NCBI RefSeq assembly: GCF_009389715.1
Contig: NW_024067695.1
Span: 1,116,001 to 1,180,000, forward strand
DNA length: 64,000 bases
Direction of reading: 5' to 3'
Source of the DNA: Phoenix dactylifera
Lineage: Eukaryota; Streptophyta; Magnoliopsida; Arecales; Arecaceae
A program made the translations under genes and the position numbers. The first letter of the stretch is position 1. Every line of letters begins with the position of its first letter. The notes under the pieces are model-generated. The model made no database searches, was not told the origin of the DNA, and worked only from the letters and a program-made list of their open reading frames with translations. Positions 1-64,000 of the stretch are shown piece after piece.

Positions 1-395
1 CGAAGTTAAAACCAACGGTGTAAGGGTTCGATTGTGATCCCGGAAAAACAATCGGGTGGTTCTAGTCGGTGAGCCTGTGAAAACCGACCGAGTTCGTTGT
101 GATCTCGTAAAAACAACAAGTTGGGTTGTGAACTTGTAAAACAACCAGCTGTAATCCAAGGAATTATAGTGAACTCCCAAGTGAAGCTTGGAGAGTGGAT
201 GTAGGAGCAAGGGTTAGCTCCGAACCACTATAAATTGGTTTGCGTTTGTGTTGGCTGCTGTCCTCTCTCTCTCTCTTCATTCACTTCATCTAGTAACTTA
301 ACTAATTTGCTTGCAATAGATTTAGTTAATTACTAATCATAGTTTTTAATTGGTCGAGAATTAATCCAAACCCAATTAACCCCCCCTCTTGGGTT
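1..395 (+). mobile_element. Copia (SIRE-like) LTR, 3' part only
   Basis: The stretch ends in a run typical of SIRE-type Copia LTR ends (around 372-395, C-rich run followed by CTCTTGGGTTG). At 199-232 it has the phrase GATGTAGGAGCAAGGGTTAG followed by CCGAACCACTATAA, which is common in the R/U5 part of plant Copia LTRs; a related phrase recurs in the LTR at 63115-63140. Degenerate ~30-bp internal repeats occupy 20-150. The 5' part lies outside the window, and the LTR abuts a LINE fragment. Family assignment is from remembered LTR hallmarks, so it is moderate. Confidence 0.5.
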
Positions 396-2264
396 GTCTT
401 CTTGGGCAACAGTTTCGGGCCGGGCGTCACTACTCCTTCATTTGGAGGGAGATCTCTTCTCATGCCCCTTTAGTGCTATCAGAGATCAAGTGGGCGATCG
501 GGGATGTACAGTCCATTGATGTCTTGGAGGATAGGTGGGTGACGGAGCTACCACTAGGTCGGATGCCAATGATGGTCGATGCGGCGAGGGTGGCCGGGCT
601 CAGAGTCAGCGATCTGCTCATCCCTGGAGAGGGCCGGTGGGATGAGGTGCCGATCAGGAAGGCATTTAGGATGCAGCTTGCCGAGAGGTTCATAGCTATC
701 CCACTACCTTAGGGTGCTTCGATGGACAGGCGTATTTGGGCAGCCACAGGAAGGTCCAGGGTGCGCTCTGTGGACCTATGTGCGGTGATGGTTGGCGAGG
801 CCTCTAGATGATTTGATGGTGGATGGATCTGGAGGATGCGGTATACCCCCGAGTGGCTTTGTTCACTTGAAAGGTGGCCTGCGATTATCTGCTGACCAGG
901 AGTCTGCTAGCTAGAAGGAGACTCAAGGTCTCTCCGATGTGCGTGGAATGTCCGAAGTCGGTGGAGACTGTCAGCCATGCTCTAATTGAGTGCCCACAGG
1001 CCGCATGGATCTGAAGGAGGGCCTTGTTCCCCTTACGGGGGCCCGCCGTGTCAATTGGAGATCTTATTCGGCTCGTGAGGTCTGCTACATAGTCCTCGAG
1101 CACTACTGGGTGAGATTTTGCTGCCGTCTACTTGGCTTATCATATCGAACTGGACAGAAATGAGAGAGTCTTCGAGGATCATCCTAGAGGTCCGTCGTGA
1201 GGAGGGCTCTCCGTTAGCCTGCAGAGGTTACTAAGGCTACCGTGTGGTTTCTTTTGGGATGGTTAGGGACATCTAGGACCCCTTCTCCGCTATAGTAGCA
1301 CCCAGGTATGTCCTTGTTTCTTGGGTGCCCCCACCCCTGGCCAACTCAAGGTAAATTTCAACAGTAGCTTGCCTATGGGTGGAGACAGAGCTGGAATGGC
1401 GTTCGTAATCAAAAACCAGGATTCCAGATTGGTCGCTGCAAGGGGGGTGGGGTGGGGGTGGGGCGGGGGGTGGTGCAGGTGTTAGTTTTTGGGGCGGAGA
1501 TAAGGGCAGTGTGGGAGGGACTCTCCTACGCGAGACAAGTGCTTGAGGCGAAGCGTATCATCCTTGAGGATGACTCATCCGAGGTGATTGAGTACATCCT
1601 GGAGACGGGGCGGGGGGCTGAGCATCCACTTCTGCACGGCATCCGGTGATTGCAAAGGGAGTGTTGTGCCTTCCAAACCGTGCACGTGTTTCATAAGGCA
1701 ATCAGAGCTGCTGATTGGATCATGTTGAAAATTTATCATAATCAAAATAGATCGAAATAAACTTATTTGTTGTAGATCGGATTGTATCACCAGTTTTCAA
1801 TCGAATCACAAGTCGTAAGCGTAATTATAGAATTGAAAAACACTTGCTGATCACAACTCAAAAACCCTTTTTGCCAGAAAAAAATATGGAAAAAGATTAC
1901 TCTGCTTTTTGGTTTTTCTTTGTACGTTGTTTTCCCTTCTCTCTTCTTAATTTTTTCTGTTTTGCAACTATCAGTATATATAGAGACAGAAAATAACGGC
2001 CTTTGGTAGTTATGAGATATCCAACATGTGTCATTGAAGGGTTGTTTTCCTTCAAATAAAATGGATCGGGTCGACCCATCATGGGCGGATCGACCCGACT
2101 CCAAAAACTAATAGGTCGCCTTTTTTGCTGTCCCCCATTCTGGAGAGATGCTCTGGACTGGGCATGCTTCTGTTTCTTCATCACTGTGTAGTCTACTTTC
2201 TAGTGATTCAGCTAGCTGTGTTCATATAAGATTGGTGTGAGTAGCCGATGTACCAAAAAAAAAA
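396..2264 (+). mobile_element. L1-type LINE, 5'-truncated copy (ORF2 C-terminus to poly-A)
   Basis: Frames here encode the C-terminal part of a plant L1 ORF2. The stretch at 389-712 contains YSFIWREI and a segment rich in DRWVTELPLGR, which aligns with the two other LINE copies in this window (16414-18039 and 22084-30509). A zinc-binding zf-RVT-like stretch follows near 880-1010, then RNase H from about 1330, ending at 1720 with a segment that resembles the H-x(6)-GAADW end of the other copies. The reading then resumes after an inserted solo LTR (1723-2113) and closes with a 3' end at about 2230-2264 (GTGAGTAGCCGATGTACC plus A10). Several stops and frameshifts show it is dead. No target-site duplication was found, because its 5' junction with the LTR fragment is unclear. 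Confidence 0.75.
1723..2113 (-). mobile_element. Small solo LTR (Copia-like) inside the LINE
   Basis: About 390 bp interrupts the RNase H region of the LINE. On the minus strand it starts TATTAG (a plausible decayed TGTTAG) and ends TTTTCAACA. It contains a TATA-like CTATATATACTG near 1975-1986. Flanking 5-mers are GATCA (1718-1722) and GGTCG (2114-2118), which agree at three of five bases and would be an aged target-site duplication. No internal retrotransposon region is present, so it looks like a solo LTR left by recombination. Family is inferred from size and ends only. Confidence 0.55.
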
Positions 2265-2582
2265 CAATGTAGATCATCATCGTTGTTACGAACTGACGGA
2301 GACTCCGTCACCAGAAGGAATCTCTGCGAATCTCTTGATTTGCTGGGGTATGATGCTTGTCGTACACCTGTGGACGGGTAGACCATTTCCCGGCCCGTTG
2401 TGAGGACTCATGCTATTTATGGATGATGGAATTGGGCAAGTCCTAACCCAACCATTCTTGCTATTTTCAGCGGGATGCAGGATAAATGTGCTGCATGTGA
2501 CAAGATTTGACCAACATACATTATGTTGCGCGCTTTCCTCTTGTCAAACGTGCAGCCTTAGCACGTATGGCATGAAATCGGG
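2265..2582. other. Intergenic, no gene seen
   Basis: Unremarkable sequence between the LINE tail and the hAT element. No open frame, RNA gene or repeat structure was recognised. Confidence 0.5.
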
Positions 2583-2590
2583 GCTTTAAT

Positions 2591-3771
2591 TAGGGTTGTT
2601 AACGAGCCGAGCCAAGTCTCTGCGGGCTCAGTTCGGCTCGTTCCATAAAAATTCAGGCTTAGGCTTGGTACCAAGCTCTGTATTGGGCTCGGGCTCGCTT
2701 GACACAGCCTGGCTCGGGCTTGAGCTCGTAAGGCTCGTTTGCTCGAGCCCGCCCCATCCCAGCCCGAGCCTGCCCCATCCTAGATGAAGCCCGCCCCATC
2801 CCCATCCCCATTAGCGGTTCGTCAGAGGAGAGGAACAAAGAAAAGAAAGAAAGAAAGAAAAGAAGAAGGAGAGAAGAAAGAAGGGGACGGCCGTGAGCAC
2901 CGCCGACACAGGCATCGGCCGCGGGCATGGCCGCCGGCGCCGCGAGCTCGGCCGCAGGGGAGGGAGTGAAAGCTGGGGGGTAGGGGGAACCTCGCCGCGG
3001 GAACGGCCGGATGGGGCACGGGGGTTGGGGTGGCGGCGCTTGTTGCCGCCCCCGCCGGGGGCAACAGCATCGGGGGCAGAGAAGGGAGAGGAGGAGGCGT
3101 AGGAAGGGTACCAGAGACGGGTGCAGAGGTGGAGGGGAGGGTGTCGTCGTCGTCCTCGTCGTTCTCGTCCTCGGAGAGCTGGGATCGGGATTCGGGTGTA
3201 CGGCGTCGTTGTCATCGTCGTTCTCGTCGTCGTAGCTATTGTCGGAGGGAAGGGCCGAGAGGGGGGCATCGGGTTTGGGTTTAGGGGCGAGGAGAACAGA
3301 GTCATGGGTGGGGGTGGAGCCGTGGAGCAGTGGAGGTGGGGTTGGCTAGTTGGGAATGCTCTAGAGAAACCGAGAAGAAAGGAGATTTAAATTGATTAAC
3401 GGGTTGGTTCGGGTTAACGGGATGAGTCCGAATCCGAACTAATCTAATTCAATTTAAAGAAATTAAATGGATTTGGGTTAGCCCGGGTTGGGTCTGATCT
3501 AAATCCAATTGGGTTCAATCAGATTGGGATTTAAATTGATTAAGCCAAATAAAATTTAATTGGGTTGAGTTCAAATTTAATTGGGATCCAATTAAATTGT
3601 AATTGGACTGAGCCCTAATTTGGGCTCGTGAGCTGCTCGGGCTCGGATTTAAACGAGCCTCATTTTGGGCTCGGGTTCGAGCTCGTTTGATTAATGAGCC
3701 GAGCTCGAACCGGGCTTTTACCGAGCCGGGCCTGAGCCGAGCCCGAGCAGCTTGGCCTGTTGACAGCCCTA
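2591..3771. mobile_element. Non-autonomous hAT transposon (1,181 bp) with 8-bp TSD
   Basis: The ends are imperfect terminal inverted repeats: TAGGGTTGTTAACGAGCC at 2591 and, read from the other end, TAGGGCTGTCAACAGGCC at 3771. This resembles the TAGGGRTGTCAA type of plant hAT elements. A perfect 8-bp duplication GCTTTAAT flanks it (2583-2590 and 3772-3779), the length expected of hAT transposases. Subterminal sequence is full of GAGCC/GGCTCG motifs. The middle (about 2780-3390) is strongly GC-rich with purine runs and CTC/GTC repeats and encodes only low-complexity frames. No transposase (RNase H-like or hATC dimerisation segment) is visible, so it would depend on an autonomous element. Confidence 0.88.
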
Positions 3772-3779
3772 GCTTTAAT

Positions 3780-5298
3780 ACAGCATAGCGTTTCTTTATA
3801 CAAGAGAGCTACAACCAGTCATTTGCTAATAATCACAGCTTAATTCACCCAATATGTGGCAATCTGGTGACAAGCACGGGCGGGGTTAGTGGTATCCGTC
3901 GACCCTGCCAGTGCTCAGCCAACCACCGATGAACAAAATGGTGTTTTATTTCTTTGTATACTTAAGCGAAGCCTCGTGACAAATTTTCTATTAGATTGGA
4001 CCTAGTTTGATTCTTATTAACTTTAACATATTTCGTATATATTGACCAGTCACGGAAGTTTTCAGAGGGAGTGCACTATGATTGATATATTCATAATGAA
4101 ATGTTATATAATACCCCGCGCACATTTCCGTAACATCCATTACGTAATATGTACATTGTTTAATATATGTCTAATAAGAAAAATGTTTTTAAAATCCAAC
4201 TCCTTTTAAACCTGTTGAAAAGCAAATTTTTATTCCGCAAATAGCAATTTCAGATGCTGGGGTCATATTGCAGCGTAATCGGAACGCTTTTTATTTGGAA
4301 GGGAATCGAAGACCTATACGCTATACTATCATAAGATATAAATTAAATACAGCATTGACCAAATCTTGGAACGTTTCGGTCAACCCATAGCTAACTTTAG
4401 GACATTATCAAAGGAACTCGCCTTTTTCCTTCATTATATATCAATGCCGTTAAAACACCAACGTCTAATTTGGCCGCAACAACCTGTGTCAAACTTCAAA
4501 AGTCGTCATTTGCTCCCGATCTGGAGGAACTTACTTGTCAGTATAGTTTCAATCATTTTTTTATACTTTAAGAATGGTTCTACACTCTTATTTTAGTAGA
4601 AATACAGTGGAAGTGCCACTATCCCTCATGGATATCATGAACTTGTTTTTATCGGAAGAAAGCGCCTAGCTGTAGAATGCCACGCTAGTGGGAGTAAATC
4701 AAATATGGTGGCCTAAAATATAGAATAAATACCGAAAGAAAAAGAAACAGTAGCAAGAAAAAGATGCTAAGAGGAATTTAGAAGTGAGTAAAAGCATTAT
4801 ATTAAAAAAAAAAAAAAAACATCACGCCAGTGGAATTAAAAAAATTTGTATATTGAGCCTAAGGCTTAATCTAAGTTCATACGAACCAGTACATAAAAAC
4901 AAAAATTCTTTAAAGAACGTGATAGCTCCAAAATATAGGCCATGGTGATGAAAAATACATCTGAAAATAGCAAACTGTTGGAGATAAATCAGTGTCCATA
5001 TTAAAAAATCACATAGCTCATAGCTCAGCATGCATATATACTTGCTTATCAAGCACAAGTTACAGCTTTTACAAGTTACCTCAATAATGCAATTTATAGA
5101 TAGCAGTTGTAACACGTCATACTCTCGACAACCACATGTCAACAGTCCTGATTTATTCGCTCAACAACGAACCAAAGTTGATGACACTATGGAGGCTACC
5201 CTATGAACTAATGATTTCAACTGACTCAGTCACACATAATAAACAACGGCCAAACATATGGAAAACGTCTAAGAGAGCAAATCATGTGACCGTAGAAC
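3780..5298. other. Intergenic, AT-rich; includes 3' flank of the next gene
   Basis: AT-rich sequence with an A17 run at 4804-4820 and no frame resembling a known protein. The part nearest 5298 should hold the 3' untranslated region of the minus-strand gene that ends there; no clear polyadenylation signal was singled out. Confidence 0.4.
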
Positions 5299-6969
5299 CT
5301 ACGAGTCCCATATGGGTCCGAATGCGGGTATACCAACAGCCTTGCAAGCATCAACGACATCCCTACTGCCCTGGGGATTGCTGGTCACCACCACCACCTC
5401 TGCCTTCCAATTCCTGGCGGCATCAATGGTCATCTGTGCAACATTTGGCCGACCGGACACGGCAGTATCATGTACTATCACCTTCTCCTTTGGATGACCA
5501 CTCATCATCTCCTTGATCTCCTTCCCAAAGTTTTGCTCAACCCCCTTGGTCACCCACACCACGCACACGTCCGCAGCACACGGCTGCAGCAAGAACGATA
5601 GGAACACACAAATTCCGGACCCAGTTGCGACCAACACCGCTCTGCTGTACATGTTCACCAGATAGGGAAGGCCAGCGAAGCGAACTCCTCGGACCCAAAG
5701 ATGGTTCGGTGGGTCCGAGACCAAACACCTGGTGAAGTCCCCGACGGCGCCCGCCAGCATCATGTGCCCATCCTTGCCGTCAGATATGATGCCGAAAGCG
5801 TGCCACTCCGATAAGGGCAACCTACTAATCCTCCCCAGTATGCCGGCTTTGATTCCTCCGGCGAACTTTATAATGGACGCATGGCCGGATGGAGCAGTGA
5901 CCGAGACCGGGACTCGTCTCACCGTCAGCCACGGGAGGATGGTGAAGATGGTGATGGCCACAGTGAGCCAGAGCTCTTGTCGCTTCGCGAGCCTGGAGCC
6001 TTTAAGATTGTCGTAAGATTTGGTGGCTGGATCATAGCCAACCGTGAGGACGACGTACACCCAGAGGAGCGCGAGAGCCGTCCACCCAGCAAACCTGTGA
6101 GTCCGCTCGAAGACGTTGTGGTGGAGGTGGCGGACAAGCGGGAACGCGGCCATGCAGGAAAAACACAGTAGTGATAGAATGGTGGAAGCGACTGCGATGA
6201 TCTCGTCAGAGGTGTTTTCGCGGTGATTCAGGGTGAGGACGAGAGCATAGATGAGCCATGCGACGGATGAGATGCCGCAGCTGCTGTGGATTCCACCGAT
6301 GGATTGGAGGAAGGAAGTGGCGGCGGTCTTGATGAAGAGAGGAACCCAAGGCCTCCCTAGCACCTTAACAGCGAGCCAGAAGACGATACGGAGAAAGGCC
6401 TCGCTACGGCAAAGAGTGAGGGCTAAGATGTTATAAATAGCGAAGGCTGCTGCTCTTTTCTTGGCATAGGGGAAGTGGCCGGTGATGGCGAGAGCCACCC
6501 CAATCATGTTGAGGGTGAAACAGACGGCGAAGAGGCGCTTGTACACCGTGAAAAGTCCCTGGTCAAGCAGAATAATAGAGAGGCGCGACTCTGATGGCTT
6601 GCTCTTCCTCACAGAAGGGTTTCTTTTGGTTGCTTGTATGGGTTGCTCAGCTTCCTTGGCTTGTTGTTTCTCGATATCGTTGGCGACTTGTAGTGCATCA
6701 TTCGATGGGAAGGCGTCGCCTTCTTCTACGTCGTCGTCATCGAGATCACAGAAATGGCTACTGGATCGGCTTGCGGTCCTTCCGAACTCAGATAAAGTGG
6801 GGAAGACTTTAAATGAGCTTCGTTGAGTCCATGGGAGCCAGACAGGCCGGTCGCTGCAGTTCTCTTGGCTTGGAGGCTCCATGTCAAATGGGCTGCCTTG
6901 TCGGGGTTTAACTTCGAATGAAACCCATCTGCAGCTAGAAAACCTAGGCACCTTGTTAAGATCTTCCAT
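5299..6969 (-). CDS. Ferric-reductase/NOX-like integral membrane protein, 556 aa
   Basis: An uninterrupted frame encodes a protein with a charged, acidic N-terminal region (residues 1-130, with DLDDDDVEEGD near 75-85). About six to seven hydrophobic segments follow between residues 145 and 350, containing several histidines (H228, H281, H283, H284, H291). A C-terminal half then resembles flavin/NAD(P)H-oxidoreductase modules: EWHAFGIISDG at 388-398 recalls the FAD-binding HPF motif, and VATGSGICVFLSFLL at 447-461 recalls the nucleotide-binding loop. This is the overall plan of the ferric reductase/NADPH oxidase superfamily and of fungal TmpA-type membrane flavoproteins. The substrate is unknown, and haem or flavin binding is inferred only. 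An upstream in-frame ATG at 7107 lies inside the TATA box, so the start at 6969 (MEDLNKVPRF) is preferred. No introns are needed. Biochemical role is unassigned. Confidence 0.85.
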   Translation of the reverse strand: MEDLNKVPRFSSCRWVSFEVKPRQGSPFDMEPPSQENCSDRPVWLPWTQRSSFKVFPTLSEFGRTASRSSSHFCDLDDDDVEEGDAFPSNDALQVANDIEKQQAKEAEQPIQATKRNPSVRKSKPSESRLSIILLDQGLFTVYKRLFAVCFTLNMIGVALAITGHFPYAKKRAAAFAIYNILALTLCRSEAFLRIVFWLAVKVLGRPWVPLFIKTAATSFLQSIGGIHSSCGISSVAWLIYALVLTLNHRENTSDEIIAVASTILSLLCFSCMAAFPLVRHLHHNVFERTHRFAGWTALALLWVYVVLTVGYDPATKSYDNLKGSRLAKRQELWLTVAITIFTILPWLTVRRVPVSVTAPSGHASIIKFAGGIKAGILGRISRLPLSEWHAFGIISDGKDGHMMLAGAVGDFTRCLVSDPPNHLWVRGVRFAGLPYLVNMYSRAVLVATGSGICVFLSFLLQPCAADVCVVWVTKGVEQNFGKEIKEMMSGHPKEKVIVHDTAVSGRPNVAQMTIDAARNWKAEVVVVTSNPQGSRDVVDACKAVGIPAFGPIWDS

Positions 6970-7105
6970 GGCCAAAGAGTTGGGGAGGGCGGGAAGGAGA
7001 GGGGGAGAGAGAGTGAGAGATAGCCTGGAAGCAAGGAGTGGAAAGGATGGCGGGATTGAAGGATGCAAGTTTGCCTTGAGGGAGGAAGTCGAGCGGGGTG
7101 GTGTC

Positions 7106-7112
7106 ATATATA
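7106..7112 (-). promoter_or_regulatory. TATA box of the ferric-reductase-like gene
   Basis: On the minus strand the sequence reads CTATATATG. Transcription would start about 30 bp further on, near 7075-7085, giving a 5' leader of roughly 110 nt to the ATG at 6969. The TATA box contains the ATG of the longest open frame, which argues against that ATG as the start codon. Confidence 0.65.
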
Positions 7113-7129
7113 GACGTGAACGCGCGGCC

Positions 7130-7640
7130 CTTGGAATAGTATATTAAGTATGACTTAGTCCACCTACTAACGATAACAGTTTCGAGCGCATAAAAGATGA
7201 CATTCCGGCCTTTGCAGTTAATTATTTTAGAAATTTGACTAGGGCGGCAGGCCAGTATGGGTTTCCGGTGACACCTCCGCAAGTAGGAACCATAAGCCTA
7301 TACTCGCCTGCACATGTCCGCCTGTGGCTGGGCGGTCGGGGCAAGGGAGAAGGTAGGTTGGGACGGATCCGAGCGGATAAAACGATAAAAATAATTTTTT
7401 TATATAAATTAATTAAATAAAAAATATAAAAATAAAATTTGGTATTTTATATAATATTTATAGCTGCAACCGGGTCGGGCCATGCCTTTACCCAAAGGGG
7501 TTCTAAATTTTTTTGAAGTTTTGAGTCGAGCTTAGATCTGAATTTTTTTTAAAAAATATAGATTCAAATCCAACCTGAGCTTAGGTTCGAGCATGAAACC
7601 TAATTGGGTGTTAATGTATCTGGAGATACGAATAACTCGG
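7130..7640. other. Intergenic, AT-rich
   Basis: Contains A/T runs (7380-7460) and short GGTTCGAGC-like stretches of the kind seen near hAT ends, but no paired ends could be defined. No gene seen. Confidence 0.35.
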
Positions 7641-7644
7641 TCTC

Positions 7645-7860
7645 TGGTTTTCAAAGGATTCTCTTCATCTTCAGGCATTTTGTGATTCGGATTGGGCTGG
7701 CAATCCCGATGATCGGCGATCTACTTCCAACTATGGTGTTTTTTTTGGTCCCTACTTAGTTTCATGGTCTGCCAAGAAACAATCTGTGGTTTTTCGGTCA
7801 AGTACCGAGGGTGAATATAGGTCTCTTGCTCTTGCCTCAGCAGAGTTAATAAATAAATCC
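7645..7860 (+). mobile_element. Copia RNase H fragment
   Basis: A short frame reads [17 protein letters not shown], then [11 protein letters not shown] and [12 protein letters not shown]. This is the standard C-terminal RNase H block of Ty1/Copia polyproteins. No LTRs or other domains lie nearby, so it is an isolated fossil fragment. Confidence 0.85.
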
Positions 7861-8476
7861 TGTATATCAAGAATAGCCGTCCTTTTGGATTCTCAGAAAA
7901 AAATAAATTGCTTAGGATTTCTCTTGATTGGGGAAAATGGGAATTTTATCGTGAAACGGTATCGTGCGATGAAAGATCACGAGCCGCCCCACCAGTATAT
8001 TTATTATCATTGTAATTTACATAAGTTATGCCAGTTATGTTCTGGATGTGATCCATCCATGCACAAGCCGGCATTCGTTCCATTTGTTCAGTAATTTTCT
8101 TTCCACAGTTAGCATCGTAAATCCCATCGTTCGCATCTGAGATGTTGATAATTAAACTGACCAATTCTCAGTCAGTGTATGCCAACTTTTAGCTGATAAT
8201 ATGCTGTTTTCTCTGTACATTCCGTGAGGCCTTTTCTAGCAGGGATATTGGTGCATCTTATGCTCCTCGGATAATTTGATCGACCACTGCAGCATAAGAC
8301 ATATGTTATATCTCTCCAATGTGTGAGATAAGCATGTATGACACATTCGTATGTTGATTCTACCCCATATGTTGTATTCGTATGTTGATCGACCAAAACG
8401 CGCGCTTCTCTGGGTAGCAACATCGTATATATATACTTTTTTAAAAAATCAAAAATTATTTCTTTGGTAGAGAGTT
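7861..8476. other. Intergenic, no gene seen
   Basis: Contains a short imperfect repeat (TTCGTATGTTGAT at about 8345 and 8376) and no recognisable coding sequence. Confidence 0.35.
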
Positions 8477-8638
8477 ATGCCATTGAAGGCCAAAGCTCCT
8501 CTCTTTTGGCTCTTGCTGTACAACAATTTGTCAACTGTGGATAACCTTCAGAAACGGTGCTGGGGACGAGCAACATTGTGTGCTCTGGATGAGACTCCTG
8601 TGTACCTACTCCTAAGATGTTTTGTTAGGCCTCTTTGA
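8477..8638 (+). pseudogene. LINE zf-RVT (reverse-transcriptase zinc-binding) fragment
   Basis: A 53-residue frame reads LKAKAPLFWLLLYNNL, then STVDNLQKRCWG, and ends in C-x2-L and L-x2-RCF. This matches the zf-RVT segment found between reverse transcriptase and the C-terminus of plant LINE ORF2 (typical pattern FxWLxxxxxLxTxDNLxxRxW, C-x-L-C, E-x3-HLxxxC). Some of the usual cysteines are missing. It is not an obvious piece of the L1 family in the rest of the window, so it is probably a remnant of a different LINE. It lies in a stretch otherwise free of LINE domains. Confidence 0.7.
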
Positions 8639-8639
8639 C

Positions 8640-9928
8640 TCACCCGAGATATGTCGCATCTTTATTGGCAAAAAATCTTCTGGTCACGCCCCAAACTCAT
8701 CATCCAGATTGTCCACATGACAAGGCCATAGGATCCTTCGGCCACAGCTTTGCCGATGATAGTGGCCGGCCAGCATGAGAAAGAAAGGAGGAAGACAAGA
8801 TGAATCATGGGAGAAATTGGCCTAGATCATAGCCAATCTCTCCGACCGATAGCCACATGATCTCATAGATTTCGGGAGGTGGCGAAGCTCAGCCTATTAC
8901 GGCGGCCAGTGGCAGTGCACATGGGAGAAAGGAGACGCCGAAATAGGGCACCATATTTTGGATTGAATTCCGGTGATTATCCAGCTCAAATCAAAGGAAT
9001 AAATGGCCTAAAGCAAAAGAAAAGAGGAGAGAGAGAAGTTAGAAAATCTTACCTCGGTCTAGCGAGGTTTTGAGGGCTCCTTTTAGAGACGAATTGAGGA
9101 AAAAGATTCGGCGAACGAACGTCGAGATTGAAGGTGATTCTTAGACTTACCATGGATGGTCTTTAAAGAAGAAGGAGGAGGAGTTAAATAGACAAAATCC
9201 TAGAGTTCTAATCAAAATCGGATTGCCTAAATATTTTTGATTTATTGGAAATTGAATAAAAAAGAAGACTCCTACTAGAAGAAGAAGCCCATGCCGCAGC
9301 GCGACCTCATGGGCTGATTATTTTTTGGTGGTGTAGCTGTTGACCCGATGCTTTGTTTGGTTTCATCTTGTCATCTTTATTTACAGGTTGTGTTCTATTG
9401 TTAAGCAGTGCAGGGTTTTGAAATCAAGGTATCTTTTTTCCAGATGTCAGTTGTGCAGTGTGATTCATTAAAGACTTTTTCTTAAGACTTTTCCGTATTC
9501 GATGTTAGTGCTTGTTCTAGCAAAATTAAGCTAATCCAAAATTTGCAGTCCACTAGGTATTCATCTTGGTCATAAAATACGATTCCTCTCGCTCTCCCCC
9601 GCCTCCTGTACAAATAATTTTGATCGTTAATGTACTAAAAAGTAAAATCAAAGCATCATGCAGTTGCACGTACAGTAACCATTAATTATTATTTATAATT
9701 GGGGCTTGACGAAGTTCACAAAGACAAATAATCCAGTGAATTAAAAACCAATAATGAAAAACAAATTTGAAATGGCTTCATGAACTCTGTAATGCCATGA
9801 GTCTTACGACTATTAAGAAAATGGGATAGGCCTGACATGCACATTATTATTAATTCATTTGGTTCTCTGTTTTCAACATCTTGGTTAGTGGCATCGTATA
9901 TACATGTATCACCCTTGGGTTTGAAGTC
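8640..9928. other. Intergenic; 3' flank of the phospholipase gene
   Basis: No gene seen. GA-rich patches occur at 9010-9040 and 9160-9190. The last few hundred bases before 9929 should contain the 3' untranslated region of the minus-strand phospholipase gene. Confidence 0.4.
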
Positions 9929-12252
9929 CTAACCGTCACGTACACTGTCCTCCTCATGGTCCATCAACCTCCAATGCCCATCAGCACCCTTCACCATGCC
10001 CTTGTTCTTCTCCACCCACCACGAAGCTGGGACCAGGTACTCATCCTTCAATGCATCCAAGCCCTTGTTCACCAAAGCCACGTCGCGGTCAACCTCCAAC
10101 TTGAACCTGCCCTTGCCCCCATTCGTTCCGGCGACCCCATGGAGATACGCCTCCAAGTTGTGCCATGAGGACAAGTTTCCGGGGCTCTTCAAGTACTGGG
10201 ACTTTCGAGTGTCTATCGTGAGCTCGACGCCTATATCATCGTAGCCCAAGAGGGGATAGTTCGGGACTAGGTCGGGGACGTTGCGAATTCGGAGCAGTCT
10301 CAGCTCTGGGATATTGGAGAAGGCCTCCCGGAAGTCGGAGTCTCCAACTCGAGGGCTGGCGAAGACAAAGGCAGCGACCGGGGAGCTCTTATTTGGACGA
10401 GCGTTGGATTTGTTAAGGCCATTGGAAGCGATATCTGCAGCATTGAGAGTGGCGAGTGCAGCGCCCAGACTGTGGCCAGTTACGGTGATGCTGGTCTCCT
10501 CCTTGTTGTACTCGTCCATCAGCCTTCCAATCTCCCTCAGAACCTGCAAAAAATATTTGGAGTTACGTAAATGAGGAGTGTGCCTCTTAGAACGAAAGGA
10601 TATCTAGCTTTCTTTTACTTTTTTGTGTGATGGGGGTAAACAAAAGATTCCTACGTTAAAACTCAGCAATGTTGATAGTGTTGTGAAAAACTGCCCTGCC
10701 TTTACTCTTCTGTTTTTTTTCAGAGAAGAATAAAGTTTACGTTTTCGGTAAACTCATAAAGTTTACTTTGGAGATAAGAATTTAGATCATCGTTGGTTCA
10801 TGACACAATTGGAGAGTCAATTAGATCTTGAGTCCATCTTTATTACCAAAAAGAAAAAAGAAAAAAGAAAGCCTATAGTCCACGGTCCGTGCCTCCATTG
10901 GAAGTATATAATTAGTTGTCGAACAAAACGGGACATATGTAAAGCATGTGTAGTGGGTGCCGACTGAGAAAACTATACATTAGCCTTTAAAGCATGGCGT
11001 GTAATATGACTGGATGCTAATACCAGGTAGAATTAACAAACAGGTAAGTTGGTGGTAGGATGATGATCATCCACTGGTTCCCACTTAGGGTTTCTAATAG
11101 TGTCAAAAGTGATATGTTACAGTCACTATTGATAATCCAATACTTCCATTAAAGCTTGAAACAGATTATTTCTGAATATGGCTGTTACAACAACATAAGT
11201 AATATAGCTAAATTTTCGGTGGATGTCGATCAGTTTAATTGATAAAGTTATTGAAAGTCGTTTCAAGCAATCCCAATTAATTTAATTCCTCGTTGTATTA
11301 TTTTAAAATTTATTATCTTAATAAATTGAATAAAAATTAATAACCCTCTCTTATTATATCAAATAAATAAAGGAATGAATATATAAGTGCTAAACTTATA
11401 TTAAAACACAAGTTGGATTTGAGCTCAACATTTAGAAGTAAGACTTTTCTTCACCTTATTTTTCGATATCAGGATTTACAGTAACATAAACTTTTGAAAA
11501 AAATTATGGATCTCTAGTATATGCGATTTCATGTGATTATTATAACCTCTACTTCTTAGCAAAATAAGTCATCCGTGTCATGCTGCAGCAGGCATTCGGA
11601 TCAAACTTAACTTGTGATCATTTAGAGATCTCGACCCATTTAGGCAGATTAAAAAATATACCTGGTTCCTCGCACTATCCTTATTATACGGCGACCTGGG
11701 ATCGTCGGAGGTGTAGATGGACAACCAGCCTCTGTGCACCTGCGGATCACCTGAATACCCCTTGCCCAGTATCCCAGAAGCCGAAACCAACGTGAAGTCA
11801 AGATCGTTGATCCACTCCAGCGCCTGCACCGTCCCCCTCCAAGCCACCACCACGTCCCTCCGGCCCAGCACCTTCTTCCCCTCGTCGGTGGCCACCGCGA
11901 CGTATCCCATCCAGTTCGACTCCTTGCTCCACGCCTCCCTCGACAATGACCTTATCAAGAACGCATCGGGGACGTCGATGCTCGAAGTCGCATAGAAAAA
12001 CTTCGTCACCCGATACAAAGAATGCTGGCCGGTCGATATCGCCACCTTGTCGAAGAAGTCCCTCCGGGCATACCGACAGTCGCCGGCATACCGGGATTTC
12101 TTCTCGGTGATGAATGCGTCGTAGGTCGCCTCTGCCATCTCGCCGTAGAGGAGGATGTTCCGGCGGAGGTCGATGTCTAGGGGATCCAAGAGGTCCTTCC
12201 AGTTATCCTTGCCATTGAGCTCCCTCCACCTCTTGGCTATGTTTCTCAACAT
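9929..12252 (-). CDS. Phospholipase A1, class II (DAD1-like lipase), 401 aa, two exons
   Basis: Exon 1 is 11662-12252 and exon 2 is 9929-10543; the 1.1-kb intron has GT/AG ends (CAG/GTATAT, TTGCAG/GTT) and lies between codons. The product is an alpha/beta-hydrolase of the class 3 lipase group. The nucleophile is in GHSLG (Ser222), with Asp288 in NVPDLVPN and His325 in [12 protein letters not shown]; spacing matches the S-D-H triad of Arabidopsis DSEL. The N-terminus begins near the lipase region with no plastid transit peptide, as in class II (cytosolic) plant enzymes that release fatty acids from the sn-1 position of glycerolipids. The conserved stretch [16 protein letters not shown], then [11 protein letters not shown], lies near residues 18-48. 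The start codon context is CACCATGTT. Nothing is broken; it should encode an active enzyme. Exact paralogue group (gamma or delta) is not resolved. Confidence 0.93.
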
Positions 12253-12330
12253 GGTGAATATGTTTATTAGCCTATGGACAGGAACTATTTGTTGTTTTGT
12301 TATAGGCCATCTAAGTTCGGCTACACATGT

Positions 12331-12338
12331 TTATATAA
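12331..12338 (-). promoter_or_regulatory. TATA box of the phospholipase A1 gene
   Basis: The minus strand reads CATTATATAAACATG, about 80 bp upstream of the start codon. A transcription start near 12300 would give a leader of roughly 50 nt. Confidence 0.6.
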
Positions 12339-12359
12339 TGGTGCTTGGAATTGGCATTA

Positions 12360-15096
12360 GTTGGCTGTTTTGTTTATTATATGATAATTATTATAATTTT
12401 GTTGGAGGATTTGCTGACTTGGTTGGCCTTGTAAGTTGGTGTGTGGGCCACCTGACCATGAAATAGACTTTCGAACAGTGAGATGCTTTGGGGATGCTTC
12501 TACGATTCAAGAAGTATATCTGAAAGGATAGGCTCATCTTTTTGATATGAAGAACCGGAAGACTCGGATCGACTCACCATTTTTTAAGGATTAAAACGAT
12601 TGATTTCTGAGAGAGCAAAATTTCTTCTAAGGCCAGGTGATGAAAATAGGAAAGGGCATTGCGTGCAAGCTATACATTGGCAGCGCGCCCCAAGGGACTG
12701 ATTCAGGATTAATTTGCTTACCGACATGTATTTCTTTGATAGGAAAATGGAGGAGTAAGTTTCTCTCCTTTATTAATTTATTAATAAAACGTTAGGTACT
12801 AGCTGAAGGTTTTGGTACCCAAAGGTGTGGGAGTTTTTATTTGCTTGACGCTAAACCAAAATTTACTATGATTCATTAATTGTATGCGCTATGGAGTGAT
12901 GCAGCATTTGATGGTTGCCATCAAGAAATATAAGGCTATCAAATATGACGTGTCGTATGTAACACATAAGGCATTCTTGTTTGATCATCTTCCATCTCCA
13001 ATTTGATCGTGGCTATTAAGTGCTACGCAGCATTCTACGGTAAAAATCATGCATTAAGATCCATGCTTATTTGATCCTTGCATTGTAACCTTGATCGGTT
13101 ACAAAAGTTATGGAATTCCCCAATACAGTTTGGTGGATTTATTGAAAATTGTCCAGCTCACACCAAAAAATGTGTCATATATAGAACTCATGCAGGCGTA
13201 TGCTTAGTCGCACATTGGTTATTCGCTGGATAAATTATGGATACTTATATAGAATCAAGGAACCGATAAGATCGTGAGTTTTATATATAACTTGAAGGAA
13301 GCGCATGATGATAATGATGATTATGATGTTTTGATGAAATTGATCACAAGAAAGTGCCAAGAGCCTTTTTTTTTTTTTTTTTTTTAACTATAAGGGTGAG
13401 CTTGCTTGATAAAATATCCAAGAATTCTGTATGGAAAAGAAGCACATGAATGTCCTCAGTCAAGATGGCAGGCCAAATTTTAATTTGGAACGAGTCGCAC
13501 GTGATTAGGTCAAATATTTATTTTTAGACGCATAAGTTATGTAAGGCGTGAAATACTCCAACATTCAATCTTTTTTCTTTAAACACTACACTTCATTTCC
13601 AGACCACCTATAGACGGGCATTGCTTCTAATAATGAGGGTTGAAATTTGTCGAAGTTTCTGCGAGAAGTTGCGTACGTGTGTATGTTGCTTCTTTTTTCT
13701 TTGTTTGCAGATCGAGAATCTTATATCTAATTTTCTCAACTAGGCTTCTTCCGTAGGAAATTAAAGGGTCAAGCATTCTGATGTAGACCTTGACGGATTG
13801 GGTTATCTGCATTTCTGCTTCCACTTGGGTTTTGGTAATCCGATTAGTTTACAGCACGAGCCACATCCACACTGGTGATGCATGGACAAGGCATAGTTTA
13901 CCATCAGTGCGACTGCAAGACGCGCCCAATGTGCAAACTACTACAAAAATTTCAAGAGCATTGGATCCGTGATCCGACCTTCAGGCTGGCCCATATCACC
14001 CCTATCTTACGGCCATATAGTCAGAGCTACTGAATGAACGAGCACAATGGTCTAGCATATTAAAAACTTCTTATAAACGAGGATAAAAGTGAGGTTGGCT
14101 AGAAATAACATTTCACGAGTCCCTTTTTTTTTCATTTTCTTTTCTTTCCAGTACCATGTTATAACAAGAGAAGAAGATAAAATCTCTGTATATTATATTC
14201 CCGTTACAACAATATATACATCAATATATAGCCTAATGACTAATAAAGAATGAAAGCCTACGATGACTAATAAGACGATATCAATCATTTTTGGACTAGC
14301 GCGGTAACATTACTTTTTTTTTTCTTTTTTGTTTATAATAAATCGGTCAAAAAGCTTACGAAGAAGAAAAAAAAGTGAATTTTGCGTACAAAGTTCACTT
14401 AATTACTGATTTTGTAAAAAAGAAGTTGGATTTGATTTTTAGGTAGCATTTTTGTAGAAAAGAATTGGGCAACACAGATTTAGAATTTCTTGAATGGTTT
14501 AGTCAGTTTCATGTAAATACAAAATGGCTGGTACGAAAAATTAAATTACCCTATACATATCTATTAAATGTAGAACAAATATATTTTAAATATACAATAT
14601 ATATTTGTTTGGACTGCCATTCTCCTCTTGCTTAAACCTAGGGACAAAATCATTGGGGGACCTTTCAATATGTCTCTTGACGGTCAAAAAAGAAAATCTC
14701 TACATTTTTCTTACAAAATCAAGCATTAAGTTTTTTTTTTTGCAAAAACTATAAAAGAAAATTACTTGTATAATACAAAATACAGCAGCCTCATTAACCA
14801 TCAAATCTCTAGTGAAGTTGCCTTCACTCTAGACATGGAAAATGATGGTTCCCATTAAAATAAATCCCACGGGTTGCATCTGATGGGGTTCCAAGTTCCA
14901 GGACGTGGAACCATACGTTGGCCAGCAATTTCCCTACCTCAACACTTGCATCCAACTTCGTCGAAACGTTGTTATACCACTCCGCCACCCATTAAAGTAC
15001 ATCTAACAAAGGAAAGGCTCTGTGCACAGCTGGTGCACGTTCAAGGCTAATATTTCTAGTTTCTAATGTCAATATGCATGAACATTCCCAATAGCC
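12360..15096. other. Intergenic, no gene seen
   Basis: About 2.7 kb of AT-rich DNA with T runs (13368-13385, 14315-14335) and A/T-rich blocks. Short frames are scattered and show no family resemblance. Confidence 0.4.
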
Positions 15097-15099
15097 TTA

Positions 15100-15373
15100 G
15101 GGCATTTTTGGTTGGGAAAGTTGGACACTTGAACAAGGAATGGAAACGAGTGACTTCCAATTCAGCTATTTATTGAGAGAAGTTTATTCCTAAACCAATT
15201 CCAAGTATGAATAGAAATGTTCAATCTCTCAAAATTCAATCTAGACTCTTCCTTAGTATTTAAATATCATTCTAATTTTGATTCCAATTCCAGTCACGAA
15301 CCAAACACGTCGAAGAATATTGTATTTTCAATCCAATTTTGATTCTGATTCCGATCGTACACTAAACACACCC
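15100..15373. mobile_element. Tourist-like MITE (PIF/Harbinger), 274 bp
   Basis: The ends are GGGCATTTTTGGTTGGGA at 15100 and, read inward from 15373, GGGTGTGTTTAGTGTACG. They match the GGG-N2-TGTTTGGTT terminal inverted repeat type of plant Tourist elements. Both sides carry TTA (15097-15099 and 15374-15376), the 3-bp target duplication of PIF/Harbinger transposases. The interior repeats AATTCCAATT/ATTCCGAT-like words and has no coding capacity. Confidence 0.75.
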
Positions 15374-15376
15374 TTA

Positions 15377-16166
15377 ATTTCTATTTTATACTAATAAGAA
15401 TCGCACGGAGAAGGGCCTTACCCAGCCTAGTGTTTGCCTTAGCCTGAGCCAAACTCGAACCTAACTGGTCAGGTTGGGGCTCTCAACCTATATACTCTGT
15501 TTCTGGCAAACCCTGCCCTTAGCTAACATATCCAACCTAAGTAGACAAGGTACAAGATGGCAATTGGAAATCAGGCCAACTCAAGACCGAAGGGGGTAAT
15601 GAACTATAAACTATAGAGATAGGGAAGGAAGTTTCTCCGACACGACTCCGATCGGAGAAACTCTTCATCCTAGAGCACATATTTAAAATTTAAGCAGGTC
15701 TAGATCATGCATGCTGAAACCATACTTGAATTAATCATGCCGGGCTCTGACGGATGGTTGAGAAGTGTTTGAATAGTTGGTAGAATTGAAAAGTTGATGG
15801 GCCCAACATCTAATACCTGAATAATGCTGTGGCCTATATTTAGCCTGTTCGAAGGAACGTGGTCCGTCTGGACAAAACCGAACGCACTCTGAACTATGTC
15901 GGGTTTCCAGTAAGCAAGAAGTTGAGATTTTTGAGCTATGTCAACTCCGAAACAAATGAAAGCAGGCTAGCTCCTCTATTTCACATCCTTGAATCTCGTA
16001 ACCTTGTTCCTGGTTGGGTAGTTGGCTGGCTGGAGCGGAACCATTGCTTGCCTTCCTTTTGTCACTGATATAAGCATATATCAGGAAGCCAATATCTTCT
16101 TCTCCCTATTCAGAACCGCCTATGGGCTACCAAAACTCTGATTTTATAAAAATCCTACAATCTAGA
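15377..16166. other. Intergenic, no gene seen
   Basis: No recognisable coding or repeat structure. A short frame at 15859-16068 has no family features. Confidence 0.35.
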
Positions 16167-16371
16167 TGTTGAAAACAGAAGAATAAAGAAAAAGAATTGT
16201 ATTTTTGTCTATCTGTTACAATGTACAAGAGCAGCCTTTATATAGACTAGGAGATTGACGAAGTTTGGTAACGCCGACTAAGTTTGGCACAATCAATCAC
16301 AAATTAATCAAGGTGAAGATTAGTAAGGCCGACTAAGTTTGGCACAATCAATCAATCAATGGAGTCTAACA
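16167..16371 (-). mobile_element. Copia LTR, 205 bp (3' LTR)
   Basis: Read on the minus strand, it begins TGTTAGACTCC and ends TTTTCAACA and includes CTATATAAAGGCTGC as a TATA box (near 16235). Directly before it on the minus strand is a polypurine tract, AATTTGAGGGGGGA (16372-16385). A second, partial copy of this LTR lies at 20594-20735 in the same orientation. Confidence 0.8.
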
Positions 16372-18165
16372 TCCCCCCTCAAATTCAAGGTGGTAAAGTA
16401 GGCACCAACTTGATTTTTTTTTTTTAATTTTATTTTTGCTGAAATGGAGGTATCATACATAACGTGTACAGATACACTAAAGAAAATCAAGAAGTAATAT
16501 ATCATGGAGAGCACTAGGCAACTTCGTCTCGTCCACCCATAGATGGCCCCCAAAGTGGTTGGTAACAAAGGAAACCACCTAATCCGCAGCCCCATTGGCG
16601 TCTCTGAACATATGCCTCGCCTGGATCACCAACCCATCACAAACTATAGCCCGGATGTCTCTCAGTAGTGGGTGGTAATCGCCAATCCCACCCGATGCTT
16701 GTAGGATCCACCCAATGACCGTCGCAGTGTCGCCCTCCAAGAGGACCTCTCGCCCCAGTAAAGCACGTTGAACATAGCTCAATCCCGACCAAGCCACTCT
16801 CAACTTCGCCGCTGGCACCGATGTGTCGAACAAGTGGCAGCCCCCAGCCACGATCACCTAGAATTCGAGCCCCTAACAACGAAAACCGCACCTCCACACT
16901 TGCCGCTTTACAAGACACATCCATCGAAATTGACTTGAGAAACTAGGGGGTGGGGGCTTTTAGGTGAAAAACACCATACGGGGCGCTCCACGAGTAGATG
17001 TAGAGCTCCAGATGTCCCGAGCTGTCAAAGGTTTATCCGAGCAGATCGTCTGAGAGGCCTTTACTGCTAGCATCCGCACCCTCTCCACCGCCACCTCGGG
17101 TGTGGGGCTCCTCTCACCAAAGGTCCATGCATTCCTCGCTAGCCAGATCTGATAGGCAGTATACGTTGCCCGCATCGCCTCCGGTCTGGACTGCGAGGCC
17201 GCGGCTAAGCGTCGAAGAATTTGAAGAAAGGCCGCCGCATGGTGCCATAAGTCCGTGGAGAAACTTGCCATCATCCAGATCCTCCTGGCCCGGTGGCACT
17301 GGAAGATAGCATGGTCCAGCAACTCATCAGTCTGACACTCCGGGCACTGAGGGTGGATACCCATCCCCCTCTCGCACAACAGAAATTTCGTCAGTAGTCT
17401 GCCTCAGGCGACCTTTCAGAAGAATAAGGCCACTCTGGGGTGCAGCCCAAATCACCAGATCCAACCGAAATCCACCCCGACTGTCCTCACCTTGGTCAGC
17501 ATAGAAAACGTCCGTCACCCTGACTCTAGCCCTGCAGGACGAGCTCCACACACCGACATTGGGACAGGGGTGCCTCGGAATTGGGAGCGACCGAATCCGC
17601 TCCGCAAGTGGCTTCCCAAACAATTGATCAATCTGGTGGGTATCCCAGCCCGCACCGCCTGGAAGGAGAAGGTCACACACCCGGAGTCCCTCCACGACCT
17701 CAACACCGACTAAAGTCGGCCACCGCATCAACGGGAGCTCCTCCACCCAAGCATCCCCCACCACATCCACCCTCTGACCATCACTGATCAACCGCCTACA
17801 TCTCGATAAGACTAAAGGCATGCACCTGCAGATCTCATGCCAAACTGGAGACACCCTCTGACCCCCAGGTGGGGTCCCACTACTTCCAACAGGGCCATAC
17901 CAGGCAACCATCAACTGACTCCAAACAGACTGTGGCTCCAAGATAACTCTGGCAGCATGCCGAGTAATCAGCACCTCCCTCCTGATCAGCAGAGACTGGA
18001 TACCCAGCCCCTGCCCTAGTCGGTTGGCATACCGACTTACACCAACTTGAGTTTGGAAACAAGAGATCGAAAGATGCCAAGAGATGAGCTTTGATGAAGT
18101 CGTCTGCAAGCTGATCAGTCGTGAAAACTGGATTACAAATATACCGAAAAACAACTATGCTAGAT
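16372..18165 (-). mobile_element. 3' end of a minus-strand Copia element, split by a LINE
   Basis: On the minus strand, about 18165-18051 encodes the tail of the Copia RNase H domain (TTDQLADDFIKA, related to the family hallmark TxxQLADIFTKAL). The element then continues, after the inserted LINE (16414-18039), with the untranslated tail and polypurine tract that lead into the LTR at 16167-16371. It is a decayed fossil; most of gag-pol is not present near it. Confidence 0.75.
16414..18039 (-). mobile_element. L1-type LINE, 5'-truncated, with perfect 11-bp TSD
   Basis: CACCAACTTGA occurs at 16403-16413 and at 18040-18050, exactly bracketing the insert. The minus strand ends in a T/A-rich tail with A12 (plus-strand T12 at 16414-16425). 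The coding content, in broken frames, is the C-terminus of ORF2. The first part is LITRHAARVILEPQSVW with DAWVEELPLMRW, homologous to 26998-29215 of the full-length LINE. Next comes a zf-RVT segment (17379-17270: CPECQTDELLDHAIFQC) and last an RNase H end (16924-16579: HMFRDANGAAD). About 1.63 kb of the roughly 6.4-kb family length is present. Stops and frameshifts make it non-functional. Confidence 0.93.
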
Positions 18166-18193
18166 TAAGAGTAGGAATAGAAGCTGTGAGAAT

Positions 18194-18492
18194 TTGGAAC
18201 GAGACCACGCCTACCAAGCAGATCTTCGCCAAGCTTTTGACGGTACGGTTTGACGCGCTGCAGCTGGACTTTGGAGCGAGACCGTGCCTGCTAAGTTTAC
18301 CTGCCAAGCTTCTGACGGTACGGTTTGACGCGCTGCTTCTAGGGTTTGGAGCGAGACCATGCCTGTCAAGTTTACTAGCCAAGCTTCTGACGGTACTTTG
18401 ACGTGCTGTTGCTAGGGTTTAGAGTGAGACTGCACTTGCTAAGTTTACCCGCAAAACTTCTGAAGGTACGATTTGGTGCGCATCGCCGCCGC
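18194..18492. repeat. Four tandem units of 73-77 bp
   Basis: Units begin at 18194, 18271, 18346 and 18419 with TTGGARCGAGACC-like starts. They share AAGCTTCTGACGGTACG and GACGCGCTG; the last unit is the most diverged. The array lies on the upstream (minus-sense) side of the Copia RNase H tail. Function is unknown. Confidence 0.8.
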
Positions 18493-19038
18493 CTCCATAG
18501 AGGAACAGGAGCACCAGAAGCATGATGCTCAGGGAGCTTGACTCCCTCATCTTTGGTAGGAACAGGATCTGCTAGCTGATGACGCCGGAATCTATCTTCA
18601 AGATTTGCATCTATCTTCCTTTATTCTTAACAACTGGATCAAGATTAGATAGTCATTATAACCACCCCAACCCCAAACCCACATCAAGAAATCCTAAATC
18701 TGAATCAAAGAAACCCCAAAATAGCCCCAAAAAGGGAAAGGGAAAAGGAAAAAAAAGAGAGATCGAGAACATGGGGATCTGTCATAGGAGGCGTCGAAGA
18801 GGAGTAGATGTCGACTGGAAAGGCGCCACCACTTGTTTTCCTCGAGGAAAAGGAAGGAGCATGAAGAGGAGTGGAGGAGACGGATTCCGGCTAGGTCAAG
18901 GGTTGGTAAGGAAGCGGACATATGGTTTTAATATAAAGAGGACGGAAGAGTTCGTGAAGGAGAGAGGGGAAGAGTTCTATATAGTTTTAATATAGAGAAT
19001 ATAATTTAATGGAAGAGAGAGAGTGAACGGGTCAAAAT
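18493..19038. other. Unclassified stretch between tandem repeat and LTR
   Basis: GA-rich sequence, with a frame at 18579-18995 that is low-complexity (lysine/proline rich at first). No family recognised. It is probably the remnant of another repeat. Confidence 0.35.
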
Positions 19039-20593
19039 TGATTGGAGTTGCTTAAAAATAACAACATTCACTCGGATTCAAAATCGATTTTTGAATAACA
19101 AAAGAAAAACATTACTTCGGAGATATTGACATATTTTCTAGTCTACCGGAGAATATTTTTTAATTGAAATTAACTAGAAGACATGTACTTAGATTCAAAG
19201 AGCATTTATATATTTAACTAATCAAAGAAGAGCTTTGGCATAAATTAAAATAGATGAAACTAAGAGGATTGAAGCAAACATAAATTTCATAAAAGAAGAT
19301 TTAATGTATTGCATAAAAGAAATTAAAATTTCAGCATAAATAAAATTTTAAAAGTAAAACTCTCCACCAAAATAAAATTCTCTAAAGTTAAAACTTAAAA
19401 CATTGTTCTCAATTAAAACTCAAACTCAAAACACATTGCTCTCAATTATAATTCAGACTAAAAACAACACATTGCTCTTAATTAAAATAAAACTAAAAAC
19501 AATACATTGCTCTTAATTAAAATAAAACTAAACATGAAAAGAAAAAGAAAAAAAAAACAAAACAAAGCACTGTGCTCTATTTGAAAACAGAGCATGAACA
19601 CTCCTCCTCTCCCGACCCGCTCGTCTTCTCCTTCCTCTGTTCTTTGGAACCGACCACCAAGCCGAGAGCTCCCCCTTCCTCCTCTCGTCCTCCCCTTCTT
19701 ATAGATTGCCCGAGCCTTGAAACCGGCAATGGATCAAAACGGTTGCGGGATCGATGGGTGCTGATCACGGATGGCTGGTCTTGGGAGATCCGATTGCTGG
19801 GACATGGATCACGGCTTGGAGAGGGCGTCAATCCGTGGGATCACGGGCTGGAGGTTGAATGCCGCTGGGATTCCGGGATGAAAGGCCACGGGGACATGGT
19901 TGGGACGTGCTGAAGACACGGGGACGGTGCTGCAATCGGGCGCGATGCTGAAGGAAGGAGGCGCGGGCTGAGGCGGAGGAGGCTGGAGTGGAATGAGATC
20001 ACGGGATGAGCTATGGATCTTTGAAACAGGCGGCCGATCGTGGAGGATGCTGATCCGGAATGGAAGATGCCGTGGATCCGGGCACTGGATCTTGATCACG
20101 GGAAGAGCTGGGATTACGGCTTGAAATTAGAAGGGAGGAGACGCGCGTGGGATGAGCTGGGGTCTCCCGTGATCGCACGGAATGGGGCGCGCGTGGGATG
20201 AACTGGGTTTGCGGGATGCTGTGAGGATCTGGAAGCTTGGAGCTGGGGAGGATGGACGACCGTGATGGACTGCGGGAGGCTGGGAGGAATGGATTTATTT
20301 GGGATGTTGATGATTGGCTGGATGGCTGAGAAGGAAATGATCGCGGGGCCTTGATGCGGGACTGATTTGGAAGGTGATCTGATGGACGGCGCAGGATTTC
20401 ATGCTTGCATGGCAGCTGGGGAATTTGTTGAGCTCGGGCTGCCCGGCATTGGGCTCAAACCCAATGTTATTGGGTCTCTTGGATTCCTTACACTCAAACA
20501 CAAATACAACGTTAATTAATTAATTTTATCATTAAAGATTAACTATAATACTAATTAAGATGGTACGACGATTGCACTTTTGTGCTCTCATCA
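19039..20593 (-). mobile_element. Large LTR (probably Ty3/Gypsy type), partial copy
   Basis: Closely related to the solo LTR at 27096-29056. Both share ATTGGAGTTGC with an adjoining CATTCACTC(A/G)GATT, the run AATAACAAAAGAAAAACATT, and the same end GCACTTTTGTGCTCTCATCA (here 20574-20593). The low-coordinate end is missing. On the minus strand it would start TGATGAGAGCAC. The shared copy pins the boundary at 20593, next to a Copia LTR fragment. Confidence 0.75.
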
Positions 20594-20735
20594 ATGTACA
20601 GGAGCAGTCTTTATATAGACTAGGAGGCTGACGAAGTTTGATAAGGCCGACTAAGTTTAGCACAATCAATCACAAATTAATCAAGGTGAGGTTTGGTAAG
20701 CTGACTAAATATGGCACAATCAATAGATTCTAACA
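20594..20735 (-). mobile_element. Copia LTR fragment, same family as 16167-16371
   Basis: On the minus strand it reads TGTTAGAATC at 20735, then the AGTC(A/G)GC and CTATATAAAGACTGCTC blocks, ending where the large LTR begins. The rest of the LTR is absent. Confidence 0.8.
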
Positions 20736-21260
20736 CTAAACATATGACAATCTTTCATTAGCTACCCTTGAGCAGATGGTAACAGCTTCTTCAGTCTATC
20801 GAAATCCCTCATGTATCCAACTTCTTGGAAATATATAAAGTTTGGATTTAAGATGACTCTCAGATGGTAAAATTTACTTTGTTTTCAGCACAAATTTCAT
20901 AGCTTCATAGCTTTGCAAACATTTGTATGAATTGTATTTATAGGCAAGAACAGATGTAATAAAATAAGGATCAGGATGATCTAATTTTTTAAGAGGACTG
21001 ATTTCATCATATTCAGATCATATAACTTTTCGAGATATTCTAATGACCAAATTGAAGATGCCATAAGCGTGAATCATCATGAACAGTAGTTTTAAGACAA
21101 GGCAGAACACTAATATTGATTTTCAAAGATAAACTGTATGTTTTCCGGTCAGAGCAATTTACCGGTTCATATCATCTTTGAGATCGTAGATGCCATTTTC
21201 AATATGCAAAACATGCCCCTTTTCTTGTAATTGCCCCACATTTAAGAGATTACACTCCGG
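20736..21260 (-). mobile_element. Possible Copia internal fragment
   Basis: Minus-strand frames near 21240-21130 read EKGHVLHIENGIYDLKDD, which recalls the segment just before the pre-integrase domain of Copia polyproteins. The match is short and the surrounding frames are broken, so this is tentative. It adjoins the LTR fragment on the same strand, which supports the reading. Confidence 0.4.
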
Positions 21261-21640
21261 TTCTCTTTGAGCACGTCCTCCTCCCGTGCTTGAGTGAGAG
21301 TATCACGCTCTTTTTGATCGGTTCCAAACCTCCATGAACCACTTGTAAACTGACCTCGGCATTTGCGATCGTAGAATGCCGTTCTTGAATGCCAGGGCGT
21401 TCTTCATGGTGTGATGCGCTCGATCTATGGTTTCAGATTGGTCGCCCAACCAACCCATCTAAAGTGGCTAAAATCCTCAAGCTCGCAAGCTTGAGCCCTT
21501 CTTCTCACAAGGCTCTGATACATACTTGTGAGACCGTACGCGGAACTTCACCATCACAGCTTAGCTTCGCATCAGGAACTCAACATGGAGCCCAGGCCGT
21601 GTTAGATTTATGCTGGGCAATGATGGGTTAGTAAAAGAAA
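21261..21640. other. Unclassified intergenic stretch
   Basis: Moderately GC-balanced sequence with a short frame (21389-21631) of no known family. Confidence 0.3.
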
Positions 21641-21654
21641 AAAAAAATGATACC

Positions 21655-21806
21655 GGAGAATTTCTCTGGACCAGCAGTCCTCATTTGCTGTTCATCATTC
21701 TGGAGAATTCCTTTGAATTCAGCAGTCCTTTGTTCCTTTTGCTTTATGTAGCTTCTTGCTTTAAGAGCAGTGTGAGTAGCCGATGTACCAAAAGGAAAAA
21801 AAATAT
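21655..21806 (+). mobile_element. L1 LINE 3'-end fragment
   Basis: Shares TGCTGT, CATTCTGGAGA and the terminal GTGTGAGTAGCCGATGTACC plus A-rich tail with the LINE copy at 396-2264 (2124-2264). Only the last ~150 bp is present. Confidence 0.65.
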
Positions 21807-22083
21807 AAGCAAATATAAGTCGATAGCATGGCAAGAAAGAGAGAGGCTGAGGTATGTAGTGGAAGTTATCGAGTATTTATCGATGTGACCGAAGCACATC
21901 TTTGTATAGAAACATTATTATCATAAAACTTAAATTCTAACTCCCCTTAAAAAAATCTATCACAAGGTACATTTTATCCCAATCTAATATGTTGCTACCA
22001 TTCTCCAAATTGCTGACATAGAGCACCTCCATCAATCTGAAAGACAATAATGGATCCAAGAACTCGCTAAAGCTTGCTCGAAC
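21807..22083. other. Intergenic, ends with LINE target duplication
   Basis: AT-rich; the final 11 bases (CTTGCTCGAAC, 22073-22083) are the 5' copy of the target-site duplication of the LINE that follows. Confidence 0.6.
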
Positions 22084-22251
22084 GGCTCTTTAGAGTGAGA
22101 AACTTTGAGGAGAGAGAAAGGTCTGTCAAACCTAACGGCTCTCTTCATCGGTGGTCGGTGAAAGCTCTGCTGTTGCCTGGTGTTTGGCGGAGATCGAGGC
22201 GGGTTTCGTGTTTGCTGGCTCTTGTGTTTGTTTGTTGTTTCAGGAAATCCA

Positions 22252-24277
22252 ATGGCCCGAAAGAAGGGGAAGCAGTCGATGGTTGGGTCGACGGGCTCAG
22301 TAGGGGAGCAGCGTCGGGGTCGTCGATGGTGGAAGGCAAGGATTCGATGGAGCTGCCGGCGGTGCTGATGACGAGGATGTGGGCGGAGGTTGCAGCTCAA
22401 GAAAAAGGTATGAATTCGGGGTGGAAAGGGGAGCGACCCATTGGCCGGGTGCAACCTGGCCCTTGGGTTACTCACTGGCTGACGGAGATGGAGGTGGCTC
22501 GTTTGAGCCAACACTTCTCGTCGGTCTTCGAGCTCCCAGAGAAGCCCATCGAGGCTGCCCGCTGGGAGTAGGAAGGACTAGCGTTGGTCAATCGGAGCCT
22601 CGGCTAGCGGGTGTCGGTCGAGTGGGTGGCCAAGGATGTGGCTGCCCGGCTGAAGAAAATAGGGGAGGTGGTGGCGGTTACCCTAGCTGAAGACCACTTT
22701 GCGCTGCGGTTCCGGTCGCCGGAGGTCCGGGACCACGCCCTGTTGGAGGGGCCTTGGGTGGTGGCGGGGCAACTTTTAGCCATGGAGCCGTGGAGGCCGG
22801 AATTTCTACCTAGGGAAACTCCGGTAAAGACGGTGGTGGTCTGGCTCCGGCTACCCGGGCTTCCTCCAGAGTATTGGTCGACCTCGACCATTCTGGAAAT
22901 CGCTGCCAAGGCAGGGCGGCCATTGGTAGTGGACGGAGTCATAGAGGGGCACCGAGCTATGGGCTTCGCGCGTGTTAAGGTGGCGATTGATGCCTCCGAT
23001 CCTCTCCTCCCAGGAATTCGGATACTCGGGAGGACAAAAGCTCTCTGGTAGCCGTTTGTCTTTGAGAGCATCTCGGATCTCTGCATTCGGTGCGGTAAAA
23101 TCGGACACCTCAAGCTAGGGTGCCGGTTCGGGGTTCCGGCACAGACGGAAGTGAGCGCACCGGGGGAGGAGGTTCCCGGGCCGATCTATGTTCCGTGGTT
23201 GGTGACATCCCGTGCCTGGCAGCCGCGGGAGAAAGGGCCGCCGCAACCGGGGAAGGTAGCTGAGCCCTCAGTTGGGTTGCCCCCTTCTCGGCCGTCCTCG
23301 CCGGTTGCTTCGCCCAGCCCTCCGATGTCCCCGCCGGACCTAGAGGGTTGGCAAAAGCCAACCAAAGTGGCCCGTCGCCACTCCCCGCTGGTGGTGGTAG
23401 GGGCCCTGTCTTCCAGTGGGCAGGAAGAGGGTTTCCGAGTTGACACGGTCGGCGACACACTCGTGGGATGTGTTGACTCGGAGACTGGGGGGGTAGGACT
23501 GGGCCGCCTGGGGTTCGGGCCGGCCAGTTGGATCAGGCCAAGCCGAGTGCTGGGTTGGTGGGCCAGCACACGGACCAGTCCAAGAAGCGGCCCAGAAACG
23601 CTGGGCCGCTATTGGATGTGGGCCGCCTCCTAGGCCGGGGACGGGCGGGCCACAAGGGAGCCCGCAAGGCACGTGAGCCCCGCGTGGTGCATGCGGTGAA
23701 CCGCGCGACGGGTTCCCAGGCCCGTCGCGCCGTGGTCAGCGCGGGCCCCAATTTGGCTGGGCCACGCGCGGAGGCCTCTGGGAAGGCCCCTGTGGGTGGG
23801 GGCCTTCCACTGTTCACGGCCCATTTGGGCTCTACGGGGCCTACCATTGGGCCTGATCCGCTGGCCGAGCTGGTGGGACCCAGTGCGTCTGGTTTCCAGT
23901 TTAGGGCCCAGGCCCCGGGGGTGGTTCCGCCGTCCGAGATCCCTACTACTCTAGGCCCTCTAGAGGTGGATGTGGGATAGGAGGATGGTGCCTCGAGCGG
24001 GCTCGATTTGGGCGACGCGACTATGGCTAGTGGGTTCCCTGTTTGCGTAGACTGCCCTATAAGGGACCCTCTGGTGGGGCGGGACGCGCCTGCACTTGTG
24101 GAGCCCGGGGTAGGTGACTCGAGTGGTTTTGAGGGGGCGGTTAGCAGGTCCGCGGACCACTCGACGGTCGTTCAACGGGTGAAGGCGACAGTGTTGCGAG
24201 TCGTGTCCGGGGCTAGTGTGGATGAGGGTCAGTGGGACGATCCTTATCACGAGGTGGTGATGGATCCTGCGGCCTAG
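22252..24277 (+). pseudogene. LINE ORF1: nucleic-acid-binding protein (DUF4283, CCHC)
   Basis: The probable start is MARKKGKQSMVG at 22252. A DUF4283-type core follows (22611-23049: WVAKDVAARLKKIGEVVAV, then VWLRLPGLPPEYW and GRPLVVDG), and then a CCHC zinc knuckle CIRCGKIGHLKLGC at about 23083-23124. The rest is a proline/glycine-rich tail. In plant L1 elements this protein binds the LINE RNA and acts as a chaperone in the ribonucleoprotein. In-frame stops at about 22569, 22605 and 23049, plus at least two frame changes, break it. The tail is GC-rich and repetitive in sense. Confidence 0.8.
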
Positions 24278-24318
24278 AGGGTGGATGTGCCTGTGGCCGA
24301 CCTCTCGGATTTTTCCCT

Positions 24319-27300
24319 ATGAGGATTCTTGCATGGAATTGTAGAGGGCCGGCTAAGCCGGCCTTCATGTCATCCTTTAGGAGGTTGGTTCAGATCCATA
24401 CCCCAGAGATCTGCCTTCTCTATGAAATATGACTATCCGGTAGAGGACTGGGTCGTGTATTACGGCGGTTTGAGGTTGATTGAAAGTCATATGTAGTTGA
24501 ATCCCAAAGGTTGTCCGGGGTCATTGTGGCTCTGTGGAAGCGGGGTGTGGCCACAGTCGATGTATTCCATAACTGCTCCCAACAGGTCCTGATGATTATT
24601 TTGGAACCTAATGTTGCACCATGGGTCTTGAGCGGTGTGTATGCTAGTACTGACCATCGGACTAGGAGGGTTTTGTGGGATGAGCTCACCCACTTAATCG
24701 CTCAGGGTCTTCCGACGGCGATAGTGGGTGATTTCAATTGCATCTTGGAGGGGAGTGAGAAACGAGGAGGTTGGGCTTTCATTGACACTGTGGATAGGAG
24801 GGAGTTCCGCGATTTTCTCTCGCGTAATAGCCTAGTAGATCTAGGTTTCTCCGGCCCGCAGTTCACTTGGTGTAATAACCAGTTCGGTCGAGCCAGGATG
24901 TGGGAGCGGCTTGATAGGGCTGTTGCTTCCACTGACTGGCTCATCAGATTTCCTTCCTACAGGGTTAGTCATCTACCCCGGATTGCTTCAGACCACTGTC
25001 CTTAATTGATTTCGACGATATCAGGTTCTAGTCACCAGTGCCCCTTCCGCTTCGAGAAGGTTTGGCTGTCTCTCCCTCAATCCTGAGACATTGTCCAAGG
25101 AGCTTGGAGTCTGCCAGTTCGCGGTGATGCCATGCAGAGGGTCTCACGTAAATTGGAATTGACTAAGCGATGGCTACGGCGTTGGAACCATGAGGTAGTG
25201 GGCGATATCTTTAGGAAGTTGGAGGATGTGGAGGCCACGATTGCTGACCTCCAAAGAAGAGAAGATCAGGTGGGCGTGCTCCCCGAGGCTGATATAGTGA
25301 GCCTCCGGGGACTTCTCGCCACTCACCACTCAATCCTGCGTTAACATGAGATCTTCTGGAGACAAAAATCCAGAATTCAGTGGGTCAGAGAGGGTGATCG
25401 AAACACTAGTTTCTTTCACCGCTCTACGGTTATCAGAAGGCAGAGGAATATGATTCGATCCTTGCGGGGTGAGCAGGGCCACCGAGTGGAGGGCGATTCG
25501 GCCATCAGCCATATCCTGCTCGATTCTTTTGCTCTCGTTGGACGGAGGATAGTGGGTCTAATCCTGCCAGCCAGCTCCCGGGGGCTGATTCCCAAATTGA
25601 TATGACTGAGAATGCTATGTTGTTTCGACCAGTGATGGACGGGGAGGTGCGTGAGGCTATCTGGGCACTGGATGAGGATAGGGCTCCTGGTCCAGATGGC
25701 TTCCCACCTTTCTTCTTCCGGAGATACTGGGGTATCATCCGGACTGCAGTGGTGGAAGCCGTCTTGTGTTTTTTCAGTCGGGCAAGGATGCCTGACAATT
25801 GGAAGGCCATATTTGTCACGCTTATATCAAAGCGTTAGGACGCAGCCAAGCCGAGCCACTGTAGGCCGATCAGTTTGTGCACAACTTTATACAAAGTTGT
25901 GGCAAGAATACTGATGGATCGTATGAAGCCCTTCCTCCCTGGCATCATCTGTCAGGAGCAGGATGCTTTTGTGAGAGGTAGGAGTATTTCTAATAACGTC
26001 ATGGTGGCCCAACAGATGATGTGGAATGTTGGACGGGCCTCGAAGCGGCGAAGCCTGATGGCTGTCAAGCTGGATATGGAACGAGCTTATGATAGAATCA
26101 GGTGGAGCTTTCTTAGGCTGGCTTTAGTTTGCTTCCCCTGCCCGGCATTCCAAAGTCATGGGAGGACACCACCCCGGCAGATCGGGAAAAAGTTTTGAGA
26201 ATCTGGGGTTCCATGAGATATGGATTGGGTGGGTTCTGGGGTGTGTTCGGGGATCGAGGTTTTCTATCTTGGTCAACGACTCTCCATCTCCATTTTTAGT
26301 TCTACTATGGGGCTTCGGCAGGGATGCCCGTTATCTCCGTACTTGTTTATCATTTGTTCTGATGTCTTGTCTCGGTCGTTACGGGCTGCGTGCGCCGCCG
26401 GAGAGCTGGGGGCTTATGTCCCAGCTCTAGGGGCCTAGCCGATATCACATGTACTCTTTGCCGATAACTGCCTCCTCCTGACTCAGGCTCGCGTAGCGGA
26501 TGCTCAGGCTATCAGGAGGGTTTTGGCTGTCTACTGCACTGTATCCGATCAGAGAGTGAATGCCCAGAAATCCTTCATCTCCTTCAGCCTAAGTACGTCA
26601 CTTGGGGTTCGACGGGGGATTCGGAGGATTCTGGAGATGCCCGAGCAGGACGGGACCTGGACCTATCTGGGTGTTCCGATCTCGGGTAGGAGATTTTGAG
26701 TTTTCGAGTGCACCGGGCCGGTGCAACGGGTCCAAAGTAGACTAGAGGGTTGGTGGGCAGCGTCCCTATCTATGATGGGCAGAGTTACGCTGATTCGATC
26801 TGTATTGGGCTCCATGCCCATCTATCTTATGGCAAATACGGTGGTGCTAAGGTCTGTTCTACTGAAGATTGAGCGACTTCTTCGGAGCTTCTTATGAGGC
26901 TCCCATGGAGGAGGCCATGGGGTGCACCTGGTGGCATGGAAGAGTATCTGCCTCCCCCTCAGGGAGGATGGTGTCTCTCTTGGAGAGAGGAGAGCTGCTC
27001 CTTGCCCGGCATGCTTCCTGCTTCATCCTGGAGCCGCAGGGGTTTTGGAGCCGGATCATGACTATCCGTTATGGGGGGTAGGCCCAGAGGGCTAGTGTCC
27101 GATTTCTGTTCACCTAAAAATATGCTAAACAGATCGTTGTTAGAATTGACAAACAAAGTTTAAATTAATTTTACTCTTACCTGTTCTACTCGAAGAATAG
27201 TGGTTGTAAGAGGTCGATCCACAGGAAGGCGATTGGAGTTGCATAAAAATTAGAACATTCACTCAGATTTAAAATTGATTTTTGAATAACAAAAGAAAAA

Positions 27301-30300
27301 CATTATGTCGGGGATGATGATAGATTCTCTAGTCTATCAGAGAATCTTCTTTATTTAAAAATACTAAAAAGACAAGTACTTAGAAGTCAAAGAGCATTTA
27401 TAAATTCATGAAATATTTAACTATTCAAAGAAAAATTTTGGCATAAATTAAAATGGATGAAAACAAGTGCTAAGAAGATCAAAAGCCTAGAACATAAATT
27501 GCATAAAAGAAAATTTAATGTATTGCATCAAAGAAGAATTAAAAGATTGCATTAAAAAAAAATAAAAATTAACTTGAACCTAGAACAAGAATTGCATGAA
27601 AAAGAAATGATAGATTTGATAAAAAGAAAATTCATTACCAATAAAAGTGGAGATTGGAAACCTAATGTTTCTTCTCTTTTACAAATAACATAAAAAAATA
27701 AAACAAAAAGCTTCTCCCTCTCGTTAGAACATAATATATATATTTTTTATTATTTTCTTCCCCAAAAATAGAGCTTCCTCTGTTTTTTTTCTTTCTCACT
27801 TCTCTCCCCAAACAGAGCCTTTCTTCTTCACGCTCCCGGCTCCTCCTTGGACCCGCCGGCCACCACCACTCCGAGCTCCCTTCTCCTTCCCTCTTCCTCT
27901 CCTTAAATAGGTCGCCCACCCCCTGATGGACAGCGACGAATCCTTTGATGGAGGGGTAACGGATGCTTGATCAATGGGGATCCGATTGCTTGGGGGCTGG
28001 GATTTGGAAACGAAAGGAGGAGCCGATCTTGGATGAGCCGCTGGGTGCTTGGATCATGGTGCTTGCAGACGCGGAGGCTTGAAGCGTGGGATGCATCACC
28101 GGCTTCAAAGGAGGCGGACTCGGGAGCTTGATTTGTGGGATTGCTTGGATGTGGAGGCTTGATCCGTGGAAGATGAGTACGGATGGGAACTTGGGCTGCT
28201 GGCAGTGACGCGGACGAGCGGATCATGCGAAGGAGGCTGAGCTAGGAGGGGACGCGATGCAGGGGCTCTCGAATCCGGAAGAGGGGGACGCGGTGCGGGA
28301 TTGCCGGATCACGGAAGAGGGGAACGCATGCGGAAGGTGGGGAGAATCACGGGCGGCTGAAACAGCTTCTTGAATCGGCGCATATGGGAGAGATGAAGGC
28401 CTGCGGGATCGCCGGGAGGAATGCTTCATGGATGGAAGAAGATCCATCTTCTTCTTTGGCCCACGGACGGATGCGGGATCCGTGATGAATGCGGACGGGC
28501 GCTTGGGATCTCGCTTGACTGAATATGGGTCATGTGCCAGTTTCTGCAATGGAATTGGATTTTGGAAGAAGGTCTGGGACTTTCTTTGCCCTCCTGAGAG
28601 GGGAGCTGGGAGACACCAAGTTCCATCCAATTAGTCATATAGATAAAAAATAGTGTGATATGAAATTTGGCTTATAGACGGACAGACTTAGTTCGTCACG
28701 AGTCATCTGTTCTGACTGGAGGTCAATTGCAAGTCTTTCAAGTCATGGGTCACCCAGCACCTCATAGTTATGATATGGTCAAATTAGATTTGCCCAAAAT
28801 TCTTTCCCAAAAGCACAAAGAAATTGGACCCAATTCGGACCCGAACTCGACTCGGACCCGACCCGATCTTCAACCGGGTCGGATCTGGGAAGGGATCCTT
28901 CTGAAGTCAAATTTGTACTCAATGTGCATTTTATCTCTAATTTATTATAATCTATGTCAAACCTAAATATAATATTAATCTAGTGAATTTATTATTATCG
29001 GTTAGCAACAATACTAATTTTAGTGATATATAGGTCGCACTTTTGTGCTCTCATCAGCTGGGCCCGAGGAGGGCGGAGATGCTCCTTCCTATGGCGTGAG
29101 ACAACTAGGTACTTGCCATTGGTGTTGAGTCACACCCGATGGCTGCTAGGCGACGGACTTAGCATCGATGTGGCCGGGGACCTATGGGTCGATGGCCTTC
29201 CTCTGTAGCTTTGGCCGACTACGGTTAGTGTCGAGGCTGGGGAGGGTCTACAGGTCTGTGATCTCATGACCTCCGGAGCGGCTGGCTGGGATGAGATTCG
29301 GTTGGCCCGTTTCTTCAGGCAGTATTTGGCGGAGCGGGTCCGCTCACTCTCTTTACCACAGAGTGGTGGACTAGATGTACGTGTGTGGAGTTCTTCGACC
29401 AGATCCAGGATCAGGATGGGCGATCTCTCCCGCATCCTTAGGCAGAAGTACGAGCCTGGCCCGGATTGTGCCTGAATCTGGCGATTGGGGCTCCACCCGA
29501 GGGTAGCGTTGTTCCTCTGGAAGGTGGTTTGGGACCGTCTTCCTACGAGAGCTGTACTTGGAGGTCGAGGTGTGAGGATCCCATTAGTGTATGGGGCTTG
29601 TGGCGTGGCCGAGACGGTGGATCATGCCCTGTTTCGGTGCACATGGGCTAGAGGTATTTGGCGTCTGGCAAGGGTCCCACAGGTGGTATGGCGCTATAGG
29701 GACCTGTTCTTACAGGCCATGCGTCAGGGCTCGGAGTCCCCGGTGCTTCGTCAGGAGGCTGTTCGAGCGAGCTGCACTGCCTACCAGATCTGGCTGGCCA
29801 GGAATGTTCGCACTTTCGGCGAACGACGTATGTCGCCGCGATTTGTGGTCGAGAGTGCCCGTGTTCAGGCGGCAGAGCTGTGTTACACCATCCCTGTTGG
29901 AGGGACCTTGATAGCTCGGGACATCTGGGGTTCCTACTCTGCTTCGGCAGTATCCCGTACGGTGTTTTTCACCTGGGAGCCCCCACCTCCGAGTTTCCTC
30001 AAGGTCAACTTTGATGGTCTGTCCTGGATGGTGGCACGTGGGGAGGCGCGGGTTTTGTTATTCGGGACCCGTCTGCTAGGGTTGTGGCTGCCGGTGGCAG
30101 TCAATTATTTGACACTTCGGTTCCGAGTGCGAAGTTGAGAGCAGCCTAGGCGGGCCTTCGCCATGCCTAGTGTGTCTTATAGGCTAGGTCCATCATTTTG
30201 GAGGGTGATTCAGCCACCTTCATCAGTTGGATCCGAGAGGGTCCAAGGGGTGGCGGTAGTGACCATCCCTTGCTCCGTGACATTTGGGCTATGGCGAGAG

Positions 30301-30398
30301 ATGGATGGGCCTTTCAGGCCAAGCATATTTACCGTGAAGGTAATGGTGCTGCGGATTGGGTAGCTGCATATGTAGCTTGTCACTCCGGAGATTGGTGA
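24319..30398 (+). pseudogene. LINE ORF2: endonuclease-reverse transcriptase-RNase H
   Basis: The start MRILAWNCRGPAKPAF at 24319 is the typical N-terminus of the APE-like endonuclease. The catalytic region continues at 24511-25005 (AIVGDFNCILEG, DRAVAS, ASDHCP). Reverse transcriptase lies at about 25600-26700: APGPDGFPPFFFR, RPISLCTTLYK, KLDMERAYDRIRW, GLRQGCPLSPYLF, and the catalytic loop FADNCLLL at about 26456-26479, where the usual FADD has become FADN. After the LTR insertion come zf-RVT (29500-29660, with AETVDHALFRCTW) and RNase H (29990-30398, VNFDGL ... HIYREGNGAADWV). Many stops and frameshifts are present, so it cannot move itself. At the insertion point the two halves join in sense except for one frame change. 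Confidence 0.88.
27096..29056 (-). mobile_element. Solo LTR (~1.96 kb, probably Ty3/Gypsy) inside LINE ORF2
   Basis: The plus strand begins TGTCCGATTTCTG and ends GTGCTCTCATCA, that is TG...CA ends. Flanking 5-mers GCTAG (27091-27095) and GCTGG (29057-29061) form a target duplication with one mismatch. No internal region is present, so two LTRs probably recombined to one. The motif CGATCCACAGGAAGGCG near 27215-27231, just inside one end, resembles a block seen near LTR ends of plant Tat/Athila elements; the Ty3 assignment rests on this and on size. It is GC-rich in the middle (27840-28620). Confidence 0.8.
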
Positions 30399-30520
30399 TG
30401 GGGAGTTGCCTTTGGCACTCCGAGGTATCCTATTTTTTGACTTTATTGGGTATATCCATTCCCATCAGGTATCATCCACCCACATTAGCAAAAAGAAAAA
30501 AAAAAAAATCTTGCTCGAAC

Positions 30521-31820
30521 TGAATTCTAGATGCTTAAGTCAGAGAAGAAATATATGGTGGGAGAAAAAAAGGAAATTAGCAATAGTAAAGAAATTGGAG
30601 AAACTTGTGGTTGTCTTACTCTTAAAGTGAAGGTTTTAGGTGTATATAGATAGCCATGAGGTTCGGAATCCTCTGATAATTGTGCTGTAACGGATTATGA
30701 TCGTATGATCACCTCTAAGAGACATGCAGAACTGTTCATAATTACACATTAACCTTCTTAAGACGGTAAAGCTGTTGTCTTAGGTAGGAGGGCTCAGGAT
30801 TGCCTGAGACGATTGTTGAGCTGAATAGTTGTCTGATCGAGCTGCAGGACTCAAAGATATTGGGTGATATGTGACTTTAGATCTGGCCATGTTACATCAA
30901 GAAGTTGTAGCGTATATCCGAGTTGCCATGTTAGCTATAAACTGAATGAATCTGGTGGTGATGATGTTAGTTTTTGCCGCACCATAATCTATGATAATAA
31001 CAAACTTTTTATAATCTCTAGAACACTGCTACCCATGCTAGCTCGGAACAAAACGCCTACACGACTTCATAATTTTGGGTTATATTCTCACGGCATCAGC
31101 ACAACGATCACGAGAAAGCATGAGTAGTTCCATGCCTGTTTAAGAGCCCAACAACTGATCCACTGGTGGCTGTTTTTTTATTTTCTTTTAATAAAGTCCT
31201 GACTGTAATAGCAATCTTGATGTCATGGTCCCTAGGCTCAGTTCCAGACTCCAGAGCCATCTCCGGCTCTCCCTCATGATAAGGCGATCTTCCCCAAAGA
31301 GAAGCTACAGTCCCTGAAAGGTGTGCTCAATCATGGACCCGGTAAAGATCAATGGGCGTGTCTCCCAATTGGACGGTCCAGATTCACCTTCCACACATTT
31401 AGGGCCCAGACGGACCTCCTGCGAAACTAGCCGTTGCTGCAAAAACAAAACAGCACCTCTTTGCTGTTTTCAAATTCCCTCGCCCCATTCGTTCATGTCC
31501 GCGCAAACGACTTGTACGGACCTGTTTAACCAGCCCATATTTGGACTTTATCTGCGGACTCCTTTAACCTGCATTCCACCCGAGGAACATTAAAACTGTT
31601 CTCCTTTTCCTTGCCTCATATAGTCCCAAATCTTTTGAACTGTGGGATCGAAGCTGAAGAGACCGTTTCGTCGGCTTCAGGGTCCAGCCCCACCCCCCCA
31701 AACCCCTTCCTCAAAGTTTCAAAGCAAATGATCTTGGATTTCTCCCAGTCGTTCGTTTCCTATTAACGGCGGCGGACGACTAAAAAGAAGTGAGGGAGAG
31801 CAAGAACACCGAAGCCGGCA
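30521..31820. other. Intergenic and promoter region of the CHUP1-like gene
   Basis: No gene seen from 30521 to about 31600. The last 200 bp before the start codon is a leader region (C-rich at 31688-31706, purine-rich at 31780-31806). No strong TATA box was found; CATATAG at 31617 is a weak candidate. Confidence 0.4.
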
Positions 31821-33446
31821 ATGGTGGCCGGACGCGTGAAGGCAGCGATGGGGCTCCAGAAGAGCCCTGCGACACCGAAGCCCGAGACCCCGAGGCGCTC
31901 TTCCAGCTCCCCCGCGCCATCGACGAACTCGAAGTCGACAGTCTTCTCCCGGTCGTTTGGGGTTTATTTCCCTCGCTCCTCCGCCCAGGTCCAGCCGCGG
32001 CCGCCGCACGTGGCGGAGCTCCTCCGCCTCGTAGAGGAGCTCCAGGAGAGGGAGTCCCGCCTCCTAACCGAGCTCCTTGAACAAAAACTACTCAAAGAGA
32101 CCGTCGCCGTCGTCCCCTTCCTCGAGAGCGAGATCACCTCCAAGAACAACGAGCTCGGCCTCTGTAGGAAAACCATCGAGAGATTGGAGGCGGAGAACAG
32201 GGGGCTTAGGATCGAGCTCGAGGTCTCGCAGTCCAAGATCCGCGCGGAGGAAGAGGAGCGGCGGCGGAAGGAAAAGAGGGTTCAAGAAATGGCAGCCGAG
32301 ATCGAGAACTTGAGGAGGGCGATCGCGGAAGACGGGAGGAGGCTTGGCCGCGGAACAGAGGAGATGGACGAGTGCTCGTCTTCTCTCTCCCAGAGGTTTC
32401 GGGGGCTGGTCGACGCCTCGTCGAGATCGAGTCTCGTCAAAAATGTTAGAAAACGCCCCAAATCCGCCGACATTGCTCCGAATCCGGAGGTCAAGAAGCC
32501 AGGTTTCACTAATGGGGAAAGTGAAAGGGCGCAACAATCTCGCTGCCATAAAGAAGTGATTTCAAAACCTCAAACACCTAAAATTCCGAATCCTCCACCT
32601 TTGCCCTCTTTTTCTTCCAACTCTTCTTTCACTTATACTACTTCTTCGTCTTCTTCCTCGGAGTCGACCGCCGGGTCTGGAAGTGGAGCTCTGAATCTAA
32701 CGGGACTGCCGCCAATCCCGCCTCCGGTACCAGCGGGAGGTGTCGGTCCAGGCGGCGGAGCCCGGCCTGGTCCGCCTCCTCCACCACCGCCCCCGCCGCC
32801 GGCGAAAGGGGCGAGATCGGCCATGGCGGCGGCGTGCGTGAGGCGCGTGCCGGAGGTGGTGGAGTTCTACCATTCGCTGATGCGGAGGGACTCAAAGAGG
32901 GATTCCGGCGTCGGCGGCGTCGGCGGTGGAGTACCGGAAACACCTAGCTCTGCGAACGCGCGGGACATGATCGGCGAAATCGAGAACCGGTCCGCTCACC
33001 TCCTCGCGGTAAGTCCCGTCGCCTGCCTTCCCTCCCGTCGGCCGTTTCCGAATTTACGAAATTGCCACTATTCTGAGGTCAGTCATGGATCGTTCAACGG
33101 CCTAACTGAAACGTAGTGCTGTAAAATGACTGAACTACCCTTGTTGGCCTAATAGTTCGTGCCGCAATCCATCGTAGGTCAGCGTGGGGTCGTGCGGCGG
33201 CTCAGTAGCCGTTGTAATTTTTTTGACCAACTTGTCCTCACAAGATACCGATGTCATATCATTGCACGAATCTAGACGTCCGATTTTCATCTTCTTCCAA
33301 ACCCTTACAGATAAAGATGGACGTAGAAACACATGGCGATTTCATCCGGTACCTCATTAAGCAAGTGGAGAACGCCGCTTTCACCAACATTGAAGACGTG
33401 GTGGCCTTCGTCAAATGGCTTGACGACGAGCTCTCCTGCCTGGTAT

Positions 33447-33498
<52 letters not shown>

Positions 33499-36400
33499 CC
33501 TTGCCCCTTTAGCCGGCCCTTCAATTAATTCCACAGCTATTTGGTGATGTTGGCCTTCGGCAGGTGGACGAGAGGGCGGTGCTAAAGCATTTCGACTGGC
33601 CGGAGCACAAAGCTGATGCTCTGCGAGAAGCCGCGTTCGGGTTCTGTGATCTCAGAAAACTAGAATCACAGGCATTGACCTTCCGCGACGACACTCGCCA
33701 GCCATGTGCTCCTGCTCTCAAAAAGATGCAGGCCCTGTTTGAGAAGTATGCGCAGCAATGCACTCTTTAGTTTTGCCTTTTATTTGTTGCGTAACTTATA
33801 AATCCCAATGGCTGCAAGGAAGAGGTAGAGTTTTATCTGATTACTAGGTGTTATTGCTGTTGTGAATCTGTGACAGACTGGAGCATGGGATGTATACTTT
33901 GGCACGTATGCGAGAGGGTGCAATGAAGCGATACAGAGGCTTTCAGATCCCTTGGGAATGGATGCTGGATAATGGAATTGTTAATCAGGTACGTCAGGCA
34001 ATTCCCTCTGTTTCCTTCTATTTCAATGCCAACTCGATTTCTTTCCTTTTCCAGTACACATATTCTGTGGTTTTCGGGAATCCGGTATGCGGTTTTGGAG
34101 GGCAATTTTTCTGTCTCTGATAATAAATTTGCCATTAATTACGAAGGGATCTCGGAAGGAGGCCTGGCAAGTAATGAAGTTAGTAACAATAGGAATTAGG
34201 ACGAACGATTTGGAGATCTCGATGCACGTGAGCATGGGGTCGCGTGAATGTTTGTTTTTGTTTTTGTTTTTTTGTTTTTTCATTTCTTTTTCTTTTTAAT
34301 AGCATTTGCTGATTAAAGTTATCATGGAGAGAAATTTTTCTGCTCACTTAAAAGGCTTATAGCTGTAACCAAATTACACAAAAATATTATAACACAAATT
34401 ACAATTGCTTATCTTACCAAAAAAAAAAATTACAATTGGTTCCTCGATCATCAAGATTAGTTGTTGCCTCTGCATGAAAAGGATGGTGAAAACTCTAGAT
34501 GGCTATGGAACTTATGATGAAATACATAATAAACTTCAGATGGGACATATTGGGCCGTAATTTAGAAGTTTAAAAATCTTTCTTTTGTAATATTATAATG
34601 CTACCAATGTTGGCTGAATTCCACCTTATGTGAGGTGAGACCCAACAACTTAAGTGAAAAAAAAGAAACAAAAAGAAAAAAAAAGAGAAACAAAAAGAGG
34701 AAAAAAAGGGGGTAGGGCTCATTCTATTAGAGAGGGTGAGAATAAAAAGAGGAGCTCTCTTGGTGAAGTGCTTGTAGAATCCATCTCTAGGAGGAGGTGA
34801 AGATCTTATTCAAGGCATCTCAAGAAGAAGAAGAATCTTGTGCAAACCTACGCTTGGTATGATTGTTCTCATTTTATTATTGGTGCCTACACTCTTTTTC
34901 ATGTCAACTCTTTATTTGTAATCCAAGAAAGAAATTCTTGATGTATGTGATTCTCTAGTTTAGCCTAGAGAAGATACTTTGTAAGCCAATTATTGTTGAT
35001 AGTAGAGGTTTGAGGTGGACTTGGGTTCGGTAGTTTTTTCCTCACATTGGAGGATTTTTTACCTAAAAATTATTATCTTTTGTTTGTGGTTTCTTATGGT
35101 TTGATTTTTGGTAATTCTTGCATTGATTAGTTGTTGTGGTATTCTCATTCTACTCACACAAAGATAGAAAAATTGTTTGTCTAGTAAAAGGGTCTTTCCT
35201 AACAAGTGACATTAGAGCAAGGTTTTGTGCTTATAAGATGTTTGATAAAATTCTTATGTGACTAGAATGGAGGATTCTATGGGAGACATGATTAAACTGA
35301 CATTTTCTAACTATGCCATTTGGAAACCTAGAATGAAAGATATCCTTTATTGTAAGGATTTGTATGAACCTATCCATAGAGATGAGGCTAGGCCAAAAGA
35401 GAATACCGATAAGAAATGAGAGATAATGAATTGAAAGATAGTTGCACAAATTAGACAATGGGTTGATCAAACCGGGTTCCATCATGTTGCTCAAGAAACC
35501 AATGCCTTCTCTTTATGGAAGAAATTAGAGGCCATATGTGAGAGAAAGATTGCACAGAATAAAGCCTCTTTGATTAGGAGGCTTGTCAACTTGAAGTACA
35601 AATATGGAAGAAGTATGACAGAATACTTGAATGATTTCCAAGGCTTGGTGAATTAGTTGACTACTATGAAGCTTGTCCTAGATGAGGAGTTGCAGGCTTT
35701 GTTACTTCTTAGTTCTTTGCCAGACAGTTAGGAGACTCTTGTGGTGTCTTTAAGCAATTCTGCACCTGACGGCAAGGTCACTTTAGATATGGTAAAGAAT
35801 AGCATGCTAAATAAAGAGGTTAAAAGAAATGAACAGAAAATATCTCTTAAAGTTGAGTCTCTTATGACAAAAAAAGAGGCAGAAGCAAAAGTAAAGCATC
35901 CTTACAACAGAGATAAATCCAAGGATAGGTCAAAGTCAAGAAAAGGCATAAAATGCTATCATTGTGGCAATCTAGGACATATGAAAAGAGAATGCAAAGC
36001 ATTGAAAAGAGAGCAGAGCACTAAAAAAAAAGTTAAGAAAAGACAGAGCAAAAGGATGTTTACAGCAGTTGCAGTTGATGCAGATGTTATTGTTGTTAGT
36101 GATGGTAGTGTCAACCTTGCATATGAAGACAGTAACTGGGTGATAGATTCTGGTGCTTCTTTTTATGTCACTCCACATGGTGGTTTCTTCACATCCTATA
36201 CTTACAGTGATTTTGGTTGTGTTAGGATGGAAAAATGATGGTTTATCCAAAATTGTTGGCGTGGGGAGTGTATGTTTAGAGACCAACACAAGTTACAAGT
36301 TGCTACTCAAAAATATTAGACATATTCCAGACATCCGCCTCAGTTTAATCTCCACCAGCAAGCTTGATGATGAAGGTTATAGTAATCATTTTGGTGAAAA

Positions 36401-39400
36401 AAAATGGAAGCTCACCAAAAGCTCAAAAATATTAGACATATTTCAGACATCCGCCTCAATTTAATCTCCACCAGCAAGCTTGATGATGAAGGTTATAGTA
36501 ATCATTTTGGTGAAAAAAAATGGAAGCTCACCAAAAGCTCTTTGTTGATAGCAAGAGGAAAGAAAAATAATACTCTCTACATAATGCAAGCAAAGCTAAA
36601 TGAAAGGAGATGTGAATGCAATTGATGATAATTTCTCTACGAAGCTTGGGCACAAAAGACTTGGGCACATGAGTAAGAAAGGACTTCAAATTCTAGCTAA
36701 GGAGTTGCTACCAAATACCAAAGGTGTGTCCTTAAAAATTTGTGTTGATTGTTTAGCCGAAAAACAAAATAGAGTGGCATTTCATACAATACCTATATCT
36801 CGAAAAATTAACATTTTAAATTTGATATATAGTAATGCATGCATGATGGATAGTAGAAATCTTGGTGGTGCACTTTATTTTGTTACCTTTATTGATGATC
36901 ATTTTAGAAATGTATGGGCTTTTGCTTTGAAATCCAAGGATCAAGTCTTACACTTTCATGTCATGGTTGAAAGAGAGACGGGCATGAAGCTAAAGTGCAT
37001 CAGGACAGATAATGGAGGTGAGTATAGGGGACATTTGAGAAATATTGCAAAGACTATGACATCAAGCTCCAAAGACAGTTTCTAAAATACCGCAAGAAAA
37101 TGGAGTTGTAGAGAGAATAACTAAAACAATTGTAAAAAGAATCAGATGTATGCTCTCTAATGCAAAGCTGTCAAAATCATTTTGGGGTGAAGCTATGAGG
37201 ACTGCGGTGGATTTGATTAACCTTTCTCCGTCGGCTCTTTTGGATGGTGATATGCCTGAAAGAGTTTGGACATGAATAGATGTATCCTACAGTCATTTGA
37301 AGGTATTTGGATGTAAGACATTTGTTCATATTCCAAGAGATGAAAGGTCTAAGCTTGATGAAAAGTCTAAAGAATGTATTTTCTTAGGTTATGGCCATGA
37401 AGAATTTGGATACAGGTTGTGGGATCCAAAAGACAAAAAGGTGATCAGGAGTAGAGATGTTGTTTTCTTTGAAGATCAGTTTATTGAAAACTTTAGAAAG
37501 CAAGAGAAGCCAAAGTATTTGAACAATTCTCCAATTAATCTTGATCCAGTTCCTCCACCTATGGTACATGATGATAATAGGGGAGATGTGCCGAATGATA
37601 GTGAACATGGTGATACATGTGCTAGTGAGGGTTCTACAGGTGATAATAGTCACAGTGAAGTTTCAAAACATGATGAGCTATCAAGTCAGTCTGAAATGAT
37701 AGAATCATAGGTCAGAAGGTCTACTAGACAACACAGAGCATCATCTAGATATCCTGCTTCAAAGTATGTTCTTCTCATAGATAAGGAGGAGCCAGAATGC
37801 GTCCAAAAAGTGCAGAATCATAAGAACAAGGATAAATGGTTTCAAGCTATGAAAGAGAAAATGAAATCCTTGTATGAAAACCATACTTTTGATTTGGTGA
37901 AGCTTCCTAAGGGCAAGAAAACACTCAAGAACAAATGGGTATGCAGATTAAAGGAGGAATAGAGTGGTTGAAAACCCAAATACAAAGCAAGACTAGTTGT
38001 CAAGGGCTTTGGTCAGAAGAAAGGTATAGATTTTGATGAAATTTTTGCTCCGGTTGTAAAAATATCATCTCTTCGAATTGTATTAGGTTTGGCAGCTAGT
38101 ATGGACCTTGAGATTGAGCAGCTTGATAGGAAGACAACCTTCTTGCATGGAGACCTAGAGAAAGAAATTTATATGGAGCAACCTGAGGGGTTCAAAATTA
38201 AAGGCAAAAACCATCTTGTTTGCAAGTTGAAGAAAAGCTTATATGGGCTTAAACAAGCACCAAGGTAATGGTATAAAAAGTTTGATTCTTTCATGATGGG
38301 CCACGGCTACAAGAGGACAAAATCCGATCATTGCATTTATATGCAAAGGTTTAGATATGGTGATTTTATCATTCTATTGCTTTATGTAGATGATATGTTG
38401 ATTATTGTCTGTAATACTAACAAAATTGATAGACTTAAGCAAGTCTTTTGCCATAAAAGATATGGAGCCCGTAAAGCAAATGCTTGGCATGAAAATTTCT
38501 TATGATAGAAAGAACAAGAAGCTTTGACCATCATAAGAGAAGTATATTGAAAGCATGCTTGAGCGGTTTAATATAGAAAAGGCTTATCCGATTTTCTGTC
38601 CACTTGCAAGTCATTTCAAACTCACAAACAAGCAAAGTTCTATAAGTAAAAGGGAGAAAAAGGAGATGTAAAAGTTTTCCTATGCTTCAGCAGTAGGCAG
38701 TTTAATATATGCCATGGTGTGTGCAGGACCAAACATAGCCTATACAGTTAATGTTGTGAGCAGATTTCTCTCAAATTCTGGCAAAGAACATGAGGCTGCA
38801 GTCAAATGGATACTTCTCAAAGGTACTTTGAAAGCTTGCTTATGCTTTGAAAATGGAAAAACTATACTAGAGGGATTCACATATGCAGATATGGCTAGTG
38901 ATATTGATAATAGAAAGTCTACATCAGGATACATGATGACTTTTGCAAGGGGAGCTGTTTTATACCAGTCTAAATTGCAAAAATGTGTTGCTTTGTCCAC
39001 TATAGAGGCCAAATACATTGCGGTGACAGAAGCATATAAGAAAATGCTGTGGATGAAACAAGGAAGGTATACTCTCTTTTGTGATAATCAAAGTACAATT
39101 CATTTTAGCAAGAGTCCTAGCTTTCATTCAAGGTCGAAGCATATCATTGGATTTGGGATGTGTTGGAAGAAAAGCTTTTGCATCTAGAGAAAATCCATAC
39201 CGATGAGAACAGGTCAAATATGATGACTAAAATTTTGCCTAAAAAGAAACATGATATTTATAGGCTTAAGGTAAGCTTGGTGGAGCCTCTCACATAAGGT
39301 GAGGGGGAGAGAATTGTTGGCTGAGTCCCACCTTATGTGAAAAGAAGGAAGAAAAGAAAAGAAAAAAAAAAGAGAAACAAAAGAGGAAAAAGAGGGGTTA

Positions 39401-41531
39401 GGGTTTATTCTATTAGAGAGGATGAGAAAAAAAAGAAGGGCTCTCTTGGTGAAGTGCTTGTGGAATCCATCTCAAGGAGGAGGTGAAGATCTTATTCAAA
39501 GCATCTCAAGAGGAAGAAGAACCTTGTGCAAACCTACACTCGGTGAGATTGTTCTCATTTTATTATTGATGCCTACACTCTTTGTCATGTCAACTCTTTA
39601 TTTGTGATACAAGAAGGAGATCTTTGATGTATGCGATCCTCTAGCTTAGCCTAGAGAAGATACTTTGTAAGCCCATTATTGTAGATAGTAAAGATTTGAG
39701 GTAGACTTAGGTTCGGTGATTTTTCTCTCACATTGGAGAGTTTTCCACCTAAAAATTGTTGTCTCTTGCTTGTGGTTTCTTGTGGTTTGATTTTTGGTAG
39801 TTCTTGCATTGATTAATTGTTATGGCATTTTCATTCTACTCACACAAAGATAGAAAAGTTGTTTGTCTGGTAAAGAGGTCTTTCCTAACAACCGAGCACA
39901 CTGGCGATCTATGGAACAACATCCGTACTACTCCTCATGTAGCCAAATGCTATTATGGGCTAATATAATCAAAATATGACCTTGTTATGTTAGATCAAGG
40001 GAATGGTTTGTTATAAATTAGCCATGTTACTCTTTTCTAGTGAATTGTGCCAATTTGCTGGTCATTTGGCTATAGTTTGAAGCACACATTTCTCAATGCA
40101 TGTATTGATTTAGGCACAAAGCACATGATCATTTTTTTGAGCTGTTTTTGTAATGTTACTCACCTGTTACGGGGAATCTCTCCCCCCTGATTCCGTGAGG
40201 TTAGCTTCAAAGAAGGAAGAGGCAAAGACGAAATGTGTCTTTGTGCAATTTACCTGGAGAAAAAAATTGAAGTGAAGATGAAATTATAATTGTCAACTAA
40301 TGAATGTTTTTCATTCTTAACCAAGCTTCATGGTTCTTTATCATTAAACATGACCTGTTGTTGCATTAAACCTTGTTAATAGTTGAGATTTTGGATATTT
40401 TCAGCTACATAAAATGCCAGAATAATTCATATTACTCGTGTTACATGTTAGAGTAAATCCATCTGGCACATATGATGTATCAAAGGAAAAGCATAATAAG
40501 AGGTTATGCTTAATGCAGAATTATTCACATGTAGTATCAAAACCAGCACTATAGGCTCAGTGTCATAACTGACCATCTCTTTGTTGTTGATAAACTTTTG
40601 GACAGAAGCATTTCATTCACTGGGTTAACCAAGGGGGCAGGGAGAATACGTGTCCAGATGTAGCGTTCATGGCATCTGATAGAAGAAAAACAATTAAATC
40701 ATTATTGTTGTTAGCAGTATTCCTAGGTGTACATCCATAAAAACTAAATGACCAATACTTTACGTTTTTATAATAAGACTCTTTAATAACATAAAAGACG
40801 TAATGAATTTCACAATATGTCATGTATCTATACATTACTTGTACATTGAAGATGATAATCATTATGGTTTAAGTTATCAAACAAGTAATGGGATCTGTAA
40901 TTAATTTGAATCCAGTTGTCTCACGGATTTTCAACAATTTTCCTTCGAGGAAGCAGCTCCCTCCCTAGTTTCCAAGTCTATTGTGATGAATAGTATTTTT
41001 TCAGGTTACAATGGCAATGACAGAATGGCAATTTAGATCACAACTACAATTTGATTTGAGAGAATTTTCAGCTTTATATTCCAGGGCAAAGTATCTATTC
41101 TTGTAGCTAACCATGTATGTCATGCAGATGAAACTATCATCGGTAAAGCTAGCAATGAAATACATGAAAAGAGTCTCTTCTGAGCTTGAGGCCATAGGTG
41201 GTAGCTTTGAAGAAGAAGAGCTTATACTTCAGGGTGTTAGATTTGCCTTTAGAGTGCACCAGGTAATTAATAATTCTTTAAATGATGTCTCTATTCATGT
41301 GAAAAAAAGTAAAAATTTTGGACAAAATATGCAGTTCATTATGTTTAGTTTTAAAGAGTCTTCTAATTTTTTCGGTATCTTCATTTAATCCAGTTTGCAG
41401 GAGGTTTTGACATTGAAACAATGCGAGCATTTCAGGAGCTCAAGGACAAAGCTTGTTCGTTCCATATCCAAAGCCACAACCAGAACCAGCAGCAACAGCA
41501 AAAGCTCTTTTGCAAGACTACGTCATGTTAG
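31821..41531 (+). CDS. CHUP1/IPGA1-family coiled-coil, proline-rich protein, 628 aa, six exons
   Basis: Exons: 31821-33008, 33311-33442, 33564-33745, 33877-33988, 41128-41262, 41394-41531; all introns have GT/AG ends and the phases join. The N-terminus is MVAGRVKAAMGLQKSP. A long coiled coil spans about residues 65-170 (AELLRLVEELQERESRL, then SEITSKNNELGLCRKTIERL). A serine/proline-rich linker with P10 sits near 320-330. The conserved C-terminal CHUP1 block starts at VPEVVEFYHSLMRRDSK (~345) and runs through MIGEIENRSAHLLA, DERAVLKHFDWPEHKAD, FQIPWEWMLDNGIV and ILQGVRFAFRVHQFAGGFD. CHUP1 links chloroplasts to actin. The shorter relatives such as IPGA1 act on microtubules and cell growth; size and N-terminus favour that branch, and no plastid-targeting N-terminus is seen. 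The 7.1-kb intron 4 holds a Copia element in the same orientation. The gene itself looks intact. Confidence 0.92.
33459..33496 (+). repeat. (AT)n microsatellite in intron 2
   Basis: About 19 AT repeats lie directly after a short TC run, 17 bp past the splice donor at 33443. This tract is likely length-variable. Confidence 0.9.
34608..39890 (+). mobile_element. Complete Ty1/Copia element (5.28 kb), decayed, in intron 4 of the CHUP1-like gene
   Basis: The 5' LTR is 34608-35204 and the 3' LTR 39315-39890; both start TGTTGGCTGA and end TCCTAACA. The flanks ACCAA (34603-34607) and ACCGA (39891-39895) are a 5-bp target duplication with one difference. In order, the parts are: gag with a CCHC knuckle (about 35953-35994), protease (WVIDSGASF, 36138), integrase (about 36640-37280), reverse transcriptase (about 37980-38520, with the YVDD site), RNase H (about 38880-39140) and a purine tract (39298-39310) before the 3' LTR. 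It is broken, with of the order of ten interruptions. The two LTRs have visibly diverged by substitutions and small length changes, so it is not recent. It has the same orientation as the host gene. Confidence 0.95.
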
Positions 41532-42977
41532 ATTAACAAGTAATCATCTTGTAAAACATTTTCCTTGACATTGTGAAGTCTCGATTATTTTTTTCTTCAA
41601 ATGGACGTTTGCTCTCGATGGAGAACGGTTACCATGCATCTCCATTCACACAAATTAAAGTATTTGTTAAGATGGCCTGCAAAAGGCCATGATAATAATG
41701 TCCAGGGCTGCACATTTTGTGGTTGAAAATTTGCTGGCAACCAGTCTGAGAAGGTTGCTCGTGGGATCAATTGGTTTTGATATACTTGGGTTTGGTTAGC
41801 TTCAAACCTAGATGTATTTTGTCCGAGTTTAGGTTTTAGATCGCACAAAAACTGGTCGTACATATCCTAAATTCAGGTAAAAAATGGACATCAGCGTGCC
41901 AATAATGGTCTAACCATGCCCAACTAAGAAGATGGAACATTTAAGTCATCTGGTTCCTGTAACTTAAAAACAGAATCATATTGATTACCATAATTTTCTT
42001 TGTTTTAACATTCATATGTTCTGAAATGATGTTTGAACGGGGGCCAAGCGATGGTATTGCCATGTCTCATGATCAACATGCATTTTGCTTATTCTACCAC
42101 TGGATGGCTGAACCCTTTGCAGGAAAAATGACGTTTTGTAGTGGGAGTGATACCGAGAACAGGTAGAATGCAAGGCAAAATGAAATTTGGGATTATATGT
42201 AGAGAGCAAATATTATTGGGGTATGTCCAGATCCTACCCGGTTTTTGACCTGAGCTCCTCAGCCCAAACCTAACTTGACCTTAATTCTTTCAACTCAGGT
42301 TCAAAATCCGGTTGGTTTAGGTTGGACTGGGTTGGATTGGATCCGGTTCAATTGATCGGATCAATATTACCAAGTTATGCAAATACCTTCATCCTATATG
42401 TATACAAATCAAGAGGAGAATAAAATGATTCATGGATGGTAACATGTGAGTGTACTGTTGGTTCTACTTTCTGATCGTTAAATAAACGCTAGCGGTATCT
42501 TCGCAAAATGGATCCGCATGTACCATATGTGTATGGTAATATTTATATAGGTTCAAGTTATGGTTTGGCTGGGCCGAAATTTTCAATCCAAACCTTGTCC
42601 AAGCCTGGCTGATTTCAGGTCGGGTTGAGGCTGACCCAATGTCCACCACTAGATTCTGAGATTCGTAGAACTGTTCTATCCGAATCCCAAAGGCCTACGT
42701 GCATCGCGTCACCCAGGAAGTATAGCCCAAGTGGACGCGAGGCGAACCTTGGAGCGGACCGAGCGGTACCAGGATGCTTGTTGGCTGTCCTGGCTCTGGC
42801 TCTCCGATCCTTCCCCTCCCTTCCCCTCCTCACTCCATTAATCTCCTGAGTATAAGAAACACCAATCACCACCACCGGCTGCCTTCGAGCAACGGCCTCT
42901 TCAACAGAAGAACCCTCCCTTGCTCTCTTACCCACTTCGGCCGTCCCTTCCGATCTTTCGCCGCATCACCAACGGCC
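41532..42977. other. Intergenic; 3' flank of CHUP1-like and promoter of Lin0512 gene
   Basis: The 3' untranslated region of the upstream gene should lie in the first few hundred bases. From 42225 to 42640 there are runs of GGTT/CAACC-like words typical of decayed DNA-transposon ends, but no defined termini. The promoter of the next gene is at the right edge. Confidence 0.4.
42851..42857 (+). promoter_or_regulatory. Possible TATA box of the Lin0512 gene
   Basis: GAGTATAAGAAA lies about 125 bp before the start codon at 42978. A transcript starting about 30 bp downstream would begin near 42880 and would exclude the upstream in-frame ATG at 42774. Confidence 0.45.
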
Positions 42978-44931
42978 ATGGACGGCAAAGAGAGGGGCGA
43001 GAAGGAAGCGGCCGCCGCCATGAAGCTCCTCTTCGTCGAGATGGGAGTCGGCTACGATCAGCACGGGTATACCCTCTTTCTCTCATCACATACCCATCGC
43101 CCCCTTGTAATTCCCGCTCTCCTCTTAACGAATCTCTTTTTTAACCTTTCTATTTTCAAACAGGCAAGACGTCACCGCCGCGGCTATGCGGGCTTGCAGG
43201 GACGCCATCTCCTCCAACTCCATTCCAGCCTTTCGACGAGGTTTGTTCTTATTAAGATTTTTACCTTAAAGATTGGGAGTGTTTAGTGTCTTGATCTTTT
43301 TTTGCACTTTGTGTTGTGCCTTTTGTTGGGATATTTTTTTTTTTTTGGAACTGGGATGGTGCAGGGTCGATACCGGGAGTCAATTCTGATCAGATGAAGC
43401 TTCAGATCAAGTTAGGGGTGCCTCGATCCACCCAGCATTTGCTTGATATAGAGCGAGTGAAATCTGTCTTTCCTTAGTGAGCATCTCATCCCTGTAGTCT
43501 ATCATTTGGAGTTCTTATTTGATTTAGAAGAATTCTATGAGTATGTTATATGGTATTATTTCCCAGATAAATTGTTCACAACTTCAGAAGTATCCATCTG
43601 CTTGGAATTTGCTTTTCTATGCATGGATAATGGATGAGATCAAGAGACAGACTGAGAAATCTGCTAATTTATTAATATTTACATAGAATCTGATAATTTA
43701 TTGAAATTAGCATTGGAACTCCAAAATTTATGATGAAACTTACTGTTGAGTTTTTTCTGATAGCAACCGCACTATTTCCTCTGGCACATGAAGTGCACAA
43801 AGATCAGTGTAAGGTCTAAAGTAAATAATGCAATTAGTTGTATAACTATGTAACGCGCTTGTGTCTTTCTTGTACCTGCGGCCTATATACTTTGAAACAA
43901 TGCCTCATCTAGATCTAACCAGTTGCATCTTCCCATCCTTCACGATAGGCATTTTAATGACATCATCCAAAGACATCTTCTTGAACTGACCCTGAATTTC
44001 CTTTTGGACAATGATTTAGTAAATCCTGACACATAAGATCATGTGCACATATTTAGATGAAGTGGTTGAGAGATCATAACCTATGTCAACTTGTTTTAAG
44101 ATCATGGAAGCTCTCTTTCTCTCTGACCTTGATATGTGAATTTTCTATTCATTGGTGGAAAAACATGACAATAACTATGAAAAAAAAAAATCAGAATCTT
44201 GTTTCACTGTTCTGAGTTGGCTCTATGAAACCTCATCACCTACTGTAATCTCATTGGAGCATTGTCTCATATGTATGAATGTGCGCATCTCCTTGGTTTC
44301 GTCCAGTGTATATGCTAACTATGTTGGCAAACTATATTCTTCTTAAAATTGACAATACTGCAATGGGGGTTGATGAGGAGCCAATGAGAATGAAGAAAAA
44401 CCCATGCCGACTTTCTTTTATGCAGCATATTGTGTCAATATAATATTAAAGAGAAAAGTGGGTGGTTGCATGTTGTGAATACCAGGCAAAGTTCAATTTT
44501 GATCTTTTTCAAAGCTGCTTATGATCATATGTTAACAAATCTTAATGTGAATTTTCAGCACTGATTTTTTGTTTTTAGGAGCTACAGGTTCATATATTGA
44601 TAACTTATAATAAAACTTTTAAGTGCTATGCTAGACAGCTGGGGTTTGAATGTAGATAGGGCTGAAACTCTGGTACTCATGCATTTTAGGGTTCATTTTT
44701 GCAGCATAAAATATATTGATTCATATTGTGATTGATAAAAGTGCAACCACTCACTGCACTTCTAATGCCTATTTTTATGTTCCACTATTTTGTTGCTGTA
44801 GTGGTCAAATTATTAATTTTGAGGTCGTTGATGGAGGGATGATATGCTCAAGTGGTGTCTGTCTCGAAGCAATGGGAGATAAAAATGATGACTGCTATGT
44901 TGTCAATGCTGCAGTGTATGTAGGTTATTGA
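42978..44931 (+). CDS. Lin0512-family small protein, 135 aa, four exons
   Basis: Exons: 42978-43066, 43164-43240, 43365-43476, 44802-44931; GT/AG borders and phases (2, 1, 2) are consistent. The product starts MDGKERGEKEAAAAMKLLF and contains VEMGVGYDQHGQDVTAAA, ACRDAISSNSIPAF, IKLGVPRSTQHLLDIERV, DGGMICSSGVC and CYVVNAAVYVGY. These are the conserved parts of the Lin0512 family (found from bacteria to plants), a small domain of unknown biochemical role. Length fits the family. The frame stays open upstream to an ATG at 42774, adding an Arg/Ser-rich stretch (FGRPFRSFAASPTA) that could be an organelle presequence. The TATA position favours the short start, but the longer form is possible. Function is not assigned. 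Confidence 0.88.
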
Positions 44932-46401
44932 ATGTAGGTTATTGATATCTCGATATATCTTTTCTTCTGAAAACATTTATTGTTTTGTTCTTAATACCGT
45001 CCTTTCCTCATTGGAAGCTTTTGCATTTTCATGTTATGATACACTATTAAGAGCTAATAGAGTGATTATCAATAATGTTAATCTTCTTTTTTATTCCAGT
45101 GTCTGTGGCAAATTTGTACTTTCATCAAATGTATGATTCTGTGATTAATCATTAGTATAATCTTTATGATACATTTTCTTTTGGACCCTTTCCTCTTCTT
45201 TGAGTTCACAATGCTTACAAACACAACCGAGTAGTTCATATTAAAATGTCGTTCCTTTATCAATCTGATTATTCCCATTATTAGAAGAAATGCTTTAATA
45301 TGACTTAACTATGAGCAAAGATGTGTATCTTGCAATCTACAACTAACAGATTTTTAATCAGAGAGATGTTTGAAATGGTGAAGCGCATGTGATTGTTCTA
45401 TAGATTTCTTTTGCAAGATCTGCCTGTTACTACCAGAAGCTGTTCTTTCCATGGTAGAAAATTCAATGAAGCCCCACAATGAGGATTGACAAAATGAACA
45501 ACCAATATTTCCTCCAACAAAAAATTGAGGTCAATTATTCAATGCAGGGAGAAGGAAACTTTGGGATGTTCTGCCTATGTAGAGGTAAATTGTTACATCC
45601 TACACCAACCTTTTCTTTGTCCTTGCAGTTATACAATTAGGTATATCCATGCACCACCTGCTAGCTCTGCTAGTCATGAGATTTTTCCTTCTCTAGTTTT
45701 TAAGAATTTTTATCTGGGAACTTGGTTTCTCTACAATTAAACATATTAGTGATCTGCTAGTGCTTATTGTGAAATTGTGAGTAGAATAATGAGAAAGAAC
45801 TGTGACCACGAAGGTTTAGTTTGTGCTGTCGCACCACCTGATGACCTGAAAATACACAATAAATTCATCAATAATTCTCTTCATCTGTAGCAGTCATCTA
45901 GGGTCAGGAGAAGTTATTAAGCAAAGTTTATTTATTTATTTATTTATTTATTTATTTTTTTGTGAAACAAAGGAAATGTCTATAAACTTACAATCACATC
46001 TATTTCTGGATGTATCTCACTAAAAAGAGGACCAAAGCTGGAGGAATCAGTTAATAATGATATGCTTGGTGATTCCATGGATCCAATGAAATGTATAATC
46101 TAAATTAATACCTTGGGAGCATTACTAGTGTCTGTCTTAAGCCCCCAAAAGAAAAAGTGTGATCATGTTTTGCAGACAACCAACTGTAAGATAAACAACT
46201 AATCTATGGTGTTGTGTGGTTATTTATGTAGCATGTAATTGAAGCCAATGAATTAGAACAAGGACAATGGTTACATTTGGAAGGAAACTTTAGAGGATTA
46301 GGGTCAAATGAGTACCAACACGGAAGTTAAAGGGATTTTTATGTCATATGCAAATGGAAAGTGATGCAATAACCAAGAAATATCCACTATAAATTATCTT
46401 A
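44932..46401. other. Intergenic; 3' flank of Lin0512 gene
   Basis: AT-rich, with a (TTTA)n tract (45926-45954). No further gene recognised; small frames show no family features. Confidence 0.4.
45926..45954. repeat. (TTTA)n microsatellite
   Basis: About seven tandem TTTA units followed by a T run. Confidence 0.9.
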
Positions 46402-47260
46402 GGACTTCATTTGGTTCGTAGGAAAGTGTGGTCAATCGAGAAGATAAAAAAATGCCTCATATTTGGTTGGAGTTTTCGAAGAAGAGAAATAGAAAAGTAG
46501 CTTTTTCATGGAAATAAGTTTTCCAAATTTTATGGAAAAGAAAAACTTATGTGGGACATGGAAAAGCTACTTTTTCATAAGATGAAAAATGTTGTAGATT
46601 TTTTTTCAAAAATGCCCTTAAACCATCATGATGTTCTTAATAGCTATTTTTAATGGTTAATGTTAAACTATTAAAAATTACCACAATATAAAGTAGTTGT
46701 GGTAATTTTAATACCATAATATATTAATAACTATCTAAATTATTACAATATAAAGAAATTGTCTAACTATTAACTAAAAGCTCAACCCAATAAATTTTTT
46801 TAATAGCTATTTTTATTTTTTTTAAAAAATTTAAGATATTTTTAGATTACAAAATATTTAAATATAGCTATCAAAAATTTATTATGAATTGTGGTAATTT
46901 TAATAGTTAGACAAGTATCCAAATATATTATTAATTGTTAATTTTAATGGTTAAAAATATTTAGAAATAGCTATTAAAAATATATTCTGTTCTTTTTGGT
47001 GTTGATTCTTCAAAACCTTTAGACCTTGGGGTTCCAAGCATCTGATTCTAAAAATGATGCATATGATGTTTTTTCTTGTAGTCCCTTTATTAAAGGCATA
47101 ACAGGTATTTTACACAGCTTTTTCAGTAAGTCATTCTAAAGAGTGTTTTCTATGTCACTTTTCTATGGTCAATCAAACATGTGAAAACCATTTGCCTAGG
47201 TATATGATACCTAGGCATCAGTTTTCTATGAAAAATATTTCTGCAAACTAAACGAGCCCG
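46402..47260. mobile_element. MITE-like element with Harbinger-type ends (~860 bp)
   Basis: The left end GGACTTCATTTGGTTCGTAG (46402) and the right end read inward, CGGGCTCGTTTAGTTTGCAG (47260), resemble each other and the GGGC-TNGTTTGGTT inverted repeats of Harbinger-type MITEs. Internal words such as GGTCAATC recur near both ends (about 46430 and 47168). No clear 3-bp duplication was found and the exact borders are uncertain. No coding capacity. Confidence 0.5.
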
Positions 47261-47899
47261 GATATTTAAATTTGATTATATCATATAATAGAATGGGAAT
47301 ATAGAGGAGTGTTGCAAAGATGAAAAAATTGGTAGTGGTTGTGCATTCTATATGGATAAAGCTAAACTGAGAACATTAAAGGAGGATGACTACAGAGTCT
47401 CATCTACTATACTTCGCTATAAAATTGAATAAAATAATTATACAAGCTCAAGAATAATCAATGGTACCATCCATGATCCACATCCCTACTCAAGAATGAC
47501 TCGCAACAACTCTACATAATTGTAGTGTTGTCTATCTCTTGGAGTATTTAATTCTTCATCAATATCAAATAGTTTTTCAAATACATGGGTATCTTCCACT
47601 TAATGATGTCATTAGGGGCCAGGAAATTTGTTGACACCCAATTATTGTTACACAAGTTTCTCTGAATGGACCAATCACCCTTTGGGCTGTTGGTGAAAAT
47701 TAAAATTTCTTCACAAAAAACAGAGTTTATTTCTCACCTTTCAAGGCATCAAAAAGGATTGATGGATGCCTTGTACAGCACTGTCCATTATTAACAACTA
47801 AATAAACAAGCAAACTACATTGAAAAGAATGCTTTCAATCATTAATCAGTAATGGGAATTGGGTTCTTTTCTGTTTTCTTGCATAAATCATGTTTCATC
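47261..47899. other. Intergenic; 3' flank of the TBL gene
   Basis: AT-rich, no gene seen; the part next to 47900 should be the 3' untranslated region of the minus-strand TBL gene. Confidence 0.4.
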
Positions 47900-53551
<5,652 letters not shown>

Positions 53552-53624
53552 GCACAGAGAAAAGAGAAGAGAGAGAGAAGGGGGGGCGGCTGGGCTGCGC
53601 AGTGTTGGGGAGGAGGCCTAAGGA

Positions 53625-53638
53625 TTTAATATATAAAG
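53625..53638 (-). promoter_or_regulatory. TATA box of the TBL gene
   Basis: The minus strand reads CTTTATATATTAAATC. Transcription would start near 53595, giving a short leader to the ATG at 53551 (about 45 nt) or 53512 (about 85 nt). Confidence 0.65.
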
Positions 53639-53644
53639 GTCTAT

Positions 53645-56600
53645 TTGCAGGATGATACGGTAAATTTACTACGTTATGGTAGATTTAGCGGGCTTAGTGC
53701 CTACGAGAAGGTTACTGTTTTTGTCCAGTTTTTTTCATTCCATACAAGCTGGTTGGTAATTTAAATGGAACTACTCTCGGATGGATTTGGTTAACGCTTG
53801 GGGGGTCTTTTCCCTTTCTGGTGGTGGCTAAAAGCAAAGAGAGTGGGGTCCTTGAGAGCTATGCGAGGGGGGCCCGTTTACTTTTTTTTTTTACTGATAT
53901 TATCGGGTCCAGTCGGTCGAAGTTGTTCCGGTGGTGACCAAGGCTGGGGTGGTATTGTCGGTTGGCCACACGTTGATGCGAGCTGGTGGTTCAATTTTGG
54001 ACTTGTTTTTTTTTTTTATATATATATATATATTTTGGACTTGTTGGTTGTCCTAAAGTGATTCTCTTTTTAATTTGATATTCTATTTACCAAGTTAGAA
54101 AGAATTTGATCGCGAAAACATTTCAATGTGATAATTTGTAAATTATAAAAAAAAATATTATTTTGTTTTGCAAATTCTTTAAGAAATAGTTTTTCTAAAC
54201 TTCACTTTTTCTAATGAAGATCGGATAGCTTTGCCTCTCTCTTCATAAAAAAAGAAATAATTTGTAAATTGTAAAACTAATTAATGAACTTTTTTTTTGG
54301 GGGGTAAAAAATTAGTGATCATATCTATTGGAGTTTATTCCCTTCAAATATATAGTCACTTATTGTTGCATACCTTTATTATCATTGTGATGACAATTAA
54401 CGTTTAAATTTTTTGAATGTTATATTAAAAGCATTACCAACTATAATACATGCTCCATTATTTGTTTTCTTTTTTTTTTCATGGTGGTGCTTCTTTCTTT
54501 TGAGAAATGAAAGTGGTGCTCCTAACAGTACTAGCTACTAAAAAAATTAGACCATCTCCTCCCGTGACAGTGGGGCCAAGAACCAACCTCGCATCACGGG
54601 CGTTTATCTACAGGAATTTTATATCCGCAGCGACGGCACTACGTGGGAGGAATCAGGGGCAAGGGGAGAGGGATAACGCAAGGTGGGGTTGGTTTGACTT
54701 CTTTAGAGTGAGAAGAGAAGCATGGGATCGATAAGGCTCGCTCGTGTTATTATATTACTTCCGCTGCTTTCTTTCCTTCACCAAAATAACAAAATCCTCA
54801 CTCGAAGCAAAGCCTATTGGTGCTTGGTGAGCTGCCCACAATAGAATTTCTTCTTTAATTTTGTCTGCTTTCTTTCTACTTAACCTGCACTAATCTCCAT
54901 TTAAAGCTTAACTTGTCCTAGGTGGCCCATTTCGAACCTGTTCCGTTAGTTTTGCCACCTACCTAATGATGATTAGATGCTGCAAATAGACGGGTGGTAC
55001 CCAAGATATTTAAAAGTATGTATCTATCGATGATGGAAACCATCACTGCGGAATCTCTTAGCAAACAAGAGATGTTTTTCTACGGAGTCAGTGAAGGTTG
55101 TCGCGTGCTTTGGTCTTTTAACAGGATTTCTGAAGGCGTCATTCACATGCTTTGTATCTACTCATTTGTCGCTTGCTTTTGTGCTTCGGATGGGGGAGGT
55201 TGCAGCAGACGATCAAATCAAGATTTGTGGGGAGAAGAAACGGATTTTATATGGTCAACATCTGCTGTTGATTGCCATGAAAGAGTAATGGCACGCAATT
55301 CTTGTTTCTTTTTAATTGAAAGGCAGCCAAAACCACCTAAATTTATTGAGAATGAGCAAGGGAAAACGGCGTTTGCGAACTATTATAATTCACATAATAT
55401 TAGGAATTTAGGATAGAAAGAGCTGGAGTGGAAACCAAGTTTAGCTGTCCCTGCGCACACAAAATACAACGAGAACTGCAGCAGAAAAAGACAGAAAGGC
55501 CTGTCTTTCTGAGAAAATATAATGGTGGCAAAAAAATCCACTGATAGTGTAGCTGGAAGAATCCTTGATCTTCGTCGCTGTCAGACCAGGCCGTAGATAT
55601 CTTTGGAATTTGGGCTTGTCATTCCATTCTACAGGGAAATCAGTGTGGTCAGGTCTATGCCTTTGGACTGGGCCCTAGCATCGTTTTTAACCGGTCATAG
55701 AAAATCCGTATTTTAACTGCGAATTTTCTTTTAACATATGAGATTTTGTCGTAAAAGACATTAAGTATATGATGCATGCTGCTTCGTATGTGACAAAGAA
55801 GATATGACGTATGTTCTAGGGTATATCATGTATGCCAATCACGCAGGAGTTACTTCGTAGGATCTCAACTTGTCTCTAGTTGCTCTCGAAATTTTTGTAC
55901 CCTGATTCATTTGAATATATTTACACTCGTTAGGTATAATTTACCTGTCTTGCTAAACAATATATATATATATAGGTGGAGGAAATAGGTGTAACTCAAA
56001 GGAACCTAGTATGCACAAAGAGGATGTCTTACTATCATTGGAGTTATCCACGGGAAGGCATCCTGCTGAGTAAGAAATAGCTTTGGAATGATGGATTTAA
56101 AGCTTCTTCCTTTTTGCTAGGAAAATTCTGGAAAGAGGAAGTAAGACATCGTGTCACGTAGCCGCCATTTATGGCATTGGAACCTTTGGCTCAGCCTTTA
56201 AGAAACACACACACAAAAAAAACCTTTGACTCCTTTTTCTAAGACTCTAAGTTCACTAAAGTACATTTGGAAGAAACTTTCAAAATTAGATACACAGAAT
56301 GGATATCTGGAAACCTGTCCGTTTCTTAAATGTCTGTTGTTCCTTCTCTGCTCTAACCATTTATTTCAAACTAGGTTGTAGTTCAGCGGTTGAAAAGGGT
56401 TCTACAATTTAGTTCCTCCTCTCTTGTATCATTTGGTTACTTCTAACTTGACAGGTTGTACTCATGTAAGAGCAATTTGAATGCCGTTTTTTACCAAATT
56501 TTTTTTTTCTACAATGGAATCTCAGGAGATGTTTCTTCAAATATGTAAGGCAAAAAATGTTTACATTGATTTTTTGAACTGAAAGCATGGTGGCATCACA

Positions 56601-58816
56601 ATTACTATTATCAAAAACATTGCAATCTATCTTTACAGATAACACTGATTATAGTGAAGATGGAATAAAGTAACATCATTTACCAATTTATTTTGTTCAA
56701 TCTACCTGATCCAATGCTTTTCATAATAATTTTTAAATACGCTTCCCTAGAATGTTTTAGTGTTTTCTTCGCTCTTTATGGGTCGGGCAAATATACAGCT
56801 CATCAAGACCCAATTCTAGAACCTCTGATTAATGGGTCTTGCTCATTAAGACAATTGAACAACTCACAACATTTTTATCAATTTTATTGTATTATCTAGC
56901 TAATTGAATACTTTTTTGTAATTCTTTTTTTTAAAAGATGCTTTCTTAGAATGCCTTTTAGTGTTTTCTTCCCCTTTGGCTAAATATGCCACATAAGACT
57001 CAGCTCTCTAAGACAATTGCCCAACTAAGAGTTTTTACAATTTGCAACTACTTCACGCATATAAAGATGAGGTTAATTTCCGCTTTCGATGCATCATGCC
57101 AAGGTTAACCAATCTGGCTGTTTGCACACCACCACAACAAAAGCCCTAGCTGCTTCCCCTTAAAAATTCACCTTAGTTCTATCTTACTATCCTTTTTTTA
57201 TTTCAAGGAGAAATTTTCGTTTGGTTCACCAAGCTTGATTGGGACAATGCCTTACGGTCACATGGCACGGGACCGCAGAACTCCGGCTACAATCCAAGCT
57301 ATAATGCTGCAAAATTCCATATGAGTGGGCAGTGATCTGATGGAGCACCGAATTTTCTTCGTACTGTTTGATAGCCACTTGCCTTCCCATTTATGGGTCT
57401 CGTACGTGGTGGCCAAATGCGAACCAACTGGTGGTATTGTCGCGCATGGCACGAGTGGTGCTGCGTCCACTAATAGCTAATTTCAGTTGGAGGGTCCAGA
57501 TCATGATGACAGCCACCGCCGAGGGAAAAGGGGAAAGAAGCAATTAGTTAGCCCTGGACTCTCTGCTCGAGCGGCAGTTGGAGGCAAACCGGGCCATGCA
57601 GCGAGGCTTTATCGGACGTTGAGATCCCCTTGGCCGCACGCTTCGATTGCTTGCGATAGAAATTGACGGGAAAGGGAGAGGCTACCGACGCTGATGGCAA
57701 CATTGCGATTATCACAAGATTTTTTTTTTTTTTTGATTATTAGAAGAATCCAAAGGATTGTTTGGTTTTATTCTACGTTGATTTGAGATACAACCATCTT
57801 GTTTATCAAAACAGAGAATTAATGTTTTCTTTTGATTCCTTTATCAGAAGTTGCATATATAAGCTTACATGCCAAGCAACATGATTTGATTTGTTTTTAA
57901 AGTGAGATTTCCTGTTCATGGAAGTGATCATTAAAAGTGAATTTGATATGCTGATGAGGAACATGGAAATGCATATGTTGTTGTTTCTGATGGGAACGAG
58001 TCGCCATCCTACGGTTACTAAACAATTTGGTTGTGACCTGCTTTGCTTGTTCTCGAAGTCCGAATCACAAGCTTTACCTCACAAACCCGAGTGTCTTCCT
58101 ATAGCATTAGCGGATAACAAAATTAAAACTATACCGTCCCTTTTCAAGGGAGAACAAATAAGCTGCTAGATTCCCTTGGCAATATATTCGCTTACCAAAG
58201 AAGCAACTTTTGTGACTTCCTTTTCATGGTTTGTTCTCTTTTATTTGCGAAACATTACGATGGCCATGTTTATTGAGTGATTAGAAAGAAATAGCTCTTT
58301 ATTGATAAAAAAAGAATATATATAAATATATATAACTAGCTTACAACTTACGAAAAATTTATAAGATATCATAGCTGATGGGTCAAGCCACTCTTTTTTT
58401 TTTCTCAGGGCCCAAGCTGATGCTGGGTCTCAACATGTGATCCAAATTAGGCCTAGCCCGGACCTAGGGCCAGGCTAAAGACTCGATTGGGCCTGGGCTA
58501 GGATTTGCATACTAGTTACGAAGTAAATTTAGGGTTTGCACAATGTTATGCAGGGGCGGGCTGGCCAGTCTTATCAAGTGGACCTTCCTGGGCCCAAACC
58601 TTGCCTTGGCCTATGCCACGCATTGAACTAGGACTAAGCCTATCCTTTCAGGTAAAATGAAAGGCATACTTTTCAACTGAAAAAAATGGACCTTGCCCAC
58701 GTCCTATCAGTATCAACTACTCCAGTCTATAATTACTTAATTCATTAAGTTAGAAGTAGGCTGCAAATTAGATCTAACCAATCTTTTTTAAAATGTACTT
58801 AATCTAAAGACAGAAG
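53645..58816. other. Long intergenic region, no gene supported
   Basis: About 5.2 kb of mostly AT-rich DNA. It includes an AT microsatellite (54017-54032), a T-rich run (57720-57735) and GGGCC/GGCCC-rich decayed repeat sequence (58430-58640). The longest frame (54994-55416, 140 codons) shows no domain features. No RNA gene was recognised. Confidence 0.4.
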
Positions 58817-58819
58817 GAG

Positions 58820-60426
58820 CACTACAGTCTACAGCAAAAAGGGGCTTTGGCGACGCTTTATATGATCTTTACCGACGCTTATAAGCATCGATATTTTTCT
58901 TTCCGACGCTTTTAAAAGCGTCGCCAAAGCGTCGCTTAAGTTAAAGTGGAGAACTAAATTGCCGACGCTTTTCAAAAGCATCGACAAATATGGAAAGCTT
59001 TGCCGACGCTTTAAAGTGTTGTTAGAATTATTTTTTTTAAAAAAAAAAACCTAATTAATTTTTTTGGGAAAAAAATCTGCAGATAGTGATTAACAAGAAA
59101 TTCATTCTCCATTACAACAACATGATTCTGCTTCTTCTAATAGCACAGGAATAACAACACAGGAACAACAACATAGAAACAACAACAAATGCTCAATTTA
59201 TTGATTTTTTTTACGAATTACAATAGAAAATCTATTACAATAGGAATAGAAAGCATAATTACAAATTACAGTAGAAATGCAAACCCAGCTGCCAGCGAAA
59301 AGGCCTTCATCTTCATCTTCTTCCTTTTCGAATATCTAAAAACCCAGCTGCCAGCAAAAAGGGCAAGAAGAAAAACCCGGCGACCAACCTTCTCTACACT
59401 GATCCAAGAAAAAAAACCCCCCAAATTCTCGAGTCATTCTAGATCGGAAGCCTCTGGAATTGAAATCACTTGCTAGATCCATGCAAACAGGTAACAATTC
59501 GATCGAACACGAAATAGATCTAACAAACATCGAAATCCAAATAGAAAAAAAAGAAGAAACTGCAGGTAGAGATGAAAGAAAGAAGATAACTCACTCGACA
59601 ATTCCTCGACTTGCTTCGGAGTGAGCTTGGCGGAGAACCTGCTGGCAGCATGTGTGTAGTGCTAGATCACCGCATCCTTCGCCTTCTTCTCACTGAGGAT
59701 CACGACAAAAACACAAAAAAGATCTCGACACTGCGAATCCAAAACCCTAACCCTAGAAATCGAAAGAGGGAGAAGGGCACGGATCGAAACCTGCTGACGA
59801 CTGCGGCGAGAGTCCGAATGTGGAAGGCCTTAGCCTCCTCCTCCGGCACCTCGCCGGAGGCCTGGTCAGGGATCTTCATGGGTTCCTCCGCCATTAAAAC
59901 CGAGACCAAAAGAAAGAAGATGAAGATCGGAACCAAGAAGACGACATGGATCAATGGAGCGCCCTTCTGGATGGCGCAGAGTCATCCCCATCAAGGGAGG
60001 AAGGGCATGAAGGGGAAGAGGGCGCTGGGATGATGGCGGCTAGGTGAAGGGGTTAGGGCTTGTTCTCCACGCGCGCCAAGAAAGAGAGGGGGTTGGGTTC
60101 GGAGAGAAAAAAGGCAGGTTTGGTCTATTAGGCCTCCGACGATGCTTTAAAGCGTCGTCTTTGGGGGAGATTAGCGGATCATTAGGCCTTCGACGATGCT
60201 TTATAAAGCGTAGTTTTGGGAAAAGAAGACTCGGGAGATAATTAGGCCTCCGACGATGCTTTTAAGCATCGTAGAATTGTGACGACGCTTATAAATGTCG
60301 TTTAATCTGAATTTCTCCCGACGCTATCAAAATGCGTCGGCAAATTTTGGCACGGTGCCCAAATTACTGAAGCTTCTTTCAAGTGTCGACAGGAAAGTGT
60401 TGGGAAAACTCACTTTAGTTGTAGTG
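58820..60426. mobile_element. Non-autonomous CACTA (En/Spm) element, 1,607 bp, carrying host exons
   Basis: The left end is CACTACAGTCTACAGCAAAA and the right end, read inward, CACTACAACTAAAGTGAG. Both start with the CACTA signature, and the element is flanked by GAG on each side (58817-58819, 60427-60429), the 3-bp duplication of this superfamily. Subterminal regions (58840-59015 and 60125-60345) hold many copies of GACGCTTT/AAAGCGTC in both orientations, as expected of transposase-binding arrays. The interior carries no transposase but contains a captured piece of a host gene (59595-59954, minus strand). Confidence 0.92.
59595..59954 (-). pseudogene. Captured fragment of a subtilisin-propeptide inhibitor gene (SPI-1-like, I9)
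   Basis: Two exon-like pieces on the minus strand: 59791-59954 and 59595-59692, with donor CAG/GTTTCG, acceptor CTCAG/T and a following donor A/GTGAGT. The first encodes a signal peptide (MIHVVFLVPIFIFFLLVSV), then MAEEPMKIPDQ, and EEEAKAFHIRTLAAVV. The second encodes EKKAKDAVI, a stop (TAG at 59664-59662), HYTHAASRFSAKLTPKQVEE. The pattern FHIRTLAAVL ... ASGFSAKLTPxQV is the peptidase inhibitor I9 fold of plant subtilase propeptides and of stand-alone inhibitors such as Arabidopsis SPI-1, which also has a signal peptide. The strand carrying HIVYTE, expected before the EEEAKAF part, appears to be missing, and the C-terminal exon (PGVLQVVPS) is absent. It lies wholly inside the CACTA element. 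Confidence 0.8.
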
Positions 60427-60429
60427 GAG

Positions 60430-61389
60430 CCACATTTCTAGGGACATTCCTAGTGGCATTTCTTTTAAAAAATGACGAGCAATGTAGGAGCCACTTTGGA
60501 AATGGCAAACCTAATTTGTTAGATCTATGCTCTTAACTGATATGTAATTTATAATAAGATTGTCAACGGATCAAATCAGAATTTAACATTTCATACACAA
60601 AAAGCAAAAAAAAAAAATAATTTCTTTTTGTATTTTATCCAAGCAAACCCACTTCATTAAGAGATCATAATGTGAATAATCAATCCAAACCTCAATAAGC
60701 AAACCAAAATACCAGATATAACTATGCTATAAAGTTTAATTCTAGATTTGTATAGATATACAAGATCATATCATGAATTACTTAAATTAAATATGAGCAC
60801 AATTTTATGCTTCAAATTTACATAGTAGAAATGCCAGCATGATTGAAATTAAGATTGATCCATAAACACAAGCCGATCCTAATAGCCAATATCATGTAGA
60901 AATAGGAGAAAGTTTTCGAATTCAGGTAGTTTGGTAAGAAGCCAGCATCGCAATGCCACAGAGCCCTTCAGACGCATCAACATCTCATTCCATCCTTATG
61001 TATCCACTCACACCCCATGACTTAACTCATAAGTTCTTCACCAGCCGATACTTAAGTCCCATCGGCAATCTTTTTGTAGCTAACATTAGTAACACCATGG
61101 TCCAATTCATTTCCACAGTCACCACTGAATACACGACTTTTATAGAATTGAAAGTCCAAGTCGCCGGCATTGATAGCAACTGAGACTGGCCAGCTGGCCA
61201 CAGCCTTCAAGCGGGCTGACTCGCTATTTGCAGGGATATCTTCAAAGCCACTAATTGTCGCTGCGCTAGTGGATGCCTTGTTGGTGTTGCAAGTGCCATC
61301 TAGTGCCTAGCAAAGATGGTTACTCTCAGTTGTTAAACCTCTATTATCAAAGATGGTTATCCTTTAGAATCTTCGATATATATATTATA
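60430..61389. other. Intergenic, AT-rich
   Basis: No gene or defined repeat recognised; an A-rich run lies at 60607-60620. Confidence 0.35.
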
Positions 61390-61840
61390 TATATACTTAG
61401 GGACTGTTATTTTGTACCTGCTACTAGCAGAAATTTGATTTCTGCATATTGTCAAGTATAGAAAATTTTGAATTCAATTTCAATAAAGACTATTGTTCTA
61501 TTTATTTGAGAAATAAAATGGTTGCACGTCGTTTTATGATTGACAGTCTCTATCACTTACATTTGGATGTATCTGTGAATGTATCTAAGCAACCAGTGAG
61601 TACCATAGGATCCAAAAGATCTAGAGATGAGATAAATCAAAAGTATTTATGGCACCTCAGGCTTGGTTATATAAAAGGCAGAATAAACAAATTGGAGAAA
61701 TATGGGCTTCCGAGTCATATCCGATTTGTGAATCCTGCCTTCAAGAAAAGATGGTCAAATTATCCTTTGTAGGACATGGAGAGAGGTCCACTAAAATACT
61801 TACCCAGTACACACTGATGTGTGTGGCCCATGCTGAGATA
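61390..61840 (+). mobile_element. Copia pol fragment (protease end to integrase start)
   Basis: Frames read VPATSRNLIS (end of the protease region) and FNKDYCSIYLRNKMV, then the pre-integrase block YLWHLRLGYIKGRINKL. They finish with CESCLQEKMVKL and the beginning of the integrase. It is a short broken fossil, cut off at about 61840, where unrelated sequence starts. Confidence 0.85.
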
Positions 61841-62441
61841 CGCCCTGCGCGATGCGACGATCGCAGCAGAATACCACACGGGGCGTCGTTCATCGTATGA
61901 ACGTGCCAAGAATCGTAGAGTTCAAAATTTTTTCTGGATCCAAATCCAGAAGATCCTTGAACTCAAGAGGGAGGGAGATTAGGATCTGAAGGAGGTTGAT
62001 TAACATTCATGTAAATAGAAACAAATTCAGAGATAACGATTTGAAGATTCCATCTTCAAACCTTGTGCAGTTTTATGAACACCGCAACTTGATGATCTAT
62101 TCTAGGTTCTTGTTTGAGCCGCACAATTATCCGGTCTCTACAGGTATCCACACGAGGATCTAATCATCTAAGAATAGGGTCTTACCAGAGTGCTAGCTCC
62201 TTGCAAAAGCCATCCATGACTATCAAATAGATTGGAAGATAAAAATCTGTAGCATACCTCTTTGAAGAAGAACCCTTTCTACTTCAATCTTGCTCGTGAT
62301 GGAGGAAGAGAAGGATGATGTTTTTACCGTGGAACTTCCTTGCCTTGCTGCCATGGAGGAAGAGGATGAAGACCCCTCTTGCTGTCATGGATAAGGAGGA
62401 AGAAGTGGGGCTCAAGGCATGAGGAAGAACTCCTTCCTTGC
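61841..62441. other. Unclassified repeat-like stretch
   Basis: Starts abruptly after the Copia fragment with a CG-rich patch (61842-61900) including the palindrome GTTCATCGTATGAAC (61888-61902). It then runs through GGAGG-rich sequence up to the next LTR. It has no coding features; probably part of another mobile element. Confidence 0.35.
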
Positions 62442-63237
62442 TGTTGGGTTGTGGAGCCTGATCCATTCCCTTTTTCAAGACCCCTATGTGCACTATGGTG
62501 GTGGAGGATCAAGGGAAGACAAGCCGGAAAGAGTTCGAAAAGATTCAGAGTTGAATCAGCAAAGAAAAAAAATTTCAGCAAGGTCCGGAGTCGACTCCAG
62601 CAGACTTGGAGTCGACTCTGGCACGCAGGCAGACTTGGCACAGTCTTGGAGTCGACTCCAGATCCATAGGAGTCGACTCCCCAGTGTTGGAGTCGACTCG
62701 AGAACTCCAGGAGTCGACTCCCACAGGCAGACAGAGAGGCTTTTTCTGTGGACTGTGGCCGAGTCGACTCGCAGAATTGCGGGAGTCGACTCGAGCACGA
62801 TTTTCACGCGAGGCTGAGTTATGAACCGGGTTCAAGCCAAGGTTTTTTGAAGCCCTAATCAAAGTAAGAGATTGGGAGGTATATATAGACTTCTTGTGGG
62901 ACACGAGAGGTGTGTGGCAACCTTGAGAAACCCTAGAACTCATCAACGAGAAGTTTCCAAAAGGAGATCCTTTGTGTGCATCAGGAAGACGACGCGTTGC
63001 TCGTCTTGAGAGAGATTGTTTTGCTGTAAGAAAGAGAGTTTGTTCTCTTCTCTTGAATCTCTGTAACTTTCTTTGATTATATAGTGAAGTATTGATCTGT
63101 GCGGCTGTGGACGTAGGAGCAAGGGACTCCGAACCACATAAACTTGGGTGTCTTGTGCGTCTGTTATTGTTTCTTGCCGTGTCCTTTTTCTCCTACTATT
63201 TCTTATATTCCGCAATCGTAGGGTTGAATCCCTAACA
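62442..63237 (+). mobile_element. 5' LTR of a Tork-like Copia element
   Basis: Begins TGTTGGGTTG and ends CCCTAACA (inverted TGTTRGG ends). The 3' border is fixed by the primer-binding site starting at 63240; the 5' border is inferred. A TATA box TATATATAG lies at 62881-62889. Upstream of it, 62588-62792 carries eight copies of GAGTCGACTC. The R/U5 part contains GGACGTAGGAGCAAGGGA followed by CTCCGAACCAC, common in Copia LTRs. Confidence 0.8.
62588..62792. repeat. Eight copies of the palindrome GAGTCGACTC, ~21-bp phased
   Basis: Copies start at 62588, 62609, 62649, 62670, 62690, 62711, 62761 and 62783, spaced 21, 40, 21, 20, 21, 50 and 22 bp apart. Spacings cluster at about two helical turns (20-22) or about twice that (40). 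The sequence between copies is not conserved in the same way, so this is not a simple tandem repeat. It sits 90-300 bp before the LTR TATA box. Confidence 0.9.
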
Positions 63238-63239
63238 AC

Positions 63240-63252
63240 TGGTATCAGAGCC
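63240..63252 (+). promoter_or_regulatory. Primer-binding site (initiator Met tRNA type)
   Basis: TGGTATCAGAGCC lies 2 bp after the LTR end and matches the 3' end of plant initiator methionine tRNA, the usual primer of Copia elements. Confidence 0.9.
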
Positions 63253-63281
63253 ATCTGGTTCGAAGGAAATAAGTGGGAGCA

Positions 63282-64000
63282 ATGGCGGCTGAAGAAGGCA
63301 AGGTCAAGATTGACAGATTCGACGGCAAAGACTTTGGTTTCTGGAAGATGCAGATCGAAGATTATTTATATCAGAAGAAACTTCATCTACCTCTTGAAGG
63401 TATGAAACCGACAGATATGTCACAGGCCGACTGGGATTTAATGGATCGTCAGGCTTTGGGAGTTGTTCGCTTGACGTTGGCTCGAAACGTTGCGTTCAAC
63501 GTTTTGGAAGAGAAGACAACAGCAGGTTTGCTGAGAGCATTGTCGAATATGTATGAAAAACCCTCGGCCTCCAACAAGGTGTACCTGATGCGCCGTTTAT
63601 TCAATCTGAAGATGAGTGAAGGTTCCTCTGTTACTGATCACATCAATGAGTTCAATCTGATTACGAGCCAGTTGAGTTCGGTGGAAATCAGTTTTGAAGA
63701 TGAAGTTCGTGCCCTAATTCTTCTATCCTCCCTGCCAGAAAGTTGGGGTGCAACGGTGACAGCTGTAAGCAGTTCCTGCGGCTCAAACAAACTGAAGTTT
63801 GAGGAGGTCCGAAATCTGATACTCAGTGAAGATATCAGAAGGAGGGAGTCTGGTGTGAAATCTGGTTCGATTCTGAACACATCTGAAGGCAGAGGAAGAA
63901 CTGTGCAACGCAGTGAAAACCGTGGCAGATCGAAGTCTAAGAGGAGGAGCAAGTCTAGATCGAAAGGCGATGGCTGCTGGCATTGTGGCAAGATGGGCCA
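63282..64000 (+). mobile_element. Gag start of the Tork-like Copia element (open to window end)
   Basis: From ATG at 63282 the frame stays open to the window edge (239 codons). It reads MAAEEGKVKIDRFDGKDFGF, then EEKTTAGLLRALSNMYEKPS and LILLSSLPESW, typical of the UBN2-type gag of Tnt1/Tork elements, and reaches the CCHC knuckle start (CWHCGKMGH) at 63980. It looks whole as far as it is visible, in contrast to the other LTR elements here, so the element is probably young. The remaining pol and 3' LTR lie outside. Confidence 0.9.

Follow-up and report, generated by a model that had tools for sequence, protein, structure and literature searches.

A non-autonomous CACTA (EnSpm) element occupies positions 58820-60426 of the 64-kb stretch of DNA analyzed here (hereafter the window). 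We hold, with a probability of roughly 85%, that this Pack-CACTA serially copied pieces of host genes as DNA, spread to at least seven loci, and decayed without visible selection. The element qualifies as a Pack-CACTA in that host gene pieces lie within it, their parents lie elsewhere without element ends (the inhibitor donor on contig C1, the demethylase donor on C17, and the locus of a gene that we call B on C482), and copies are found at separate sites. This is a well-documented gene capture of a known type and not a new working gene; the stolen pieces look broken and unselected. Gene-bearing CACTA elements are already well described, and what is added here is the serial replacement of 5' pieces, all in the same orientation, at one interior bay.

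Ends of the element and its three pieces of host genes

The element starts with CACTAC and closes with GTAGTG, i.e., CACTA-type terminal inverted repeats, and a GAG target-site duplication is read on either side (58817-58819 and 60427-60429), just as the initial annotation had it. The left end (58820-59020, plus strand) combines CACTAC, a short internal duplication and subterminal GACGCTT repeats, while the right end (60130-60426, plus strand) consists of subterminal repeats and the closing GTAGTG. The subterminal repeats reported in that annotation are borne out by CGACGCTT, which has 10 exact occurrences in the whole window against 0.69 expected, nine of them lying inside the two element ends. 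It is worth mentioning that the left terminal repeat (58820-58840) reads CACTACAGTCTACAGC in the window copy versus CACTACAGC in its siblings owing to the short internal duplication, which the second haplotype also carries, plus one more C. Judged by frame length alone, no transposase gene is present: among the stop-to-stop frames that overlap the element, the longest has 147 codons and runs antisense to the cargo. Next to the left end lies an interior common to the family (59021-59375), which gave 46 raw matches in the genome, in elements or not.

Whereas a single captured gene had been proposed for this element, the inhibitor piece proved real and two more host fragments flank its exons, giving three in total. 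The inhibitor segment (59568-59967, minus strand) corresponds to a C1 gene (L009) that resembles SPI-1, the subtilisin propeptide-like inhibitor 1 of Arabidopsis (PMC11371169), and the match spans 454 donor bases with an E-value of 4e-140. Captured were exon 1 from just past the ATG (59967-59791), the whole 98-bp intron 1 (59790-59693) and exon 2 (59692-59595), followed by the donor site and opening bases of intron 2. Mismatches between the window copy and the donor amount to 17/179 in exon 1, 8/98 in intron 1, and 5/98 in exon 2. The nine copies that were read all retain GT and AG at the two ends of intron 1, as well as the GT that opens intron 2, so the two exons with splice sites predicted on the minus strand stand. 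Since intron 1 was kept, the capture took place at the DNA level; the proposal that a non-autonomous CACTA captured the gene fragment is upheld by this parent gene with matching intron sequence, as well as by the existence of related elements devoid of the exons.

The donor gene lies on another contig than the window, has three exons and is apparently intact; its first two exons read MKNTPLIRVVFLVPIFVFFLLVSVLMAEEP...HIVYVDRPETEE...IYHYTHAASGFSAKLTPKQVEELS, and the third is located about 2.7 kb downstream of them. Once joined, with the last exon joint guessed, the donor exons cover 82 of the 82 model positions of Inhibitor_I9 (E 3.9e-16). The 9.9 kb examined around this donor showed no other element sequence, and a paralogue is carried by C61 and C1785, two contigs that are 97.7% alike. 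Arabidopsis SPI-1 and the donor protein have the same layout, being short, hydrophobic at the N-terminus and equipped with a single full I9 domain; compared with SPI-1, the window copy is truncated, frame-broken and lacks both the start codon and the C-terminal part. A junction filler (59553-59567) separates the inhibitor piece from that of gene B. The junctions of the inhibitor piece share short stretches with the element, an A-run on the left and CTTC on the right, which fit template switching during gap repair, fit other routes too, and are too short to serve as proof.

Just upstream of the inhibitor piece on the minus strand, positions 59960-60037 hold a module with the 5' UTR and start codon of a JmjN-ARID-PHD-JmjC demethylase gene whose locus is on C17, with a 5-nt deletion just past the donor ATG. 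The window module is 71% identical over 83 columns, with a score of 42.8 bits where 100 shuffles reached 26.5 at most; the assignment at this 71% identity draws on better-preserved siblings. L020 and L013 score 69.8 bits each against 30.1 and 26.5, respectively, in the same control. In the lineage of L061 (C4:19.73 Mb) and its relatives, 466 bp contiguous with C17 (L067) at 86% identity sit in the same bay and comprise the 5' UTR, the ATG, and the JmjN-coding stretch, of which the window retains the 5' UTR/ATG part only. The C17 locus encodes a 460-residue frame matching JmjN, ARID, PHD, and the start of JmjC, and no element ends occur in the 4 kb examined there. C256 had been considered as the demethylase donor and was dropped, as C17 holds the long open gene with the contiguous 5' module. 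Demethylase-like fragments were also seen in L065 (1398-1673, on C256), which is frame-broken and has no match to the window element, and in L066 (976-1404, on C3); these may be a further duplicated copy or another capture.

On the other side, just downstream of the inhibitor exons, positions 59376-59552 (minus strand) correspond to the downstream part of gene B at C482 (L057), with 77% identity over 142 columns and 90% over 40. The exon-1 part of gene B is absent from the window element and present in sibling elements, where a 224-bp stretch, 91% identical to C482, continues the gene as a leader-like exon with a GTAAG donor at its end. Both halves lie in the same order in C482, about 130 bp apart, although they adjoin in the elements, and they differ in their identity to C482 (about 80% and 91%); hence the halves may stem from two separate captures. 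A paralogous stretch of gene B is found on C6. Neither Rfam nor Pfam gave gene B a name: at the Rfam gathering thresholds, L057, L058, and three other loci had no match, and no Pfam family exceeded its cut-off for one L057 frame or for six L057/L064 frames. Downstream of gene B in C482, the frames are retrotransposon-like, as judged by eye.

Copies across the genome and the probable order of capture

The search of the genome (773 Mb, 2391 contigs) led to at least nine contig copies of the inhibitor cargo, which represent at least seven independent loci; these counts are lower bounds, 40 of 786 candidates having been scored. Besides the window locus (C48/C6), the cargo was found on C437, C8, C4/C2049, C2, C1 at 26.83 Mb, and C52. 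The C6 copy (L022) has the same flanks and is 98.3% identical to the window across 3.6 kb; we count it as the second haplotype of the locus. The copies of C4 and C2049 (L020 and L021) are 99% alike. The junction filler is recognizably alike at all seven independent loci, and because of this we infer one capture followed by spread. Target-site duplications match at four of the seven inhibitor loci, L017 being mismatched and L024 and L012 being without a right end. In the wider family, matching 3-bp duplications (GAG, CAT, GCA, TCA, AAC, AGG, and AAA) flank seven of the nine loci at which both ends were located, the two that do not match being L017 and L025. Complete copies measure about 1.4-1.8 kb and are well diverged. 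When up to three mismatches were allowed, the left-end pattern retrieved 98 sites, mostly of a wider related group, versus none with the reversed control. It should also be noted that contig C11 (G000, C11:14029035-14057988) displays four related left ends in one orientation at a spacing of about 9.6 kb, perhaps as tandem repeats of a larger unit holding the element.

The order of capture becomes readable because siblings keep earlier cargo states. At two loci (L013/L014 and L015) the elements lack the inhibitor piece and hold both halves of gene B in the same bay, and in the window element the inhibitor exons occupy the place that the first exon of gene B has in these siblings. The 5-nt deletion after the demethylase ATG is shared by all seven B- and inhibitor-bearing elements that were aligned, as opposed to none of three from the demethylase lineage (L059, L061, and L062). 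The tree of the right arm agrees with an order of demethylase, gene B, and inhibitor: the bearers of B and of the inhibitor come together (97/99), and the five inhibitor bearers with right arms are grouped with values of 91/93, which are below the tool's star. In the left-arm tree, L012 and L020 are not separated from the B-bearing L013 and L015. The most probable scenario is that host pieces were copied successively and in a single orientation into the interior bay, the first being the 5' end of the demethylase gene, the second the 5' part of gene B, and the third inhibitor exons 1 and 2 at the former place of gene B exon 1. The compound element would then have spread by cut-and-paste, with a transposase presumably supplied in trans, and its copies have decayed, mostly at CpG when the number of sites is taken into account.

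Decay of the inhibitor frame and possible roles of the cargo

The signal peptide and the I9 core that had been attributed to the captured fragment survive in part. With respect to the former, the hydrophobic core was indeed captured, but no in-frame ATG precedes it in the window copy, the parental ATG lying just outside the captured stretch. A stop comes before any in-frame ATG upstream of the putative signal core in six of the nine copies, i.e., at five of the seven loci (the window and its second haplotype, L023, L017, L016, and L024). With respect to the latter, exons 1 and 2 are present, but 54 bp of exon 1 were deleted and exon 2 contains a TAG. The deletion is in frame, located at 59833/59834 (minus strand) on a direct repeat GAGGAGG of the donor, and removes donor residues around GGDAAVHIVYVDRPETEE; it is found in eight of nine copies and at six of seven loci, with 53-58 gap columns in single copies, L012 retaining the stretch. 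Its cost is the first dozen or so I9 positions, the match beginning at position 13 or 15 and not at 2. The premature TAG (59662-59664, minus strand) replaces a TAC (Tyr) of the donor, and the window peptide up to this stop yields no I9 match, let alone a complete I9 domain. The degraded L012 has an in-frame ATG of other origin and a TAA in exon 2 at the very codon of the window TAG; we count these as separate mutations because the stop codons differ.

The situation is different at the locus of L020 and L021, where the inhibitor frame can be followed back through RAVEKG, which derives from the demethylase, as far as an ATG within that gene's leader (MPSLPRWGRPRAVEKGTPLIRVVFLVP...), and meets a stop or frameshift downstream of the signal core. 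This ATG lies upstream of the demethylase's own ATG, which the 5-nt deletion has put out of frame with the inhibitor exons. At one codon L020 has CGA where the window, L023, L017, and L016 carry the TGA of CCCTTGATGG; a CpG change from CGA to TGA would explain the difference, and the demethylase-inhibitor fusion may thus have been open at birth. Among the nine copies, the joined exons are free of stops and frameshifts only in L023 and L017, with I9 E-values of 4e-7 and 7e-7, respectively, and none combines an in-frame upstream ATG with unbroken joined exons. Several single-base insertions shift the inhibitor frame of L022 relative to the window; these may be real or assembly errors.

Pairwise dN/dS values among inhibitor-bearing copies are often 0.3-0.5, from which constraint on the frame might be concluded. 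This was not borne out by a CpG-aware permutation in which the same mutation types were re-placed at random, performed on seven copies, one per independent locus (second haplotypes L022 and L021 left out), against the consensus of those seven and the donor. Exon mutations concentrate at CpG, with 37 events at 48 CpG sites versus 57 at 214 others; the permutation gave 32 synonymous events observed versus 35.6 expected (sd 3.5) and four nonsense events versus 2.0 expected, and event density is 0.36 in exons versus 0.26 in the intron. No purifying selection on the inhibitor frame was seen in this test of seven copies, and their decay fits neutrality.

What, then, might such cargo do? It is tempting to hypothesize that small or antisense RNA from the element would lower expression of the genes for the inhibitor, the demethylase, or B, given that the element resembles three donor genes, exists in several copies, and differs from the donor at so few positions of exon 2. 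The strong CpG decay is also what long methylation would leave, in line with a silenced element; yet such decay would indicate methylation of the element itself and not action on the donors, and the identity of the window copy to its donors, which ranges between 71% for the demethylase and 95% for inhibitor exon 2, leaves few long perfect stretches. We therefore regard this role, suggested by sequence resemblance, as unlikely. Quite unlikely, in our opinion, is that the interior works as an exon-exchange bay, in which a right module that stays constant, made up of subterminal repeats and the 5' UTR/start region of the demethylase gene, would give swapped-in 5' pieces a borrowed start of transcription and translation, and in which the inhibitor chimera, once open, would have yielded a chimeric protein or small RNAs acting on the donors; the fusion of L020 and L021 is still readable on its N-terminal side.

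The secreted decoy put forward in the initial annotation, i.e., a minus-strand transcript spliced and translated into a signal peptide and an I9 moiety binding subtilases, is very unlikely and finds no support in the present copies. Intact splice dinucleotides, the stop-free joined exons of L023 and L017, and the possibility that the L020/L021 fusion reaching an ATG was once open speak in its favor. They are outweighed by the want of an in-frame ATG in six copies, the exceptions L020/L021 and L012 being broken downstream, by the loss of I9 positions before about 13 in eight of nine copies, by the absence of exon 3 from the element, and by the stop of the window copy together with the lack of purifying selection. 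That an inhibitor pseudogene came first and received CACTA-like ends by chance or by later insertion is hardly credible, being contradicted by cargo and filler that are alike in elements at seven loci, four of them with matching target duplications. Equally implausible is a retrocopy captured through RNA, since all nine copies keep intron 1 with its 98 bp and the beginning of intron 2. Serial capture as DNA by a non-autonomous Pack-CACTA accordingly remains our preferred reading.

Genomic neighborhood and comparison with known systems

To the left of the element, at a distance of about 5 kb, exons matching PMR5N (E 1.9e-24) and PC-Esterase (E 6.7e-20) lie at 52771-53617 on the minus strand, in a gene that we take to be trichome-birefringence-like; the element stands upstream of the 5' end of this gene. 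To the right, a fragment of a papain-family cysteine protease (61055-61306, minus strand; Peptidase_C1, E 7.4e-13) is found at 0.6 kb, and a Copia-type gag (63273-63998, plus strand; Retrotran_gag_2, E 2.7e-27) runs off the window. Caution is warranted for the annotation of this genome, as genes annotated as I9 inhibitors or JmjN proteins can include transposon-borne fragments.

Among the listed titles and abstract starts on CACTA capture, including that of protease inhibitors, and on date palm CACTA elements, none reports this family, most subscription papers lying outside the collection that was covered. Among the systems described, the Tpn1 family of Ipomoea nil, a CACTA family and major mutagen, has a mean length of 7,081 bp (PMC5105172), to be compared with the well-diverged complete palm copies of about 1.4-1.8 kb. 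Tgm-Express1 of soybean (PMC1947982) is a CACTA element that carries parts of exons and introns from five host genes, resides in an intron and appears in host transcripts. The palm element resembles it by its exon/intron cargo and by the splice dinucleotides kept here, Tgm-Express1 having usable splice sites; unlike the intronic Tgm-Express1, the palm copy lies about 5 kb from the PMR5N/PC-Esterase exons and 0.6 kb from the papain-like fragment. The closest likeness is to Pack-CACTA, or Pack-TYPE, elements, which one report (PMC8903248) and a review (PMC13317346) characterize by non-autonomous CACTA ends, host gene fragments from multiple loci, and several copies. The palm element likewise has CACTA ends, pieces from more than one locus and several copies. 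PMC8903248 has no word starting with "palm", and its elements differ from ours in host and in cargo, the captured genes here being an I9 inhibitor and a KDM5-type demethylase. They differ further in that palm siblings preserve earlier cargo, which makes serial replacement at one bay readable. This bears on how Pack-type elements acquire DNA, by replacement at a fixed bay as opposed to fusion by tandem insertion.
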